From contig JBCCIS010000027.1 of assembly GCA_039028155.1 (NCBI GenBank), positions 1 through 64,000 on the forward strand: a stretch of 64,000 nucleotides of DNA, written 5' to 3'. The translations under genes were made by a program, and so were the position numbers. The notes beneath the pieces were generated by a model. It was not told where the DNA came from and did not search any database. It saw nothing but the letters and a program-made list of their open reading frames with translations. Within the stretch, counting starts at the first letter, position 1. Every line of letters begins with the position of its first letter. Shown here piece after piece: positions 1 to 64,000 of the stretch. This DNA comes from Pseudomonadota bacterium. Its GTDB lineage: Bacteria > Pseudomonadota > Alphaproteobacteria > SP197.

Positions 1-516
1 ACCCGCGCTTGGCGCCAGCAAGGGCAGCAGCGCCAGGATCGGGATCACCGCGAGATCCTGGAACAGCAGGATGGCGAACGACGAGCGGCCATGGGCGCTC
101 GACAACTGCCCCTTCTCCGCCAGGATCTGCAGCGCGAACGCGGTCGACGAAAGCGACAGCGCCAAGCCGACAACGATCGCGCTTTCCAGGGTCAGCCCCA
201 TGGCGAACGCCGCCGCCGCCAGCAGGATGGCGGTGATAAGGACCTGGGCGCCGCCCATGCCGAAGACCGCCTTGCGCATGGTCATCAGGCGCGAGGGCTG
301 CAGCTCCAGGCCGATGACAAAAAGAAGCAGCACGACACCGAACTCGGCAAAGTGCAAGATGTCATCAACATTGGTGACGAGGCCAAGGGCCGACGGGCCG
401 ATCACCACGCCGGCGACCAAGTACCCGAGGACCGATCCAAAACCCACCCGCTTCGACAACGGCACGGCGACAATGGCGGCGGCCAGAAAAATGGCGGCAA
501 TGACTAGAAACGACAT
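1..516 (-). CDS. KefB/KefC-type monovalent cation:proton antiporter, N-terminal part (runs off the window)
   Basis: Reading leftward from an ATG at 516, the minus strand is open to the window edge. It gives an N-terminal part of about 172 residues with successive hydrophobic segments. It begins MSFLVIAAIFLAAA and contains GYLVAGVVIGPSALG, FAEFGVVLLLFVIGLEL and ALSLSSTAFALQIL. These are hallmarks of the CPA2 (Kef-type) exchanger membrane domain: the Gx-PSxLG turn, the GLEL motif and the ALSSTA helix. The family exchanges K+ or Na+ for H+ across the inner membrane. A C-terminal TrkA-N domain would lie outside the window, so KefB/C cannot be told from a plain exchanger. It is divergent from the next gene, with about 42 bp between the two starts. 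Confidence 0.85.
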   Translation of the reverse strand, partial: MSFLVIAAIFLAAAIVAVPLSKRVGFGSVLGYLVAGVVIGPSALGLVTNVDDILHFAEFGVVLLLFVIGLELQPSRLMTMRKAVFGMGGAQVLITAILLAAAAFAMGLTLESAIVVGLALSLSSTAFALQILAEKGQLSSAHGRSSFAILLFQDLAVIPILALLPLLAPSAG

Positions 517-558
517 AACCCCGAATCCCTCCCAGTTCACACCATCATAGGTGCCGTC

Positions 559-1185
559 ATGCCGCTGCAAAACCGCGTGACGCCATTTGGCGAGATAGTT
601 GATCACCCCGCGCGCGGTCTCTTCCTGGGCAACCGTGGCTGCCTGTGCGACGAGGCCGGCAAACTCGCCACCCGGCGCTGGCGGCTGCGGGCCTGGATCA
701 CCTGCCAGTTGTCCTACAAGGGCTGGTGGCGCCCGGTCATGCAACCTGGCGTGTGGACCGAGCTCTTTTTCATGGACGAGGCGACGGCACTTGCCGCCGG
801 CCATCGCCCCTGCGCGCTGTGCCGGCGCGACGACTACAACCGCTACCGCCATGCCTGGGCGCTGGCACAAGGCCTCGCCTCGCCGCCCAAGGCGGTTGAG
901 ATGGACGATATCACCCACCGGGAGCGAGCCAGGCGCGACCGCAGCAAGGTCACCTATCAGGCCAACCTCGAAAGCCTGCCCGATGGCGCCATGGTTGTTC
1001 TGCCCGGCACAGCCAACCGCGCCGGCCTGGTTTACCGTGGCGCGTTGCTACCCTGGTCGCCGGAGGGCTATGGCAAGGGCACCGCCATTGAACCCCTTAA
1101 GGTCGATGTTCTGACGCCCGCCTCGTCCGTCGCGGTGCTGGCCGCCGGCTATTCGCCCGTGCTTCACACCAGCGCAACGCTGTAA
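559..1185 (+). CDS. Conserved hypothetical protein with a CxxC-type motif
   Basis: A 208-residue soluble protein with no signal peptide or membrane segment. I do not recognise a named family. Visible features are a Trp/Arg-rich segment ([15 protein letters not shown]) and a cysteine pair in [16 protein letters not shown] near residue 80. That pair resembles the PCxxC metal-binding turns seen in small zinc-binding domains such as Ada. It is followed by Arg/Lys-rich sequence and a C-terminal stretch ([24 protein letters not shown]). Codon use fits the genome and both neighbours lie outside this frame, so it is a real gene. It sits divergently from the antiporter and about 100 bp ahead of typA. 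Function unknown; zinc binding is only inferred from the cysteines. Confidence 0.75.
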
Positions 1186-1282
1186 ACATCCCGAAACTTT
1201 CGTGATCCCCGCCACTTGTGCTGGGGCCGCCAGGCACGATATAGGGACGCATCCCGAAACCCCCGCAACCGGTAGCATCGGC

Positions 1283-3106
1283 ATGGACCTCAGGAACATC
1301 GCCATCATCGCCCATGTCGACCATGGCAAAACCACGCTCGTCGACGAGCTGCTGAAGCAAAGCGGCGCCTTCCGCGCCAACCAGCAGGTCGCCGAACGGG
1401 CCATGGACAGCAACGATCTGGAGCGCGAGCGGGGCATCACGATCCTGGCCAAGTGCACGTCGGTGGTGTGGAACGATGCCCGCATCAACATCGTCGACAC
1501 GCCGGGCCACGCCGACTTCGGCGGCGAGGTCGAGCGTATCCTGAGCATGGTCGACGGCGTCTGCGTTCTTGTTGACGCAGCCGAAGGCCCGATGCCGCAG
1601 ACCAAGTTCGTGGTCGGCAAGGCGTTGCGCCTGGGTCTGAAACCCATCGTCGTCATCAACAAGATCGACAAACCGGAGCAGCGCGCCGACGAGGTGCTGA
1701 ACGAGATCTTCGACCTGTTCGCCGCGCTCGACGCCAACGACGAACAGCTCGACTTCCCGACCGTCTATGCCTCGGCCAAACAAGGCTGGGCGGTGCGCGA
1801 ACTCGACGATGCCCACAATGACATGGCGCCGCTGTTCGACCTGATCGTCGGCCACGTGCCGGCGCCCGAGGTCGTGCCGGAGGGCGCCTTCCGCATGCTG
1901 GCGACGACGCTTGAGACCGATCCTTACCTCGGCCGGCTACTGACCGGTCGCATCGAGGCCGGCAGCCTAGCGACCAACACCATGCTGAAGGCACTGTCGC
2001 GCGACGGCGAGACACTCGAGCAAACGCGCATCTCCAAGATCCTGGCGTTTCGCGGTTTGGAGCGGGTCGGTATCGACAAGGCCGAGGCCGGCGACATCGT
2101 GGCCCTGGCGGGCTTCACCAAGGCGAGCGTCGCCGACACCCTGTGCGACCCTTCGGTCACCGAGCCCATGGCGTCGGAACCGATCGATCCCCCGACGCTC
2201 GCGATGACGTTCTCGATCAATGATTCCCCGCTTGCCGGTCAGGAGGGCGACAAGGTCACCAGCCGCATGATCTGGGATCGCCTGGCCCGCGAAGCCGAAG
2301 GCAACGTAGCGCTGGAGGTGACCCAGACCGACGACAAGACGGTGTTCGAGGTCGCCGGGCGCGGCGAGCTACAGCTTGGCGTCCTTGTCGAGACCATGCG
2401 CCGGGAGGGCTTTGAACTGGCCATCGGCCGCCCCCGCGTCCTCTACCGAAAGGATGAGGAGACCGGCGCGCTGCTCGAACCGATCGAGGAAGTGGTCATC
2501 GACGTCGACGACGATTTCACCGGCCCCGTGGTCGAGAAGATGGGCCAGCGCAAGGGCGACATGCTAGAGATGCGGCCATCAGGCGGCGGTAAGACCCGCC
2601 TCGTCTTCCATATCCCGTCGCGCAGTCTGATCGGCTACCACGGCGAGTTCATGACCGATACCCGTGGCACCGGCATCATGAACCGGCTCTACCACGGCTA
2701 CGCGGCCTATAAGGGCGACATGCCGGGCCGGCGCGAGGGCATGCTGATCTCCGCCGAACAAGGCAGCGCCGTCGCCTACGCGCTGTGGAACCTGGAAGAA
2801 CGCGGCGCGCTCTTCATCGCGCCGGGCGACAAGGTCTACAAGGGCATGATCATCGGCGAGCACAACAAAGGTCAGGACCTCGACGTCAACCCGCTGAAGT
2901 CAAAGCAGCTCACCAACATCCGTGCCGCCGGCAAGGACGATGCGGTGCTGTTGACGCCGCCGGTCAAGATGACGCTGGAACGCGCCATGGCCTATATCGC
3001 CGACGACGAGTTGGTCGAGGTGACGCCGGAATCGATCCGCCTGCGCAAACGCTGGCTCGACCCCCACGAACGCAAACGACGCGCCCGCCAGCCGAACGCC
3101 GCTTAG
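1283..3106 (+). CDS. typA: Translational GTPase TypA/BipA
   Basis: A 607-residue ribosome-binding GTPase of the EF-G/LepA superfamily, involved in ribosome assembly and stress or low-temperature growth. The G1 motif is [10 protein letters not shown] (residues 9-18), switch I is RERGITI, G3 is DTPGHADF and G4 is NKID. It continues with domain II, EF-G-like domains III and V, and the TypA-specific C-terminal domain ending KRRARQ. The frame is open 81 bp upstream, but [15 protein letters not shown] at 1283 is the conserved TypA N-terminus and gives the usual length of about 605 aa. It is transcribed toward the small membrane genes, which end 4 bp after it. Confidence 0.97.
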
Positions 3107-3109
3107 GCT

Positions 3110-3367
3110 CTAGCCGCTGCTGCGCTTGTTCTTGGCACCCATCAGGCGGAACAGCAGCCAGATGGGCACGACGATGACCGCGCCCATGATGATGTAGGTG
3201 ATCGCCCAGCTCGCGGCATTGACCAGGGCACTGAACATCGCCTCGAAGTTGTCGCCGAGGTTCTGGATCAGGCTGAGCGGCGTGACGTTCACCATGGCCA
3301 TCACCAAGCCGACGACCAGCGAAGCAATCACCAGCTTGACGACCGTGTTGAGTGCGTCTCGGTTCAT
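3110..3367 (-). CDS. Small two-helix membrane protein (DUF6460-like)
   Basis: An 85-residue protein with two clear hydrophobic segments (VVKLVIASLVVGLVMAM near residues 9-25, and a second at about 55-75). A Lys/Arg-rich C-terminus (GAKNKRSSG) is probably cytoplasmic. The pattern of a short N-terminal helix, an amphipathic Asn/Gly-rich loop and a second helix resembles small alphaproteobacterial membrane proteins annotated DUF6460; that family assignment is from memory. Its ATG overlaps the stop of the upstream YqaE-type gene by 4 bp (ATGA), so the two are co-translated. Function unknown. Confidence 0.7.
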   Translation of the reverse strand: MNRDALNTVVKLVIASLVVGLVMAMVNVTPLSLIQNLGDNFEAMFSALVNAASWAITYIIMGAVIVVPIWLLFRLMGAKNKRSSG

Positions 3368-3573
3368 GACTGATGCTCCTGGTGCCGCATATCATCGATC
3401 TTGCGGTCGGTCTGGAACTGGCTCAAGGCGTAGACCGCCCATAACGCGGCGGGAATCCAGCCGATCAGGGTGATCTGCAAAATCAGGCAGATGATCCCGG
3501 CCAGTGGGCGTCCGATGGTGAAAAACAGCAAAAACGGCAGGAAAATCGCGATGATCAGGCGCATGGCGTCCAT
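3364..3573 (-). CDS. YqaE/Pmp3 family small membrane protein
   Basis: A 69-residue hydrophobic protein with two membrane helices (LIIAIFLPFLLFFTIGRP and a second around IICLILQITLIGWIPAALWA), ending in a short polar tail. Order, length and the GWIPAALWAVYAL motif match the Pmp3/YqaE/UPF0057 family. These small inner-membrane proteins are linked to membrane potential and to salt or cold stress in plants and yeast; the bacterial role is largely unproven. It is first in a two-gene operon, overlapping the downstream DUF6460-like gene by 4 bp. The start at 3573 gives the normal family length. Confidence 0.82.
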   Translation of the reverse strand: MDAMRLIIAIFLPFLLFFTIGRPLAGIICLILQITLIGWIPAALWAVYALSQFQTDRKIDDMRHQEHQS

Positions 3574-3666
3574 CAGGCAGCTTCGTTCACCTGCACCATG
3601 TGATATCTAGGTGGCCGTCGCGCAACTCCTTTGGCCGAAGCCTCCCGGCGGATACATGGCGAACAC

Positions 3667-4554
3667 ATGGCGGACATGATGAACACGCGCGAGGTCGCGG
3701 CCTATCTGCGCATCAAGGAACGCAAGGTCTATGACCTCGTCAAGACCGGCAAGATCCCGTGCACGCGGGTTACCGGCAAGTGGTTGTTCCCCAAAACCGT
3801 GATCGATCTGTGGGTCGTGCAGAACCTGGCGCAAAAGGGCGATCCGGAAGTGCGCCAAGCGCCGCCGCCGATTATCGCCGGCAGTCACGACCCCCTGCTC
3901 GATTGGGCCGTGCGCGAATCCAATTGTGGATTGGCGTTGATGTTCGGCGGCAGCCTGGACGGGCTGCGCCGCTTCGCCGATGGCCAGGCCATTGCCTGCG
4001 GCCTGCATGTCTTCGATCCGCCAAGCGGCGATCACAACTTGCCGACGCTTTATCGCACGCTGGCTGGTCGCTCGGTCATCGCCCTGACCTGGGCCTGGCG
4101 CGACCAGGGACTGATCGTCGCCAAGGGCAATCCCAAAGCGATCACTGGTCTGCCTCCATTGAAATCCCATCAGCCGCGATTTGTCGACCGCCAGCAGGAA
4201 GCCGGCAGCCGCCTGCTGTTCGGCCATCTGTTGAACGAACAGGACTTGTCGATCAGTGACCTCAACATCATCGCGGCGCCGGCCTTGAGCGAGACCGAGG
4301 TTGGTCTGGCGGTGGCCGAGGATCGCGCCGATGCCGGTTTCGGCGTTGCCGCCGTCGCCCAACAACTCGACCTCGACTTCGTACCGCTGACCCGCGAACG
4401 TTATGACCTCGTCATCGGACGCCACGACTTCTTCGACAAACCGTGGCAGGACCTCCTGTGGTTCACACGCTCCGAACGGTTCAGCGAACGCGCTAAGCAG
4501 ATGGGCGGCTATGACGTCGCGGAGACCGGCTGCATCGTCTTGAACGGGGCCTGA
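3667..4554 (+). CDS. Excisionase-type HTH regulator fused to a periplasmic-binding-like ligand domain
   Basis: A protein of about 295 residues. Residues 1-50 form a MerR/excisionase-type winged helix (NTREVAAYLRIKERKVYDLV, then the KWLFPKTVIDLWV wing). After a linker, residues 75-290 resemble the PBP-like substrate-binding domain found on molybdate/tungstate-type regulators, including the FVDRQQEAGSRLLF segment and ADAGFGVAAVA. Such proteins sense a small ligand and bind DNA. The frame is open from 3631, but the ATG at 3667 starts right at the HTH. It faces the minus-strand catabolic operon 4562-9222 tail to tail (8 bp between stops) and is a plausible, unproven regulator of that operon. The ligand is unknown. 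Confidence 0.82.
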   Translation: MADMMNTREVAAYLRIKERKVYDLVKTGKIPCTRVTGKWLFPKTVIDLWVVQNLAQKGDPEVRQAPPPIIAGSHDPLLDWAVRESNCGLALMFGGSLDGLRRFADGQAIACGLHVFDPPSGDHNLPTLYRTLAGRSVIALTWAWRDQGLIVAKGNPKAITGLPPLKSHQPRFVDRQQEAGSRLLFGHLLNEQDLSISDLNIIAAPALSETEVGLAVAEDRADAGFGVAAVAQQLDLDFVPLTRERYDLVIGRHDFFDKPWQDLLWFTRSERFSERAKQMGGYDVAETGCIVLNGA

Positions 4555-4561
4555 CGCCGAC

Positions 4562-5707
4562 CTAGGTCAGCGTTCGAAACAGCCCGGCCAATAGCTTCGC
4601 GCGCGGCACCAATGACGAATAAAGAACGTGTTCGTCATGGGTGTGCGCACCGTCGCCCATCAGGCCCAGACCATCCAGCGTCGGCAGACCGAGCGCGCCG
4701 GTAAAGTTGCCGTCACTGCCGCCGCCAAAGCTGCCGTGGCCGGGCACAAAGCCGATCTCGCCGGCGATCTTCTCCGCCTCGGCATAGAGCGCGAGCGTCG
4801 CCTCGCTCGGCTCGAAGAGCGGGCGCACCGGGCCGGCTTCGACCTCGACGGTGCATTCGGGATTGATCGGCGCAAGTGCGGCCATGTTGGTGCGGATCTC
4901 GTCCATGGCCTCGGCGAACGGCGCAACGCACAAGACCTCAGCCGAACACGCTATCGGCACCACGTTGACGAACGTGCCGCCCTCGACGACGCCGACGCTA
5001 TAGGTGATGCCACGCTCCCTGTCCGTCATCGCCTCGATGGCAAGGATCTGTTGCGCCATCTCCGCGATGGCGCTGCGTCCCCGGGTCAACTGGGACCCGG
5101 CATGGGCGGGCTTGCCACGCACCCGCACGACGAAGCGAAGGAAGGCATAGCGGCCGGTAACCAGCATGCCGGTCCCGCCCTTCGCCGGTTCGGGCACCAG
5201 CACATACTTGTGCTGTTTTGCGACGTCTTCGATGCGCGCTTGGTTCGACGGGCTACCGACTTCTTCATCGGAGACGAACATGAACGTCACGGAAAGCTCG
5301 GGCGTTTCACCGGCGCGCAACAGTTGGCGCAGCGCGTAATAGGCCGTGAACATGCCGCCCTTCATATCGTAGATGCCGGGCCCGTAGACTCGGTCGCCAT
5401 CGCGGCGGAACGGCAGTTCGTCGTCAAGCGTGCCGACCATATGGACGGTATCGAGATGCCCTAGCACCAGCACGCCCGGCCCCGGCCTGCGGCCGGCGAC
5501 GCGGCCGATAACAATGTCGCCGTATCCGTCGATGCCGGGCTGACGCTCGGTTTGCGCGCCAAGCCGCGTCATGGCTTCCTCGGCCTTGTCCATCATCCGG
5601 TTGACGCCCGCTACGTGAACCGTCGGGCTTTCGATCGTCACCCAGTCGCGGATGCCGTCCAGGATCTCGTCGGCGTCATAGATCGGCTGGTTGCGCGGCG
5701 CGCTCAT
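4562..5707 (-). CDS. M20 family metallohydrolase (glutamate carboxypeptidase/CPG2-like)
   Basis: A 381-residue di-zinc amidohydrolase of the M20 family, which cleaves amide or peptide bonds of N-acylated or N-carbamoylated amino acids. Metal and catalytic landmarks are LVLGHLDTVH (His and catalytic Asp), GPGIYDMKGG (bridging Asp), VSDEEVGS (Glu pair), and C-terminal GGGSDGNF and DEHVLY. A dimerisation-domain insertion occupies the middle (GRYAFLRFVVRVRGKPAHAG). The start at 5707 (MSAPRNQPIYDADEI) is chosen over an open extension to 5896 because it lies 10 bp after the TauD stop and has a purine-rich ribosome site. Last gene of a five-gene minus-strand operon. The true substrate is unknown. 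Confidence 0.87.
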   Translation of the reverse strand: MSAPRNQPIYDADEILDGIRDWVTIESPTVHVAGVNRMMDKAEEAMTRLGAQTERQPGIDGYGDIVIGRVAGRRPGPGVLVLGHLDTVHMVGTLDDELPFRRDGDRVYGPGIYDMKGGMFTAYYALRQLLRAGETPELSVTFMFVSDEEVGSPSNQARIEDVAKQHKYVLVPEPAKGGTGMLVTGRYAFLRFVVRVRGKPAHAGSQLTRGRSAIAEMAQQILAIEAMTDRERGITYSVGVVEGGTFVNVVPIACSAEVLCVAPFAEAMDEIRTNMAALAPINPECTVEVEAGPVRPLFEPSEATLALYAEAEKIAGEIGFVPGHGSFGGGSDGNFTGALGLPTLDGLGLMGDGAHTHDEHVLYSSLVPRAKLLAGLFRTLT

Positions 5708-5717
5708 GGCCGCGTCC

Positions 5718-6722
5718 TCATGCCACCATCCAGCTTCGTTCCTCGCCGTCATAGAGCGGACCCGGGTTGCCCCACACGGTAGTGCGCCACATGACGCGGT
5801 CGAACTGGTCGGCGTCGTACCATGTGGCGCTGTGGATCGTGCAGCGGTTGTCGTAGACGATGAGGTCGCCGGCTTCCCACTCGTGCGCATAGGCAAAGCG
5901 CGGCTGGGTGAAATGCTCCATCAGCTCATAGAGCAGCTTGGCGCCGTCGCCATGGATACCCGGCTCCATACCGATCAGGGGACCCTCGACCCAGTCCATT
6001 TGGCCGGCCTCACACAGATAGAGCGCCTTCTGGCCGGTCACCGGATGCACGCGCACAACCGGCTGGCGCTGCGGCGCCTCGCGCGGCTCCAAGTCGCGCG
6101 GAGTCTCGCCGGCGCGCACGGCATACTCCGCGCGACCGCTGCCGGGGACAATGTGTAGACCTTCCAGATCCTCGATGCGCGCCTTCAGTGCCTCCGACAG
6201 CGCCTCATAGGCGCCGACGCCATCGGCGTAGAGCGTCTGCCCTTGCCCTTTGGGTGACGGCACCAACGCGCAGAAAAGCGAGATATCCGGCGGCGGCCGG
6301 CGGAAGCTCTGGTCCGTATGCCAGCCCCGGCGATGGGGAAACTGCACCGGCAGGCTGCCATCGGGCAGCGCCGCCGGTTCCGGCTTACCGGGCGGTTTTC
6401 TGCTGCAGGGCGGCAGGTTGGTCAGCACCAGGATCTCCGGATGATCGGGGTGAATGCAGTTTGGATCCGTTGATGTCAGCCGATAGTTCTCGACCTCCTT
6501 GCCGAACAGACGGCTAAGCTTGACCAGCAGACCAGGATCGTCCGCGATCGTTTGAAATCCCTTCAATAGCAAAAGGCCATGACCATCCAGCATGGCGTTC
6601 ATCAGCGCGTCTGGCACGGCCTCGGCCGCGGCGACAAACGCATCGACATCGTCAACATCGATCAGACCGCCAAAACTGGCACCCGGCAAAGACTGGACAT
6701 CAAAAGGCAATGGACGCGTCAT
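5718..6722 (-). CDS. TauD/TfdA family Fe(II)/2-oxoglutarate dioxygenase (larger operon copy)
   Basis: A 334-residue non-haem iron oxygenase. The facial triad is visible as HTDQSF (His, Asp) in the middle and TIHSATW (distal His) near the C-terminus, followed by the 2-oxoglutarate-binding Arg in RVMWRTTVWG. The family hydroxylates small organic acids such as taurine, phenoxyacetates, butyrobetaine or N-methylated amines. The start at 6722 (MTRPLPFDVQSLPG) is preferred to an upstream open extension because it is only 2 bp after the SDR stop. It is the fourth gene of a tightly packed operon that also encodes a second, divergent TauD protein (8383-9222). Substrate unknown. Confidence 0.87.
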   Translation of the reverse strand: MTRPLPFDVQSLPGASFGGLIDVDDVDAFVAAAEAVPDALMNAMLDGHGLLLLKGFQTIADDPGLLVKLSRLFGKEVENYRLTSTDPNCIHPDHPEILVLTNLPPCSRKPPGKPEPAALPDGSLPVQFPHRRGWHTDQSFRRPPPDISLFCALVPSPKGQGQTLYADGVGAYEALSEALKARIEDLEGLHIVPGSGRAEYAVRAGETPRDLEPREAPQRQPVVRVHPVTGQKALYLCEAGQMDWVEGPLIGMEPGIHGDGAKLLYELMEHFTQPRFAYAHEWEAGDLIVYDNRCTIHSATWYDADQFDRVMWRTTVWGNPGPLYDGEERSWMVA

Positions 6723-6724
6723 GG

Positions 6725-7495
6725 TTACGGCTTCGGCCAGTAACGTGTCGTCGACCATCCGCCGTCGACGGCGATGACCTGGCCGTTCACATAGCGCGCA
6801 TCGTCGGAACACAGGAAGGCGATCACGCCGGCAACATCATCCGGCTGACCAATCCCCATGGGCGCGTTTTTGATCATGGCATCGTGATACCACGGGTCGT
6901 TGTTGATGCTGTCACGTGTCATTGCGGTTTCGATGACCCCCGGTGCAATCGCGTTGATGTTGATACCATCGGTAGCATAATCCGATGCCATCTGTCGTGT
7001 CAGCTGTGCAACCGCTCCTTTCGCGGCGGCGTAGGCAGGCGACCCGGGAAAACCAACCAGACCGAATACCGAGCTGATATTGACGATCTTGCCGCCGGGG
7101 CGCGGCAGATGAGGCAGCGCCGCCCGCGCCATGCGATAGACTGACGAAGCGTTCATATCGACAACCGCATCCCATTGCTGGTCATCGACGTCGCCACCGC
7201 TGCGGTTGCGCCCACTGATCCCGGCGTTGTTGATCAGGATGTCCATGCCGCCGAACTGCGCGAGAGCCTTATCGACAATCGTCGCCGGCGCATCGCGATC
7301 GGTCAGATCGGCAATGATCGGCACGACCTCAGGCCCACCGGACAGATCGATGGTCTCCGCCAATTCGTCCTGCTTGATATCGACCGCCAGCACACACGAA
7401 CCCTCGCCGGCGAGGCGCAGCGCCGTCGCCCTGCCGATACCGCCGGCGGCGCCGGTCACGATCGCGGTCTTGCTGGCGAATCGGCATGTCCCCAT
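6725..7495 (-). CDS. Short-chain dehydrogenase/reductase
   Basis: A 256-residue classical SDR. It has the NAD(P)-binding TGAAGGIGRATAL motif near residue 15, NNAGISG, the catalytic Ser in NISSVFG, the YAAAK active-site pair and the C-terminal GQVIAVDGGW. It probably oxidises or reduces a hydroxyl/keto group on an intermediate made by the neighbouring oxygenases; that is inference from context. Start MGTCRFASK at 7495 gives the usual length; an upstream in-frame extension is Arg-rich and unlike the family. It lies 22 bp after the NodB/PuuE-like gene and 2 bp before the TauD gene. Confidence 0.9.
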   Translation of the reverse strand: MGTCRFASKTAIVTGAAGGIGRATALRLAGEGSCVLAVDIKQDELAETIDLSGGPEVVPIIADLTDRDAPATIVDKALAQFGGMDILINNAGISGRNRSGGDVDDQQWDAVVDMNASSVYRMARAALPHLPRPGGKIVNISSVFGLVGFPGSPAYAAAKGAVAQLTRQMASDYATDGININAIAPGVIETAMTRDSINNDPWYHDAMIKNAPMGIGQPDDVAGVIAFLCSDDARYVNGQVIAVDGGWSTTRYWPKP

Positions 7496-7517
7496 GCGTG
7501 GCTCCCTTTGCGGCGCG

Positions 7518-8363
7518 CTAGGTGCTCTTCCCCGTCTGCGCCAGCCACGCCTCGGCGACTTCACTGCCGGTGGCGAACCAGACGCCGGGGAACGTCTTGA
7601 TCCAGGCGATGAATGTGCGTAGCAGCGCGATACGCGATGGCCGGCCGATTATCTGCGGATGCATGACCAGGTCGAACAGGCCGCCCCACTGGTAGATCTC
7701 GCGAAACTCGTCCTGCCAGACCTCCAGGATATGACTGTTGGTGAAGACCGGGCGGGGATTGCGAATCGAGAACAGTAGGTAGATCGCGTCATCCAGGCTC
7801 CAGTGCCACGGCACCTCAACGACCCCGGGCGTGCCGTCGGCCAGGACATGCCGATAGGGATTGATGTCGTCCATCATGGAGCTGTCATAGAGAAAACCGC
7901 GATCGGTCAGGAGCCGCACCATGTTGTCGCTGGTCTCGCCGGCTGGCGAGCGATAACCCTTGGGCGTCACGCCGACCGTCTTGGCAAGTGCCTCGAGCCC
8001 CTTGTCGAGTTCGGCCTCCTCGGCAGCCGGATCTTCCGGGTCGATCCACTCATGCAGATAACTGTGATGACCGACCTCATGCCCCGCCCCAACAATCGCC
8101 TCGACGCGATCGGTGTGGTTTTCTGCCGTCCAGCCGGGAACAAAAAACGTCGCCTTGATGCCGGCATCCTCCAGTGTCTCGAGGACCTTGGGCACGCCGA
8201 GCTTCGCGCCGTACTTGCCCTGGGAGAGGATGCCCGGCCGCTTCCAATTGGCGCGGTCGCGGCCGATCCACAGGGTCTCGGCATCAAAGTCGAAGCTCAG
8301 CATGACCGCGCATTGGGCGCCGTCCGGCCAGGCAACGGCGGTGTCGACAAGCGGTGTGCTCAT
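7518..8363 (-). CDS. Polysaccharide-deacetylase-fold hydrolase (NodB/PuuE-like)
   Basis: A 281-residue NodB-fold hydrolase. The metal-site Asp motif is LSFDFDAE (residues 22-29), the His-box is GHEVGHHSYLHE, and the Arg motif is GYRSPAGETS. There is no signal peptide, so it is cytosolic, unlike cell-wall deacetylases. Cytosolic members of this branch include PuuE-type allantoinase and other amide/imide hydrolases. Co-transcription with an M20 amidohydrolase and oxygenases favours small-molecule C-N bond hydrolysis over sugar deacetylation. It lies 19 bp after the first TauD gene. A second homologue (33974-34882) is also next to an M20 gene. Confidence 0.88.
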   Translation of the reverse strand: MSTPLVDTAVAWPDGAQCAVMLSFDFDAETLWIGRDRANWKRPGILSQGKYGAKLGVPKVLETLEDAGIKATFFVPGWTAENHTDRVEAIVGAGHEVGHHSYLHEWIDPEDPAAEEAELDKGLEALAKTVGVTPKGYRSPAGETSDNMVRLLTDRGFLYDSSMMDDINPYRHVLADGTPGVVEVPWHWSLDDAIYLLFSIRNPRPVFTNSHILEVWQDEFREIYQWGGLFDLVMHPQIIGRPSRIALLRTFIAWIKTFPGVWFATGSEVAEAWLAQTGKST

Positions 8364-8382
8364 GGTCTTCCCTTCCTGGCGT

Positions 8383-9222
8383 CTACACCACGGTCGCGGT
8401 GGCGTCGTTCGCTTCGGCCTCGCTGACGGCGATCGGTACGCGCCGAAGGGTTCGCGCCTGGCGCGGGTCGAAGTCGGTGCGCGCGTGCTGCAGCGTCATG
8501 TTGTTCCACAACAGCACATCGCCCGGCGACCAGCAGTGGCGATACCCGATGCCCGGATCGTTCAAGTAGGGCATGAGATCCACGAGCAACGCATCGACCG
8601 CGTCGTGATCGAGACCGTGGATGGCGGCGGTCGTGTGTTCGTGGATAAAGAGGATCTTCTCGCCCGATGACTCGTCCGTCTTGACCAATGGGTGGTCGCA
8701 ACGCGGCGCGTCGGCCGGCGCATCGTCGAGCAGCGTTCGGCGATTGTAATCGCCTGTATAGTCGAACAACTGCACGGAGATCAGATCATCGATACGGGCC
8801 TTCAGATCCTGCGGCAGGTTCCGATAGGCCAGGATCGCGTTGGCGAAAAGCGTATCGCCGCCGGACGGCGGCACGTCGATGGCATAGAGGCAGATCGCCT
8901 TCAGCGGCCGCACGAAGAATGTGTGGTCGGAATGAAAATGCAGCACGCCGCCGCCCAGAATGCCATCAGCGCGAACGTTGGACACGTGGCTCGCTTGGCG
9001 GTCCTTCATATAGGCGCCACGGTGGGAGACCGGCCCGAACAGGGTCGCGAAGGCAACCTGCTGGTCTTCGCTAATGTCTTGGCCGCGCAGCAGCAGAAGG
9101 TGGTGCTGTGACCACGCGGCGCGCAGCCGATCGGCTGTCTCAGACGCGATCGGCCGGGCGAGGTCAAGGCCTTCGACCGCGACGCCCAGGGCGTTGGCCA
9201 GTGGTGTCAACGTGATGCTCAT
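8383..9222 (-). CDS. TauD/TfdA family Fe(II)/2-oxoglutarate dioxygenase (first gene of operon)
   Basis: A 279-residue oxygenase close to the canonical TauD length. The iron ligands are in LHFHSDHTF (His, Asp) and LQHARTDF (distal His), followed by the co-substrate Arg in RTLRRVPI. The N-terminal LANALGVAVEGLDLARP pattern is typical of the TauD/TfdA family. It opens the minus-strand operon 9222-4562 and is divergent from an MFS transporter, so the about 160-bp gap before 9381 should hold both promoters. It is clearly diverged from the other TauD protein of the operon, so the two probably act on different substrates or steps. Taurine itself is not specifically indicated. Confidence 0.88.
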   Translation of the reverse strand: MSITLTPLANALGVAVEGLDLARPIASETADRLRAAWSQHHLLLLRGQDISEDQQVAFATLFGPVSHRGAYMKDRQASHVSNVRADGILGGGVLHFHSDHTFFVRPLKAICLYAIDVPPSGGDTLFANAILAYRNLPQDLKARIDDLISVQLFDYTGDYNRRTLLDDAPADAPRCDHPLVKTDESSGEKILFIHEHTTAAIHGLDHDAVDALLVDLMPYLNDPGIGYRHCWSPGDVLLWNNMTLQHARTDFDPRQARTLRRVPIAVSEAEANDATATVV

Positions 9223-9380
9223 GGCCCCTCCGCTGCCGTTTCAACAGCGCTCAGTCTTGAACGGCGACTCCGGCCCGTCAAGAAACGCAATCCGGCGTGT
9301 GTGCTGCCGTACGATTTGGATGGATTTCATCTGGCAAATCGCGCATAAGCCCCGCCGCAATTCTGTGGGGTGCCGCGATC

Positions 9381-10646
9381 ATGCTGGCTGCCGTCGTCTC
9401 CATCTGGGCCCTTCTGCTGGGCATCGGTCTTCTTATGCTGGGCGCCGGATTACAGGGCACCCTGCTTGGCGTGCGCGCGACCCTGGCCGGCTTCCCGACC
9501 GAAGTGACCGGCGTCATCATGGCCGGCTACTTCGTCGGCTTCCTGATTGGATCGACGCTGACGCCTCGTCTTGTCACACGGGTCGGCCATATTCGCGTGT
9601 TCGGCGCCATGGCCTCGATCGCGTCGATCGCCCCCCTGATCCATGCCGTCGCGGTGGAACCGGTGATCTGGACGCTGATGCGCGTCCTGACAGGCTTCGC
9701 TTATGCCAGCCTCTATATCGTCGCGGAGAGCTGGCTCAACGACCGTTCGACCAACAAGACCCGCGGTCAGTTACTCTCGGTCTACATGGTGATCATGCTG
9801 GGCTCGATGGCGCTCGGCCCCCTGCTCATGAACACCGCCAGCCCGGATGGCTTTGTCCTTTTCATCGTCTCGGCGGTCTTGGTGTCGCTCGCGGTCGTAC
9901 CGATTTCGCTCACCGCCTATCCGGCGCCGGAGTTTCAAGCCAACGATAAACTCGGGCTGCGGCAGCTGGCGCGGATCTCGCCATTGGGTGTCACAGGGTC
10001 CATGCTGCAGGGTGCGGCGGCCGGCACCATGGTAGGGCTGGGCGCGGTCTACGCCCAGGAGATCGGGATGTCGCTGACCGACATTTCGCTCTTCATCACC
10101 GCCATGGTCTTTGGCGGTATGATCCTGCAATGGCCAATCGGCCGCTTGAGCGATCACTTCGATCGTCGGCAAATCCTGACGGCGGCCAGCATTCTGGCCG
10201 GCCTTGTCGGTGTCGCCGGGGCGACGCTGGATGTATCGACGGCACCCGTGCTGCTCACCATCGGCGCGCTCATGGGCGGCCTTTCCTTTCCCATCTATTC
10301 GCTGGCCGTCGCCCATACCAACGACTTCCTTTCGCCGAAACAGATGGTTGCCGCATCCAGCGGTCTGCTGATGGCGGGCGGTATCGGCGGCATGGCCGGC
10401 CCGGCAATCGCGGGGTTCGCGATGGCGGAGTTTGGCCCCGCCGGTTTCTTCTGGTTTCTTGCGGCCGCGCACCTTCTGTTGGGGCTCTTTGCGCTTTTCC
10501 GCATGACGCGCCGCGCGTCCCGCCCGACAGAAGAACAGCATCCCTATGTCGGCGTACCCAGGACGTCCACGGTCGGCGCGGCCATTGCCATGAAGACGGT
10601 GCGCGACCAGATGGATCGCGATCTCGCGGAAAGCAGCCGGCGCTAG
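9381..10646 (+). CDS. MFS transporter (YcaD-like, 12 TM)
   Basis: A protein of about 421 residues with 12 predicted membrane helices in two six-helix halves. The MFS loop motif follows helix 2 (FLIGSTLTPRLVTRVGHIRVFG) and is echoed in the second half (QWPIGRLSDHFDRRQ). AYASLYIVAESWLND resembles the YcaD branch. A charged C-terminal tail of about 45 residues is cytoplasmic. The start is uncertain: the frame is open to 9297, but ATG 9381 has an upstream GGGG and begins at helix 1. It is divergent from the oxygenase operon, so it may import its substrate or export a product; that is inference from position. Confidence 0.85.
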   Translation: MLAAVVSIWALLLGIGLLMLGAGLQGTLLGVRATLAGFPTEVTGVIMAGYFVGFLIGSTLTPRLVTRVGHIRVFGAMASIASIAPLIHAVAVEPVIWTLMRVLTGFAYASLYIVAESWLNDRSTNKTRGQLLSVYMVIMLGSMALGPLLMNTASPDGFVLFIVSAVLVSLAVVPISLTAYPAPEFQANDKLGLRQLARISPLGVTGSMLQGAAAGTMVGLGAVYAQEIGMSLTDISLFITAMVFGGMILQWPIGRLSDHFDRRQILTAASILAGLVGVAGATLDVSTAPVLLTIGALMGGLSFPIYSLAVAHTNDFLSPKQMVAASSGLLMAGGIGGMAGPAIAGFAMAEFGPAGFFWFLAAAHLLLGLFALFRMTRRASRPTEEQHPYVGVPRTSTVGAAIAMKTVRDQMDRDLAESSRR

Positions 10647-10661
10647 CAAAACCGTTCGTTG

Positions 10662-11033
10662 TCAGCGGGCTTCGCCGACCTCGCAATAAACATTGCCGCC
10701 ACGCTCGAAGATGGTCAGGCGGTTGGCGGGACGCAGTTCGGCAGTACAATTCGGTGTGCCGGTCTCGTCAAAAGCCCACGTCTCCACGGTGACCCGCACG
10801 GAGTTAACGTCGACGGCGACACACTGCTCCGGCCCGATCCGCAACTCGTTCGTTGTGGCTTCGTGCACATTGGCGCGAAGGGCAAAGAGAAGCCGGTTCT
10901 CGATCATGACCTGGAACCCGTCATCGTCGAGCGGTGGGCAGGATTCGCCGATCAGGCCGATCGACCTCAGCCCAAAGTATGCAACGACCACCAGCGCGGC
11001 GACCACGACCACCATGGAAATCAAAAACCGCAT
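10662..11033 (-). CDS. Small hypothetical protein with one N-terminal membrane segment
   Basis: A protein of about 123 residues. It begins MRFLISMVVVVAALVVVAYFG, a signal-anchor-like helix, followed by a periplasmic domain of about 95 residues. That domain has cysteines in ESCPPLDDD, PEQCVAV, PNCTAEL and VYCEVGEAR, four in total and consistent with two disulfides. I do not recognise the family. The start at 11033 is chosen because the in-frame upstream extension (to 11102) would bury the signal segment. It is convergent with the MFS gene, with 15 bp between stops. Confidence 0.6.
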   Translation of the reverse strand: MRFLISMVVVVAALVVVAYFGLRSIGLIGESCPPLDDDGFQVMIENRLLFALRANVHEATTNELRIGPEQCVAVDVNSVRVTVETWAFDETGTPNCTAELRPANRLTIFERGGNVYCEVGEAR

Positions 11034-11204
11034 TACCGCGCCGCCGTGCCTAGTTGTCTTGTCCGGAACCCCGGCGCCAGTATTCCGCCAAGCCGCCCTC
11101 AACGCAAAACTTGGCCCGACGGCAGTTCGTGAAGAGCGCCGCGACTTGGCCTATTCTGTTGGCGACGCCACGGCAGACAGCCGTGCCAAGACGATCCGGA
11201 CCTC

Positions 11205-11942
11205 ATGATCCTGCTATTCACAGACTTCGGTTTGGAAGGCCCCTATATCGGTCAGGTCAAGGCCGCGTTGTGGCGCGAGGTTCCCAATACCCCGGTCTTC
11301 GACCTCTTTTCCGACGCCCCGGTCTTCGCGCCACGCGCCTCGTCCTATCTGTTGGCCGCCTATACGGACGTTTTTCCGCACGATTCGGTCTTTCTTGCGG
11401 TTGTCGATCCGGGCGTCGGGACGGCTTGGCGGCGGCCGGTGGTCGTCAGGGCCGGCGGACGCTGGTTTGTTGGTCCGGACAACGGCCTCTTCAACGTCGT
11501 AATGCAACGTAATGACGACTGCCGAATGTGGGATATCACCCACCAGCCCAAGGCGATGTCGGCGACGTTTCACGGGCGCGACCTCTTCGCACCGGTCGCC
11601 GCATGCCTGGCGCGCGGCGAGCATCCGCCGGGCGAGCCGGTCGATCCCGAACACCGGATGCACCACGACTGGCCAGACGATCTGCCCGAGATCGTTTACA
11701 TAGACCGCTACGGCAATGCCATGACCGGCATGCGTGCCAACGCGCTGCCGATGGGCACAGCGCTTGAGATCAACGGCCAGCATCTGGAACGCAGCCGCAC
11801 CTTTGGCGATGTCCCGGTTGGCGACGCCACCTGGTACGAGAACGCCAATGGCCTGGCGGAGATCGCCGTCAATCGCGGCAGCGCCGCCGAACGCCTGGGT
11901 CTGGAAGTCGGCGTGCCCGTGCGCCTCGTCAACTTGCGCTAG
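11205..11942 (+). CDS. SAM hydroxide adenosyltransferase / SAM hydrolase (DUF62 family)
   Basis: A 245-residue protein of the fluorinase/chlorinase superfamily. Most bacterial members use water and split S-adenosylmethionine into adenosine and methionine. Recognised landmarks are LLFTDFG (residues 3-9), VVDPGVGT, VGPDNGLF, FHGRDLFAP and YIDRYGNAMT. The His of FHGRD and the Asp of DPGVG match the Asp-Arg-His set described for the hydrolases, and no chlorinase- or fluorinase-specific insertion is obvious. One oddity: the usual DPGVGTxRR motif reads DPGVGTAWRR, with one extra Trp before the Arg pair. Single gene, convergent with the DUF2955 gene 4 bp away. Confidence 0.9.
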   Translation: MILLFTDFGLEGPYIGQVKAALWREVPNTPVFDLFSDAPVFAPRASSYLLAAYTDVFPHDSVFLAVVDPGVGTAWRRPVVVRAGGRWFVGPDNGLFNVVMQRNDDCRMWDITHQPKAMSATFHGRDLFAPVAACLARGEHPPGEPVDPEHRMHHDWPDDLPEIVYIDRYGNAMTGMRANALPMGTALEINGQHLERSRTFGDVPVGDATWYENANGLAEIAVNRGSAAERLGLEVGVPVRLVNLR

Positions 11943-11946
11943 CGGG

Positions 11947-12951
11947 CTACGGCTTTCTGGCCACCGAACTCAGTAGCGCCATGGCCAGAAGCACATAGAG
12001 GACCGACGCGGCGATCTCGAGGACACGGCTGATGTAAACATCGCTGCCGTCGAGTACGGACAGCGCCAACATCAGCATGATCATCGCCGGGCCGGAGGCG
12101 GCGCCGGCGAGCTTGCCGCGCACACCGCCCTGCTCGACCATCAGGCCCAGGCCAAGGGCCATCAGCGCGAGCACGATCACGCCGAACAACGGTGAAGGCG
12201 TGATGAAGATCAATGTCGCCGCGACGAGAGCGACAGCACCGCCCAAAAAATTGGCGGCCACCAGCGCTAGCGCGACCGTCTCGGGCTTGGGCACACGCAA
12301 GACCGAAATGGCGACGATCAGGATATAGAAACTGCCGACCTTGCCGGTCGCCAGAAACCAGATGATTAACGGCAGCAGAATGGCCGTGCGCATAAGCGCG
12401 TCGCGCACGGGGGCATCGGCGGGCTCGCCCGGAGGTTCGACACCTGTCTCGTCGGCGGTCGACGGCACGATCGCATGGGCGAACATGATCGCAATCATCG
12501 AAAACAGCACGGCGACCGGCAGGGCATTGATAACGTCCTTGGCCAGCGGCGCGAAATTCGCGCTCATCGTTCCGGCGACCACCATGACGACCAGAACAAG
12601 TCCGATAACCGGCGACGGCCCGACCAGCGCGTCACGCATGAAACAGGCAAAGAGGCCAGCGGCGAAGAACAGGACCAGGACCGATTGATGGTTTGAGAAA
12701 AAGTCGCCGATGCCGCTGGTCGCCAGTCCGGTGACCCAAACCAGCAAGGCGATCACGGCGGCCTTGGTCAATGTCGGCGCTGGCCCATCGGGCACCGCGA
12801 ACATGGTGACAAAGACCGGCCCCATGAAGACGACGAGAAAGTCGCCATGAATCACCCCGGCAATCATCGCCAGGACGACCGCGATCATTAGGCGAAGGCC
12901 GTGGCCCTCCATGGGGTTGCTTTGAACGGCGGCAGCCGTCTTAGTTGACAT
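11947..12951 (-). CDS. DUF2955 integral membrane protein, partner of the HlyD protein
   Basis: A 334-residue polytopic membrane protein with about ten hydrophobic helices arranged as two similar halves. The family is annotated DUF2955 and resembles aromatic-acid exporter (FUSC/AaeB-like) permeases. It overlaps the upstream HlyD/EmrA-like gene by 11 bp, so the two are translationally coupled and probably form an inner-membrane efflux pair. The N-terminus is short and polar (MSTKTAAAVQSNPMEGHG) before the first helix. The substrate is not indicated; an organic acid is only a family-level guess. Confidence 0.82.
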   Translation of the reverse strand: MSTKTAAAVQSNPMEGHGLRLMIAVVLAMIAGVIHGDFLVVFMGPVFVTMFAVPDGPAPTLTKAAVIALLVWVTGLATSGIGDFFSNHQSVLVLFFAAGLFACFMRDALVGPSPVIGLVLVVMVVAGTMSANFAPLAKDVINALPVAVLFSMIAIMFAHAIVPSTADETGVEPPGEPADAPVRDALMRTAILLPLIIWFLATGKVGSFYILIVAISVLRVPKPETVALALVAANFLGGAVALVAATLIFITPSPLFGVIVLALMALGLGLMVEQGGVRGKLAGAASGPAMIMLMLALSVLDGSDVYISRVLEIAASVLYVLLAMALLSSVARKP

Positions 12952-14092
12952 AGTTCCACAAGCTAGAGAGCCGGATCCGGATCCAACCCAGCATGTTCAT
13001 CAGGCCGTTGTCGGTCGGATAGATGATGACGCTGGCGCGGGCACCGAAACGAATGCCCTCCGGATATGTCGAGCCGTCGAAGGTGATACGCGCGGGGAAC
13101 CGAAGATCGCTGCCTGTGACCGAACGGCCCGGCAGACCGGACGGCAGGTTGCCGCCGGACGTCGTATCGTCCATCGCGACGCCAAGCCCGGTCGACTGCA
13201 CGGTACCCTCGTAGATCCGCCCCGGCAGCACGTCGAGGGCAATCTCGACGCGATCACCTTTCCTGACCAGACCCAGGTTGTTTTCCGTCAGATACGAAAC
13301 GATCCAAACATCTTCGACATCCAAAAACGCCATGACGGCTTCACCAGCGTTTGCCTGCTGGCCGGGCGCCAGCTGCAGGCCGGTCACAACGCCGTTCGAC
13401 GGCGCGTGGACCGTCGTGCGTATGAGGTTAAGGCGGGCGAGGTCAAGATCAGCCAGGGCCGCCTGCAACATCGGATTGTCTTCACCGGTCGGTCCAAGCG
13501 CTTCCTGAGCCTGTTGCAGGTTGGCCTCGGCCTCGCGAACCTGGGCTTCCGCCGTCTCCAGTTCAGCATTGGCGGTGTCGGCGCGCGCCTGCGCGTAGAC
13601 ACCTTCCTCAACCAGGGTCAGTACGCGTGCGGCCTGCTCCTGGATGTTGGCCAAGTTGGCCTTTGCCTCGGTGACGCCGGCCTGCGCCGCGCTGACACCA
13701 GCCGTATTGGCGCCAATCGATTGGCCGGCCTGACCCAGTTGCGCTTCCGCCGCGTCGACGGCAATCTCGAACTCCCGACGATCCAGGCGAAACAGAATAC
13801 CGCCCTCCTCGACACGCATGTTGTCGTCGACGGCCACATCGGACACCGTGCCGCTGACCTCCGGTCCGATCTCGACCAGATAGGTGCGCACATAGCCATA
13901 GGGCGAATAGGGCGTCAGCCTGTCGGCGAAGATGAAGTAGATGAAGAGGACGACGGCAGCCCCCAGCAGATAGAGCGCGATCTTGCGGCCCCTGCTTTTC
14001 GGCGTCTTGGCTTCAGACGCGGGTTCAGGTGCTTTCTCCAGCGGCGTACTCGCACCGCTCGTTGCGTCTTCTGCTGTCGAATTGTCGCTCAA
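12941..14092 (-). CDS. HlyD/EmrA-type membrane fusion protein
   Basis: A 383-residue periplasmic adaptor. It has a polar N-terminal tail with a Lys/Arg cluster, one membrane helix near residues 36-55 (IALYLLGAAVVLFIYFIF), then a barrel-sandwich half (VSGTVSDVAVDDNMRVEEG). A coiled-coil hairpin follows at about residues 110-205, rich in Ala/Glu/Gln, then the second lipoyl half (APSNGVVTGLQLAPGQQ) and a beta-barrel. This matches EmrA/AaeA-like adaptors rather than RTX type I adaptors. Translationally coupled to the DUF2955 permease. An outer-membrane TolC partner is not in the window. Confidence 0.9.
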   Translation of the reverse strand: MSDNSTAEDATSGASTPLEKAPEPASEAKTPKSRGRKIALYLLGAAVVLFIYFIFADRLTPYSPYGYVRTYLVEIGPEVSGTVSDVAVDDNMRVEEGGILFRLDRREFEIAVDAAEAQLGQAGQSIGANTAGVSAAQAGVTEAKANLANIQEQAARVLTLVEEGVYAQARADTANAELETAEAQVREAEANLQQAQEALGPTGEDNPMLQAALADLDLARLNLIRTTVHAPSNGVVTGLQLAPGQQANAGEAVMAFLDVEDVWIVSYLTENNLGLVRKGDRVEIALDVLPGRIYEGTVQSTGLGVAMDDTTSGGNLPSGLPGRSVTGSDLRFPARITFDGSTYPEGIRFGARASVIIYPTDNGLMNMLGWIRIRLSSLWNYVN

Positions 14093-14314
14093 TGTCCAGA
14101 TCCCCGGTCAGTCAATCGCACGCGTCGGCGCTCCTGGGCGCACTTCGGCCTTTGGCTGTCCGCCCACCGCGACAACTGACACCAGCAATGGCACCGCCGT
14201 GTGTCATGGCACCCCGAGCGCGCCCCTACGCACGCGCAAAGTTTAACCACGTATCCCGGCAGGGGAACAGATCGCCATGGTAGAAGACGGGGACAACTGC
14301 ACTTTGACGGCGCT

Positions 14315-15382
14315 TCAGGGCTCCAAACGCCACAGCGAGCTGGGATCGGCCGGATCAAGCTCGTGAAGCCCGTCAGCCTCGACAGCATAAAGCCGGGCTG
14401 CGATTGCGACATTACGGCCGTCCGCGCCGAACCTGATGGGGCCGATCGGCGTCTCGACGTCCAACAGCATCAGGACATCACGCAGCACCTGGCCATAGGC
14501 GGTGCGGCCGCGCGCGATCGCCTGGGCGACCGCAAGCAGCGCGATCTCTCCGGCAAGCGCGGACTCGGATGCTAACGACGCCGCGTCGTGCCGCCATAGC
14601 GCCGTACACAGAATGGCCCCGGTCGGACGTGACTGACGCAGCCGAATAGCATCCCGGCATGCCGGTACGATGACAATGGCGCTGCCGAACGTCATATTCG
14701 CCTGCCACTGCCGTGGAGGATCGAGCAGCAGCACCACACTGCCGTTGTGCCCGTCCGCCTCGCCGACGGCCTGCAATCCCCAACCGGCTGCTATCTGCTG
14801 GGCCGCGCCCCGCAGAACGTCGTCGCCAGCAACCAGGCCAAGCGACAGGTCCTCCGAGGCGCTGCCCTGTAGCCGTCGGACAAGAACCGCGAACGTGATG
14901 GCCGGCATCCAGCGGTCTTCGAGCGACGGCAGAACCGAGAAGTGATAGGGCACCATATCGGTTGCATCCGTTGTCGGCAGCCCGATGACATCGATCATCG
15001 GTCGGCGGAACTCGGCACCAATCGGTGCGATGGCAATCCCAGCAGACGGCCGTGACCCCGCAACGACAACTGTGGCGTCGCGCCGCAAGACCAATACGCG
15101 CGCCAGTGCGACGGCACGCCGGTCGCTGCCTTGATCGTCGAAGACCTCAAGACGCACGGGCCGATAGACGCCGGCCACTTCGATTCCGCCGATGCCGTTC
15201 AGCGCATCAACGGCATGTTGGAGGCCCTCCAGTATGTCTTCGCCGTTCTGAGCGCCCTCGCCGCTTAACGTCAGGACCGCACCGACGACAATCTCCTCCT
15301 CGGCCGACACCAGGGGCGAGGTTCCCACAAGGAACCAGGCCGCGACGATCGTGGGCAGCAAGATACGATGAGAATGCGACAT
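14315..15382 (-). CDS. Periplasmic ligand-binding protein of the branched-chain amino-acid (LivJ-like) type
   Basis: A 355-residue exported protein with a signal peptide (LLPTIVAAWFLVGTSPLVSA, cleavage near residue 27). The mature protein starts with the type I periplasmic-binding pattern EEIVVGAVLTLSGEGAQNGEDILEGLQHAVDALN and has VRLEVFDDQGSDRRAVALA. The family binds amino acids, amides or aromatic acids for ABC import or for sensing. No ABC permease or ATPase genes are adjacent, so it is an orphan and may feed a distant transporter or a receptor. About 220 bp without a gene separates it from the HlyD start at 14092. Sequence similarity to LivJ is visible only in the N-terminal half. Confidence 0.75.
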   Translation of the reverse strand: MSHSHRILLPTIVAAWFLVGTSPLVSAEEEIVVGAVLTLSGEGAQNGEDILEGLQHAVDALNGIGGIEVAGVYRPVRLEVFDDQGSDRRAVALARVLVLRRDATVVVAGSRPSAGIAIAPIGAEFRRPMIDVIGLPTTDATDMVPYHFSVLPSLEDRWMPAITFAVLVRRLQGSASEDLSLGLVAGDDVLRGAAQQIAAGWGLQAVGEADGHNGSVVLLLDPPRQWQANMTFGSAIVIVPACRDAIRLRQSRPTGAILCTALWRHDAASLASESALAGEIALLAVAQAIARGRTAYGQVLRDVLMLLDVETPIGPIRFGADGRNVAIAARLYAVEADGLHELDPADPSSLWRLEP

Positions 15383-15519
15383 GGTTGTCGACTGTGGGCG
15401 GCGAACCCGCCGCCGTCAAATTGGGCCAACCACGGCCTTGCACCACGGTTTCATGTTGCACTGCACGCGGCATCGGATGCTATGACTCCCACCGATCACG
15501 ATTTCAGGGGAGGACGGCC

Positions 15520-16314
15520 ATGAGCGAGAGTCTGGAACAAGCCGATATCGGTGCCGTGCGCCTACTCGCGCTGAACCGCCCCGATGCCCGCAACGCCCTC
15601 AACTTCGGCCTTGTGAAAGATCTGCAGGCGGCCTTTGCCGCCGCCAAGGACGATGCCGTGCGATGTCTTGTTCTGACCGGTCGCGGCAGAGGTTTCTGCG
15701 CCGGCGCCGACGTCAAGGAATGGTCGGAGATGGCCGCGGCGCGCGACCGGGGTGAGTCTGTCGAGGACCGCGATTGGGTCGGCGAGATGCACAAGGCGAT
15801 CCTTATGCTGCACGCTCTGCCCGCGCCCACGATCGCCATGATCAACGGCACGGCGGTCGGCGCTGGGCTCGACATGGCGCTTGCCTGCGACTTTCGTTTT
15901 GCCTCCGCCGCCGCGCGCTTCCGCTGCTCGTTCACCACCATGGGCTACAATCCGGATGCCGGTGGGACCTGGTTCATGCCGCGCCTGATGGGTCTGGAGG
16001 CCGCCAAGCGGTTCGCCTTCAGCGCCGATATCTGGTCGGCCGAGGAAGCGCGCGACAATGGCATGCTGACCGAGGTCCACGAATCCGACGCCCTGGAGGC
16101 CGCCACCATGGCGTTCGCCGAAAAGCTCGGCAGCGGCCCCAGCGTCGCCATTCGTCTGACCAAAGCGCTGATCGACAGCGCGTCGACCCGCGATCTGGCT
16201 GACCAGCTAACCGAAGAGAAGAAAGCGGGCGGTATCTGCGCGACGACAGAGGACGCGAAGGAAGCGATGGCCGCCGTCATCGCCAAGCGCGACCCGGTCT
16301 TCAAGGGGCAGTGA
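15520..16314 (+). CDS. Enoyl-CoA hydratase/isomerase family protein, PaaG-like
   Basis: A 264-residue crotonase-fold enzyme. The oxyanion-hole motifs are GFCAGADVKEW and INGTAVGAGLDMALACDFRF. Where a hydratase has Glu (GGGCE), this protein has Asp in GAGLD, and the second catalytic position reads GYNPDAGGTWFMPRL. This PDxGGT pattern resembles PaaG-type isomerases (ring-1,2-epoxyphenylacetyl-CoA isomerase, or delta3/delta2-enoyl-CoA isomerase) rather than hydratases. The frame is open far upstream (15025), but the ATG at 15520, just after a GGGGAGGA ribosome site, starts the family. It begins a five-gene plus-strand operon for CoA-thioester catabolism. Confidence 0.88.
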   Translation: MSESLEQADIGAVRLLALNRPDARNALNFGLVKDLQAAFAAAKDDAVRCLVLTGRGRGFCAGADVKEWSEMAAARDRGESVEDRDWVGEMHKAILMLHALPAPTIAMINGTAVGAGLDMALACDFRFASAAARFRCSFTTMGYNPDAGGTWFMPRLMGLEAAKRFAFSADIWSAEEARDNGMLTEVHESDALEAATMAFAEKLGSGPSVAIRLTKALIDSASTRDLADQLTEEKKAGGICATTEDAKEAMAAVIAKRDPVFKGQ

Positions 16315-16365
16315 CCGTCATTTCCTCAGCAAGCGAACAACAATAAGAGCCCGGAGACCGAACCA

Positions 16366-17211
16366 ATGTTTCAGCCCGACCTCTTGAAAGGCAAGAAGAT
16401 CCTCATCACCGGCGGCGGCAGCGGACTCGGCAAGGCAATGGGCCGGCGTTATTGCGAACTTGGCGCCGAGCTCGTCATCTGCGGGCGTCGGCAGGACGTG
16501 CTCGACGAGACAGCCGAGACCTTTACCAGTGAACTCGATGCCAAGGTTACGACGCACAGCGTGGACATCCGCGACGCCGATGCCGTTGCGGCCATGGTCG
16601 AGACAATCTGGCGGGACGGTCCGCTGCACGGCCTGGTCAACAACGCGGCCGGGAACTTCATCTCGAAAACGGAAGAACTGTCGCACCGTGCTGTCGATGC
16701 GGTGCTGAACATCGTGCTGCATGGCACCTGCTACGTGACGCTGGCGTGTGGCAAGAAGTGGCTCGCGGCGGGTGACCCGGCAACCGTCGTCAACATCGTC
16801 ACAACCTATGCCTGGACCGGGTCGGGCTATGTGGTGCCCTCGGCCATGGCCAAGGCCGGCGTGCTCGCCATGACCCGCAGTCTGGCCGTCGAATGGGGCG
16901 ACCGCGGTATCCGCCTCAATGCCATCGCGCCCGGACCATTTCCAACGCCCGGCGCGTGGGACAGGCTGATGCCGAAGAGCGGACCACTGTCCGATGAGTT
17001 TGGCGCGTCGAGTGTGCCGCTGGGCCGTGTCGGCGAACACCACGAGCTCGCTGATCTCGCGGCTTTCCTGATGGCGGACGGTTCGGGCTACATCAACGGT
17101 GACGTCATTACCATCGACGGCGGTGAGTGGTTGCAAGGCGCCGGCCAGTTCAACTTCCTGCGTGCCATGTCGGACGAAGACTGGGCCGCCATGAAACCGA
17201 AGAAGTCCTGA
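16366..17211 (+). CDS. SDR family oxidoreductase, 2,4-dienoyl-CoA reductase (DECR)-like
   Basis: A 281-residue SDR. It has the NADP-binding TGGGSGLGKAMG near residue 16 and NNAAGNF. The normal YxxxK is replaced by SAMAK in GSGYVVPSAMAKAGV, with an upstream Tyr. This Ser/Lys arrangement, together with LAVEWGDRGIRLNAIAPGP and GGEWL near the end, matches mitochondrial/peroxisomal DECR proteins, which reduce 2,4-dienoyl-CoA with NADPH. The gene lies 51 bp after the PaaG-like isomerase and 14 bp before the acyl-CoA synthetase. The dienoyl-CoA substrate is inferred from the active-site pattern and the operon. Confidence 0.85.
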   Translation: MFQPDLLKGKKILITGGGSGLGKAMGRRYCELGAELVICGRRQDVLDETAETFTSELDAKVTTHSVDIRDADAVAAMVETIWRDGPLHGLVNNAAGNFISKTEELSHRAVDAVLNIVLHGTCYVTLACGKKWLAAGDPATVVNIVTTYAWTGSGYVVPSAMAKAGVLAMTRSLAVEWGDRGIRLNAIAPGPFPTPGAWDRLMPKSGPLSDEFGASSVPLGRVGEHHELADLAAFLMADGSGYINGDVITIDGGEWLQGAGQFNFLRAMSDEDWAAMKPKKS

Positions 17212-17225
17212 GGCGGCGCCACGTC

Positions 17226-19325
17226 ATGCTGAGTGAAGCACGTCGACACAACCTGCAGCGTACGCTCAATCCGCGCACCGTCTGTTACATCGGCGGTTCG
17301 TTCCTGGAGCACACGATCAACGCCAACCGGCGCATGGGTTTCAACGGCGAAGTCTGGGTCGTCAATCCCAAGCTCGACAACCTGGCCGGCATTCCGTGTT
17401 TCAAATCGGTCGACGACTTGCCTGGCGCGCCGGATGCGACGTTCCTAGCGGTCAATCGCGAAATGACAAACACCATCGTCACCGAACTCAATGGCATGAA
17501 CGCCGGAGGAGTCATCTGTTATGCCGCCGGCTACCGCGAGGTGGGCGGTGTCGGTGTCGAGTTGGAAGCCGAACTGGTCGCCAACGCTGGCGACCTCGCG
17601 CTGGTCGGGCCCAACTGTTACGGCATCAACAATTATCTCCACGGTGTACCGCTGTTGGCGATCCCGTCGCTCGGCGAGCGGGTCGAGCGCGGATCGGCTT
17701 TCATCGCGCAAAGCGGCAATCTCTGCGTCAACGTCTGCAACAACCAGCGCTCGGCGCCGCTGGCCTATGTCATTTCCTGTGGTAATCAGTCGGTTCTCGA
17801 TATCTCCGACTATCTGGATGTGCTGGTCGACGATCCCGCGATTACCTGTTTCACGCTGTTCATCGAGACCATTCCCAATATCGCGCGCTTCAGCCGCATC
17901 GCCGCCCGCGCGCTGGAGGCCGGCAAACCGATCATCGCGCACAAGGCCGGCGTGTCCGCCATGGGCAAAAAGCTCGCGCTGTCGCATACCGCCTCGCTCG
18001 CCGGCGATGACGCGATGTACCAGGCCTTGTTTGACCGTCTGGGCATCATCCGGGTCGAGGCGCCGTCGGACATGCTGGAGACGGCCAAGTTCATCACCCA
18101 CACCGGCGTGCCCGAGGGCCGGCGCATTGTCGTCTACACCTGCTCGGGCGGTGATTCGGAGACAGTCGCCGACCTCGCCGAGCCGTTCGGCATCGAGCTG
18201 CCGCAACCGGATCAGGACCAGTACGATACCTTGCGCAAGGTGATGCCCGACTTTGCGAACATCACCAACCCGTTCGACTACAACACCAACTTCTGGGGTG
18301 ACTACGACACGCTGAGCACGATCTTCCCGGTTCTTGTCGACGACAATGTCGATGCCGGGCTGCTGGTGATGGACGTCAATCCTGAAGACACCGGCGAAGT
18401 CGACGGTTCGGATGCGGTTCTGCGCGCGCTCTGCCATACCCAGGCAAAGGCCGGCATTCCCATGGCCTGGACCACGTCCATGCCGGAGAATTCGACACCC
18501 CGTCCCCGCGCCATCGCCCACAATGCCGGCGTCGCCGCCCTGCAAGGCATCCGCGAAGGCGTGCATGCGCTGGCCAAGTCGTGCCTGTTCGGTGAACGCC
18601 GGCGCGAGTTGATGGCGCAGGGCGGAACCGACCATCTCGCCGTGCCCCCCGCCAGCAAGCTGACGGGTGAGCCCGTCGCGATGAACGAGGCCGATAGCAA
18701 ACAAGCATTGGCGGCTTACGGCCTGCCGATACCGGACGGGCGGGTGGCGTCCGTGGCCGAGGCAGGCAAGGTTGCGGCCGGTCTAGGTTTTCCCGTCGCG
18801 CTCAAACTGTTGAGCGACTCCATCTTGCACAAAACCGATGTCGGCGGCGTCGCGCTCGCTCTGGAGGACGCCGCCGCGGTGCAGCGCGCGGCCGACGATA
18901 TGGCCGCCCGGCTTGGCATCACCGAGGTGCTGATCGAGCCCATGGCGGCCAAACCCGTCGCCGAACTGCTCGTCGGCGTCACCCATAATGACAGCTTCGG
19001 GCCGGTGCTGGTGATCGGCGCTGGTGGCGTGCTGGTCGAACTCTTCCGGGACGCGGTCAGCCTGCTGCTGCCGGTTGGCGAGGACGACGTGCGCCACGCC
19101 CTCAGCCGTCTCAAGATCGCCAAGCTCTTGGATGGTTTCCGGGGCGGACCGAAGGCCGACATGGACGCTCTGGTTGGCGCTATCATAGCGATTGGCGCTT
19201 ACGCTCATGATCACCGGGGCCGGCTGGCCGAGCTTGACGTCAACCCGCTGCTTGTCATGGCAGACGGTGACGGCGTCCTGGCCGTCGATGCCCTGATACG
19301 ACAGACACCCGATAAGGAGGCTTGA
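17226..19325 (+). CDS. ADP-forming acyl-CoA synthetase (fused alpha-beta acetate--CoA ligase type)
   Basis: A 699-residue NDP-forming acyl-CoA synthetase, which couples carboxylic acid + CoA + ATP to acyl-CoA + ADP. Order: a CoA-binding Rossmann domain (YIGGSFLEHTINANRRMGF; VGPNCYGINNY), succinyl-CoA-ligase-like domains with the phospho-His region KKLALSHTASLAGDDAMY, and a C-terminal ATP-grasp domain from about residue 475 (GLPIPDGRVASVAEA; GFPVALKLLSDSILHKTDVGG; LAELDVNPLL). The frame opens at 17127, inside the preceding gene, but the ATG at 17226 begins the family sequence. Its TGA directly abuts the ATG of the next hydratase. Specificity cannot be read from sequence. Confidence 0.92.
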   Translation: MLSEARRHNLQRTLNPRTVCYIGGSFLEHTINANRRMGFNGEVWVVNPKLDNLAGIPCFKSVDDLPGAPDATFLAVNREMTNTIVTELNGMNAGGVICYAAGYREVGGVGVELEAELVANAGDLALVGPNCYGINNYLHGVPLLAIPSLGERVERGSAFIAQSGNLCVNVCNNQRSAPLAYVISCGNQSVLDISDYLDVLVDDPAITCFTLFIETIPNIARFSRIAARALEAGKPIIAHKAGVSAMGKKLALSHTASLAGDDAMYQALFDRLGIIRVEAPSDMLETAKFITHTGVPEGRRIVVYTCSGGDSETVADLAEPFGIELPQPDQDQYDTLRKVMPDFANITNPFDYNTNFWGDYDTLSTIFPVLVDDNVDAGLLVMDVNPEDTGEVDGSDAVLRALCHTQAKAGIPMAWTTSMPENSTPRPRAIAHNAGVAALQGIREGVHALAKSCLFGERRRELMAQGGTDHLAVPPASKLTGEPVAMNEADSKQALAAYGLPIPDGRVASVAEAGKVAAGLGFPVALKLLSDSILHKTDVGGVALALEDAAAVQRAADDMAARLGITEVLIEPMAAKPVAELLVGVTHNDSFGPVLVIGAGGVLVELFRDAVSLLLPVGEDDVRHALSRLKIAKLLDGFRGGPKADMDALVGAIIAIGAYAHDHRGRLAELDVNPLLVMADGDGVLAVDALIRQTPDKEA

Positions 19326-20141
19326 ATGAGCGACGTGGTCCACACCGAACGGCGCGGCAAGGTGCTCGAAATCACCATCGACAACCCGCCCGCCAATGCC
19401 ATCGGCCGCAAGGTCAGCCACGCGCTGTCGGACGCCTTCGTGACCCTGCGCGACGATCCAGAGCTCATGGTCGGGATCGTCACGGGCGCGGGCGAGAAGT
19501 TTTTTTCGCCGGGCTGGGACCTGAAGGAGGGCGCTGCCGAATTCGACGCCGCCGATGCGGCGGGCGAAGACCGTGACGCCTGGGCCGGCCAACCGGAAGG
19601 TGGTTTCGCCGGCATCACCGAGATGTTCGATCTCTACAAGCCGGTCATCGCGGCGATCAACGGCTACGCCGTCGGCGGCGGCTGGGAAATCGCGCTCTCG
19701 TGCGATTTCGCCTACGCGGTGCCGCACGCCCAGTTCTTCATTCCCGACGCCCATATGGGTTTCATCGCCGATGCCGGCGCGGTTCAGATCATCCCGCGCC
19801 GCCTCCCCTTTGTCGTCGCCATGGACATCATGATGGCGGGCCGGCGCATGGGTGCGGACGAAGCGCTCAAATGGGGTCTGGTGAACGAGATCGTCGAACC
19901 CGATAAACTCATGGACCGCGCCCGCGAGCAGGCCGATCACCTGGCCGAAGCGGGTCCCTTGGCCTTGATGGCGACCAAGGAAATCGTGCGCTACGCCATG
20001 CACCACTCGATCCCCGAGTGTTTCAAGGTGCTGCACGACGAAGCCCTGCCGCTCTACAAGAAGATGCTGCATTCCGAAGATGCCAAGGAAGGCCCGCGCA
20101 GCTTCGCCGAGAAACGCAAGCCGGTATTCAAGGGCTACTAG
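19326..20141 (+). CDS. Enoyl-CoA hydratase family protein, CaiD-like
   Basis: A 271-residue crotonase-fold enzyme. The motifs FFSPGWDLKEGA and INGYAVGGGWEIALSCDFAYA form the oxyanion hole and carry the first catalytic Glu. The second catalytic position lies in MGFIADAGAVQIIPRRLP, which has Asp instead of the usual Glu, as in carnitinyl-CoA dehydratase-like members. The C-terminus (AEKRKPVFKGY) is nearly the same as the end of the other crotonase of the operon (RDPVFKGQ). It is translationally coupled to the ACD gene (zero spacing). Together with the PaaG-like and DECR-like genes it suggests degradation of an unsaturated or beta-hydroxylated acid. Confidence 0.88.
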   Translation: MSDVVHTERRGKVLEITIDNPPANAIGRKVSHALSDAFVTLRDDPELMVGIVTGAGEKFFSPGWDLKEGAAEFDAADAAGEDRDAWAGQPEGGFAGITEMFDLYKPVIAAINGYAVGGGWEIALSCDFAYAVPHAQFFIPDAHMGFIADAGAVQIIPRRLPFVVAMDIMMAGRRMGADEALKWGLVNEIVEPDKLMDRAREQADHLAEAGPLALMATKEIVRYAMHHSIPECFKVLHDEALPLYKKMLHSEDAKEGPRSFAEKRKPVFKGY

Positions 20142-20149
20142 GCGCGGCC

Positions 20150-20773
20150 ATGGAGCTCTTCGCCACGCCGAACTCTCCTTATGCCCGCATGCCGCGCATC
20201 GTGACTTTGGAGAAAGGGCTCGGCGATCGCGTGACGGTGATCCTTGCGCAAACACGCGAGGCGGATAGCCCCTATTACCAGATCAATCCTTCCGGCCGTG
20301 TCCCCTATCTGATCACCGATGACGGCATCGGCCTTGAGGACTCCGCGCTGATCTGCGCCTATCTCGACCAGTTGGACGGCAAGCCGATGTTCGGCCGCCG
20401 CAATGACGAGACGGAATGGCGGGGCCGACGTCTGGAAGCCTTGGCCCATAGCCTCTTGGCCGGCTTGGCGGTCTGGACGCGCGAAGGCTACAGGCCCGAA
20501 AACGAACGCTCACCCGGCATCATCGACCATGAAAGAGAACGATGCCGACGCTTGACCGAAGTCTGGGAATCCGAAATTGACGACCCTCATATGCAAGGTG
20601 ACCTGTCGATGGCGCAGATCGTCTTGATCTGCGCACTGCAACTGGAACACACCAACACGGATATCGATTGGCGCCCAGATCGGCCGCGGCTTGTGGAGTG
20701 GGTCGACCGCTTGGCCACACACCCGTCCATCAGCGCGACATTGGCGACACTGGACGCCCATAAAGCGCCTTGA
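20150..20773 (+). CDS. Glutathione S-transferase family protein
   Basis: A 207-residue GST-like protein. The thioredoxin-fold N-terminal domain begins MELFATPNSPYARMPRI, with Ser/Pro at the usual glutathione-activating region. It continues NPSGRVPYLITDDGIGLEDSALICAYLD, the canonical cis-Pro and ED(S) glutathione-binding motif. An all-helical C-terminal domain follows. The ATG at 20150 lies 8 bp after the hydratase stop; longer open sequence upstream overlaps that gene and is not family-like. The last 44 bp overlap the convergent LysR gene. Likely last gene of the CoA operon; it may detoxify or isomerise an intermediate. Confidence 0.85.
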   Translation: MELFATPNSPYARMPRIVTLEKGLGDRVTVILAQTREADSPYYQINPSGRVPYLITDDGIGLEDSALICAYLDQLDGKPMFGRRNDETEWRGRRLEALAHSLLAGLAVWTREGYRPENERSPGIIDHERERCRRLTEVWESEIDDPHMQGDLSMAQIVLICALQLEHTNTDIDWRPDRPRLVEWVDRLATHPSISATLATLDAHKAP

Positions 20774-21668
20774 GTTTCTTCAAGTCGCGCTGGTTTTCTC
20801 CCAGCAACCAGTCGCGGAACCGAACAATCTTGGGAATGTCCGCGGATGCCTCCGGACACACGATGAAGTAGCCGCGCTCCGACTTGAGCGTGATGTCGAA
20901 CGGCCGCAGCAGTCGTCCGACGAGAAGATCCTGGGTGGCGAGTGCGCGGCGCGCGAGCGCCACCCCCTGGCCGGTCACCGCCGCATCAAGCGCCAGACTG
21001 GTCATGTTGAAGAACGGTCCCTTGTCTGCCTCCACCTTGTCGGCGCCTGCAGTGTCGAGCCAGTCGGACCATCCACGCGAGCTCACGTCGTGCAGCAGCG
21101 TGAAATGGCTGAGATCGTTGGGTTCGTTGAGCGCCGGCCCGCGTTCGAGAAGCGTTGGGCTGATGACCGGATAGACCTCCTCGCGGATCAAGGGCGTGAC
21201 GTGAAGGTCGGGCCAGCGCCCGTCGCCGTGGCGCACCGCGACGTCCAGATCACCGACAGCGAAATCGATGTGCTCCATGGCCGCAGACACCCTGAGATCG
21301 ATATCCGGATGTGTGGCGGCGAAGTCACCAAGCCGATGGACCAGCCAGCGCGCGGCGAAGTTCGGCGAGACGCTGACCGTCAGGATGTTGGACGTGTGGC
21401 GCTGGGTAATGTCAGCGGTGCCTCGGGCCATTCTGTCGAACGCATCGCGCAGCACCGGCAGATAGGCGGCACCGGCATCGGTCAGCGCCAGACCGCCGGG
21501 CTTACGGTCGAACAGCTTGGTCTCAAGCTGGTCTTCCAGCGTCTTTACATGGTGGCTGACCGCACCCTGGCTGACATGCAGCTCCTCGGCGGCTCGGGTA
21601 AAGCTCAAGTGCCGCGCGGCCGCTTCGAACGCGCGCATGGCATTGAGTGACGGTAACCAACGGGCCAC
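20730..21668 (-). CDS. LysR-type transcriptional regulator (GcvA-like)
   Basis: A 312-residue LysR regulator. The winged helix-turn-helix spans residues 8-65 (RAFEAAARHLSFTRAAEELHVSQGAVSHHV is its core, split by the turn). It is followed by the linker helix and a two-lobed co-inducer domain with VSVSPNFAARWLVHRL, a GcvA-subgroup signature. Its C-terminus overlaps the end of the convergent GST gene by 44 bp, and its 5' end is divergent from the DUF1127 gene. It may control the CoA operon on the opposite strand, but LysR regulators usually act on divergent genes, so this is weak. Confidence 0.9.
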   Translation of the reverse strand: MARWLPSLNAMRAFEAAARHLSFTRAAEELHVSQGAVSHHVKTLEDQLETKLFDRKPGGLALTDAGAAYLPVLRDAFDRMARGTADITQRHTSNILTVSVSPNFAARWLVHRLGDFAATHPDIDLRVSAAMEHIDFAVGDLDVAVRHGDGRWPDLHVTPLIREEVYPVISPTLLERGPALNEPNDLSHFTLLHDVSSRGWSDWLDTAGADKVEADKGPFFNMTSLALDAAVTGQGVALARRALATQDLLVGRLLRPFDITLKSERGYFIVCPEASADIPKIVRFRDWLLGENQRDLKKLKALYGRPVSPMSR

Positions 21669-21779
21669 GGAACCCCATGAGAAAACTTGATAGGGCCATC
21701 AGATTACATGGTTTGCACAAGGTCGGACAGGCCCTTACGTCCTCACTCTCAGCTTCAATGCGACGACCAGGAGGCCAAG

Positions 21780-22019
21780 ATGTCTTCTCTCCCAACCCAT
21801 CAAATTTTTTACGGCGATAAGGTCCTCGAGCGTTTACGCCAAAGCGACGGCCCGCAAGGCCCGCTGATCGCCGACCTGCTGACCAACCTCGCCATCTGGG
21901 CACACCGGTACCGCAGCCGCAGGGTGCTCGCCCGGCTCGAAAGCCATGAACTCGATGACATCGGCATGACGGACCGGCAGGCGCGCGTTGAATCCATAAA
22001 ACCGTTCTGGCGTGCCTGA
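21780..22019 (+). CDS. DUF1127 small protein
   Basis: A 79-residue basic protein whose C-terminal 45 residues match the DUF1127 (YjiS-like) motif: RYRSRRVLARLESHELDDIG, then an MTDRQARVESIKPFWRA ending. Small DUF1127 proteins in alphaproteobacteria have been linked to phosphate/carbon metabolism and RNA turnover; the exact role here is unknown. The start at 21780 has a strong AGGAGG ribosome site 7 bp upstream, which decides it against an open extension to 21687. It is divergent from the LysR gene. Confidence 0.88.
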   Translation: MSSLPTHQIFYGDKVLERLRQSDGPQGPLIADLLTNLAIWAHRYRSRRVLARLESHELDDIGMTDRQARVESIKPFWRA

Positions 22020-22024
22020 GCACC

Positions 22025-22086
22025 AGAGCTGATGCACCTGTCTAGATGTCGTCGCGAAGCGATTCCTTCAAAGCAGGATCTGCGCG
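22025..22086 (+). repeat. Degenerate third copy of a 62-nt palindromic intergenic element
   Basis: This 62-nt stretch aligns without gaps to the element at 44753-44814, with about 47 of 62 positions identical when compared by hand. The best part is CGCGAAGCGATTCC followed by CAGGATCTGC. The left arm has decayed, so the hairpin is weaker. It begins 6 bp after the DUF1127 stop, in the gap before the FAD oxidase gene. Confidence 0.75.
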
Positions 22087-22169
22087 TGCGAACCCCTTCC
22101 TGGTACCTGATCTGTTAGAGTTCGTTTCGCTAGCGGATCGATTGGTTGTGTTGAAGGGGTTTGCCATTT

Positions 22170-23294
22170 ATGGCCGAGAACATAATCGTTGGCGGCGGCG
22201 TCTACGGGACTGCCGTCGCGTGGGAACTGGCGACGCGTGGCGCCGAGGTATTGCTGCTCGAAGCCAAACATGTTGCGTCCGGCGCATCCGGCGGACCGGG
22301 CCGGCGCGGCGTGCGCGCCAACTACCGCGATCACCGCGAACTGCCCTTGATGGTGCGCTCGCGCGCGCTGTGGCCCTCACTCCACGAGCGCCTGAACGTC
22401 TCGCCGCTGTTCGAGCAGACCGGACACTTGATGCTGCTGGAGAGCGTCACGGATCTGGCCGCCGCCGATGCCCGGGTCAGTATGCAACACCTCTGCGATG
22501 TACCAACGCAGAGACTATCGCGCGAGGCATTGCTGGACTTGGAACCGGACATCGCTCCGGCGATCCAAGGGGCGGTTCATTGTCCCGGCGACGGCGTTGC
22601 CGACCATGGCGCGACGACGCGCGCCTATGCTGCGGCCGCCAAAGCCGCCGGCGCCATGATTCGCGAGAGCGTCAGCGCCACGCGTCTGGTAACCCGTGAC
22701 GATCGTGTCGTGGCGGTTGAAACCGGCACCGGCGACACCATCCCGGTAGACGGCAACCTGTTGCTGTTGGCCAACAGTGGCGTGCGCAAGCTGGTTCAAC
22801 CCTGGCTCGATCTACCGACATGGAATTTGCCGTTTCAAGCGCTGCTCTCCGCGCCTTTGGCGAATAATCCGGTACACCATCTGATCGGCCATGCCAGCCG
22901 GACGCTGTCTCTGAAACGCGAGCAAGACGGCCGCTTGATGATCTCCGGCGGCCGCACCGGCCGCTGGGATGCCGCGACGCAGACCGGCACGACAGTTACG
23001 GAGAACGTCGCGGCCAATGTGGCCGATGCGGTCGCGGTTTATCCATCGCTGGCGGATCTGAAGGTCGAGACAGCCGACGCCGGGCATCTGGAGGCCGATT
23101 CGATCGACGGCATCCCAGTCATCGACCGGCTGCCTGGCCTCGCCAACGTTATCCTTGCGACCGGCTGGAGCGGCCACGGCTGGGCCATTGCACCGGCCAC
23201 AGCGCAACTCATCGCGGCTTGGGCTCTCGACGGTGACAAACCGACGCTTCTTGCGCCCTTCGCTTTCAGTCGCTTCGCTCAGGTCCGCACGTAG
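22170..23294 (+). CDS. FAD-dependent oxidoreductase, DAO/sarcosine-oxidase-like
   Basis: A 374-residue flavoprotein of the D-amino-acid oxidase superfamily. The N-terminal dinucleotide fold is IIVGGGVYGTAVAWELA with the acidic end of beta-2 in VLLLEAK. The GASGGPGRRGVR segment is typical of sarcosine oxidase/dimethylglycine dehydrogenase-like enzymes, and the C-terminus carries the FAD-binding ATGWSGHGWAIAPA. The family oxidises secondary or tertiary amines such as N-methyl amino acids. The ATG at 22170 is preferred over the TTG at 22161. The 3' end overlaps the convergent SDR gene by 16 bp. Substrate unknown. Confidence 0.88.
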   Translation: MAENIIVGGGVYGTAVAWELATRGAEVLLLEAKHVASGASGGPGRRGVRANYRDHRELPLMVRSRALWPSLHERLNVSPLFEQTGHLMLLESVTDLAAADARVSMQHLCDVPTQRLSREALLDLEPDIAPAIQGAVHCPGDGVADHGATTRAYAAAAKAAGAMIRESVSATRLVTRDDRVVAVETGTGDTIPVDGNLLLLANSGVRKLVQPWLDLPTWNLPFQALLSAPLANNPVHHLIGHASRTLSLKREQDGRLMISGGRTGRWDAATQTGTTVTENVAANVADAVAVYPSLADLKVETADAGHLEADSIDGIPVIDRLPGLANVILATGWSGHGWAIAPATAQLIAAWALDGDKPTLLAPFAFSRFAQVRT

Positions 23295-24052
23295 GTTTCT
23301 CGGCCACCGCTGACGTTGATGATGGCACCTGTCATGTAGGCTGCTTCGTCGGAGGCAAGCCACAGGGCCGCTGACGCAATCTCGTCGACTTCACCAATGC
23401 GGCCCATCGGCACCGCCTTCTTGCCAAGCTCGATAACCTCGTCCTGGCCCATGCCGTCATCCCAGATTTCGGTCCGGATAAGTCCCGGGCGCACGCAGCA
23501 TACCCTGATGCCCTCCTGGCCAACCTCCTTGGCGATGCCCAAGGTGAACGAGTCGAGACCGCCTTTCGTACCGGCGTAGACGACATCGCCCGGCAGGCCG
23601 CCATAGATGGCGGAGATCGACGAGATATTGATGATGACGCCGCCCTTACCGCCGCGCGCCGTCGACATGCGGCGTATCGCTTGGCGTGTCGTCAGCATGG
23701 GGCCCAGCAAGTTGGTATCGATGATCGACTGGATTGTCGCGACCTCGTGGTCGGCGACCGGCGTTTCGATGGAGATACCCGCGTTGTTGACCAACACGTC
23801 GACGCCGCCCAGCGCACCGTCGGTCTCCTGGAACAAGTACTCGACGTCGTCGGGCTTCGCCACGTCGGCCTTGACCGCGATGGTATTCTGCCCTGCCGCC
23901 CGTATCGCGCCGGCAACCGCTTCAGCCCGGTCGGCCGAGGCCGCATAGTTGACGCAGACGTCATAGCCGCGTTCGCCCGCCAACCGCGCGATGGCTGCGC
24001 CGATGCCGCGGCTGCCACCGGTCACAATCATAACAGGTGCCTTCGCCATCAT
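23279..24052 (-). CDS. SDR family oxidoreductase (3-ketoacyl-ACP reductase-like)
   Basis: A 257-residue classical SDR. It has VTGGSRGIGAAIA near residue 10, NNAGISIET, the catalytic INISSISAIYG with YAGTK, and the C-terminal TGAIINVSGGRET. Two ATGs in tandem follow a GGAGGGGGA ribosome site; either could be the start. It resembles FabG/glucose-1-dehydrogenase-like proteins, but the reaction cannot be assigned. It is divergent from the ureohydrolase gene and overlaps the convergent oxidase gene by 16 bp. Confidence 0.9.
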   Translation of the reverse strand: MMAKAPVMIVTGGSRGIGAAIARLAGERGYDVCVNYAASADRAEAVAGAIRAAGQNTIAVKADVAKPDDVEYLFQETDGALGGVDVLVNNAGISIETPVADHEVATIQSIIDTNLLGPMLTTRQAIRRMSTARGGKGGVIINISSISAIYGGLPGDVVYAGTKGGLDSFTLGIAKEVGQEGIRVCCVRPGLIRTEIWDDGMGQDEVIELGKKAVPMGRIGEVDEIASAALWLASDEAAYMTGAIINVSGGRETYVRT

Positions 24053-24196
24053 TCCCCCTCCCGTTCAGGTCGTTCCGGCCAAGACTAGGATTAGCCCGCC
24101 CGGCTTGGCCAGCTTTGCCGTCCGGCGAAGCAGTGTTTTCTTGAAGCTCAAAAATCGACTAGAACAACGTCACCGACACCAATCTGAGGCATGGCC

Positions 24197-25153
24197 ATGA
24201 CACGGGAACTCAACCAGCCGCTCGGCGGCAACGACATGCCGCGCTTTGGCGGGCCGGCGACCATGATGCGCTTGCCGACGCAAACCGATGCCTCAGGCCT
24301 GGACGCCTGTTTCGTCGGCATCCCGCTTGATATCGGCACATCGAACCGGGCGGGCACGCGCTACGGGCCGCGACAGATTCGGGCGGAGTCCTGTCTGATC
24401 CGCCCCTACAACATGGCAACGCGGGCCGCGCCCTTCGACAGCCTGCAGGTGGCCGATATCGGCGATGTCCCGATCAACACGTTCCACCTGCCAAAGTCCA
24501 TGGACATCATCACCGACTTCTACGATCAGAAGATTGTCGCCCATGACTGCATCCCCCTGACCCTGGGTGGCGACCACACCATTGTGTTTCCAATACTGAG
24601 GGCGCTGAAGAAAAAGCACGGGCCCCTCGGCATGGTGCATGTCGACGCCCATGCTGACGTCAACGACCTGATGTTCGGCGAACCGATCGCCCACGGAACG
24701 CCGTTCCGCCGACTGGCCGAGGACGGCGTCATCGACGGCAATCGCACCGTGCAGATCGGCCTGCGCGGTTCCGGTTATCACGCCGATGACTTCGACTGGC
24801 CGCGCGACCAGGGTTTCCGCGTCGTGCAAGCCGAGGAGTGCTGGCATAAGTCGCTCACACCGCTGATGGAGGAAGTGCGCCAGAAGGTCGGCGGCGGGCC
24901 GGTCTATATCTCCTTTGATATCGACGGTCTCGATCCGGCCTTCGCGCCGGGCACGGGTACGCCCGAGATCGCTGGCCTGACACCGGCGCAAGGGCTGGAG
25001 ATCATTCGTGGTTGCCGCGGGCTCGATATCATCGGTTGCGACCTGGTTGAGGTGTCGCCGCCCTATGACCCCCACGGAAACACGGCGCTGGCTGGGGCCA
25101 ACATGCTGTTCGAGATGTTGTGTGTCTTGCCCGACGTCGTCTACCGCACGTAG
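24197..25153 (+). CDS. Ureohydrolase family protein (agmatinase/guanidinobutyrase-like)
   Basis: A 318-residue arginase-fold enzyme that hydrolyses a guanidino compound to urea and an amine. All manganese-ligand motifs are intact: GGDHT, VHVDAHADVND and SFDIDGLDPAFAPGTGTPE. The N-terminal MPRFGGPATMMRLPT and C-terminal VEVSPPYD segments fit agmatinase, guanidinobutyrase and guanidinopropionase rather than arginase. The ATG at 24197 has TGAGG 7 bp upstream; the ATG at 24191 is too close to it. The nearby dimethylargininase-like and AruI-like genes favour a guanidino-acid substrate such as 4-guanidinobutyrate, but this is inference. Confidence 0.92.
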   Translation: MTRELNQPLGGNDMPRFGGPATMMRLPTQTDASGLDACFVGIPLDIGTSNRAGTRYGPRQIRAESCLIRPYNMATRAAPFDSLQVADIGDVPINTFHLPKSMDIITDFYDQKIVAHDCIPLTLGGDHTIVFPILRALKKKHGPLGMVHVDAHADVNDLMFGEPIAHGTPFRRLAEDGVIDGNRTVQIGLRGSGYHADDFDWPRDQGFRVVQAEECWHKSLTPLMEEVRQKVGGGPVYISFDIDGLDPAFAPGTGTPEIAGLTPAQGLEIIRGCRGLDIIGCDLVEVSPPYDPHGNTALAGANMLFEMLCVLPDVVYRT

Positions 25154-25179
25154 CGCAATCACATCGCGTCAAAAGCGAA

Positions 25180-25206
25180 CGGCCGGGGTCAAATGACCAC
25201 CGGCCG
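25180..25206. terminator. Hairpin terminator between the ureohydrolase and the small membrane gene
   Basis: Two paired segments, CGGCCGG with CCGGCCG and GGTCA with TGACC, form a 12-bp stem with a 2-nt loop and one bulged A. The plus-strand ureohydrolase ends 27 bp upstream and the minus-strand small gene ends 60 bp to the right. Read on the minus strand the stem is followed by a T-rich stretch (TTCGCTTTTG), so it probably works best for the minus-strand gene, with weaker action in the other direction. Confidence 0.7.
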
Positions 25207-25265
25207 CTGCTGGGGGGTTTGGAGGTTGGTTCGTTGCGCGTCGACGCACTCGACCCCTGTTGTTC

Positions 25266-25427
25266 TTAGATCTGGTTGATCAGCAGTGAGAGGACCAGCC
25301 CGGCCAACATGCCACCGACGGCAAATCCGAGGCCGTAGACCATCTGGCGAAATCCATCTGCTGCCTGGGCGGCGCTGATGTTGAAGCTCTTGTGGCTGTG
25401 GCCTTGAGCGGTAGCTTGCTGTTGCAT
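25266..25427 (-). CDS. Small single-pass membrane protein, unknown
   Basis: A 53-residue protein starting MQQQATAQGHSHKSF, with one C-terminal membrane helix (LGFAVGGMLAGLVLSLLI) ending in NQI. The start at 25427 follows a purine-rich AGAGGGAACC. A longer reading to 25487 is possible but would add a basic tail with no ribosome site. The His/Gln-rich front and the Gly-rich helix give no family. It could be a tail-anchored regulator or a stress peptide; function unknown. Confidence 0.5.
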   Translation of the reverse strand: MQQQATAQGHSHKSFNISAAQAADGFRQMVYGLGFAVGGMLAGLVLSLLINQI

Positions 25428-25853
25428 CCCCTGGTTCCCTCTTTGGCTGCGGGCACGTGCGCTCTGTCGAGAATTGATATGGGGCATCCATGGCGCGATG
25501 TCGCGTGACCCGCGTCACAAGACACACGTCGGCCAGTGCTTACGCCCAAGACTGTGATGGTTGACATGCAACAGAGCGTGATGGCGCTCACCGCAGGCAT
25601 GAGCATTTTCTGAAAAGCGATAGCAAGACGCTTCGCCCGCAACGAACTAACTACTTGTAATAAAACAAGAATATTTAGAGCAAGCTGTCCAAGGCATCTC
25701 CGTGGGTTGTCAACGACCGCCTGTCGATGAATTAGGCGTCGTCAAGGTGACGGCCATCACGACAACACGCTGCGGCTGACCAACGTCGGCGCCCGCCAAC
25801 GGAAGCTGTGACGACGAGCGCAACTGCCCTGCACCGCCACTACCTGCGGAAAC
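25428..25853. other. 426-bp stretch without a recognisable gene
   Basis: Only short, unconvincing open frames are present. Around 25645-25682 there is an AT-rich patch, unusual for this GC-rich window. It contains a small inverted repeat, CTTGT and ACAAG, around an AATAAA spacer. This could be part of a promoter or a nucleoid-protein site, but no clear -35/-10 pair was found. Confidence 0.5.
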
Positions 25854-26759
25854 TCAGACCCGATCGCGCCTCAGCGCCTGGGCCATGCAGTGGATGCCGC
25901 CTCCGCCGCGGGTGAAAACGTCCATGGCGGGGTCGTAGACCTCGAAGCCCTGGGCCTTCAGCTTGTCGACCAGATCCTTGGCGTGCGCCGGCGCGAGGAT
26001 CTTGTCGTCGCCCAGCGCCATCACGTTACACGCCAACGCCATGGTGTCCTGATAGTTCACCGGCACGATCTCGATGTTCTTGGCTTTCAGCCAGCTGACG
26101 ATCTCCGGATCGGTCGTGTCCAGGCACACCGCGCAGAGTTTCTCGGCCAGCATGCAGACCATCAGGTCGATGTGGACATAGTGCTCGGCGATCGGTGCCA
26201 GCTTCACCTCCCAGCCTTCCTTGTCGAACCAGCGCTTCACCTGCTCTGCCGACTGCTCCTGGGTGCGCTCGCCGCAAAAACCGATCAGGACCGCGCCGGG
26301 CTCGATGACATCGAAATCGCCGCCCTCGAACGAACCGGCCGTCACCATGTCATAGATCGGGATGTCATTTTCCATATAGAAGCGCAGGACCGGGCCGTAC
26401 TCGCCGCGGCGCCACCACTGCGCCATCTGCGTCACGACCGCGCCATAGGGTGTCATGAATGACGAATCGCGGGCGTAGACCTGATAGGGCAGTTCCTCAT
26501 CGGGATCGAGGAAGTGCACGTTGACGCCGGCATCGTTGTAGGCGTCGACCATCTCGCGGTGTTGTTTCATGGCGAGCTGCTTGTCGAACTTGTCGCCGCG
26601 CTTCAGCGTCGCCTTAGAGATCGAACTGGTCGGCAGCCAACGGTAGTTGTCGGCCGGCCCCAGCAAGACATCACGCAGTTTCCCATACTCTGAATTGACG
26701 CCCCAATCGGTCAGTTCCTGCGTGTTTCCTTCAGGGTTGCGGCAACGAAGCGGGTTCAT
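25854..26759 (-). CDS. Amidinotransferase/dimethylarginine dimethylaminohydrolase-like enzyme
   Basis: A 301-residue protein of the guanidine-modifying (ADI/DDAH/amidinotransferase) superfamily. Landmarks are ARDSSF (substrate Asp region), SFEGGDFDV (EGGD), YVHIDLMVCML (catalytic His-x-Asp) and the catalytic Cys in GGGGIHCMAQAL near the C-terminus. The family hydrolyses or transfers the guanidine carbon of arginine derivatives. Start ATG 26759 is favoured by GGAG 8 bp upstream over ATG 26774. It cannot be told from sequence whether it hydrolyses methylated arginine, arginine or another guanidine. The nearby ureohydrolase and AruI-like decarboxylase suggest a guanidino-compound theme. Confidence 0.88.
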   Translation of the reverse strand: MNPLRCRNPEGNTQELTDWGVNSEYGKLRDVLLGPADNYRWLPTSSISKATLKRGDKFDKQLAMKQHREMVDAYNDAGVNVHFLDPDEELPYQVYARDSSFMTPYGAVVTQMAQWWRRGEYGPVLRFYMENDIPIYDMVTAGSFEGGDFDVIEPGAVLIGFCGERTQEQSAEQVKRWFDKEGWEVKLAPIAEHYVHIDLMVCMLAEKLCAVCLDTTDPEIVSWLKAKNIEIVPVNYQDTMALACNVMALGDDKILAPAHAKDLVDKLKAQGFEVYDPAMDVFTRGGGGIHCMAQALRRDRV

Positions 26760-27104
26760 GGTCTGGCTCCACATTGGAAAGAAGACGGGTCTAGCGTCTG
26801 GGCAACACCGGCAACGTCTTTCTATGTCATGTCACGTTCGAACTGTCCTCTGCATACCGTCCGGCGAGATGTTTGCCAAGCCGGTCGTCGCGTGCGACGT
26901 GTAGCCCTATCTCGCATTGATGACGGCAACCCACAGATGATCAAGGAAATGGATCAATTGGCGGGGCCGCTCGAAAGGCGGAACGCCGGGCGTCTTGCCG
27001 AGCCATGCGCTTGGACGTCGTTGCGACTGCAACCGTATGGCGATATCGTGGCCAGGGGCTTGTGACCTCTAAGGTTTGTCGCTTTTGGCTATCGGGGTGT
27101 CCTA
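26760..27104. other. 345-bp divergent intergenic region
   Basis: Lies between the 5' ends of the DDAH-like gene (minus) and the DUF3500 gene (plus) and so should contain both promoters. No strong palindrome, repeat or RNA structure was seen. The short open frames here have no homology that I recognise. Confidence 0.5.
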
Positions 27105-28541
27105 TTGAAAGGCTGGGTCGGATGTTTGGCTGCGGCGGTCCTGCTTACTCTCTTGGTCGCGACGACCGCCGGTCAAACAGCGGACGAACAGCGTGAGACG
27201 GGTATCGAGCTAGCAGCAGTCCCCGACGCGTACGTCGAGAACGTCGTCGACGCCGCCAGGATCTTCTTGTCCACCTTGGACTCAGATCAAAAGGCGCAGG
27301 TTCTCTTCGACTTCGACGACAAAGCCCGCACATCCGGCAGGGATACGAGCAGCACGCCCTCGTTCTGCGCGGTTCTGGCATGGTGTGTCGGCTGGGGTCT
27401 GACACAATGCAGCTTGACCTATCCTCAACACGTCGCCTTGCAGCGTCTGTTGTCATCTGCCTTGTCCGATGCCGGCTACCAGACACTCCTTGCCATCATG
27501 AACCGGAACCGTTTGATCGGGGAGTATGAAGACGCAGGCTTGACTGGCTACACGGGTGCGGCCAAAGAGCATTGTCCTGACCTGCTGGCCCCCTCGGTCT
27601 TCCGCATTCCTGAACACTGCGTACCGGGACTTCCGACGACGGCCGACACAATCAATGTCGGAGGCAACAATCCACCGACATCCGATGGGTCGTACAGCAC
27701 GGCCTGGGAATGGCCCGGCGGACCACCCGGGCTCAGTGGGCGCCACGAACAGTTCTGCGACTACACGATTGCCTTGTTCGGCGAGCCCGGTTCGGACACA
27801 TGGGCCATACGCTTCGAGGGACATCACACAACGATCAATCTGACGTTCCTCAAAGACCACGAAACCGGCGCCGTTGTGGTTCAGGCGACGCCTCTGTTTC
27901 TGGGGTCATATCCTATGGTCATACCACCCCCATCTCATCCGGACGACCTGAGCGCGCAGGCAACCTGGATTTCCTCCCAGGGACTGATGGCGGAGACACT
28001 CCAGCACGTCCGCGCCTTCTTGGCCGGGCTACCGGATGACGTTCGCCAGGCTTCCTTTGTCCCCGTGGATACGTTTCACCAGACCGCTCCGCTGCAGCAA
28101 GATGTCTACCCGCCATGGCTCGTGACCGGTCTGTTGCCCGACGCGTCATTGAACCCGCCGGATCGCATGATGCAGGTAGGGATAGGCAAACTTGACGCCG
28201 CAACCATCTGGCACCTTAAACAACTGTATCGACGCTTCTTCTCGACAATGCCGCCTGACGTCGGTGATCAGTACTTGGCGATCGTTACAGATTTGCTGGC
28301 GTCCGGTGCTCCCTTGAGCGTCATGTGGGCAGGGACTGACGAAGCGGACTCTGCGCAAGATGTCTTTGTGCGGGTTGTTCTTGGCTCACTCCTGATTGAG
28401 GCCGTTGCAAACAAGCAGTGGAGTGCCCAGAACCGGCACGTCGACGTGGCCAATCACTTGCACGCCGTGTTGCGTGATCTGAGCTTCGAGTGGGACTTCG
28501 ATCCTGTCAGCTCGACGGAACAGCATCACAGCGATCATTAG
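27105..28541 (+). CDS. Exported DUF3500 family protein
   Basis: A 478-residue secreted protein with a signal peptide (GWVGCLAAAVLLTLLVATTAG, cleavage near residue 24). The mature part matches the DUF3500 pattern: helical N-terminus with LDSDQKAQVLFDFDD, then HEQFCDYTIALFGEP and the conserved WAIRFEGHHTTINLTF with ATPLFLGSYP. GHH suggests a metal or substrate site. The family is common in soil and marine bacteria and is uncharacterised. It starts at a TTG (27105); no better ATG lies upstream in frame. It is followed closely by a second exported protein, a serine hydrolase, and may be co-transcribed with it. Confidence 0.8.
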   Translation: MKGWVGCLAAAVLLTLLVATTAGQTADEQRETGIELAAVPDAYVENVVDAARIFLSTLDSDQKAQVLFDFDDKARTSGRDTSSTPSFCAVLAWCVGWGLTQCSLTYPQHVALQRLLSSALSDAGYQTLLAIMNRNRLIGEYEDAGLTGYTGAAKEHCPDLLAPSVFRIPEHCVPGLPTTADTINVGGNNPPTSDGSYSTAWEWPGGPPGLSGRHEQFCDYTIALFGEPGSDTWAIRFEGHHTTINLTFLKDHETGAVVVQATPLFLGSYPMVIPPPSHPDDLSAQATWISSQGLMAETLQHVRAFLAGLPDDVRQASFVPVDTFHQTAPLQQDVYPPWLVTGLLPDASLNPPDRMMQVGIGKLDAATIWHLKQLYRRFFSTMPPDVGDQYLAIVTDLLASGAPLSVMWAGTDEADSAQDVFVRVVLGSLLIEAVANKQWSAQNRHVDVANHLHAVLRDLSFEWDFDPVSSTEQHHSDH

Positions 28542-28576
28542 ATGTCGCTTGCGGAACAGGAGGCCATCGAGACCAG

Positions 28577-29893
28577 ATGACGATGTCATTCACGAAAGTG
28601 GCGCTACTGTCGATGTGTACCAGGATGTTGGTTCTACTCATGGTCCTGACTGCGCCAGTCGCACTGGCTACTGCCGATGAAACAGAACTTCCGATTGTCG
28701 CTCCGGAATCCGTTGGTCTCGATCCACAGCGCCTCGACAGGCTGACCGAGTTTTTGGAAAACGCCATCGCGGATGGCGAGATTGCCGGCGCTGTCGTGCT
28801 GGTGTCGCGGCACGGCTCGATTGCGCTTTACGAGGCCTTGGGCAAGCTCGGGCCGGCTGACGACACGCCCATGCCGAAGGACGCCATCTTTCGGATCTAC
28901 TCGATGACAAAACCCATTACTGCCCTGACGGTGTTGCGCGCCGTCGAGCGTGGTGAGATCAGCCTTGTCGACAAACTAAGTCAGTACCTGCCAGCATTTG
29001 AGAACATGACGGTGCTGAACGAGCGCCACGTCAGGGGATTCAATGAGCCGGAACTTACGCGTCCCGCACTCGATCAGATTGTTCTTTTTGACCTGGTGCG
29101 GCACGCTGGCGGTTTTGGCGATGAGACGTTCTATCCGGGTTATGTCGGTGAGCAATTCAGAGCCGCCGGCATTGGCCACAACATGGAACTGACGCTGGCC
29201 GAAGCCGTCAAAAGCGCCGCTGAGATTCCGCTCCTGTATGACCCAGGAACTCACTTTAGCTATGCCGAGACGAACTTCACGGTCCTAGGCCGTGTGCTTG
29301 AGGTCGTACACGACAAGGCTATCGATGACATCTACGCCGAGGATATCTTCGGGCCTCTAGGGATGGTCGATACCGGATTCCAGATCCCGGCCGACAACGC
29401 CGATCGCCTCGCCCAACCCATTGAGCGCGCGAATGGGCCTGATGCCAATCTCGTATTCGATGCCGCGACGCCGCGCAACTATCACTCGACAGCAAACGGG
29501 CTCGTGTCCACAGCGCTCGACTACTGGCGGTTCGTGCAGATGCTGCTCGACGATGGGACCACTAAGGACGGCAATGTGTTCTTGGCGCCTGTGAGCGTCA
29601 ACGCCATGTTAACCAATTCCATCTCAAACGTTGCCTTGGGCTACCATTACAATTTTGACAGCCTCATGATCGGGTGTTCCTGGGGTATCGGCATCGGCGT
29701 TTGCGGCGAGGATACCTCAAGCGCCGTCTTGTTCGGAGACAACACCTTCTTCTGGGTTGGGTACGGCGGAACATTCTTCCTGGCTAACCGCGACAGCAAC
29801 TTCGCGATGTTGGTCATGATCCAACAACCCGACTATCTGGTCACTGGCTGGTCGCACCTATACAGTCTGGCGATGCAAAGCATCGTCGATTGA
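28577..29893 (+). CDS. Exported serine hydrolase of the class C beta-lactamase family
   Basis: A 438-residue protein with a signal peptide of about 30 residues (LVLLMVLTAPVALATADE). The nucleophile motif SxxK is IYSMTKPIT and the YxN-like motif is FSYAETNFTVLG. Near the C-terminus WVGYGGTFF supplies an HxG/GGT-like beta-3 motif. These are features of beta-lactamase-related serine hydrolases (esterases, D-aminopeptidases, penicillin-binding proteins). A typical role is periplasmic hydrolysis of an ester or amide; resistance cannot be inferred. The start at ATG 28577 lies 36 bp after the DUF3500 gene. Confidence 0.88.
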   Translation: MTMSFTKVALLSMCTRMLVLLMVLTAPVALATADETELPIVAPESVGLDPQRLDRLTEFLENAIADGEIAGAVVLVSRHGSIALYEALGKLGPADDTPMPKDAIFRIYSMTKPITALTVLRAVERGEISLVDKLSQYLPAFENMTVLNERHVRGFNEPELTRPALDQIVLFDLVRHAGGFGDETFYPGYVGEQFRAAGIGHNMELTLAEAVKSAAEIPLLYDPGTHFSYAETNFTVLGRVLEVVHDKAIDDIYAEDIFGPLGMVDTGFQIPADNADRLAQPIERANGPDANLVFDAATPRNYHSTANGLVSTALDYWRFVQMLLDDGTTKDGNVFLAPVSVNAMLTNSISNVALGYHYNFDSLMIGCSWGIGIGVCGEDTSSAVLFGDNTFFWVGYGGTFFLANRDSNFAMLVMIQQPDYLVTGWSHLYSLAMQSIVD

Positions 29894-30097
29894 CGAGCCG
29901 GCGACATTCCGCGACACGGAATGATGATCATGTGACAGGTCCAGATTGGCAGCGAGTTGCCGTTCGACACGAGCAGAGACCCGGTGCTTGAGTCCCGCGT
30001 TGACAAGCCGCCTGACACCCCGCGAAGATCACCTTTCCCGACATACCGCCGCACCCAGGACGGTATTGACACGACGGCCCCAACAACGGAGACCCCC

Positions 30098-31711
30098 ATG
30101 AGCACGAACATGACCAATGGCCAGGCCCTGATGCAGCTCTTACAGGGTTACGGCATCGACACCGTGTTCGGCATGCCGGGGGTCCATACGCTGGAGTACT
30201 ATCGCGGCATCGCCGATACCGAGATGAACCATGTCATGTTCCGCCACGAACAGGGCGGCGGCTTCATGGCCGACGGCTATGCCCGCATCTCCGGCAAACC
30301 GGCGGTTTGCTGCGTCATCACCGGTCCCGGCGTCACCAATATCGCGACCGCCGTCGGCAATGCCTATGCGGACTCGCAGCCAATGCTGGTGATCGCCAGC
30401 ACCAACGCGACGGAGGACCTGGGCGCCGGGCGCGGCAGGCTGCACGAGATTACCGACCAGCGCGCGTCGATCGCGCCGTTGACCGCGTTTTCGCAGACCA
30501 TCATGCACAGCACGTCAATTCCGTCGGCCGTCTCGCGTGCGTTCGAGGTGTTCGCCAACAGCCGGCCGCGGCCGGTGCATCTGGAACTGCCGATTGACAA
30601 GATCGCCGAGGCCGCCGAGTTCGCGGCCGATGCCAGCCCGCTTGCTGGTCGGCCCATGCCGGCGCCTGACTCGATCGAGCGGGCCGCCGCGCTGTGCAAG
30701 GGCGCCGAGCGACCCGTCATCATCGCCGGCGGCGGTGTCGTCGATCAAGGAGACGCAATTCTGGCAGTGGCCGAGCGGCTGGGCGCGGCCGTGCTGCTGA
30801 CCACCGCCGCCAAGGGCGCGATCGACGAAGACCACGCGCTGAATGCCGGCAGCGGCATGTCATCGCCGTTGGTACACAGCTTCATCGGCGAATCGGACCT
30901 GGTCATCGCGGTCGGCACGGAGCTCTCGGAAACCGATACTTGGGTGCCGGGCTTCCTGCCGATCAACGGCAATCTGATCCGCATCGATATCGATGTGGAG
31001 AACCTGTCGCGCGATCTACCGCCCGATGCCGCGGTGCTGGGCGACGGCGGCGCGGCGCTCTCGATGCTGGCCGACGCCCTGTCCGCCGCCGCGAACGGGC
31101 GCGGCTTCGGCGATGGGAAAGCCATCGCCGCCTTGCGCAAGGCCGTCATCGACGAGGCGATGGCCGGTGACAAGGCCAAGAAACACGCAAAGGTGCTGGA
31201 TTCGATCCGCGCCGCCCTGCCCGACAATGGCTGGCTGATCACCGACGCGACCCAACCCGGCTACATGGGCAACACCTATTACCGCACATCGACCCCGCGC
31301 AGTTACACACACCCAAGCGGCTACTGCACGCTTGGCTCGGCCATGCCGTCGGCGATCGGCGCGCGGCTCGGCGCGCCAGACCGTCCGGGCGTCACGTTGG
31401 CCGGCGATGCCGGTTTCCTGTTCACCGTTCAGGAACTCGCGACCGGTGTCGACGAAGGCGTCAGCCTGCCGATCATCCTGTGGAACAACGACGGTCTTGG
31501 CCAGATACGCGACGACATGATCGAAAAGGACATCAAGACGATAGGTGTCAGCCCACGCAATCCCGATTATCTGGCGTTGGCCAAGGCGTTTGGCGCCGAA
31601 GCCGTCGAACCAGACAGCCTCGATAGCCTGACCGGCGCCATGCGCGATGGCTTCACCGCCGGCCGCCCTGTGCTGATCCAGGTGCGCGAAGACGCCGATT
31701 ATCTGAACTAG
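30098..31711 (+). CDS. ThDP-dependent decarboxylase, AruI-like (5-guanidino-2-oxopentanoate decarboxylase candidate)
   Basis: A 537-residue ThDP enzyme of the acetolactate synthase superfamily, with PYR, central and PP domains. The N-terminal FGMPGVHTLEYYRG and FRHEQGGGFMADGYAR contain the catalytic Glu. The cofactor motif is GDAGFLFTVQELAT ending in NNDGLGQIRDD. VHTLEYYRG and RLHEITDQRASIAPLTAFS closely resemble my memory of Pseudomonas AruI, which decarboxylates 2-ketoarginine. The frame opens at 29957, but MSTNMTNGQALMQLL at 30098 is the family start. It is a lone large-subunit gene with no ALS small subunit nearby. Substrate assignment is a strong guess only. Confidence 0.85.
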   Translation: MSTNMTNGQALMQLLQGYGIDTVFGMPGVHTLEYYRGIADTEMNHVMFRHEQGGGFMADGYARISGKPAVCCVITGPGVTNIATAVGNAYADSQPMLVIASTNATEDLGAGRGRLHEITDQRASIAPLTAFSQTIMHSTSIPSAVSRAFEVFANSRPRPVHLELPIDKIAEAAEFAADASPLAGRPMPAPDSIERAAALCKGAERPVIIAGGGVVDQGDAILAVAERLGAAVLLTTAAKGAIDEDHALNAGSGMSSPLVHSFIGESDLVIAVGTELSETDTWVPGFLPINGNLIRIDIDVENLSRDLPPDAAVLGDGGAALSMLADALSAAANGRGFGDGKAIAALRKAVIDEAMAGDKAKKHAKVLDSIRAALPDNGWLITDATQPGYMGNTYYRTSTPRSYTHPSGYCTLGSAMPSAIGARLGAPDRPGVTLAGDAGFLFTVQELATGVDEGVSLPIILWNNDGLGQIRDDMIEKDIKTIGVSPRNPDYLALAKAFGAEAVEPDSLDSLTGAMRDGFTAGRPVLIQVREDADYLN

Positions 31712-31723
31712 GTCGCCAAGATC

Positions 31724-31771
31724 GAGACCGATGCACGCCTCACATTGGTCCGATGTGAGGCGGCAGGTCTC
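31724..31771. terminator. Strong hairpin between convergent genes
   Basis: CGCCTCACAT and ATGTGAGGCG are perfect 10-bp arms with a 7-nt loop. Outside them, GAGACC and GGTCTC pair as well after small internal loops. It starts 12 bp after the AruI-like stop and lies 14 bp before the end of the class II aldolase gene, so it can stop both convergent transcripts. There is no long T-tract on either side. Confidence 0.72.
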
Positions 31772-31784
31772 AAGGTAAGGGGCT

Positions 31785-32549
31785 CTAGGTGCGGTAGCTG
31801 GTGTCGGTACGCTCGAGCCAGCGAATGATGGCGTCCCACTCGCGGTCGCCGCCCATGCCGCCAACATTGTCCGGATCACCGTAGACCGATGTCCGCTTTA
31901 GCTCCTCGTCGCCCGGCAGCAAGATATCCTGGCCCGACTGCATAACATCGACCTGCACCTTGCAACCGACCTCCAGGTTGTAAAGCGTCACAAAGGCTTC
32001 ACCGACCGAGCGACCACAGGCGAGCAGGCCGTGGTTCTGCAGGATCATCGCCATGTTCTTCGGGCCTAAGTCGGCGGCCAAGGCGTCGCACTCTTCCTGG
32101 CCCGAGGTCTGGACATCCCAGTCGTGATAGGAAACATGACCATGGAAGAACATCGACTGCTGTACCAAGGGGAGCAGACCGCACTTCATGCACGAAACCG
32201 CCATGCCGGCACGGGTATGGCTGTGCAGCACCCAGTTGACGTCGGGCCTGGCCTTAAGCACCGCGTGATGTATGGCATGACCCGCGTAGTTGCAGCGATA
32301 ATCACCGCGCACGACGTTGCCGTCATAGTCCAGCGTGATCAGGTTGGACGCGGTGATTTCCTCGAACAGCAATCCATAGGGGTTCAGCAGATAGAGCCCC
32401 TCTTCCGGCAGGCGCGCCGAGATGTGCGTGTAGATCAGATCGGTCCAACCATAGCGCACGAAAGCCCGGTAGAGCGCCGCCAGATTGCAGCGCAGTTCCC
32501 ATTCCTCAGCACTGAACTCGGCGGGACGCAGGGCGGTGTTTGTTGCCAC
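31785..32549 (-). CDS. Class II aldolase/adducin family protein
   Basis: A 254-residue zinc-dependent aldolase-fold enzyme. Typical motifs are RYGWTDLIYTHISAR, LNPYGLLFEEITASNL, the zinc-ligand pair HSHTRAG, and LQNHGLLACGRSVGEAF with the third His. The family includes L-fuculose-phosphate aldolase, ribulose-phosphate epimerase and decarboxylating members; the substrate is not evident. I choose the GTG at 32549 because AGAGGA lies 9 bp upstream and VATNTALRPAEF begins the conserved part. The frame stays open to 32684, but that part would be promoter sequence shared with the divergent epimerase gene. Confidence 0.85.
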   Translation of the reverse strand: MATNTALRPAEFSAEEWELRCNLAALYRAFVRYGWTDLIYTHISARLPEEGLYLLNPYGLLFEEITASNLITLDYDGNVVRGDYRCNYAGHAIHHAVLKARPDVNWVLHSHTRAGMAVSCMKCGLLPLVQQSMFFHGHVSYHDWDVQTSGQEECDALAADLGPKNMAMILQNHGLLACGRSVGEAFVTLYNLEVGCKVQVDVMQSGQDILLPGDEELKRTSVYGDPDNVGGMGGDREWDAIIRWLERTDTSYRT

Positions 32550-32640
32550 GATCTTGTATCCTCTTCGTATTGGAAAGTTACGCTGGTGAAGGGGTTGTAG
32601 AACATTTTTACAGCACTTTGCAACGACCATGGGGATGGCG

Positions 32641-33651
32641 ATGAGCTTGTTGGTGACCGGCGGTACCGGGTTCGTCATGAGCAATCTGGTCCGTCATTGG
32701 CTAGAGCGCCACGAGGATCAACGGGTAGTCCTGGTCGATATCGCCGAACCGGATGCCATGGCCAGGCGTTTCTTCGAACCGGTCGCCGGCAGGCTGACCG
32801 CCGTTACCGGCGACGTCCGCAATCGCGACCTGCTGCCTGGCTTGGCGGAGGAACACGACATCGACCGCCTGGTGCACGGCGCGGCCATGACGCCGACCTC
32901 CGGCACAACCGAGGCGACCCAGGCGGCGATGATCGCCGGGGTCAACGTCATGGGAACCGTGCATGCGCTGGAACTGGCCCGCGCCCTGCCGGACTTGAAG
33001 CGCATGATCCACGTCAGCACTGGCAGCGTTTATGATACCGAAGGCCCCGCCGACGGTTCACCCTTGCCGGAAGACGGCTACGTCCGCCCCTTCCCAACCA
33101 CGCTCTACCCGATCACCAAACTGACCGGCGAACTGATCGCCTCACGCTACCGCGACCTCTTTCACATCCCCCTCCACATTGCCCGGCTGGCCAGCGTCTA
33201 TGGGCCGATGGACCGGTGGACGCCGGGCCGCGACTATGCCTGCGACCCCAACGTGCTCGTCCACAAGGCGGTTGCCGGCGAGCCCGTCACAATTGCCGGC
33301 GCCGAGGCGGTCGGCGACTTCATCCATTCGGGCGATGTCGCGCGCGCCATCGCCGACATGCTGGACGCACCGGCGCTGAATCATGATGTCTACAACATCG
33401 CCTATGGCGAACCGGTCACGCTCGCCGGGTTGGCCGACATCGTCGCCTCAACCGTACCGGGCTTCACCTGGTCCCCAACGACAAACGATGACGCGACGCT
33501 TACTGGGAATCCGGCGCGAAAGAGTGGAGCCTGGGGCGCCTACGACATCACGCGGCTGAAGGGCGATACCGGCTGGTCACCGCGCCCGCTGAACGACGCC
33601 ATTGCGGACTACGTCGCCTGGGTGCGTGACATCGAAGAGCCGGCAGGCTGA
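32641..33651 (+). CDS. NAD-dependent epimerase/dehydratase (extended SDR)
   Basis: A 336-residue extended SDR. The NAD motif is LVTGGTGFVMSNLVRH (residues 4-19), followed by VHGAAMTPTS, the catalytic Thr/Ser in HVSTGSVYD and YPITK (YxxxK). The C-terminal domain has VTIAGAEAVGDFIHSGDVARA, typical of sugar-nucleotide or aldehyde-type epimerases. Tandem ATGs occur at 32629, 32635 and 32641; the last has GGGGA 5 bp upstream and begins at the first beta strand. It is divergent from the class II aldolase, which suggests a shared sugar- or hydroxy-acid pathway, though this is weak. Confidence 0.88.
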   Translation: MSLLVTGGTGFVMSNLVRHWLERHEDQRVVLVDIAEPDAMARRFFEPVAGRLTAVTGDVRNRDLLPGLAEEHDIDRLVHGAAMTPTSGTTEATQAAMIAGVNVMGTVHALELARALPDLKRMIHVSTGSVYDTEGPADGSPLPEDGYVRPFPTTLYPITKLTGELIASRYRDLFHIPLHIARLASVYGPMDRWTPGRDYACDPNVLVHKAVAGEPVTIAGAEAVGDFIHSGDVARAIADMLDAPALNHDVYNIAYGEPVTLAGLADIVASTVPGFTWSPTTNDDATLTGNPARKSGAWGAYDITRLKGDTGWSPRPLNDAIADYVAWVRDIEEPAG

Positions 33652-33664
33652 TGCAGGGCCGACC

Positions 33665-33880
33665 CTAATAGCCCCGGCGGCTTACCAGAGGCGTGCCCGT
33701 CAGCAGCGACACGAGATGCGCAAGCAGGACGACGATCAACACCAGGCAGACCATCTGTATGCCAAACCACGGAACCATGCGCGGCCGCCCAGGCTCCAGC
33801 GGACGGTGCGCCCGGACATAAGCGAGGACAAACAACGCGACGACCACGGCCAGCGCGATAAGGGTGACCGTCAGCGTCAC
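33665..33880 (-). CDS. Small membrane protein, unknown (two helices)
   Basis: A 71-residue protein with two strong hydrophobic segments (VTLIALAVVVALFVLAYV and a second near residues 40-60) and a basic loop between them (RAHRPLEPGRPR). It would start at a GTG, with no strong ribosome site, so it could be a few residues shorter. It is convergent with the epimerase gene (13 bp) and ends in RRGY. Hydrophobicity pattern and codon use support a real gene; no family recognised. Confidence 0.5.
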   Translation of the reverse strand: MTLTVTLIALAVVVALFVLAYVRAHRPLEPGRPRMVPWFGIQMVCLVLIVVLLAHLVSLLTGTPLVSRRGY

Positions 33881-33973
33881 GACCGGCGTCTCGCGTGCAA
33901 AGGGGTTTGCCCACCGTGAACTTGTCGCCTAGAGTCACAACACGACACGTCGCGCCGTTCTTGACAGGTCTCC

Positions 33974-34882
33974 ATGCTGAGAAATCCGATCCCCTGGCCC
34001 AACGGGGCCCGCTGTGCTGTGGCCTTCACCTTCGACATGGACGGCGAGAGCCTGATCCATGTCAGCTATCCCGACACCGCCGACGCCAAGGTCGCCAGTA
34101 CCTCTGACCTGCGCTACGGACCGGAGGTCGGTGTGCCGCGTATCCTGGATATCTACAAAAAGTTCGGGCTGCGCCAAACGTTTTTCATTCCCGGCTGGTG
34201 CATCGAAAACTATCCCGCGACCATCGAGGCGATCTTGGCCGACGGCCATGAGATCGGCCATCACGGCTGGCTTCACGGCAAGCCGAACCTGATGTCCGAC
34301 AACGAAGAAGCCGATGACATCGCACGCGGCGTCGAGGCTATCGTCAAGGCCACAGGCTCCAAGCCGCGCGGTTTCCGCGCGCCGTCCTATGCCATGTCGC
34401 GCCGCACACTCGGTTTTCTGCAGGACCACGGCATGGTCTATGACGCGTCCTTGATGGGCGATGACATCCCCTATGTGGTCGAGAACGAACGCGGCAGCCT
34501 GGTTGAATTGCCCAGCCACTGGCCGCTTGATGACTGGACGCAGTACGTGACGTTCCCCGACTTCGGCGTCCGCCAACCGATCAAGGCACCGTCTGAGGCT
34601 TACAAGGTTCACGTCGAGGAGTTTGATGCCGCTTGGGAGCACGGTGCATTCTGGTGCGCGGTCTGGCATCCCTTCGTCAGCGGCCGGCTGGCGCGTGCCA
34701 TGGCGATCGAACAACTCATCGAGCACATGTTGGAGAAAGGTGATGTCTGGTTCGCCCGCATGGACGAGATCGCCGATTACGTCAGTGGCTTGATCGCTGC
34801 AGGAACCTGGACGCCGCGCCGGCACGCCCTGCCGTTCTGGCCGGACGTGCCGATCCCCGCCGTCGCACCGAGACGCGCCTGA
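33974..34882 (+). CDS. Polysaccharide-deacetylase-fold hydrolase (second NodB/PuuE-like copy)
   Basis: A 302-residue cytosolic NodB-fold hydrolase. It has AFTFDMDGES (metal Asp), DGHEIGHHGWLHG (His box), GFRAPSYAMS (Arg motif) and WHPFVSGR near the C-terminus. There is no signal peptide. It shares the general plan of the 7518-8363 protein but has a different insertion (SYPDTADAK) and a longer C-terminus. It lies 20 bp before an M20 hydrolase gene, repeating the pairing seen at 4.6-8.4 kb. Amide or imide hydrolysis, as in PuuE-type allantoinase, seems more likely than cell-wall deacetylation. Confidence 0.88.
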   Translation: MLRNPIPWPNGARCAVAFTFDMDGESLIHVSYPDTADAKVASTSDLRYGPEVGVPRILDIYKKFGLRQTFFIPGWCIENYPATIEAILADGHEIGHHGWLHGKPNLMSDNEEADDIARGVEAIVKATGSKPRGFRAPSYAMSRRTLGFLQDHGMVYDASLMGDDIPYVVENERGSLVELPSHWPLDDWTQYVTFPDFGVRQPIKAPSEAYKVHVEEFDAAWEHGAFWCAVWHPFVSGRLARAMAIEQLIEHMLEKGDVWFARMDEIADYVSGLIAAGTWTPRRHALPFWPDVPIPAVAPRRA

Positions 34883-34902
34883 AAAAACAAAGGGAGATAC
34901 CG

Positions 34903-36150
34903 ATGGGCGACATGAAGCAGCAGCTTCTGCAGTGGATCGAAGAAGATCGCGACAAACTCATCGGCTTCTACAGCCAGTTCGTCGCCACGCCCAGCCCCAA
35001 CCCGCCCGGCGATACCCGCGACGCCGTCGCCCATATCAGCACGTTCCTGCACGAGCACGACTTGGACTTCCGCCTGGTCGACCCTGAGCCGATGTTCCCC
35101 AATGTCGTCGCCAGCTTCGACGGTGACGGCGACGGCAAACATCTGGTCCTGAACGGACACATCGATGTTTTTCCCGCCGCCGACGAGGGTTGGCAGCACG
35201 GTGGCCCGTGGTCGGGCGCCATCGCCGACGACGCGGTCTGGGGGCGCGGCTCCGCCGATATGAAGTGCGGCACCAGCACGTCGATCTTCACCTACATGTA
35301 TCTCAACCGCATCAAGGAATTCTTGAAGGGCAAGCTGACGCTGACCTGCGTTTCCGACGAGGAGACCTTTGGGCCCTGGGGCGCGCGCTACCTGGTCGAG
35401 CACCTGCCCGAAGTCCACGGCGATTGCTGCCTGAACGGCGAGCCGTCCAGCCCCTATTCGATCCGATTCGGCGAGAAGGGACCGTGGTGGATCAGCTTCC
35501 GCATTCGCACCAAGGGCGCCCACGGCGCCTATGTGCATGCCGGCGGCAGCGCGTCCTGGGCCGCCATGCAGTTCTGCCATGATCTGAGGGCGGTCGAAGA
35601 GATCGACACGCCGGCGCCGCACAATGTCGGCCAGGCGCTGGAAGAAGCGCGCGAGGAGACCGACCGCGCCATGGGCAAGGGCGCCAGCGACATCGTGCAA
35701 AAGGTGACGCTGAATATCGGCCGCATGGACGCCGGGCTGAAAGTGAACATGGTGCCCGACGAATGCGTGGTCGAAGCCGACATGCGCCTGCCCGTCGGCT
35801 GCGAGAAGGAACAGGTACAGAAGGTCATCGACGAGGTGCTTGCCCGCCACCCCGAAGTCGAGATGGAGGAGATGAACTACACCGCACCGTCGTGGTGCGA
35901 TCCCTATGGCGAGATGGTGACGCACCTGCAGAACAACGTGGAGACGCTGCGCGGCTTCCGCCCGACGCCGGTTATCAGCCTTGGCGGCACCGATGCACGC
36001 TTGTGGCGCTATCTGGGCATCGGCGCCTATGTCTACGGCCCCTCGCCCGAGGGCATGGGCCAGCGCGACGAACACGTGCCCGTCGACGACTTCCTGCATA
36101 CGGTCAAGAGCCACGTGCTGTCGGCTTATGACTACCTGACCAACGACTGA
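34903..36150 (+). CDS. M20 family metallohydrolase (ArgE/DapE-like)
   Basis: A 415-residue di-zinc hydrolase. It contains LNGHIDVFPA, WGRGSADMKCG, SDEETFGPWG, GEPSSPYSIRFGEKG, the dimerisation domain (THGAHGAY-like segment IRTKGAHGAYVHAGG), then GGTDARLWRYLG and DEHVPVDD. This fits the ArgE/DapE/ACY1 branch, which removes acyl or carbamoyl groups from amino acids. A clear AGGGAGA ribosome site precedes the ATG. It lies between the NodB-like hydrolase and a YtcJ-like amidohydrolase, giving three C-N hydrolases of different folds in one operon. Substrate unknown. Confidence 0.88.
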   Translation: MGDMKQQLLQWIEEDRDKLIGFYSQFVATPSPNPPGDTRDAVAHISTFLHEHDLDFRLVDPEPMFPNVVASFDGDGDGKHLVLNGHIDVFPAADEGWQHGGPWSGAIADDAVWGRGSADMKCGTSTSIFTYMYLNRIKEFLKGKLTLTCVSDEETFGPWGARYLVEHLPEVHGDCCLNGEPSSPYSIRFGEKGPWWISFRIRTKGAHGAYVHAGGSASWAAMQFCHDLRAVEEIDTPAPHNVGQALEEAREETDRAMGKGASDIVQKVTLNIGRMDAGLKVNMVPDECVVEADMRLPVGCEKEQVQKVIDEVLARHPEVEMEEMNYTAPSWCDPYGEMVTHLQNNVETLRGFRPTPVISLGGTDARLWRYLGIGAYVYGPSPEGMGQRDEHVPVDDFLHTVKSHVLSAYDYLTND

Positions 36151-36182
36151 CGGTTTAACCAACAACAACAAGGAGGACATCG

Positions 36183-37814
36183 ATGCCGAGCCTGTCGGCC
36201 GATCTGATTCTGAAGAACGGACGCATCGCCACCCTGGATGATAACGAGACAATCGCTGAAGCCGTCGCCTGTTGGAACGGGCGCATCGTCACCGTTGGCT
36301 CGAACAGCGATGCTGATGCGCTAGCCGGACCCGGCACGCGCACAATCGATGTGGGCGGCAAGACGGTCATCCCCGGCATCATTGACAGCCACTGCCATCC
36401 CGATGCCCACGCCATCAACGACTACCTGTGGGAAGACGTGGGTCCGGAGGCGACCGACAGTATCGAAGCGCTTCTGAACCTGATCGATGCAAAGACCGCC
36501 GCCATGGGGCCGGGCGAGATGTTCCGCGGCCAGGGTTGGAACGATCAGAAATGCGGCGGTTACCCGACCCGCGATGAGCTCGACAAGGCCGGCAACGGCA
36601 GGCCCGTTTGGATCGGCCGCACCGACCACCACATCGCCGTCGTCAACAGCGCGACGTTCGAGCATTTCGGCGTCGCCGAAGACGTCGAGAACCCGCCCCA
36701 CGGGCAGTACGATCGCGATCCCGAAACCGGCAAGCTTACCGGTCTGATGCGCGAAATGGCGGCCTGGGATTTGGAAGGTCTGATGAAGCAGGCCTATTCG
36801 GTCGATGACTACATCGCGGGCCTGAAGCAGGTCTTCCCGATGTATCACCGCCATGGCGTGACATCGCTGCACAACAGCCTGACCCAGCAGAAGGCCGTTC
36901 ACGCCTATCAGCGCATGCGCGACGCCGGCGACCTCACCATGCGGATGGGCATCATCATCGACGGGCGCGACGACGACATGGTCGACGGCTACATCGGCGC
37001 TGGCATCAAGACCGGCTTCGGTGATGAGTGGATCCGCGTGGTCGGTATCGAGTGGTGCCCAGACTGCTCCGTCAGCGGCCGTACCGCCGCCTTCTACGAG
37101 CCCTATATCGGCGAGCCCGTGCCGGGCGAACCGGTGCCCAATACCGGCATGCTGCTCTATACGGCCGAAGACCTGATCCCACGCGTCAAGCGCGCCCACA
37201 AAGCGGGCCTGCGCGTCTGTGTCGAGGGCCTGGGCGACCGCGGCATCGACTTCGCGCTCGACGCCATCGAAGCGGCGCTCGAAGAAACCCCGCGCGACGA
37301 TCACAGGAGCCGGGTCGAGCACTGCTGCAATGTGACCCCGGCGATCCTGGATCGGCTGACAAAGCTGGAGGTCACCGACAGTTCGGCGACCGGTTTCATG
37401 TACAGCCTGGGCGATGCCTATATCGCCAACCGCGGCGGCCAGGCGATGGAGGACATGTTCCCGCACCGTGCCCTGATCGACGCCGGCGTGCCGGCGCCCG
37501 GCCATTCCGATGCCAACGTCTGCTCGACCAACCCGTGGCTGGTCTTCTACAGCCTGGTCAACCGCAAGACCGACACCGGCCAGCCCTTCGGCCAGACCCA
37601 GAAGATCAGTGTGACCGAGGCGCTGCGCACCTACACGACACTCGGCGCCTGGACCGGTTTCGAAGAGGACCTGAAGGGCGACATCGCGCCGGGCAAGCTG
37701 GCCGACTTTGCGATTCTGAATGATGATCCCTGGTCGATGGATACAGAACAGCTGCGCGACATGGCGGTGGCGGAGACCATCGTCGGCGGCAAGACCGTGT
37801 TCGAGGGAAGTTGA
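36183..37814 (+). CDS. Metal-dependent amidohydrolase, YtcJ-like (copy 1)
   Basis: A 543-residue amidohydrolase-superfamily protein. The N-terminal composite domain carries ADLILKNGRIATLDDN and GKTVIPGIIDSHCHPDAH, with the HxH metal site written HCHPD. The TIM-barrel follows, with HRSRVEHCC and GHSDANVC as metal/His and catalytic Asp positions, then a C-terminal return of the composite domain (LKGDIAPGKLADFAIL). YtcJ-type members hydrolyse N-acyl or cyclic amides. A strong AAGGAGG site precedes the ATG. It is highly similar along its full length to 38432-40054 and is separated from it only by the HigBA pair. Confidence 0.9.
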   Translation: MPSLSADLILKNGRIATLDDNETIAEAVACWNGRIVTVGSNSDADALAGPGTRTIDVGGKTVIPGIIDSHCHPDAHAINDYLWEDVGPEATDSIEALLNLIDAKTAAMGPGEMFRGQGWNDQKCGGYPTRDELDKAGNGRPVWIGRTDHHIAVVNSATFEHFGVAEDVENPPHGQYDRDPETGKLTGLMREMAAWDLEGLMKQAYSVDDYIAGLKQVFPMYHRHGVTSLHNSLTQQKAVHAYQRMRDAGDLTMRMGIIIDGRDDDMVDGYIGAGIKTGFGDEWIRVVGIEWCPDCSVSGRTAAFYEPYIGEPVPGEPVPNTGMLLYTAEDLIPRVKRAHKAGLRVCVEGLGDRGIDFALDAIEAALEETPRDDHRSRVEHCCNVTPAILDRLTKLEVTDSSATGFMYSLGDAYIANRGGQAMEDMFPHRALIDAGVPAPGHSDANVCSTNPWLVFYSLVNRKTDTGQPFGQTQKISVTEALRTYTTLGAWTGFEEDLKGDIAPGKLADFAILNDDPWSMDTEQLRDMAVAETIVGGKTVFEGS

Positions 37815-37825
37815 TACGCTTGTCG

Positions 37826-37844
37826 TACTACGCATCTCGTAGTA
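37826..37844. promoter_or_regulatory. Palindromic operator candidate of the higBA pair
   Basis: TACTACG and CGTAGTA form perfect 7-bp arms around a 5-nt spacer, 9 bp before the higB start. HigA-type antitoxins bind such palindromes to repress their own operon, so this is a likely autoregulation site. No textbook -35/-10 pair is clear beside it. Confidence 0.65.
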
Positions 37845-37853
37845 AGCTGACCC

Positions 37854-38141
37854 ATGATTCAATCATGGGGATCGTCGGTAACCCGTCGCTTTGCCGAGTC
37901 GGGGAAGCTACGCGGGTTCGCCGGATTGGATGTGGACGCCGCTGTGGATCTTCTCGCCTCGCTAAACGCGGCGACTTCGCTGAGTGATCTGAGCCCGCTG
38001 AAAAGTGTTGGACTGCACAAGCTAAAGGGCGATCGGCGAGGCCAGTGGGCAATGACCGTTAATGGACCATGGCGAATCTGTTTTCGTTTTCGCGACGGCG
38101 ACGCGTACGACGTCGAGATCGTCAACTATCACAAAGGTTAG
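37854..38141 (+). CDS. higB: Type II toxin HigB (RelE/ParE superfamily)
   Basis: A 95-residue basic protein of the RelE/HigB fold, a ribosome-dependent mRNA interferase. It shows GLDVDAAVDLLASLNAA, the family's LHKLKGDRRGQWAMTVNGPWRICFRF core (split here by its central Gly-Asp), and the C-terminal DAYDVEIVNYHKG. The toxin-first order (higB then higA, 3 bp between) is the hallmark of HigBA modules. It sits between two paralogous amidohydrolase genes and just downstream of a palindromic operator. Toxic activity is inferred from family and gene order. Confidence 0.93.
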   Translation: MIQSWGSSVTRRFAESGKLRGFAGLDVDAAVDLLASLNAATSLSDLSPLKSVGLHKLKGDRRGQWAMTVNGPWRICFRFRDGDAYDVEIVNYHKG

Positions 38142-38144
38142 AGC

Positions 38145-38423
38145 ATGCTACCCGTACACCCAGGACGTATTCTCTCTCGCGAACTCAAGGCGCGCGATCT
38201 CTCAGCCAACCGACTTGCTTTGGCACTGCGTGTACCATCCGGGCGCATCACCGAGATCGTAAACGGCAAGCGAGGCATCAGCGCCGAAACGGCCTTGCGC
38301 CTCGCCGCATACTTCGGCACAGCACCTCAGTTTTGGATGAACCTGCAAAGCCAGTTCGAACTGGCTGTTGCCGAACGTGAGCTGGGGGACAGGATCAAGG
38401 CCGAAGTCGAAAACGCGGCATAG
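38145..38423 (+). CDS. higA: Antitoxin HigA (XRE-type HTH)
   Basis: A 92-residue Cro/CI-type protein. It starts with the HigA signature VHPGRILSRELKARDLSANR, followed by the helix-turn-helix LALALRVPSGRITEIVNGKRG and the AAYFGTAPQFWMNLQSQFEL helices. It neutralises HigB and represses the operon. It is 8 bp ahead of the second amidohydrolase gene, so that gene and the following acetolactate decarboxylase may be transcribed from the TA promoter. Confidence 0.93.
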   Translation: MLPVHPGRILSRELKARDLSANRLALALRVPSGRITEIVNGKRGISAETALRLAAYFGTAPQFWMNLQSQFELAVAERELGDRIKAEVENAA

Positions 38424-38431
38424 GGGATACA

Positions 38432-40054
38432 ATGACATTACAAGCCGACCTTATCCTGCACGGCGGCAAGATCGCCACGCTGGATGAACAAGAGACGGTC
38501 GTCGACGCTGTAGCGTGCTGGCGTGGCCGCATCATCGCCACCGGCTCAAGCGACGAGGTCATGGCCTGGCGTGGTGATTCGACACGCATCACCGACCTCG
38601 GCGGTCAGACCGCCATTCCCGGGCTGATCGACAGCCATTGCCATCCGGACTCCCACGCCATCACGGCGACCTTGTGGGAGGAGGTCAAACCGAACCGCAT
38701 CGGCTCGGTCGACGCCATGCTGAAGCTGGTCGCGGAGAAGACCGCCACCATGGCGGACGGCGACTGGTTCCGCGCTTTCGGCTATGACGACCGAAAGTGC
38801 GGCGGCTACCCGACGCTTGATCAGCTCGACGCCGTCGCCCACGGCAAGCCGGTCTATATCGGCCGCACCGACGGTCACATCGCGGTCGTCAATTCCGCCA
38901 TGTTGCGCGTCTTCGACATTCCTGACGATGCGGCCGATCCGCCACACGGCCGCTATGACCGCGACGAAAACGGACGGATGACCGGCCTGCTCCGCGAGGC
39001 CGCCGCGCGCCAGATGGTGCTTAAGATGAACGAGGCCTACACGGTCGAGCAGTACGCCACCGGTCTCAAGCACGTCTTCGGGCTCTACCTGCGCAATGGC
39101 GTCACGTCCATGCACAACAGCCTGACCAAACCGCGTGGTGTCGAAGCGTACATGAACCTTTTGGAGGTCGATGAACTTGTCATGCGCATCGGCATCATCG
39201 TTAACGGCGACGACGATCAGATGACCGAAGACGTACTGAAGGCGGGCCTCCGCACTGGTTTTGGCGATGAGTGGCTGCGCATCGTCGGCATCGAATGGTG
39301 TCCGGATTGTTCAACCAGTGGCCGAACGGCCGCATACTACGAACCTTATGTCGGTGAAGCCGTGCCCGGTGAGCCGGTGCCCAATACCGGCATGCTGCTC
39401 TATGACGCCGATGACTTGCGCGAAAAAGTCGTGCGCTGTCACGGCGCGGGCCTGCGTGTCTGCGTCGAAGGCGTCGGCGACCGAGGCATCGACTTTGCGC
39501 TCGACGCGATCGAGGCCGCACTCAAAACCCACCCGAAAGACGACCACCGCAGCCGTGTCGAACACTGCTGTTATGTCACGCCGCCTTTGGTCAAGCGCCT
39601 CAAGGACCTCGACGTGACCGATAGCTCGGCCACCGGTTTCATGTACGACCTGGGCGACGCCTATCGCAACAACCGAGGCGAGCCGGCCATGGACGATATG
39701 TGGCCCCACCGCAGCCTGATCGACGCCGGCGTCCCGGCACCCGGCCATTCCGACGCCAACATCTGCTCGACGAACCCGTGGCCCGTGTTCGACAGCCTGG
39801 TTAACCGGCGCACCGATTCCGGCGGTCCGCTGGGCAAGAGCCAGGCGATCACGGTGACCGAGGCGCTTCGCACCTATACGACACTGGGCGCCTGGACCGG
39901 GTTCGAGGAAAACCTGAAGGGATCGATCGAAGTGGGCAAACTCGCCGATTTCGCCGTTCTCGACCGCGATCCCTGGACCATCGACAGCATGGACCTTAAG
40001 AACGTCCAGGTGACCACCACGATTGTCGGTGGCGACGTCGTCTACGAGGCCTGA
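38432..40054 (+). CDS. Metal-dependent amidohydrolase, YtcJ-like (copy 2)
   Basis: A 540-residue paralogue of 36183-37814, with the same domain order and conserved motifs (IDSHCHPDSHAI, FGDEWLRIVGIEWCPDCS, HRSRVEHCCYVT, GHSDANICSTNPW). By eye the two proteins are close to two-thirds identical and align almost without gaps, indicating an old tandem duplication. Divergence is strongest in residues 190-260, which may shift specificity. The ATG has GGGGATAC upstream and follows higA by 8 bp. It probably shares substrates with the NodB-like and M20 genes upstream. Confidence 0.9.
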   Translation: MTLQADLILHGGKIATLDEQETVVDAVACWRGRIIATGSSDEVMAWRGDSTRITDLGGQTAIPGLIDSHCHPDSHAITATLWEEVKPNRIGSVDAMLKLVAEKTATMADGDWFRAFGYDDRKCGGYPTLDQLDAVAHGKPVYIGRTDGHIAVVNSAMLRVFDIPDDAADPPHGRYDRDENGRMTGLLREAAARQMVLKMNEAYTVEQYATGLKHVFGLYLRNGVTSMHNSLTKPRGVEAYMNLLEVDELVMRIGIIVNGDDDQMTEDVLKAGLRTGFGDEWLRIVGIEWCPDCSTSGRTAAYYEPYVGEAVPGEPVPNTGMLLYDADDLREKVVRCHGAGLRVCVEGVGDRGIDFALDAIEAALKTHPKDDHRSRVEHCCYVTPPLVKRLKDLDVTDSSATGFMYDLGDAYRNNRGEPAMDDMWPHRSLIDAGVPAPGHSDANICSTNPWPVFDSLVNRRTDSGGPLGKSQAITVTEALRTYTTLGAWTGFEENLKGSIEVGKLADFAVLDRDPWTIDSMDLKNVQVTTTIVGGDVVYEA

Positions 40055-40061
40055 ACGCGTT

Positions 40062-40859
40062 ATGGACCAACAGGATAGCAAGCTAACCCTGATGCGGGCA
40101 CTTCATGCCCATCATGACGGTGCGCGCGGTCTGCATGACGACCATGAAGCCGCCCACGAGTTCTTCCAGTCCTCGACCGTCTCCGCGCTGCTGCAAGGCG
40201 TTTTTGACGGCGACCTGACCTTTGGCGAGCTCGCCGAACACGGCGATTTCGGCCTCGGCACTTTCAACGCGCTCGACGGTGAGATGATCCTGATCGACGG
40301 CGACTTCTATGCCCTGCGCGCTGACGGCAAGGCCTATCCGGTCGCCGCCGATTGGAAGACGCCCTTCGCGACGGTCATGTTCTTCGAAGCCGAGCACGAG
40401 CAGGACATCGCCGGTCCGCTGGACCGGACCGCCTTCGAGTCCCTACTGGACAACCTCGCGCCGAAGAAGAATGGGTTCTACGCGATCCGGCTCGACGGTC
40501 GGTTCTCCTTCATGGAAGTACGGACGGTACCGCGCCAGGAGCGTCCCTACCCATCGCTCGTCGAGGCCGTGAAGCACCAGCCGGTCTACGAGTACGAGGA
40601 TATCGCAGGCACCCTGCTCGGCTTTCGCCTGCCTGACTACACCGTCGGTCTCAACGTGCCGGGCTACCACCTGCACTTTATCGACGATGCCCGCTCATGC
40701 GGCGGCCATATGACGGACTTCACGTTGGCCGACGGGCGCCTGGCGCTCGATCACACCGGCGACCTGCATCTGGAGATCCCGGAAGCCAACCCTGACTTCG
40801 ACGCTGCGGACCTGGTGTCCGGTGACGTCGCCGGCGCCATCAAGACCGCAGAGAACTAG
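40062..40859 (+). CDS. budA: Acetolactate decarboxylase
   Basis: A 265-residue AlsD/BudA enzyme, which converts alpha-acetolactate to acetoin. Diagnostic features are SALLQGVFDGDLTFGELAEHGDFGLGTFNALDGEM (given here as the SALLQGVFDG and GDFGLGTFNALDGEM parts), RLDGRFSFMEVRTVPRQ, and the zinc-binding GYHLHFIDDARSCGGH. The zinc ligands (HLH and the later His) are intact. It follows the second amidohydrolase by 7 bp and is thus last in that operon, with no acetolactate synthase or butanediol dehydrogenase beside it. An alternative start at 40092 is possible. Confidence 0.92.
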   Translation: MDQQDSKLTLMRALHAHHDGARGLHDDHEAAHEFFQSSTVSALLQGVFDGDLTFGELAEHGDFGLGTFNALDGEMILIDGDFYALRADGKAYPVAADWKTPFATVMFFEAEHEQDIAGPLDRTAFESLLDNLAPKKNGFYAIRLDGRFSFMEVRTVPRQERPYPSLVEAVKHQPVYEYEDIAGTLLGFRLPDYTVGLNVPGYHLHFIDDARSCGGHMTDFTLADGRLALDHTGDLHLEIPEANPDFDAADLVSGDVAGAIKTAEN

Positions 40860-40870
40860 GTCCTGTCAAT

Positions 40871-42196
40871 TCACTCGATGGCGAGCAGGTGCGCGCGGGC
40901 GCTGAGCACGTCATCGAAGGCGGCAACAAAGGCGTCGCGGTCGCCCTGGGTCAGCGGCAAGCTGAGCAGCATGGAGTTGCGCCACGTCAGGCGCTGCCCG
41001 CGCGCCAACAGGTCATAGAACAGGAGTTTGCTCTTCTGCAGCGACCCGCGCTGGGCATCACGGGCGTTGCGAATCGGGCCACGACACGCATGGATCTGCA
41101 TGACGCTGCCCAGTCCCGTCACGACCATCGGCAGCCCGTGCTTGTCGATCGTGGTATTCAGGCTGTCGCGCATGGCATCGCCTGCCGCATTGAAGGCCTC
41201 CGCTACTTCCGGCGTATAGATCTGGGTCATCGCCGTGGCGCCGGCCGCATGGGTGATGACGTTGTTGTTGAACGTGCCAGCATGGGCAAAGGAATCGGCC
41301 TCATAGGGGTCATAGCGCTTCATGATATCGCGCCGGCCGCCAAAGGCGCCAAACGTCGCACCACCACCAATGTACTTGCCCAAGGCAATCAGGTCCGGCG
41401 TGATGCCGAGCTTGCCGTGCAGACCCCCGCCGGAAAGGCGTGACGTGACGACCTCGTCGAAGATCAAAATGATGCCGTGGCGCTCGGTCGCTTCGCGTAG
41501 CGCCACCAGGAACTCGCGTTCAGCAGGTACACAGCCGCCGCCGCCTTGCATCGGCTCGATATTGACGCAGGCCAATTCGCCAGCGTGCTGTTCGATCAGG
41601 GCAAGCGTGCCTTCGATGTCGTTGTAGGGTGCGATGACATAGTCAAACGGTGCGTTTATCGGCGAGCCGCCGTGATGGAACAGGAAAACACCGCCGTGAT
41701 ACCCACCATCGAACACCATCACCTTGTCGCGGCCGGTTACCGCGCGGGCGGTAACGAAGGCGAACAGATTGGCTTCGGTCCCTGAATTGGTGAAGCGAAC
41801 GAGATCCAGCGCCGGGAAACGATTGACCAGCTCAGCGGCAAGGATGCGCTCATAGCGGTTCGGTCCGCCCAGAACGGTACCGTCGCTGACGGCACGATTG
41901 ATCGCCTCCGTGATCTGCGGATCTGAATGGCCGAACAGGCCGGCGCCGAACTCGCCCACGAAGTTGGTGTATTTGTGATCGTCGATATCCCAAACGCTCG
42001 CGCCCTCGCCGCGCGCGATGGTCAGCGGAAACGGCGGATAGAACAGAACCGTGCGCGTGTTGCCGCCAGGCATCGAGGATGCAGCCTTTTCGTTTTCGGC
42101 CTGGCTTTTCGGGTTCTCGGCGATGAACTCCGCGATCACCTCGTCGACCGCCTTATCCAGATCCGCTTGTGCCGCCACATTCACGCGTGTTGCCAT
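40871..42196 (-). CDS. Class III aminotransferase (glutamate-1-semialdehyde aminomutase-like)
   Basis: A 441-residue PLP enzyme of fold type I. It has MPGGNTRTVLFYPPFPL and VGEFGAGLFGHSDPQI at the N-terminus, TNSGTEANLFAF, DGGYHGG, IFDEVVTSR (PLP-ring Asp) and the Schiff-base Lys in IALGKYIGGG. The MPGGNTR start is typical of the GSA-aminomutase-like aminotransferases common in catabolic loci, which act on beta- or omega-amino acids rather than in haem synthesis. The ATG at 42196 is chosen over an extension to 42283, which overlaps the cupin gene. It lies 25 bp after that cupin gene. Confidence 0.9.
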   Translation of the reverse strand: MATRVNVAAQADLDKAVDEVIAEFIAENPKSQAENEKAASSMPGGNTRTVLFYPPFPLTIARGEGASVWDIDDHKYTNFVGEFGAGLFGHSDPQITEAINRAVSDGTVLGGPNRYERILAAELVNRFPALDLVRFTNSGTEANLFAFVTARAVTGRDKVMVFDGGYHGGVFLFHHGGSPINAPFDYVIAPYNDIEGTLALIEQHAGELACVNIEPMQGGGGCVPAEREFLVALREATERHGIILIFDEVVTSRLSGGGLHGKLGITPDLIALGKYIGGGATFGAFGGRRDIMKRYDPYEADSFAHAGTFNNNVITHAAGATAMTQIYTPEVAEAFNAAGDAMRDSLNTTIDKHGLPMVVTGLGSVMQIHACRGPIRNARDAQRGSLQKSKLLFYDLLARGQRLTWRNSMLLSLPLTQGDRDAFVAAFDDVLSARAHLLAIE

Positions 42197-42221
42197 GATC
42201 TCGGTCCCCTCTACCGACGGC

Positions 42222-42581
42222 CTAGTCCAGACCGTGCTTTTGTTTCCACTGAACGGGGTGAAGTGCGTAGAACACCGTTGCACCGTCGCCTTCGTACTTC
42301 AAGGCGGTACCTTCCGGTATCCAGATGACATCGCCGGGGCCGGCCTCGAACACCTCACCGCCGACGCGAAGGCGGAACAGCCCCTCGATACCCACGATCA
42401 ACTCGTCATAGAGCACGGTCCATTCCAGCGAACAGCCGTCAAAGGTTGCGATGCCGGCGCCCATGGTGGTGCTGAGATCCGGACCGATCAACCTGGCGAT
42501 CGTTGCCTTGCCGGGCGGCCCGCCATAGTCGGCGAATGCCATATCCGCACGCTTGAAGAGCTTGGTTGCGGGCTTTGCCAT
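42222..42581 (-). CDS. Cupin domain protein (EutQ-like)
   Basis: A 119-residue single-cupin protein. It has the beta-strand pattern of EutQ/ethanolamine-utilisation-like cupins (GLFRLRVGGEVFEAGPGDVIWIPEGTALKYEG, given here as the motifs FRLRVGGEVFEAGPGDV and IPEGTAL). The typical His ligands are mostly missing, so metal binding is uncertain. The ATG at 42581 has GAGGGGAG about 9 bp upstream. It is first in a two-gene operon with the aminotransferase and may bind or isomerise that enzyme's substrate. Function unknown. Confidence 0.82.
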   Translation of the reverse strand: MAKPATKLFKRADMAFADYGGPPGKATIARLIGPDLSTTMGAGIATFDGCSLEWTVLYDELIVGIEGLFRLRVGGEVFEAGPGDVIWIPEGTALKYEGDGATVFYALHPVQWKQKHGLD

Positions 42582-42710
42582 GGACGCCACTCCCCTCGAT
42601 CAACCGTTGGCGGCAGCTTAGTCCAACCTAATACCGCTCACCAGCGCATGGCGTTGTCGTTCCAGGTTGGTTAAGCTCGGAGGTCTTTGCCAGCATCGCC
42701 GGAATAGGCC

Positions 42711-44672
42711 ATGTCCGATCAGTTCCCCAATCTGTTTTCGCCGCTCACCATCAAGGGCGTGACGTTCAAGAACCGGATCTTCTCAACCGGTCACATGACG
42801 ACCCTGTGTTCGGATTACCTGCCCAACGACGACTTCATCGCCTATCACGAGTCGCGGGCGGTCGGCGGCGCCGGTCTGATCATTACAGAGGTCGCCCTGG
42901 TCCACGACAGCGGCGTCTACACATCGCACACGGTCTCGGCCATGAACGACCGCTGCATCCCCGGCTACCGCAAGCTGGCGGACGCGGTACACGCCCATGG
43001 TTGCAAGGTGTTCGGCCAGGTGTTCCACCCCGGCCGCGAGAACTTTGAATCGATCGACGGCAGCGCGCCGGTCGCCTATGCGCCGTCGGCCGTGCCCAAC
43101 GAGCGATTCCACATCATGCCGCGCCCGCTCTCCAAACGCATGATCGGCGAGATTATTGCCGGCTATGGCGATGCCTCGGTGCGGATGCAGAATGCCGGCC
43201 TTGACGGGGTCGAGATCGTAGCGAGCCACGGCTACCTACCGGCCCAGTTCCTGAACCCCAAGCTGAACCTGCGCGACGACGAATACGGCGGCGATCTGGA
43301 CGGCCGCCTGCGTTTCATTCGCGAGATCGCCGCCGACATCCGCCGCAAGGTCGGACCCGACTACGTCATCGGCATGCGGATCTCCGGCGACGAGATGTCC
43401 TATGACGGCCTGGAGGCCGAACAGGTCGTCGAAGCGATCGTCAAACTGGATGAGGATGGCGACCTCGACTACTTCAATGTCATCGCTGGCTCGTCATCAT
43501 CGCTTGGCGGGTCCATCCACATCGTGCCGCCCATGTGGATCGAGAACAAATATGTCGCGCCGTTCGCCGCCACGGTGCGCGAAAAGATCTCGAAGCCCGT
43601 GTTTGTCGCCGGGCGCATCAACCAACCGCAACAGGCCGAGGAAGTTCTGGTCACCGGTCAGGCCGACATGATCGGCATGACACGCGCCCAGATCTGCGAT
43701 CCTGGCATGGCGAACAAGGCGCTCGCGGGCCGTGTCGACGACATCCGCGCTTGCATCGCGTGTAACCAGGCGTGCATCGGGCACATGCACTTGGGCGTCG
43801 GCATATCGTGCATTCAGCACCCCGAGACCGGGCGCGAGGTTCAGTACGGATCACGTAAGCCTATAGGAGAAAAGAAAAAAATCTTGATAGCCGGTGGCGG
43901 ACCCGGCGGCATGAAGGCCGCGGCCGTCGCCGCGGAGCGCGGTCACGACGTCACCCTTTATGAAAAGTCGGCTCAGTTGGGCGGCCAGACACTCCTTGCC
44001 CAGATGTTGCCAGGCCGTGCCGAGTTCGGCGGCATCGTCACCAACCTGACCCGCGAGATGGAGCTCGCCGGTGTCACGGTCGTGCGCAATCAAGAGGTCG
44101 ACAGGCAACTCGTCGAGCAAGAGAAGCCGGATGCCATCATCATCGCAACGGGCGCCGAACCCAGGCCCGTCGACATCGAGGGCGCCGACGAAGCGCACGT
44201 GGTCAACGCCTGGGCGGTGGTGCGCGGCGAAGCCAATGTCGGCGGTTCGGTGGTGGTTGCCGACTGGCGCTGCGACTGGATCGGCCTGGGCGTCGCCGAA
44301 CAGCTTGCGCGCAACGGGTGCAACGTCACCCTGGCGGTAGACGGCTACATGCCCGGCCAAACCATCCAGATGTATGTGCGCGACCACTGGGCCGGCATCC
44401 TGAACAAGCTCGGCGTCAAGATCATTCCCTATGCCAGGCTGTTCGGCGTCGACGACACGAGCGCCTACTTCCAGCACGTCACCAGCGGGGAACCCATTAT
44501 CGTGGACGAGGTCGACACCGTGGTGACGTCACTCGGTCACAGCGCCGTCAACGGATTGGCCGCCGAGCTGGACGGCTGGGACGGTGAGTTGCACGAGATC
44601 GGTGATTGTCTGGCGCCCCGCACCGCCGAGGAGGCGGTGCTGGAAGGGCTGAAGGTCGCCAACGAGATTTAG
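42711..44672 (+). CDS. FMN/[4Fe-4S] NADH:flavin oxidoreductase, trimethylamine-dehydrogenase/DienoylCoA-reductase type
   Basis: A 653-residue three-domain flavoprotein. An N-terminal Old Yellow Enzyme TIM barrel (residues 1-340; KNRIFSTGHMTTLCS, FHPGRE) is followed by a Fe-S site in CIACNQACIG plus a later Cys (GISCIQHP). An FAD/NAD domain starts near residue 387 (KKILIAGGGPGGMKAAAVAAE; TLYEKSAQLGGQ), and GDCLAPRTAEEAVLEG lies at the end. This is the architecture of trimethylamine/dimethylamine dehydrogenase and 2,4-dienoyl-CoA reductase. Which of these, or an N-methylamino-acid demethylase, cannot be decided. Single gene, ended by palindromic elements. Confidence 0.92.
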   Translation: MSDQFPNLFSPLTIKGVTFKNRIFSTGHMTTLCSDYLPNDDFIAYHESRAVGGAGLIITEVALVHDSGVYTSHTVSAMNDRCIPGYRKLADAVHAHGCKVFGQVFHPGRENFESIDGSAPVAYAPSAVPNERFHIMPRPLSKRMIGEIIAGYGDASVRMQNAGLDGVEIVASHGYLPAQFLNPKLNLRDDEYGGDLDGRLRFIREIAADIRRKVGPDYVIGMRISGDEMSYDGLEAEQVVEAIVKLDEDGDLDYFNVIAGSSSSLGGSIHIVPPMWIENKYVAPFAATVREKISKPVFVAGRINQPQQAEEVLVTGQADMIGMTRAQICDPGMANKALAGRVDDIRACIACNQACIGHMHLGVGISCIQHPETGREVQYGSRKPIGEKKKILIAGGGPGGMKAAAVAAERGHDVTLYEKSAQLGGQTLLAQMLPGRAEFGGIVTNLTREMELAGVTVVRNQEVDRQLVEQEKPDAIIIATGAEPRPVDIEGADEAHVVNAWAVVRGEANVGGSVVVADWRCDWIGLGVAEQLARNGCNVTLAVDGYMPGQTIQMYVRDHWAGILNKLGVKIIPYARLFGVDDTSAYFQHVTSGEPIIVDEVDTVVTSLGHSAVNGLAAELDGWDGELHEIGDCLAPRTAEEAVLEGLKVANEI

Positions 44673-44678
44673 GATCCT

Positions 44679-44740
44679 AGAGCGGATCGTGGTTAGGTGG
44701 AACCGTAAGACGGTTCCACCTAACCACGTGAATCCGCTCT
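44679..44740. repeat. 62-nt palindromic element, copy A (long perfect stem)
   Basis: Arms AGAGCGGAT and ATCCGCTCT bracket a perfect 18-bp inner stem: GTGGTTAGGTGGAACCGT pairs with its complement around an AAG loop. The whole 62-nt unit aligns to the reverse complement of the neighbouring copy at about 45 of 62 positions. It begins 6 bp after the flavoprotein stop and can act as a transcription terminator for it. The shared length and outer arms show that it is a member of a repeat family. Confidence 0.85.
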
Positions 44741-44752
44741 CTATCTAAGAGT

Positions 44753-44814
44753 AGAGCAGATTCACCTGCCTTGGCGGAATCGCGAAGCGATTCCACCAAA
44801 ACAGGATCTGCTCT
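44753..44814. repeat. 62-nt palindromic element, copy B (inverted relative to copy A)
   Basis: Outer arms AGAGCAGAT and ATCTGCTCT enclose an inner stem GGAATCGC / GCGATTCC with a GAA loop, extended by TTGG...CCAA. The right end reaches into the stop codon of the SPOR gene, which ends at 44813. With copy A it fills nearly the whole gap between two convergent genes. A degenerate third copy lies at 22025-22086. Confidence 0.85.
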
Positions 44815-46243
44815 AGGGTCCGAGCACCGAACAGTAGACGTTGCGGTCGACAAGGGCGGTACACCGCGCCGAAGCGGTGCCCTGGCTTTGCAGAGGTCCG
44901 GCCTGGAGGCGGAAGAACGTGCCCTCGTCCTGGCCTAGATCCTTGAGCACGATGATCGGTGTCAGATCAGCCAGCAGGTCCTGGTTGGCGAGCGCGATTT
45001 GCTGCCAACCCTCCTTTGCTTGGCGCACCGTCTTGTAAGACGCCAGCCAAAGGCGGTAAGGGCCGATTGATTCGGCATTGCCCAATTCAGCGGTGCGGAG
45101 CGGCACCATTGCGCCGACAAGCGCCTCCGGTTCATCAACGGCCGGTTGTTCGATTACCGGCGCCTCGACGGCCGTCTCGGCGACGACGATTTCTTCGGGT
45201 TCCGGTTCGACGTCGCTGACCGCCGGCTCCTCTGATGCTGGTTGGCTCTCAATCGCGCCGTCCACGATTTCCTCTAGAGCCTGATCGTCGGGCACGACCT
45301 CAATAGTCTCTGACTCCGGTTCCTCGGCGACCGACACCTCTATGGCCGGATCGTCTGCGGCGGGCGCCTCATCGGTGGACTCGTCCACAGCGGCTTCCTC
45401 GATGACGGGCTCGTCAACGGTGGGCTCTTCGACAGGCGTCTCCTCAATGCCCGGCTCAACCGTGGTGACCTCCTCGATTACCGTTTCCTCGACGATGATC
45501 GCCTCGGCCGCCGGTTCCCCTGTGTCCGGATCGACGATCACCTCGTCGACAATGGTCTCCTCGACCACAATCGTCTCGGTCGTGGGTTCTTCGACGTCGC
45601 CGAAATCGGCCGACCCTTCCCCGGTCGCTTCATCCACGAGAGCCGCCGCCTCGATCTCCGATTCAAGGTCGGCGGACGGGACTGACACGCCGGTTGACCC
45701 GTCATCGATTTCGTCCTCGATCAATGACGTCGGTTCAGGCATCTCGATGTTCTCTGCGGCGACAACCTCCTCCACCGGTTCGTCGGCGATCGCCTCGTCG
45801 GGCACGGCCTCCATCACCGTGTCGGGTTCGGGCACGGTTTCCGGCTCCAGCTTTTCGGTTGTTTCTTCCACCACAACCTCGACCTGAGGTTCATCCACGG
45901 CAGCGTTGTCGGCTGCGCTGTCTTCGGACTGGTCGTCGGGCAAGCCAGCATCCGCCGCGTCTACACCCGCCACATGGTCTTCATCGGTATTGTCATCGGC
46001 CGTTTCGGAGGTCCCGTCGTCCTCAGGCGATACCGTCTCCGCATCCACAACAGTCCCGGGCGTCTTCAAGGCGTCACCCAGCGGCAGCACCACGGCCTGG
46101 CCAGCCTCGACCATCGCCTCGATATCCGCCGGCTTCGCGTCCGACGTCTCCTGCGCCCGCGCCGGCAAAACAGCGAGGCCAAGGCCGAGCAACAGGGCTG
46201 TCAGGCCTCCCCACGAGGGCACGAGACGAGCTGGCGCAGTCAT
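44813..46243 (-). CDS. Exported acidic low-complexity protein with a C-terminal SPOR-like domain
   Basis: A 476-residue protein in three parts. A signal peptide (GGLTALLLGLGLAVLPARA, cleavage near residue 30) comes first. A disordered region of about 350 residues (about 45-395) follows, extremely rich in Glu, Asp, Val and Pro (repeats such as VVEETIVDEVIVDPDTGEP and EEPTVDEPVIEEA). A C-terminal globular domain of about 75 residues (YRLWLASYKTVRQAKEGW, then FRLQAGPLQSQ) matches the SPOR fold, which binds denuded septal peptidoglycan. The linker could act as a long negatively charged spacer in the periplasm. Its stop falls in palindromic copy B. Confidence 0.8.
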   Translation of the reverse strand: MTAPARLVPSWGGLTALLLGLGLAVLPARAQETSDAKPADIEAMVEAGQAVVLPLGDALKTPGTVVDAETVSPEDDGTSETADDNTDEDHVAGVDAADAGLPDDQSEDSAADNAAVDEPQVEVVVEETTEKLEPETVPEPDTVMEAVPDEAIADEPVEEVVAAENIEMPEPTSLIEDEIDDGSTGVSVPSADLESEIEAAALVDEATGEGSADFGDVEEPTTETIVVEETIVDEVIVDPDTGEPAAEAIIVEETVIEEVTTVEPGIEETPVEEPTVDEPVIEEAAVDESTDEAPAADDPAIEVSVAEEPESETIEVVPDDQALEEIVDGAIESQPASEEPAVSDVEPEPEEIVVAETAVEAPVIEQPAVDEPEALVGAMVPLRTAELGNAESIGPYRLWLASYKTVRQAKEGWQQIALANQDLLADLTPIIVLKDLGQDEGTFFRLQAGPLQSQGTASARCTALVDRNVYCSVLGP

Positions 46244-46347
46244 GGGCTCAGACTACCCAATCGTGACGCCGACGACCACAGGCGGCTGGCCCTTGCCAGC
46301 CTCTTTCCGGCCCGCTATGACGACCGGCTCGCGGCACGGAGTACGGA

Positions 46348-47112
46348 ATGACCAAGGATTTGAGCGGCCTGCTCGGCGATCTGATCGCCGTGGCGGACGA
46401 GGCCGGCGTGGAGATCATGCGCCAGTACGGCAGCGCCGAAATCAGAGCCAAGCCCGATGCCTCGCCGGTCACCGACGCCGATGAAGCCGCCGAAGCCATC
46501 ATTCTGGAGCGCCTTGCCGCCCTGACACCCGACATCGCGGTTGTTGCCGAGGAGAGCGTCGCCGCCGGCCACGAGCCCGGCAATCTGGGTGCCGCCTTCT
46601 GGCTGGTGGACCCGCTGGACGGCACCAAGGAGTTCATCAGCGGTAACGGTGAGTTCACCGTCAATATTGCGCTGGTCAAAGACGGCCTGCCGGTGATGGG
46701 CGTGGTCGGCGCGCCGGCCAAGGACCTGCTCTATGCCACCGACGGCAACGCCGTGACCCGCCGCTCCGGCGGCACGACCGAGGGTGTCAGCGCGCGCAAG
46801 CCGCCGAGCGAGGGCCTTTATGCGGCGGTGAGCCGGTCGCACCTGGATGAAAAGTCCAAGGCCTACCTCACCCAATTCGCCATCGCCGGCACGAAGTCGG
46901 CGGGCAGCTCCCTCAAGTTCTGCCTGGTGGCCGAGGGCACGGCCGATGTCTATCCGCGCTTCGGCCGGACCATGGAATGGGACACCGCAGCGGGCCACGC
47001 GGTGGTGCGGGCCGCCGGCGGCAGTGTTTGCGACGCCGATGGCAGTGAACTCGCCTACGGCAAGCCGGGTTTCGAAAATCCCAGTTTCATCGTCAGGGGA
47101 CGCACCGACTGA
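46348..47112 (+). CDS. cysQ: 3'(2'),5'-bisphosphate nucleotidase CysQ (inositol monophosphatase fold)
   Basis: A 254-residue Mg2+-dependent phosphatase. The metal-site motifs are VAEES (residues 67-71), WLVDPLDGTKEF and EWDTAAGHAVVRAAG. KEFISGNGEFTVNIAL after the DPLDGT box and the family length match CysQ, which hydrolyses 3'-phosphoadenosine-5'-phosphate from sulfate assimilation. The ATG at 46348 is near the divergent SPOR gene. Its TGA abuts the ATG of the Sua5-type gene, so the two are co-translated. Confidence 0.9.
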   Translation: MTKDLSGLLGDLIAVADEAGVEIMRQYGSAEIRAKPDASPVTDADEAAEAIILERLAALTPDIAVVAEESVAAGHEPGNLGAAFWLVDPLDGTKEFISGNGEFTVNIALVKDGLPVMGVVGAPAKDLLYATDGNAVTRRSGGTTEGVSARKPPSEGLYAAVSRSHLDEKSKAYLTQFAIAGTKSAGSSLKFCLVAEGTADVYPRFGRTMEWDTAAGHAVVRAAGGSVCDADGSELAYGKPGFENPSFIVRGRTD

Positions 47113-48093
47113 ATGCCGCTACTGCCGCCGGATGAGACAGGTCTCGCCCGGGCCGCCGATCATCTGCACGACGGCGGTCTGGTCGCGTTTCCGACCGAGA
47201 CCGTCTATGGCCTAGGCGGTGATGCGACCAGTCCAACAGCCGTCGCCGCCATCTTTGAAGCAAAGGCCAGACCGACCTTCAATCCGCTGATCGTCCACGT
47301 GAGAGATCTGGCGGCGGCCGAGGTGCTGGGCACGTTCGACGCCGCCGCGCGATCGGTTGCCGAGAGTTTCTGGCCGGGTCCACTTTCAATCGTCGTGCCA
47401 CGCCAGGTGAATGGCGCGGTCTGCGACCTCGCTTGCGCCGGTGGCGAAACGGTCGCGCTGCGGGTTCCCGCCCACCCGGTCGCCCAATCCCTGTTGAAGA
47501 AGACCGGCCTGCCACTCGCGGCACCCAGCGCCAACCCATCCGGGCGTCTAAGCCCGACGACGGCGCAACATGTCGCCGAAGGGTTTCCTGGGTCGGACAT
47601 TGTGATCGTGAATGGTGGTCCCTGCCCTATCGGCCTCGAATCCACCGTGGTCGCCTGCACCGGTGATGGCTCCTTGCGGCTACTGCGCAACGGCGCGGTT
47701 TCACGGGAAGAACTCGCCGAACGCGCCGGCGCGGTTGACGACGAGACCGAACCTCAAGGCGACAACCTACCGTCCCCCGGAATGTTGGCGCGTCACTATG
47801 CCCCGCGTATCCCCTTGCGCCTTCATGCCGACACCGCGGAACCGGACGAGGCGCTCCTCGCCTTCGGCCCAGACGTTCCTGCCGGTGCCGCAACGACGCG
47901 GAACCTGAGCGCAACGGGTGATCTAAAGGAGGCCGCCGCCAACCTGTTCGCGATGTTGCATGAGCTCGAGCAGTCAAGCGCACGTTGCATTGCCGTCATG
48001 TCGGTGCCTGAAGACGGCCTGGGGCGCGCCATCAATGATCGTCTGCGGCGCGGCGCCGCGGCGTCGGTTTGCCCAACCGACGATCTGGCCTAA
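47113..48093 (+). CDS. sua5: L-threonylcarbamoyladenylate synthase (Sua5/YwlC type)
   Basis: A 326-residue enzyme that makes threonylcarbamoyl-AMP for the t6A modification of ANN-decoding tRNAs. The YrdC domain (residues 1-205) shows GGLVAFPTETVYGLGGDA, KARPTFNPLIVHV, SFWPGPLSIVV, LPLAAPSANPSGRLSPT and PIGLESTVV. A C-terminal Sua5 domain (about 225-326) follows the linker SPGMLARHYAPRIPLR. This marks the Sua5 type rather than short TsaC. It directly follows cysQ and lies 10 bp before the FAD oxidase start. Confidence 0.93.
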   Translation: MPLLPPDETGLARAADHLHDGGLVAFPTETVYGLGGDATSPTAVAAIFEAKARPTFNPLIVHVRDLAAAEVLGTFDAAARSVAESFWPGPLSIVVPRQVNGAVCDLACAGGETVALRVPAHPVAQSLLKKTGLPLAAPSANPSGRLSPTTAQHVAEGFPGSDIVIVNGGPCPIGLESTVVACTGDGSLRLLRNGAVSREELAERAGAVDDETEPQGDNLPSPGMLARHYAPRIPLRLHADTAEPDEALLAFGPDVPAGAATTRNLSATGDLKEAAANLFAMLHELEQSSARCIAVMSVPEDGLGRAINDRLRRGAAASVCPTDDLA

Positions 48094-48103
48094 GCTTCAC
48101 TTC

Positions 48104-49552
48104 ATGTCTTCAACGGCTGAAACCACATCGCCCCCACCCCTGCCAGACGGTCTGACCGACACGCTTAAAGCCATCGTCGGTGCATCCGGATGGCTTGAGA
48201 GCACGGCCGATACCGAGCCCTATGTCACGGACTGGCGCCACCGCTGGCCTGGTGCGACACCCCTGGTTCTGCGTCCCGCCAGTACGCAAGAGGTTTCCGC
48301 GATCGTCACCGCCTGTCACAAGGCCGGCGTCGCGGTCGTCCCGCAATCCGGCAATACCGGGCTGGTCGGTGGCAGCGTACCCGATGACACCGGCACTCAG
48401 GTCGTTCTGAGCCTCAACCGGATGACACAGATCCGCGCCGTCGACACCGACAACAACACGATGTCCGTCGATGCCGGCTGCATTTTGTCTGATGTCCAGG
48501 CAGCGGCCGCCGACGCCGACCGGCTCTACCCACTCAGCCTGGCGGCGGAAGGCAGTTGCCGGATCGGCGGCAACCTCTCGACCAATGCCGGCGGCACCAA
48601 CGTGCTTCGCTTTGGCAATGCCCGTGACCACGTGCTCGGGCTGGAAGTCGTACTGGCCGATGGCCGGGTTTGGGACGGCATGCGCGCGCTGCGCAAGGAC
48701 AACACCGGCTATGACCTGAAGCAGCTGTTCCTGGGGTCAGAAGGCACGCTCGGCATCATCACTGGCGCGGTTCTGAAGCTGTGGCCCCGCCCGCGTTCGG
48801 TGGTCACCACATGGCTGGCCGTTCGCGATCCGGAAGCGGCGGTGACACTGCTGCATCGCGCCCAGGAAGCGACCGGCGGACAGATCACCGGTTTCGAATA
48901 CCTGGTGCGCGACGCCGCCGACCTCGTCTTCCGTCTGATGCCGCAACACAAGAACCCGTTCACGCAAGACCACGGTGCCTATGTCCTGATGGAGGCGAGC
49001 TCTGGCGGCGAGGGCGATACACTGCGTCAGATGGTGGAAAGCGTGTTGGCAGAGGCCCTGGAAGACGGCTTGGTGATTGACGCCGTTATCGCGGAATCTG
49101 AAGCACAGGCGCAGGCCATCTGGGCAATCCGAGAGGGCGTCCCGGAAGCTCAGGTGCTGAATGGCGGCGGTATCAAACATGACGTGGCGGTGCCGGTGTC
49201 ACGTGTCGCGGCGTTCTTGAACGAGGGCACGGACCTCGTCAACGCCATGGCGCCGGACGCGCTGGTGATCGCTTTCGGTCACCTGGGCGACGGCAACATC
49301 CACTTCAACCTGACATCGCGCAGCGAGGCGGATCGCGACGGGCTGCTGGCTCGCGAACGCGACATCAATGACGCCGTCGAAGGCATGGTCGTGGCGATGG
49401 ACGGCTCGTTCAGTGCCGAGCACGGCGTCGGCCGGTTACGTCTGCGCCAGATGGAGCGCTACAAGTCTGATGTCGAACTTGATTTGATGCGGCGCCTGAA
49501 ACACGCGCTCGATCCCGACGATCTGCTCAATCCCGGCCGGCTCGTTGTCTGA
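48104..49552 (+). CDS. FAD-linked oxidase (D-2-hydroxyacid/D-2-hydroxyglutarate dehydrogenase-like)
   Basis: A 482-residue flavoprotein of the VAO/PCMH family. The FAD-binding domain shows VVPQSGNTGLVGGSVP, the GGNLSTNAGGTNVLRFGNARDHVLG pyrophosphate loop (key residues GGNLSTNAGG and RDHVLG) and LFLGSEGTLGIIT. The C-terminal domain has the metal/substrate motif FGHLGDGNIHFN and FSAEHGVG, as in D-lactate and D-2-hydroxyglutarate dehydrogenases. There is no Fe-S subunit nearby. The start at 48104 is used because the longer frame (from 47960) lies inside the Sua5 gene. Likely cytosolic, feeding a quinone or ETF; substrate unknown. Confidence 0.9.
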   Translation: MSSTAETTSPPPLPDGLTDTLKAIVGASGWLESTADTEPYVTDWRHRWPGATPLVLRPASTQEVSAIVTACHKAGVAVVPQSGNTGLVGGSVPDDTGTQVVLSLNRMTQIRAVDTDNNTMSVDAGCILSDVQAAAADADRLYPLSLAAEGSCRIGGNLSTNAGGTNVLRFGNARDHVLGLEVVLADGRVWDGMRALRKDNTGYDLKQLFLGSEGTLGIITGAVLKLWPRPRSVVTTWLAVRDPEAAVTLLHRAQEATGGQITGFEYLVRDAADLVFRLMPQHKNPFTQDHGAYVLMEASSGGEGDTLRQMVESVLAEALEDGLVIDAVIAESEAQAQAIWAIREGVPEAQVLNGGGIKHDVAVPVSRVAAFLNEGTDLVNAMAPDALVIAFGHLGDGNIHFNLTSRSEADRDGLLARERDINDAVEGMVVAMDGSFSAEHGVGRLRLRQMERYKSDVELDLMRRLKHALDPDDLLNPGRLVV

Positions 49553-49786
49553 ACGCCTTTTCGTCCAATGGCGTGGTAACGCCCCCGCACTACTGACGAT
49601 TCACACGCAATAATCAGTGATCTAGGACATATCGCGCGAGGCCATGATGGACAATCCGGCGGGTGAAACAGTTGGCGGCGAGACCATTCCGAACGTCGAT
49701 CGCTGGATTGAGCATGATGACCATGGTTGTCGAATTGCCTCGATGGCCGCGCTGCTGCGCTAGTCGGTGTTCAGGCGGCGTTGTCG

Positions 49787-51094
49787 ATGACCAATAGTCG
49801 GACCAACGATGGAACAGCGACCGGCGGCACCTTGAAATCCAAGGTCGTTGCCGCGGGCTTCGGCAACGTCTTGGAATGGTACGACTTCGGGGTCTATGGA
49901 TTCTTCGCGGTCACCATCGGCAAACAGTTCTTTCCCTCCGATGATCCCGTCGCCTCCCTACTTTCCGCCTTCGCGGCTTTCGCCGTGGGTTATGCAGGAC
50001 GGCCCATCGGCGCCATCGTTCTGGGCCACATGGCTGACAGATACGGCCGAAAGCCGATCCTCGTCGCGACGATTGCCGTCATGGGCCTGTCGACGTTTGC
50101 CATAGGTATCTTGCCATCCTACTACGCCATCGGCCTTGCTGCGCCCATCCTGCTCGTCTTGCTGAGGCTGGTGCAGGGTTTCGCCGTCGCCGCCGAATAT
50201 GCCAGCTCCACGGTCTTCTTGATGGAGCACGCTCCGAAACAACGCCGCGCGTTCATTTCGAGCTGGTCCATGACAGGCCAATTCCTCGGACTCATCCTGG
50301 GTTCCGGCTTGGGAGCGCTCATGGGGAACCTGTTGGATGAAGCACAGATGCAGACATGGGGATGGCGGATCCCCTTCTTGTTCGGCATGGTGATTTCGCT
50401 GATCGGTTATCTCATGCGCCGAAAACTCACGGAGACGCCGGACTTCGAGGCAATCGATAGCGCTGATCAAATGCCGGTCAAGGATGTCTTCCGCACAGCC
50501 TGGCGCTCCATCGTCTGTTACATCTGCATGATCCTTCTGGGCGGCGTCGGGTTTTACATCGCCTTCATCTATGCGGTATCGGACCTGACCGTGCATATGC
50601 ACCTCTCGACGGCAAGGGCGCTCGATATCAACACGCTGGCGCTCTTTGTCATCATGATCACGGTACCTGTGGCCGGGTTGCTGGCTGATCGCATCGGGCG
50701 CAAACCCCTAGCGTTTTCTGCGGCAGCCGGCACGATCGTGCTTGCTTGGCCACTGTGGTGGCTGATTCATCGTGAAAGCTTCGCGCTCATTCTCGCCGGC
50801 CAGACGGCCATGGGAGTCGTCTTTGCCATGGGTTGGGCGGTCTACAGCCTTATGATGGCCGAAACGCTGGAACCTCGCTTGCGTTGCAGTGTCGTCGCGA
50901 TCGGCAACGGCATTGCCTACGGGATATTCGGCGGGCTCACACCTCTGCTCACGACCTATCTCGTGGAGCGCACCGGAAACGACTTCGCACCCGTCTACGT
51001 GATGATCGCTCTGGCGGTGTTGTCGTTCCTGGCCGTTCTTCGTTTGCCCGAGACACGCCCCAGGATGGACGGTAAGGCACCAACGCGCTCCTGA
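49787..51094 (+). CDS. MFS transporter of the metabolite:H+ symporter (MHS/ProP-like) family
   Basis: A 435-residue membrane protein with 12 helices. The MHS signatures are present: FGNVLEWYDFGVYGFFAV at helix 1, GHMADRYGRKPIL between helices 2 and 3, and RLVQGFAVAAEYASS at helix 4. The family imports organic acids, betaines or proline with protons. The ATG at 49787 has AGGCGG about 9 bp upstream; the frame also opens at a TTG at 49727. It is not close to a catabolic gene. A region of about 110 bp without features separates it from the end of the RTX gene on the other strand. Confidence 0.9.
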   Translation: MTNSRTNDGTATGGTLKSKVVAAGFGNVLEWYDFGVYGFFAVTIGKQFFPSDDPVASLLSAFAAFAVGYAGRPIGAIVLGHMADRYGRKPILVATIAVMGLSTFAIGILPSYYAIGLAAPILLVLLRLVQGFAVAAEYASSTVFLMEHAPKQRRAFISSWSMTGQFLGLILGSGLGALMGNLLDEAQMQTWGWRIPFLFGMVISLIGYLMRRKLTETPDFEAIDSADQMPVKDVFRTAWRSIVCYICMILLGGVGFYIAFIYAVSDLTVHMHLSTARALDINTLALFVIMITVPVAGLLADRIGRKPLAFSAAAGTIVLAWPLWWLIHRESFALILAGQTAMGVVFAMGWAVYSLMMAETLEPRLRCSVVAIGNGIAYGIFGGLTPLLTTYLVERTGNDFAPVYVMIALAVLSFLAVLRLPETRPRMDGKAPTRS

Positions 51095-51205
51095 CGTTCG
51101 GCCGTGCGTTAGAGTTGGCGCGCCCGGGCTTTGGCACGTGCGGTGTCCAACCCTCTCGCCGGTTCGCAGCGCCTCAATTCAAGCTAAGGTCGATGTAAAG
51201 AGAGG

Positions 51206-54034
51206 TCAGACCGTCGCGACGATCTCGATGTCAGATGCGGCCGGTTGGTCCATGGCTGCGACGGCTGTATAGCCATCAGTCGCACCGTTGCCGTCATAGT
51301 GCAGCACGCCATCGGCCAGCGAATAGATGAACGAGCCCTGGCCCAAACCATGGTTCACATTGGCGCCCGCGTTCGTGCCGTCATAGGAGTCGTTGATGAC
51401 GGAGAAGTTGACACCGTTCTGCAGATTGCCGATCGGCAGGCCGCCGAACGCGCTGCTCAGGAACGCGACCGTGTCGGCACCGCTCTCGAAATCGACAATG
51501 ACGTCAGGCGCCGGGCTGTTCAGATTGGAGAACGCGGTGTTACCGGCCACGGCAAATCCATCGTCGACGTTGTCATAAACGAAGCGATCGTTGCCTTCGC
51601 CGCCGGTCATGAAATCGTCACCGCCGCTGCTGAACAGCACGTCGTTGCCGTCGCCACCATTCAGCGCATCGCCATTGTCACCTTCGCTCATGGCGAACAG
51701 CTGGTCGTTGCCGTCCCCACCCTCGAGCGACTCGACCGTGTCGTCGCGCGTCGCGTAGATGATGTCGTCGCCGTCACCGCCATCGGCGGCTACCTCATCG
51801 CCACGCACGGCCAGGACATCGTTGCCGTCGGACGGCGCATTGAGCGACGTCACCCAGGAGATCGTCACGGATTCGCCCGGTTCCAGGTCCGGCAGGTCGT
51901 AGACGAGATTGATGGCGATATCGCCCGCACGGCCATTCGGATCGGCCGGGTTGTCAAACGCATTGGGGTTAAAGGGGTTCAGGTTCAGGAAGCCGAACGC
52001 CGACGCGCGCACCGCGATCGAACCGTCATCAAGACCGTTGGCGGCATTCAGCGCACCCTGGTCGGCCAGCAGCAGAATGCTCTGATCGCTGGTCGGCCCC
52101 TGGGCATCAACGGCGGCGATGCCGTTCTCATCGGGGTTCATCAGGACATCGTTGACGGTTCTGAACGTGCCGCCACCGTCGGCGTCCTGATCGGGGTCGC
52201 CACTGCGCATGTAACGCAAGCCAGTGATCGTGCCGTCGCCGGAATTGGTCAACGTCACGGTCGTGGTGAAGAAGGTATCGTTCAGGCCGAGGCTGATCGT
52301 CTGGCTCACATCGAGACGGCCGTCGACGCCGCCGGCTGACGTCACCGAATTCACGCCGCCGCCGGACGCGGTATCGCTGAGCCCCATGGCAATGTCGGTG
52401 CCCAGACCGCCGCCCTGGTTCGAACCGACAAAGGCGCCGGCGCCGTCGGTGAACGCTATGGTGAAGTTCTCGACCGGGATTCCCGGCAGGAACGCATCAC
52501 CCGTCGTTGCATCGTCGCCGGCGAGTGGATCGTCATCGCCATAGAACGACAGGTTCGGTCGGTTGAGCTGATCGGCGGAAGCGAAGCCGTCGGGTGGCGC
52601 GCTATCGGTGCCCAGCGCGCCGTTCGCCGACACGCCAAGCTCAAGAAAGGTGCCTCGCAGGAACGCATCCGCACCACCGACAACAACGACGTCCGGATCG
52701 GTGGGAGCCTGATCCGTCTCGACCACCGGGTCGGTCTCGACCGGCGGATCACTGCGCGCCTTGTCCGGAAGGCTCTCGTCGGCAGGCGGTGTGACGCCGG
52801 GGATTTCATCGCCGGCGGACGCGCCAGTCGGTGTGGGATCGTCCGTCGCGTCGCTCTCGGCGTTCGCGGTCTCGTTCTCTTCGATTTCCTCGGCCAGAGC
52901 CTCGAACAGGTCGCCAACCGCCTCGGCGAACGCCTGCACGGCGGCGTTGGGGTCGGCAGGCTCGCCCGCTTGGGATTCGTCGTCGCCGGGATTGCCGTTC
53001 TCGGTGACGTCCGCCACCGTCAGCGTCGACGCCGCTCCCTCATCGGACGGCGCGTTCGCGTTGGTGTTCGAACTCTCGTTGATCACGCTGTCGCCAACGC
53101 CAAGGTTGGCCTCACTGAGCAACTGCATGGTCGCGAGCGCGGCGCGATAGAGCGCCTCGATGTCCGCGCCGCCCAAAATCTCGACCGGTGTCGGCGCCTG
53201 GTCCAGCGATGTCACCGTCGTCGTCGCACCGACCTCGCTCAAAATGACCGTCCCGATTTCCGTCGCGACTTCGACCAGACCGACATTACCGTCCGGGTCC
53301 TGCAGCAGCGTGACGAGGTTCTGCAGGCCTTCGGCGGCCGCCTGGATCGCCGCCGAGGTGCCGCGAATGCCGATCGTCGCCACCGGCGTCTCGACGGTCA
53401 TGTCGCCGGTCTTGACGACATCACCGGAAACCAGAACGAACAGACCTTGGACCAACGAGAACGAAGCGACGTTGCTGTCGGAACCGGGATCGTAGATCAG
53501 CTCGTCGACAACCATGCGGGCGTCTTCTGATAGCGAGAACCGCGTGCCATCGGTGAACAGCACCGCGATGGCACCATCGGACGGCGTCTGAAGTACGTCA
53601 CCCATGTAGATCGGCGAACCCACCTCCAGCGCCACCTGCGTGCCGTCGGCACGGATGGCGAAGGCCTCACCGGTCGCCGCCTCGACCTGGCCGATTGCGC
53701 CGTCAGTCACCGATGCCGTCTCGGCCTGGGCGTACTGGCCGGCGGTGGGTGAACCCGCGAGCGCCGAGACCAGGGCACCTTTCAGCACACCGGCGCCGTC
53801 GCCCAGAACGAGGTCGCTAGGTTCGGTTGTGGCGAAGTAGTCCTGAATGACGACCTGGGTGCCGTCCAATCCCTCAATGACCAGATCGGGACCCTGACGG
53901 TCGAAGTCGGCACGCAGCGCCATGTCGCCGAATGGCAGGCTCAACGGCCCTTGCGCCATGCCATCGACCACATGGGGCGACGGTGACGTGACCGGAGCGG
54001 ACAAGGCCGTACTTGCAGTACTTTCGACCGCCAT
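51206..54034 (-). CDS. Short FecR-domain RTX protein (942 aa), chassis without Ig repeats
   Basis: A secreted-type protein with no Sec signal. Residues 1-110 form a conserved N-terminal module (RADFDRQGPDLVIEGLDG, VVIQDYF, GVLKGALVSALAGSPT). Residues 114-235 form a FecR-like domain (IGQVEAATGEAFAIRADGTQ, EVGSPIYMGDVLQTPSDG, VETPVATIGIRGTS). After an acidic linker comes a sandwich-like domain of about 270 residues (GIPVENFTIAFTDGAG, TGLRYMRSGDPDQDAD). A block of RTX Ca2+ repeats follows (GGDGDDIIYA, GGDGNDQLFA, GGDGNDVLFSSGGDDFMTGGEGNDRF) and a tail ending AMDQPAASDIEIV. The start at 54034 matches the paralogue MAVEG. Export by a type I system is inferred. Confidence 0.85.
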   Translation of the reverse strand: MAVESTASTALSAPVTSPSPHVVDGMAQGPLSLPFGDMALRADFDRQGPDLVIEGLDGTQVVIQDYFATTEPSDLVLGDGAGVLKGALVSALAGSPTAGQYAQAETASVTDGAIGQVEAATGEAFAIRADGTQVALEVGSPIYMGDVLQTPSDGAIAVLFTDGTRFSLSEDARMVVDELIYDPGSDSNVASFSLVQGLFVLVSGDVVKTGDMTVETPVATIGIRGTSAAIQAAAEGLQNLVTLLQDPDGNVGLVEVATEIGTVILSEVGATTTVTSLDQAPTPVEILGGADIEALYRAALATMQLLSEANLGVGDSVINESSNTNANAPSDEGAASTLTVADVTENGNPGDDESQAGEPADPNAAVQAFAEAVGDLFEALAEEIEENETANAESDATDDPTPTGASAGDEIPGVTPPADESLPDKARSDPPVETDPVVETDQAPTDPDVVVVGGADAFLRGTFLELGVSANGALGTDSAPPDGFASADQLNRPNLSFYGDDDPLAGDDATTGDAFLPGIPVENFTIAFTDGAGAFVGSNQGGGLGTDIAMGLSDTASGGGVNSVTSAGGVDGRLDVSQTISLGLNDTFFTTTVTLTNSGDGTITGLRYMRSGDPDQDADGGGTFRTVNDVLMNPDENGIAAVDAQGPTSDQSILLLADQGALNAANGLDDGSIAVRASAFGFLNLNPFNPNAFDNPADPNGRAGDIAINLVYDLPDLEPGESVTISWVTSLNAPSDGNDVLAVRGDEVAADGGDGDDIIYATRDDTVESLEGGDGNDQLFAMSEGDNGDALNGGDGNDVLFSSGGDDFMTGGEGNDRFVYDNVDDGFAVAGNTAFSNLNSPAPDVIVDFESGADTVAFLSSAFGGLPIGNLQNGVNFSVINDSYDGTNAGANVNHGLGQGSFIYSLADGVLHYDGNGATDGYTAVAAMDQPAASDIEIVATV

Positions 54035-54304
54035 GTGCGTGTGTCCCTCAAACAAGGCCGTTTTTGGCCCTTTTTGTGCGCTCACCGCGTTGATTGAGCC
54101 CCAGCGTCACGGGCGCGCCATATCAACGCACTACTACTTTAGAGCAAGGAAACTATCGCCGGTAGCGGATGCAGGTAGGTGTGTCAGCCATCACACTTTG
54201 GGCCGATTTAAAGCCGAATCTGCGGGCCGGACACCGAATCGCGTCGGAATGGGCATGTTCAGCCCGAGTTGGGGCTTCTCGAGACCGGCGAACCGGCGGC
54301 CCGG

Positions 54305-57300
54305 CTACGTGCTGGAGACGATCTCGATATCGGAGGCGGCTGGCTGATCCATGGCCGCGACAGCCGTGTAACCAGCATCGGCGCCGTTGCCGTCATAGTG
54401 CAGCGTGCCGTCGGCGACCGAATAGACAAAGGTCGCCTCGCCGGCATCATGGTTGGCGTTGGTGCCGGCATTGGTGCCGTCATAGGAGTCCGCGATCACC
54501 GAGAAGTTGACGCCATCGACCAGCGCGCCCTCTGGCAGGTCGCCAAAGGCATCGCTGAGCAGCTGAATGACGTCCAGTCCGCTCTGGAAGTCGACAATGG
54601 TGTCGGCCTCAGGCGAAGCGATCGACGAGTAGGTGGTGTTGCTCGCGATAACGTGGCCATCATCCTCGTCATCATAGAAGAAGATGTCGGCGCCCAGGCC
54701 ACCGGTCAAACTATCGGCGCCGCCGCCACTGCTTAGGAAATCGCTGCCATTACCGCCGACAAGCACGTCGCCGGTCGCACCGGTGCTGTAGGCGAACAGC
54801 GCATCGGTGCCGTTGCCACCGATCAGGGTCTCGCTCGTCTCCTCGCGCGCGGCCAGAACGATGTCATCGCCGTTGCCGCCATCGACCGTCGTCTGATCCG
54901 CCTGCGCGACCAGATAGTCGTTGCCGTCGGACGGATTGTTGGTCGAGGTCACCCAGGTGATCGTGATCGACTCGCCGGGTTCCAGATCCGGCAGAACATA
55001 GACAAGGTTGATGCCGATATCGGCGGTCGAACCATTGGGATCGGATGGATTGTCGAAACCCCGCGAATCGAACGGGTCGAGGTTCTCGAAGCCATAGGCC
55101 GACGCACGCACCTGGATTGAACCGTCGTCGAGACCGTTCTCCTGGTTGAGCGCCGACTGATCGGCGACCAAGAGGATGCTCTGGCCGCTAAACTGGCCCA
55201 AGGCATTGACGGCGGCGACACCGCCCGTGCCATCCGGGTTCAGCAGAACGTCGTTGATCGTCGGGAAGCCGATACCGCCCACCGCATCGACCTCGTGATC
55301 GGGATCGTTGTTGCGCATGTAGCGAAGGCCGGTGAGTGTCTCGTCACCGGTGTTGGTAATCGTTACGGTCGTTGTGTAGTAGGTGTCGTCGGCACCAAGG
55401 CTCACCGTCTGGCTGATCTCGACCTTATCGTCGACACCGCCCGTCAGAGTCGCCGATGCCACACCGTCGTCCGACGACGTGCTTTCGACGCTCATCGGGA
55501 TGTCGGTGCCACCATCATCATTCTGGTTCGATCCGACAAACGATCCTTCCGAATCGGTAAAGGCGAGCGTGAAATTCTCGACCGGGATACCCGGCAGGAA
55601 CGCATCGCCGGTGCCGTTGTCACCGTCGGCCAGCGGCGCATTGCTGGCATAGAACGAAAGCCCCGGCAGACCAGGCTCGTTGGATGCCTCAAACGATTCC
55701 GGCGCCGCACCGACGGTACCCATCGCACCGTTCGCGCCGATGCCCAGTTCCACAAACGTGCCCTGCAGGAACACTTCACCATTGTTGTTGACGACGACAT
55801 CAACCTCGCCGGGCTCAGGCTCGATCTCGTCGGTCGCGCCACTCTCGACGGTTTCAAGCGTCCCTTGGCCATCGGTGTAACTCACGACAACGCGAACCTG
55901 GAACCCGACTTGGTCTTCGTCCGGTGTGAATGTGTCGTCCGTCGCGCCATCGATATCGACCCATCCGTCACCGGTCAGAACCTGCCACTGATAGCTGAAC
56001 TCACCGAGACCATCGTCATCGCTTAGACCGGACGTGTCGGCCGTCAACGCCTCGCCCTCTTCGGGATCGCCGTTAATGCCGACATTGCCTTCCGGTGCGT
56101 CGTTGACGTTCGCCACGTTGTCGGTGGCGGCGCTCTCGACCGTCTCGACAGTACCGCCGCCGTCGGTGTAACTGACGACCACGCGCATCTGGAAGCCGAC
56201 TTCGTCGTCACCGGGCGTGAAGCTGTCGTCCGTCGCGCCTTCGACGTCCTGCCAGCCGGTATCAGTCAGGATCTGCCACTGATAGCTGAATGGACCAAGG
56301 CCATCGTCATCGCTGAGATCCGACGTGTCGGCGGTCAGCGTCGAATCTTCCTCAGCGACGCCATTGATGCCGACGCCGCCATCCGGCTCGTCGTTCACGT
56401 TCGCAATCGGATCGGTTGCCGCGCTCTCGACACTCTCGTTCGTGCCCTCGCCGTCCGTATAGCTGACGACAACACGAACCGGTGCGCCGACCTCATCATC
56501 GCCCGGCGTGAATGTATCGCCGATCGCGCCTGCGATATCGATCCACTCACCGTCGATCAGCGCCTGCCACTGATATTCAAACTCGCCCAGGCCATCATCA
56601 TCCGATAGGCCGTCGGTGTTGGCTGTCAGGATGGAGTCTTCCTGAGCGGCGCCGTCGACGATGACGTCGCCTTCCGGCTCGTCGTTGACATTGGCAATCG
56701 GATCGGTCGGTGCACTTTCGATACTCTCTTCCGTGCCCTGGCCGTCCGTATAACTGACGACAACACGCACCTGCTCACCAACCTGGTGGTCGCCTGGCGT
56801 GAACGTGTCGTCGGTCGCACCGTCGATGTCCGTCCACTCGCCATCGACCAGCGCCTGCCATTGATAGCTGAACTCACCGAGGCCATCGTCATCCGACAAC
56901 TCGTCGGTGTTGGCGGTGAGTTCGGAATCCTCCTCCGCCACACCGTCGATCGTGACCGCACCATCGGGGTCATCGTTTACGTTGTCGACAGGGTCGGTTG
57001 CAGCGCTCTCGGCACTCTCGGTGGTGCCTTGGCCGTCCGTGTAGTCCACGACAACACGCAGTTGCAGGCCGACCTGATCGTCGCCCGGCGTGAACGTCGC
57101 GTCGGTCGCGCCGGCGATCGCGACCCAAACACCTCCGGCAAACGCTTGCCACTGATAACTGAACTCGCCCAGGCCATCATCGTCGGAGAGGCCATCCGTA
57201 TTGGCGGTGAGCTCGCCATCTTCCTGGGCGACGCCGTCGATCGTCACCGCGCCCTCGGGCTCGTCGTTTACATTGGCAATCGGTCCGGTTGGATCGCTTT

Positions 57301-60300
57301 CGACCGTCTCGGCCGTGCCCTCGCCGTCCGTGTAGCTGACGACAACGCGCACCTGCGAACCGACTTCGTCATCGCCCGGTGTGAAGGTCTCATCGATGGC
57401 GCCGGCAATGTCGATCCATTCGCCGTCAACCAATACCTGCCACTGGTAGCTGAACTCGCCCAAGCCATCGTCATCCGACAGACCGTCGGTGTTGGTAGAG
57501 AGTTCGGAGTCTTCCTGCGCGACACCATCGATCGTGACAGCACCCTCAGGGTCATCGTTGACATTGGCCACAGGATCCGTCGCCACGCTCTCAACAGTCT
57601 CGGCCGTACCCTGACCGTCCGTGTAGCTGACGACCACCCGCACCTGCGCGCCGACCTCGTCGTCGCCAGGCGTGAAGGTGTCGCCTGTCGCGCCGGCAAC
57701 GTCGATCCATTCACCATCGACAAGCGCCTGCCACTGATAGCTGAACGCGCCCAATCCGTCGTCGTCGGAAAGGCCGTCGGTGTTTGCCGCGAGCTCGCTG
57801 TCTTCTTGCGCGACACCATCGACGAGCACGGCCCCTTCAGGCGGATCGTTCTCGTTACCGATGGACGCCGTCGGATCGCTCTCGACGGACTCGGCCGTGC
57901 CTTCACCGTCAGTGTAGCTGACGACGACACGGAGCTGCTGACCAACCTGGTCGTCGCCCGGCGTGAACGCATCATCCGTAGCGCCAGCAATATCGATCCA
58001 CTCGCCATCGACAAGCGATTGCCACTGGTAACTGAACTCACCGAGGCCATCGTCATCCGACAGACCGTCGGTGTTCGCCGTGAGCTCGCTGTCTTCCTGC
58101 GCGACACCATCGATTGTAACGGCGCCCGCAGGCTCATCATTCACGTTGGCAATTGGGTCAGTCGCATCGCTTTCGACGGTCTCCGCCGTGCCTTCGCCGT
58201 CTGTATAACTGACCACAACGCGCACCTGTGCGCCGACCTCAACATCGCCCGGCGTGAACGAATCATCCGTCGCACCGGCAATGTCGATCCATTCGCCATC
58301 GATCAGGGCCTGCCACTGGTAGCTGAACGCGCCGAGGCCATCGTCATCCGACAAACCGTCGGTATTGGCGGCGAGTTCCGAATCCTCCTGCGCCACGCCG
58401 TCGATCAGGACCGCGCCGGCCGGTTCGTCATTCACGTTGGCGACCGGGTCGGTCGCACCGCTCTCGACACTTTCCGCCGTGCCCTGGCCGTCCGTATAGG
58501 AGACGACGACACGCAATTGATCGCCGACCTGGTCATCGCCAGGCGTGAAGGTGTCGTCGGTCGCGCCGGCGATGTCGACCCATTCGCCATCGATCAGCGC
58601 TTGCCACTGATAGCTGAACTCACCCAGGCCGTCGTCATCCGACAGGCCGCCCGTATTGGCCGAAAGCTCCGCATCCTCTTGGGCGATGCCGTCAACAAGA
58701 ACGGCGCCTTCCGGTGGGTCGTTCTCGTTGCCAATGGGCGCAGTCGGTTCGCTCTCGACCGACTCGGCCGTGCCCTCGCCATCAGTGTAACTGACGACGA
58801 CACGCAACTGGTCGCCGACCTGGTCATCGCCAGGCGCAAACGTCTCAGCAGTCGCACCGGCAATGTCGATCCACTCGCCATCAGCGAGGGCCTGCCACTG
58901 ATAGGAGAAGTCACCCAGACCGTCATCGTCGGACAGGCCATCGGTGTTGGCCGTGAGCTCACTGTCTTCCTGCGGTGCACCGTCAATCGTGACGACGCCA
59001 GCCGGGTCGTCGTTCACATTCGCTACAGCAGCGGTCGGGTCACTCTCGACCGATTCAGGCGTTCCCTCGCCGTCTGTATAGCTGACGACAACACGCACCT
59101 GTGCACCCACTTCGTCGTCGCCAGGCGTAAAGGTGTCATCGGTGGCACCAGCAATGTCGACCCATTCGCCGTCAACCAGCGCCTGCCACTGATAGGAAAA
59201 CTCGCCCAGACCATCATCATCGGAGAGACCATCAGTGTTGGCCGCAAGCTCACTGTCTTCTTGCGCGACACCATCGACCAGCACGGCGCCTTCCGGCGGA
59301 TCGTTTTCGTTGCCGATCGGCGCGGTCGGATCGCTCTCAACCGTCTCGGCCGTACCCTCGCCGTCGGTATAGTCGACGACGACACGCAATTGCTGGCCAA
59401 CCTGGTCGTCGCCCGGCGTGAACGTGTCCTCCGTCGCGCCTGCGATGTCGACCCACTCGCCATCGACCAGCGCTTGCCACTGATAGCTGAACGCGCCCAA
59501 GCCGTCGTCATCCGACAAATTGTCCGTGTTCGCGGTGAGAACGGCATCTTCCTGGGCGGCGCCATCAATGGTGACGTCGCCTTCCGGCTCATCATTGACG
59601 TTCCCGACCGGATCGGTCGCCGCACTCTCTACGGTCTCAGCCGTGCCCTCGCCGTCGGTATAGCTAACGACGACGCGCACCTGGGCGCCGACTTCATCAT
59701 CGCCGGGTGTGAAGGTGTCGTCCGTCGCACCGGCAATGTCGGTCCACTCACCATCGACCAGCGCCTGCCACTGGTAGCTGAAGTCGCCCAGACCATCATC
59801 ATCCGACAGACCGTCGGTATTGGCCGATAGCTCGCTGTCTTCCTGGGCAGCACCGTCCACGACGACCGCACCCGCGGGCTCATCGTTGACGTTCGCCACG
59901 GGATCAGTCGCCTCGCTTGCGACACTCTCGGGGTTGCCGCCGCCATCTGTATAGCTGACGACGACACGCAACGCGTCACCGACCTGATCGTCGCCCGGCG
60001 TAAACGTGTCACCGGTCGCACCGGCGATATCCGTCCACGTGCCATCGATCAGCGCCTGCCACTGATAGCTGAACGCGCCCAGACCGTCGGCATCGCTGAT
60101 GCCGGAGGCGTCGGCGGTCAGCACCTCATCTTCCTGCGCCAAGCCGGCAATCGTCACGTCACCTTCGGGATCGTCGTTGATGTTGCCGACGGGATCTGTG
60201 GGATCGCTGGTCACGCTCTCCGGCGTGCCTTCGCCATCGGTGTAACTGACGACAACGCGCACCTGCTGCCCGACCTGATCGTCACCGGGTGCGAAGGTGT

Positions 60301-63130
60301 CGTCGGTCGCGCCCGCGACATCCGTCCATTCACCATCGACCAGCGCCTGCCACTGATAGCTGAACGCGCCGAGACCATCGTCATCGGTGAGGTCATCGGT
60401 GTTGGCCGTGAGTTCGCTGTCTTCCTGGGCGTCGCCCTCAATGACGACGGCACCAGCCGGATCGTCGTTCACGTTGGCGACCGAATCGGTTGACGCGCTT
60501 TCAACGCTTTCAGCCGTTCCCTCGCCATCCGTGTAGCTGACAACGACACGCAGCTGATCGCCGACCTGATCGTCGCCCGGCGTGAAGGTCTCATCGGTCG
60601 CGCCGGCGATGTCCGTCCATTCACCATCGACCAGCGCCTGCCACTGATAGCTGAACGCGCCCAGGCCATCGTCATCGGTCAGACCGGATGCGTCGGCCGT
60701 GAGCAGCGAGTCTTCCTGGGCGACACCGCCAATGGTCACGACGCCGTCAGGCTCGTCGTTGACGTTCTCGACCGGCGCGGTGGCGTCGCTTTCGACGCTC
60801 TCCGCGTTACCGCCGCCATCCGTGTAGGAGACGACGACGCGCAACTGATCGCCAACCTGGTCATCGCCCGGCGTAAAGCTCTGGTCCGTCGCGCCGGCGA
60901 TATCGGTCCAGACACCATCGACCAGCGCCTGCCACTGGTAGCTGAACGCGCCCAGGCCATCGGCGTCGCTCAGGCCCGAGGTATCCGCCGTCAGCGGTGA
61001 ATCTTCCTGGACATCGCCGAGAATGGCGACCGCACCAGCCGGATCATCATTGACGTTGGTAACCGGATCGGTCGCGCCGCTGGTGACGCTCTCTGCCGTG
61101 CCGTTGCCGTCGGTGTAGCTGACGACGACGCGCAGCTGCGAGCCGACCTCTGGATCATCCGGCGTGAAGGTGTCGTCTGTCGCTCCGGCGACATCAGTCC
61201 AGACACCATCGACCAATGCCTGCCACTGGTAACTAAGATCGCCCAGACCATCGGCGTCGCTCAAACCTGAGGTGTCAGCGGTCAGAAGCGCATTCTCCTG
61301 AGCCACGCCATCGATCAGGACATCGCCTACCGGCGGATCGTTTAGATTTCCGATCGGCGCGGTCGGGTCGCTCGTGACGCTCTCGCCCGTGCCTTGGCCG
61401 TCCGTATAGGAGACAACCACGCGCACCGCGTTGCCGACCTGATCGTCGCCGGGCGTGAACGTCGTGCCGGTCGCGCCGGCGATGTCGGTCCAGACACCGT
61501 CGACCAGCGCCTGCCACTGGTAACTGAAGTCGCCCAGGCCGTCGTCATCGCTGATGCCCGAGGCATCGGCCGTCAGAAGTGAATCTTCCTGGGCGTCACC
61601 GGCGATGACGACGTCGCCTTCCGGCGCATCGTTGACATTCGCGATGGGATCGGTCGGACCGCTCGCAACGCTCTCCGACGTCCCGCCGCCATCGGTATAG
61701 GAAACGACCACGCGCACCTGCGCGCCGACCTGGTCATCGCCGGGCGCGAACGTCTCATCGGTCGCGCCATCGATGTTGACCCAGCCGCCCTCGGTCAGAA
61801 CCTGCCACTGGTAGGAAAACTCGCCGAGACCATCGGCATCGGTGATCTCTGATGCGTCCGCCGTAAGCAGGGTATCTTCGACCGACGCGCCGGTAAGGGT
61901 GACCTCGCCCGCTGGCGGGCTGTTGGTGCTGCCCTCTTCGGTCATTTCCTCAATCGTTTCGTCGTTGCGCTCCTTGTCCGGCAGGCTCTCCAGCTCGTCG
62001 CCGGCCGACGCGCCGGTTTCTTCTTCTCCCTCGCCGCCGTCTTCGCTCTCACCTTCGCCTTCGGCCTCTTCGATGGCGGCGGCAAGCTCTTCGAACAGAT
62101 CCTCGACCGCCTCGGCAAAAGCCTGAACCGCGGCATCCGGGTCGGCGGGCTGGGCCTGATCGCCACTGCCGTCATCGGCACCCGTCTCGACGCCCAGATC
62201 GGCATCGTTCAGCACCTGCATGGTGGCGAGTGCAGCGCGATAGAGCGCCTCGATATCGGCGCCGTCTAGAATTTCGACAGGGCTCGGCGCCTGATTGATG
62301 GACGAGACCGACGTCGTGGCGCCGAGTTCGCTCAGGATCACTGCCGCGACGTTGGTGGCGACCTCGACCAGACCAGTAGTCTCATCGGGATCCTGCAGCA
62401 GCGTGACGAGGTTCTGGATGCCTTCGGCGGCCGCCTGGATCGCCACCGATGTGCCGCGAATGCCGATGGTCGAAACCGGTGTTTCGACTGTCATATCGCC
62501 GGTCTTGGCGACATCGCCGGAGACCAGGACGAACAGACCCTGGACCAGCGAGAACGAAGCGACGTTGTTGTCGGAACCGGGATCGTAGATCAGCTCGTCG
62601 ACAACCATGCGGGCGTCTTCGGACAGCGAGAACTGTGTGCCGTCGGCAAACAGAACGGCGACCGCGCCGTCAGACGACGTCTCCAGGACATCGCCCAGAT
62701 AGATCGGCGAGCCGACTTCCAGTGCGACGCGCGTGCCATCGACGCGAACGGCGAAGGCCTCGCCGGTAATGGCCTCGACCTGGCCCACCGAGCTCGCGGT
62801 CAACGACGCGCTATCGAGTTGGGCGTACTGGCCGGGCGTCGGCGATCCGGCAAGCGCCGACACCAGGGAACCCTTCATGACGCCGGCGCCCTCACCCAGG
62901 ATCAGATCCGGCGGCGTGGCGGCCGTAAAGTAGTCCTGGATCAGAATCTGGCTACCGTCGCGGCCCTCGATCAAGAGATCGGGGCCCTGGCGATCAAATG
63001 ATGCGCGCAGCACACTCTCGGCGTCGTCGATGTGAATGCCACCAGACGACATTCCGTCGATCACGTGAACCGGCGAACCCGCAGGGGTACCCGCCGACAA
63101 TGCTGCTACGTCCAAGCCTTCCACAGCCAT
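54305..63130 (-). CDS. Giant FecR/Ig-repeat/RTX adhesin-like protein (2941 aa)
   Basis: A 2941-residue protein with the same plan as its 942-aa neighbour plus a large insertion. Order: N-terminal module (FDRQGPDLLIEGRDG), FecR domain (about 110-230; GQVEAITGEAFAVRVDGT, VETPVSTIGIRGTS), an acidic linker, then 21 Ig-like repeats of 97 residues each (55799-61909). The shared sandwich-like domain follows (GIPVENFTLAFTDSEG, TGLRYMRNNDPDHEVD), then RTX repeats (GGNGDDIVLA, GGNGTDALFA, GGNGSDFLSSGGGADSLTGGLGADIF) and the same C-terminal tail (AMDQPAASDIEIV). No Sec signal. The architecture is that of a surface or biofilm adhesin exported by type I secretion; direct evidence is lacking. Confidence 0.88.
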   Translation of the reverse strand: MAVEGLDVAALSAGTPAGSPVHVIDGMSSGGIHIDDAESVLRASFDRQGPDLLIEGRDGSQILIQDYFTAATPPDLILGEGAGVMKGSLVSALAGSPTPGQYAQLDSASLTASSVGQVEAITGEAFAVRVDGTRVALEVGSPIYLGDVLETSSDGAVAVLFADGTQFSLSEDARMVVDELIYDPGSDNNVASFSLVQGLFVLVSGDVAKTGDMTVETPVSTIGIRGTSVAIQAAAEGIQNLVTLLQDPDETTGLVEVATNVAAVILSELGATTSVSSINQAPSPVEILDGADIEALYRAALATMQVLNDADLGVETGADDGSGDQAQPADPDAAVQAFAEAVEDLFEELAAAIEEAEGEGESEDGGEGEEETGASAGDELESLPDKERNDETIEEMTEEGSTNSPPAGEVTLTGASVEDTLLTADASEITDADGLGEFSYQWQVLTEGGWVNIDGATDETFAPGDDQVGAQVRVVVSYTDGGGTSESVASGPTDPIANVNDAPEGDVVIAGDAQEDSLLTADASGISDDDGLGDFSYQWQALVDGVWTDIAGATGTTFTPGDDQVGNAVRVVVSYTDGQGTGESVTSDPTAPIGNLNDPPVGDVLIDGVAQENALLTADTSGLSDADGLGDLSYQWQALVDGVWTDVAGATDDTFTPDDPEVGSQLRVVVSYTDGNGTAESVTSGATDPVTNVNDDPAGAVAILGDVQEDSPLTADTSGLSDADGLGAFSYQWQALVDGVWTDIAGATDQSFTPGDDQVGDQLRVVVSYTDGGGNAESVESDATAPVENVNDEPDGVVTIGGVAQEDSLLTADASGLTDDDGLGAFSYQWQALVDGEWTDIAGATDETFTPGDDQVGDQLRVVVSYTDGEGTAESVESASTDSVANVNDDPAGAVVIEGDAQEDSELTANTDDLTDDDGLGAFSYQWQALVDGEWTDVAGATDDTFAPGDDQVGQQVRVVVSYTDGEGTPESVTSDPTDPVGNINDDPEGDVTIAGLAQEDEVLTADASGISDADGLGAFSYQWQALIDGTWTDIAGATGDTFTPGDDQVGDALRVVVSYTDGGGNPESVASEATDPVANVNDEPAGAVVVDGAAQEDSELSANTDGLSDDDGLGDFSYQWQALVDGEWTDIAGATDDTFTPGDDEVGAQVRVVVSYTDGEGTAETVESAATDPVGNVNDEPEGDVTIDGAAQEDAVLTANTDNLSDDDGLGAFSYQWQALVDGEWVDIAGATEDTFTPGDDQVGQQLRVVVDYTDGEGTAETVESDPTAPIGNENDPPEGAVLVDGVAQEDSELAANTDGLSDDDGLGEFSYQWQALVDGEWVDIAGATDDTFTPGDDEVGAQVRVVVSYTDGEGTPESVESDPTAAVANVNDDPAGVVTIDGAPQEDSELTANTDGLSDDDGLGDFSYQWQALADGEWIDIAGATAETFAPGDDQVGDQLRVVVSYTDGEGTAESVESEPTAPIGNENDPPEGAVLVDGIAQEDAELSANTGGLSDDDGLGEFSYQWQALIDGEWVDIAGATDDTFTPGDDQVGDQLRVVVSYTDGQGTAESVESGATDPVANVNDEPAGAVLIDGVAQEDSELAANTDGLSDDDGLGAFSYQWQALIDGEWIDIAGATDDSFTPGDVEVGAQVRVVVSYTDGEGTAETVESDATDPIANVNDEPAGAVTIDGVAQEDSELTANTDGLSDDDGLGEFSYQWQSLVDGEWIDIAGATDDAFTPGDDQVGQQLRVVVSYTDGEGTAESVESDPTASIGNENDPPEGAVLVDGVAQEDSELAANTDGLSDDDGLGAFSYQWQALVDGEWIDVAGATGDTFTPGDDEVGAQVRVVVSYTDGQGTAETVESVATDPVANVNDDPEGAVTIDGVAQEDSELSTNTDGLSDDDGLGEFSYQWQVLVDGEWIDIAGAIDETFTPGDDEVGSQVRVVVSYTDGEGTAETVESDPTGPIANVNDEPEGAVTIDGVAQEDGELTANTDGLSDDDGLGEFSYQWQAFAGGVWVAIAGATDATFTPGDDQVGLQLRVVVDYTDGQGTTESAESAATDPVDNVNDDPDGAVTIDGVAEEDSELTANTDELSDDDGLGEFSYQWQALVDGEWTDIDGATDDTFTPGDHQVGEQVRVVVSYTDGQGTEESIESAPTDPIANVNDEPEGDVIVDGAAQEDSILTANTDGLSDDDGLGEFEYQWQALIDGEWIDIAGAIGDTFTPGDDEVGAPVRVVVSYTDGEGTNESVESAATDPIANVNDEPDGGVGINGVAEEDSTLTADTSDLSDDDGLGPFSYQWQILTDTGWQDVEGATDDSFTPGDDEVGFQMRVVVSYTDGGGTVETVESAATDNVANVNDAPEGNVGINGDPEEGEALTADTSGLSDDDGLGEFSYQWQVLTGDGWVDIDGATDDTFTPDEDQVGFQVRVVVSYTDGQGTLETVESGATDEIEPEPGEVDVVVNNNGEVFLQGTFVELGIGANGAMGTVGAAPESFEASNEPGLPGLSFYASNAPLADGDNGTGDAFLPGIPVENFTLAFTDSEGSFVGSNQNDDGGTDIPMSVESTSSDDGVASATLTGGVDDKVEISQTVSLGADDTYYTTTVTITNTGDETLTGLRYMRNNDPDHEVDAVGGIGFPTINDVLLNPDGTGGVAAVNALGQFSGQSILLVADQSALNQENGLDDGSIQVRASAYGFENLDPFDSRGFDNPSDPNGSTADIGINLVYVLPDLEPGESITITWVTSTNNPSDGNDYLVAQADQTTVDGGNGDDIVLAAREETSETLIGGNGTDALFAYSTGATGDVLVGGNGSDFLSSGGGADSLTGGLGADIFFYDDEDDGHVIASNTTYSSIASPEADTIVDFQSGLDVIQLLSDAFGDLPEGALVDGVNFSVIADSYDGTNAGTNANHDAGEATFVYSVADGTLHYDGNGADAGYTAVAAMDQPAASDIEIVSST
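55799..61909 (-). repeat. 21 tandem 291-bp units encoding 97-residue Ig-like repeats
   Basis: Inside the giant gene, 21 units were counted in the protein. Unit boundaries at 61909, 61618, 58999 and 55799 fit a period of exactly 291 bp. Each unit carries a GxV(T/L)xxGxAQEDSxLTANT start, a DDDGLGxFSYQWQ core, IAGAT, FTPGDDQVG, RVVVSYTDGxGT and an NVNDxP end. Units 8-18 are the most alike; units 1-5 and 20-21 differ more (LTADAS or LTADTS instead of LTANTD). Codon differences between units show that the array is not freshly duplicated. Confidence 0.93.
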
Positions 63131-63346
63131 GCGCGTCTTCCTGTCACTTATTGGCTCCTGCCCGCCGTTTCTTGTTGAATAGACGGCGTAACAACTGGCG
63201 CCGCGACACTACCCGTAAGGCCAGGAAATGTCTGCGAATCCTTGCGGATTATAGGCTAAAGCGCCCCATTTTGTGACCCAATGTGGCACAAACGGCCCAC
63301 ATTCATGAGGTTTCTCAATCAAACGGGGTCAAGTGATCAGTTTTTT

Positions 63347-63724
63347 CTATTCCAGATTGCGCCGCTCATCCTCGCCAAGCCGCCGGTTCGCCTGCCGCAA
63401 GAACACCGCGAGCGTGCAGCCCTGGTCGGTTGTCGACCAGTGCTTCGATCCCGGCCCGAAGCTGACGAAATCACCGGTTCGGAACACCGCACCGTCGTTG
63501 TCGACGAGTTCGCCGTCAATCACATAGAACTCCTCGAAGTCCATATGCTCATGCGGCTTCGAACTGGTGCCGGGATCCATGCGCAGCAGGAAGCTGCCTT
63601 GCCCGGTCGCCATTTCGTAGCTGATGTTGCACCACCACATGCCCTCGACCGGTTCGCCATAGCGATCATCCGGCACAAAACGGGCATCGGACGCGTTGAA
63701 AATCTGCCGTGTCGTCAATGCCAT
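63347..63724 (-). CDS. Cupin domain protein
   Basis: A 125-residue single-cupin protein. The first cupin motif is PHEHMDFEEFYVIDGEL (His, His, Glu ligands) and the second is FGPGSKHWS (His). PGTSSKPHEH and the N-terminal GMWWCNISYEM segment are typical of small metal-dependent cupins linked to sugar or amino-acid metabolism. ATG 63724 lies immediately after GGGAGG, unusually close, so translation could begin a few residues later. It is divergent from the glutamine-synthetase-like gene and may share its promoter region. Function unknown. Confidence 0.8.
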   Translation of the reverse strand: MALTTRQIFNASDARFVPDDRYGEPVEGMWWCNISYEMATGQGSFLLRMDPGTSSKPHEHMDFEEFYVIDGELVDNDGAVFRTGDFVSFGPGSKHWSTTDQGCTLAVFLRQANRRLGEDERRNLE

Positions 63725-63831
63725 GCCTCCCAGCTGCCTGACAAAAATGGCCCCTCGCCGACACATGTGCAACTTGCCAGGGATGTTCTCTGCGTGATCC
63801 ACTGCCCGCGACCCAACAAACGGGGGACTTG

Positions 63832-64000
63832 ATGGCGGCGACAGGCGACCGCAGCGAACTCGACCGGTTCTTGGAACAACATCCTGATATCGACGTCGTC
63901 GACGCGATCTACTCCGATCTCTGCAACCTTTGGCGCGGCAAGCGCATCAGCCGTGATGACGCCGCCAAGATCTACGATCAGGGACTACCTGTCGCAGGCG
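63832..64000 (+). CDS. Glutamine synthetase family protein, N-terminal part (runs off the window)
   Basis: The first 56 residues are visible. The pattern VVDAIYSDLCNLWRGKRISRDDAAKIY matches the conserved N-terminal segment of the glutamine synthetase/gamma-glutamylputrescine synthetase family (VDxxxxDLxGxxRGKRI), preceded by an acidic helix (ELDRFLEQHPDID). GGGGGA lies just upstream of the ATG. In catabolic regions such genes are often GlnA-like ligases that add glutamate to amines rather than true glutamine synthetases. The catalytic domain is outside the window. Confidence 0.8.
   Translation, partial: MAATGDRSELDRFLEQHPDIDVVDAIYSDLCNLWRGKRISRDDAAKIYDQGLPVAG

Follow-up and report, generated by a model that had tools for sequence, protein, structure and literature searches.

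The RIME of Rhizobium, said to have been described by Osteras in 1995, reportedly consist of two large palindromes and have a length of ~130 bp. The CIR of Caulobacter are intergenic, alphaproteobacterial repeats of ~110 bp, in which two long arms are connected by a linker and which carry GANTC sites (PMC2229807). RUP from Streptococcus pneumoniae and Correia/NEMIS from Neisseria are MITEs with TA termini (PMC2229807), and members of the IS630 family insert at TA with a preference for CTAG (PMC2170065 and the Tenzen papers cited therein). The palindromic DNA at 44679-44814 of the window, by which is meant the whole stretch of 64,000 nucleotides that was analysed, has features in common with all of these. 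It is very probably a non-autonomous MITE of the IS630 family (Tc1/mariner-type) with a length of 134 bp, each of whose terminal repeats (~28 nt) is doubled into a hairpin. The family appears to be undescribed, its general kind being known; a literature search found no paper on it, although one may nevertheless exist.

Structure of the Element in the Window

An earlier note on this DNA had reported two copies of a 62-nt palindrome with the same outer arms in opposite orientation, and they are present as reported, one on each strand and 12 nt apart (Table 1). The inner stem of copy A, given there as a perfect stem of 18 bp, is indeed perfect but has a length of 19 bp. The folding energies of both units lie well below those of shuffled sequences (z from −9 to −13), and the loose pattern AGAGCNNAT..ATNNGCTCT has exactly two matches in the window, namely units A and B, with none in 100 shuffles. 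The curated covariance models of Rfam gave no match in the window. The bulge of unit B reads TCA on the plus strand (44762-44764) and, like that of unit A, lies on the side facing the spacer, from which the opposite orientation of the copies follows. A TGA bulge is present in 116 of 129 distinct units. A cloverleaf fold of the whole composite, which is energetically possible, was considered and rejected; separate hairpins are preferred because the R/Y base co-varies inside each unit (G with C in A, and A with T in B).

Table 1. Coordinates of the element, its parts and a related copy in the window
Feature	Position	Strand	Remarks
Hairpin unit A	44679..44740	+	Outer end GAGCGGATC, inner end TGAATCCGCTC; covariance model 84.7 bits
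Inner stem of unit A, perfect 19 bp, 3-nt loop	44688..44728 (arms 44688-44706 / 44710-44728)	+	
Asymmetric bulge TGA of unit A, 3 nt	44729..44731	+	From folding
Spacer CTATCTAAGAGT, 12 nt, between the hairpins	44741..44752	.	12-14 nt in nearly all species
Hairpin unit B, inverted	44753..44814	-	Covariance model 80.7 bits
Whole mobile element, 134 bp (hairpin A, spacer, inverted hairpin B)	44680..44813	.	From empty sites of other copies and the shared layout
Left TA target-site duplication, target C-TA-G	44678..44679	.	From end-flank statistics and the single TA in empty sites
Right TA target-site duplication	44814..44815	.	Completes, together with the element's terminal base, the TAG stop of gene 44813-46243 (minus strand)
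Decayed copy of unit B	22025..22086	-	Genome search with the covariance model, E 1.8e-5

Copy Number and Composite Layout

The strict pattern finds 66 copies in the window's own 5.31-Mb genome (0 with the reversed pattern as control), and a covariance model trained on 28 copies finds ~90 sites. A chance local duplication, which the earlier note had set against its own reading, is thereby refuted, and its proposal of a palindromic element, dispersed between genes, constant in length and with compensatory changes in the arms, is borne out by the copy number and the co-variation of the arms. The single palindrome of 62 nt is not the repeated unit, however; what moves is the pair together with its spacer (44680-44813).

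This is evident when 91 sites of the window's genome are read together with their flanks. At 47 of them the model detects both units, usually an A-type unit (AGAGCGGAT/ATCCGCTCT) beside a B-type unit (AGAGCAGAT/ATCTGCTCT), with the bulges directed inward and a gap of 12–13 nt, and many sites with a single detected unit have a decayed partner alongside. Sub-families that differ in their stems stay with their own partner (e.g., CGCGATTAATCAGAGCC with CGCACTCTATCTGAATCG), and deletion derivatives of ~33, 42, 59, and 105 nt have retained both outer GATC ends. The consensus GAGCRGATC is found at both outer ends (94 ends), which makes these ends terminal inverted repeats. As a MITE should be, the element is short (134 bp), devoid of coding capacity and dispersed over ~90 sites.

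Insertion and Target Site

The outer flanks are non-random: in 94 ends there is a T at position −1 in 83% and a C or T at position −2 in 88%. The flank consensus is YTA/GAGC...GCTC/TAR (a slash marks the end of the element), the target being YTAR and mostly CTAG. The sister genome G001 (MAG PL23b_bin.48) provided orthologous stretches with empty sites, those aligned being mostly 83–94% identical. For example, an empty CTTTAGGATG corresponds to a filled CTTTA/GAGC..GCTT/TAGAAG (L201/L035), and the same stretch also contains the reverse case, where G001 is filled and the window's genome is empty, reading TCTTAAGAG. Other pairs are CCCTTAAGACG and CCCCTA/GAGC../TAAGACG (L151/L321), GGCCGCTAGGG and GGCCGTTA/GAGC..GCTC/TAGGG (L203/L331), and CTCCTTCTATCCCAC and CTCCTCCTA/GAGC..GCTC/TATCCCAC (L218/L300). 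In the last pair the target is CTAT; therefore the G is the element's own and the duplication is TA alone. A 4-bp duplication (CTAG or YTAR) was considered and rejected, since TT/AG flanks are not mirrored at the opposite end and the empty sites CTAT and TTAA fix the TA. These comparisons of filled and empty sites show that the element GAGC...GCTC (134 bp in the window) is inserted precisely as one unit and that TA is duplicated.

Among the loci that could be compared, ~9 are occupied both in the window's genome and in G001 and ~10 in the window's genome only. As about half of the compared sites are thus not shared between sister genomes, movement is fairly recent. At the locus in the window itself, genome G006 has the orthologous convergent gene pair without the composite, this intergeneric comparison at ~75% identity being less clean. 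In G002 (L273) a copy of the G002 sub-family lies shortly past the stop codon of the orthologous gene. One gene is thus trailed by the element in two genera, with different distances to the stop codon and different sub-families; the two copies are either independent insertions at one locus or one old insertion that has drifted.

Gene Context and Stop Codons

The window copy lies between convergent genes, and its hairpins are very stable on both strands, which invites the view that it is a bidirectional transcription terminator, as the earlier note had assumed, or a stabiliser of 3′ mRNA ends, maintained by selection. However, at the 91 sites the neighbouring genes (simple calls from codon usage) are convergent in ~25%, tandem in 49%, and divergent in 26% of the cases, with ~20 sites between divergent genes, and these are background proportions: the gene pairs of the window are 9 convergent, 18 tandem, and 9 divergent. 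Neither hairpin is followed by a T-run and neither received a terminator call, the lone weak hit of the terminator scan being a stem of 5 pairs at the edge of the element. The insertions are also highly polymorphic between sister species, and the A units show no excess of G-U over A-C mismatches (see below). The terminator role is therefore unsupported, and we consider it unlikely that selection for termination or mRNA stability accounts for the repeats; the element may still cause termination as a by-product. Overlaps of elements with gene calls resemble miscalled start codons, perhaps with the exception of one decayed copy.

At 27 of the 91 sites (30%) an end of the element is flush with a TAG stop codon, to which the target contributes TA and the element the G. 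Special targeting of stop codons was rejected as an explanation since 16 of the 51 non-coding YTAR sites of the window lie in stop codons; such insertions are frequent because these sites are plentiful, and their availability suffices. The window copy is a case in point (Table 1): it lies between convergent genes because the TA of a TAG stop codon was the target and not because of a role in termination. The left neighbour (42711-44672) encodes an FMN/NAD(P)H oxidoreductase, and the right neighbour (44813-46243) has no Pfam match.

The stop codons in the window are 21 TAG, 20 TGA, and 3 TAA. TAG is thus as frequent as TGA, which is unusual for a genome with 63% GC. Elsewhere in the window two neighbouring genes on the minus strand encode similar FecR-domain proteins of 2,941 amino acids (54305-63130) and 959 amino acids (51206-54085), the larger of which contains many near-identical repeats of ~95 amino acids each.

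Distribution

Carriers among the matches listed are Pelagibius, Denitrobaculum, Thalassobaculum, Tistlia, Roseospirillum, Aquibaculum, and many MAGs. The element was found in 10 of the 16 genomes of the order-level sample of the window, and the strict pattern in 7 of 385 genomes drawn evenly from the class. Over dozens of genomes of the Rhodospirillales/Kiloniellales type the composite layout is conserved, while the stem sequences vary and the arms of the hairpins co-vary. In 67 composites from other species the units are mostly 60–63 nt long and the spacers mostly 13 nt.

The two long arms with their linker and the GAATC/GATTC at the bulge, both as described for CIRs (PMC2229807), could mean that the structure is a CcrM-associated intergenic repeat, kept in order to present GANTC methylation sites. 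Yet in the second unit of the 67 composites, where the search pattern had left the site free, GANTC is found in 49 and TTCAC in 59, so that GANTC, although present in most units, is less conserved than TTCAC and probably not the conserved core, and this explanation is in our opinion very unlikely.

It should be mentioned that the spacers of other species (e.g., L064 and L066) are often similar to CTATTTGAT and that an IHF-like motif, NATCAANNNNTTR, is present in 11 of the 67 spacers as compared with 0.07 in shuffles, the spacers being related by descent. A short form occurs in the Hyphomonadaceae MAG D5_Bin_17 (L046, L067, L084, L085, L103, and L131), with a first unit of 51–52 nt and a second unit that is built differently and ends with GGGTCTA. 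A copy of the Pelagibius type (L135) was found on a MAG contig labelled Anaerolineae, which is probably a binning error.

Arm Pairing within the Hairpins

In the A units of the window's genome the arms are Watson-Crick paired at a fraction of 0.86, as compared with 0.66 when the 3′ arms are re-dealt among the units. Their mismatches are 46 G-T and 58 A-C, which is about equal and reveals no bias toward G-U. In the B units G-T mismatches (105) outnumber A-C mismatches (22); common descent could account for this, and selection on RNA is also consistent with it. In the 67 composites from other species the two arms within the second unit agree at 0.92, a figure inflated by the fact that these composites were chosen for some arm pairing, whereas agreement between the left and the right end is 0.72. 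Each hairpin is therefore kept as a hairpin. There are, moreover, perfect palindromes both ways, namely of 59 nt with two GATC ends and of 64–65 nt with two TGAATC ends. Such palindromes and the balanced mismatches of the A units are as expected from correction at the DNA level or from template switching. We give an even chance to the view that it is mostly events in the DNA, namely template switching or the processing of cruciforms, and not selection on RNA, that maintain the pairing. In the Pelagibius copies L066 and L031 the second hairpin either is flipped, so that the bulge is outside, or no longer has a bulge, which hints at processing of cruciforms or template switching.

The doubling of each terminal repeat may also be no accident. 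A hairpin formed in single-stranded DNA would by itself constitute a complete, double-stranded binding site for the transposase, with the position of cleavage at the foot of the stem, and a DDE enzyme might then move the element from single-stranded DNA, for example when the lagging strand at the replication fork exposes each hairpin. If this were true, it would explain why the two-hairpin layout has been kept across genera despite freely changing stems. We regard it as a long shot.

The Putative Transposase

Several IS630 elements of related bacteria begin with TAGAGC. A complete IS630-family element of 1,052 bp was found in Pelagibius sp. IP29b_bin.129 (L355:977-2028), with an HTH-type reading frame at 969-1430 followed by a DDE frame at 1507-2019; this element itself sits at the TAG stop codon of a gene ending at 979. 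Its left end AGAGCGTTTCCTGATTTGATAGAATCG is identical in 22 of 28 positions with the B-arm consensus of the window's genome (AGAGCAGATCCTGTTTTGATGGAATCG), and its right end AGAGCGTTTCATGTTTTGACGGAAGCG in 22 of 28 positions with the outer arm of the second unit in Pelagibius copies. As controls, other TAG-preceded 28-mers have a distribution that peaks at 8–9 identities, with a tail of ~16–17 that does not stem from elements. Since either IS630 end is also similar to the arms of the other type (18–21 of 28), it is likely, though not certain, that A corresponds to one IS630 end and B to the other. The best interpretation of these alignments is that the two hairpins are the terminal repeats of an IS630 element, each of them doubled. 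The element thus has the TA target with CTAG preference and the ends homologous to those of a DDE-bearing IS630, although the link to the parent relies on one well-matched IS630, which is from another genus.

No IS630 gene of the DDE_3 type was found in the window's genome or in G001, both of which are draft assemblies. Draft assemblies often lose multi-copy insertion sequences. An autonomous copy with a transposase between GAGCRGATC ends was not found in the loci examined, neither at 20 places with orphan ends nor among all end pairs ≤3.5 kb apart, the TAGAGCRGATC ends there being relics, deletion derivatives, or chance only. The IS630 of G003 (12 matches), whose ends read ~TATACCAAAGCGC, was rejected as parent, and the GATCCGCTCTA nearby in L260 is a fragment of a neighbouring element. 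Plasmid and phage collections contained no match to the element, and two pattern matches in viral contigs, inside coding sequence, look like chance.

Other transposases have to be considered. DDE_Tnp_1/DUF4096 genes are present in the window's genome, G001, G002, and G013, and the MITE might thus be moved by an IS5/IS427-type instead of an IS630-type enzyme. This is highly improbable, however, as none of these loci has element-like inverted GAGC ends at the distance expected for an insertion sequence, whereas the IS630 ends match over the whole arm.

The earlier note had suggested that the element is perhaps REP-like. If so, each 62-nt palindrome would be a REP, and two of them in inverted orientation would form a BIME that owes its spread to a RAYT (an IS200/IS605-type tyrosine transposase). 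In favour of this are the small size of the palindromes, their asymmetric bulge, their intergenic location and frequent inverted pairing, and a GT in front of unit B of the window, by which the inner edge reads GTAG, but as a claim of membership it is refuted and deserves almost no credence: there is neither a constant GTAG nor a CGTC tag (the inner flanks vary and the outer flanks are YTA), the 134-bp composite moves as a whole with a TA duplication, and the two genomes with the most copies (the window's and G001) gave no match when searched for a Y1_Tnp/RAYT gene as partner. For Y1_Tnp (PF01797) the result was negative also in G002, G013, and G011, whereas G004, which has one PF01797 gene, has 0 copies of the element.

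Proposed Mechanism and Implications

We thus picture the pair of hairpins as a MITE for which an IS630 transposase is supplied in trans. The enzyme would bind to the outer repeats, excise the element and join it into a TA. Insertions would survive only where they are harmless, which is either between genes or at a stop codon whose TA is the target and whose TAG would be restored by the G of the element. An element of this kind can land at the end of a gene without altering the protein.

With this, a family of repeats that populates the intergenic DNA of one group of alphaproteobacteria is described and explained, and the tempting regulatory interpretation as REP or terminator is removed. The family also provides a natural test case for two questions: what keeps quasi-palindromes palindromic, template switching or selection, and for what reason the terminal repeats of a MITE would each be retained as a hairpin.

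Comparison with Known Systems

With REP/BIME and their RAYT (GTAG families; PMC3733652) the element shares small intergenic palindromes in inverted pairs; it differs in having neither RAYT nor tag, in the TA duplication and in that the composite is the moving unit. Like RIME, to which it is likened by description only, it is an intergenic element with an adjacent pair of palindromes. The likeness to CIR, which is also by description only, lies in the two arms with a linker, GANTC, and the intergenic location in alphaproteobacteria, but in the description of CIR the GANTC lies at a terminal loop and terminal inverted repeats are absent (PMC2229807). RUP and Correia/NEMIS resemble it in that they, too, are ~100–150 bp long, mostly intergenic, present in ~100 copies and have terminal inverted repeats with TA ends; in contrast to these, the element consists of two complete, separate hairpins and a spacer rather than of one overall stem, and its sequence is unrelated.

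The IS630/Tc1-mariner elements of Rhodospirillales-type bacteria share with it the TA/GAGC ends, the homology over the ~28 nt of the arms, the TA duplication and the preference for CTAG/YTAR. They differ in possessing a transposase gene, in having terminal repeats that are not doubled into hairpins, and in that GAGCGTTTC is the counterpart of the end GAGCRGATC. The IS630 from Pelagibius has even been found, as has the element, in a TAG stop codon.
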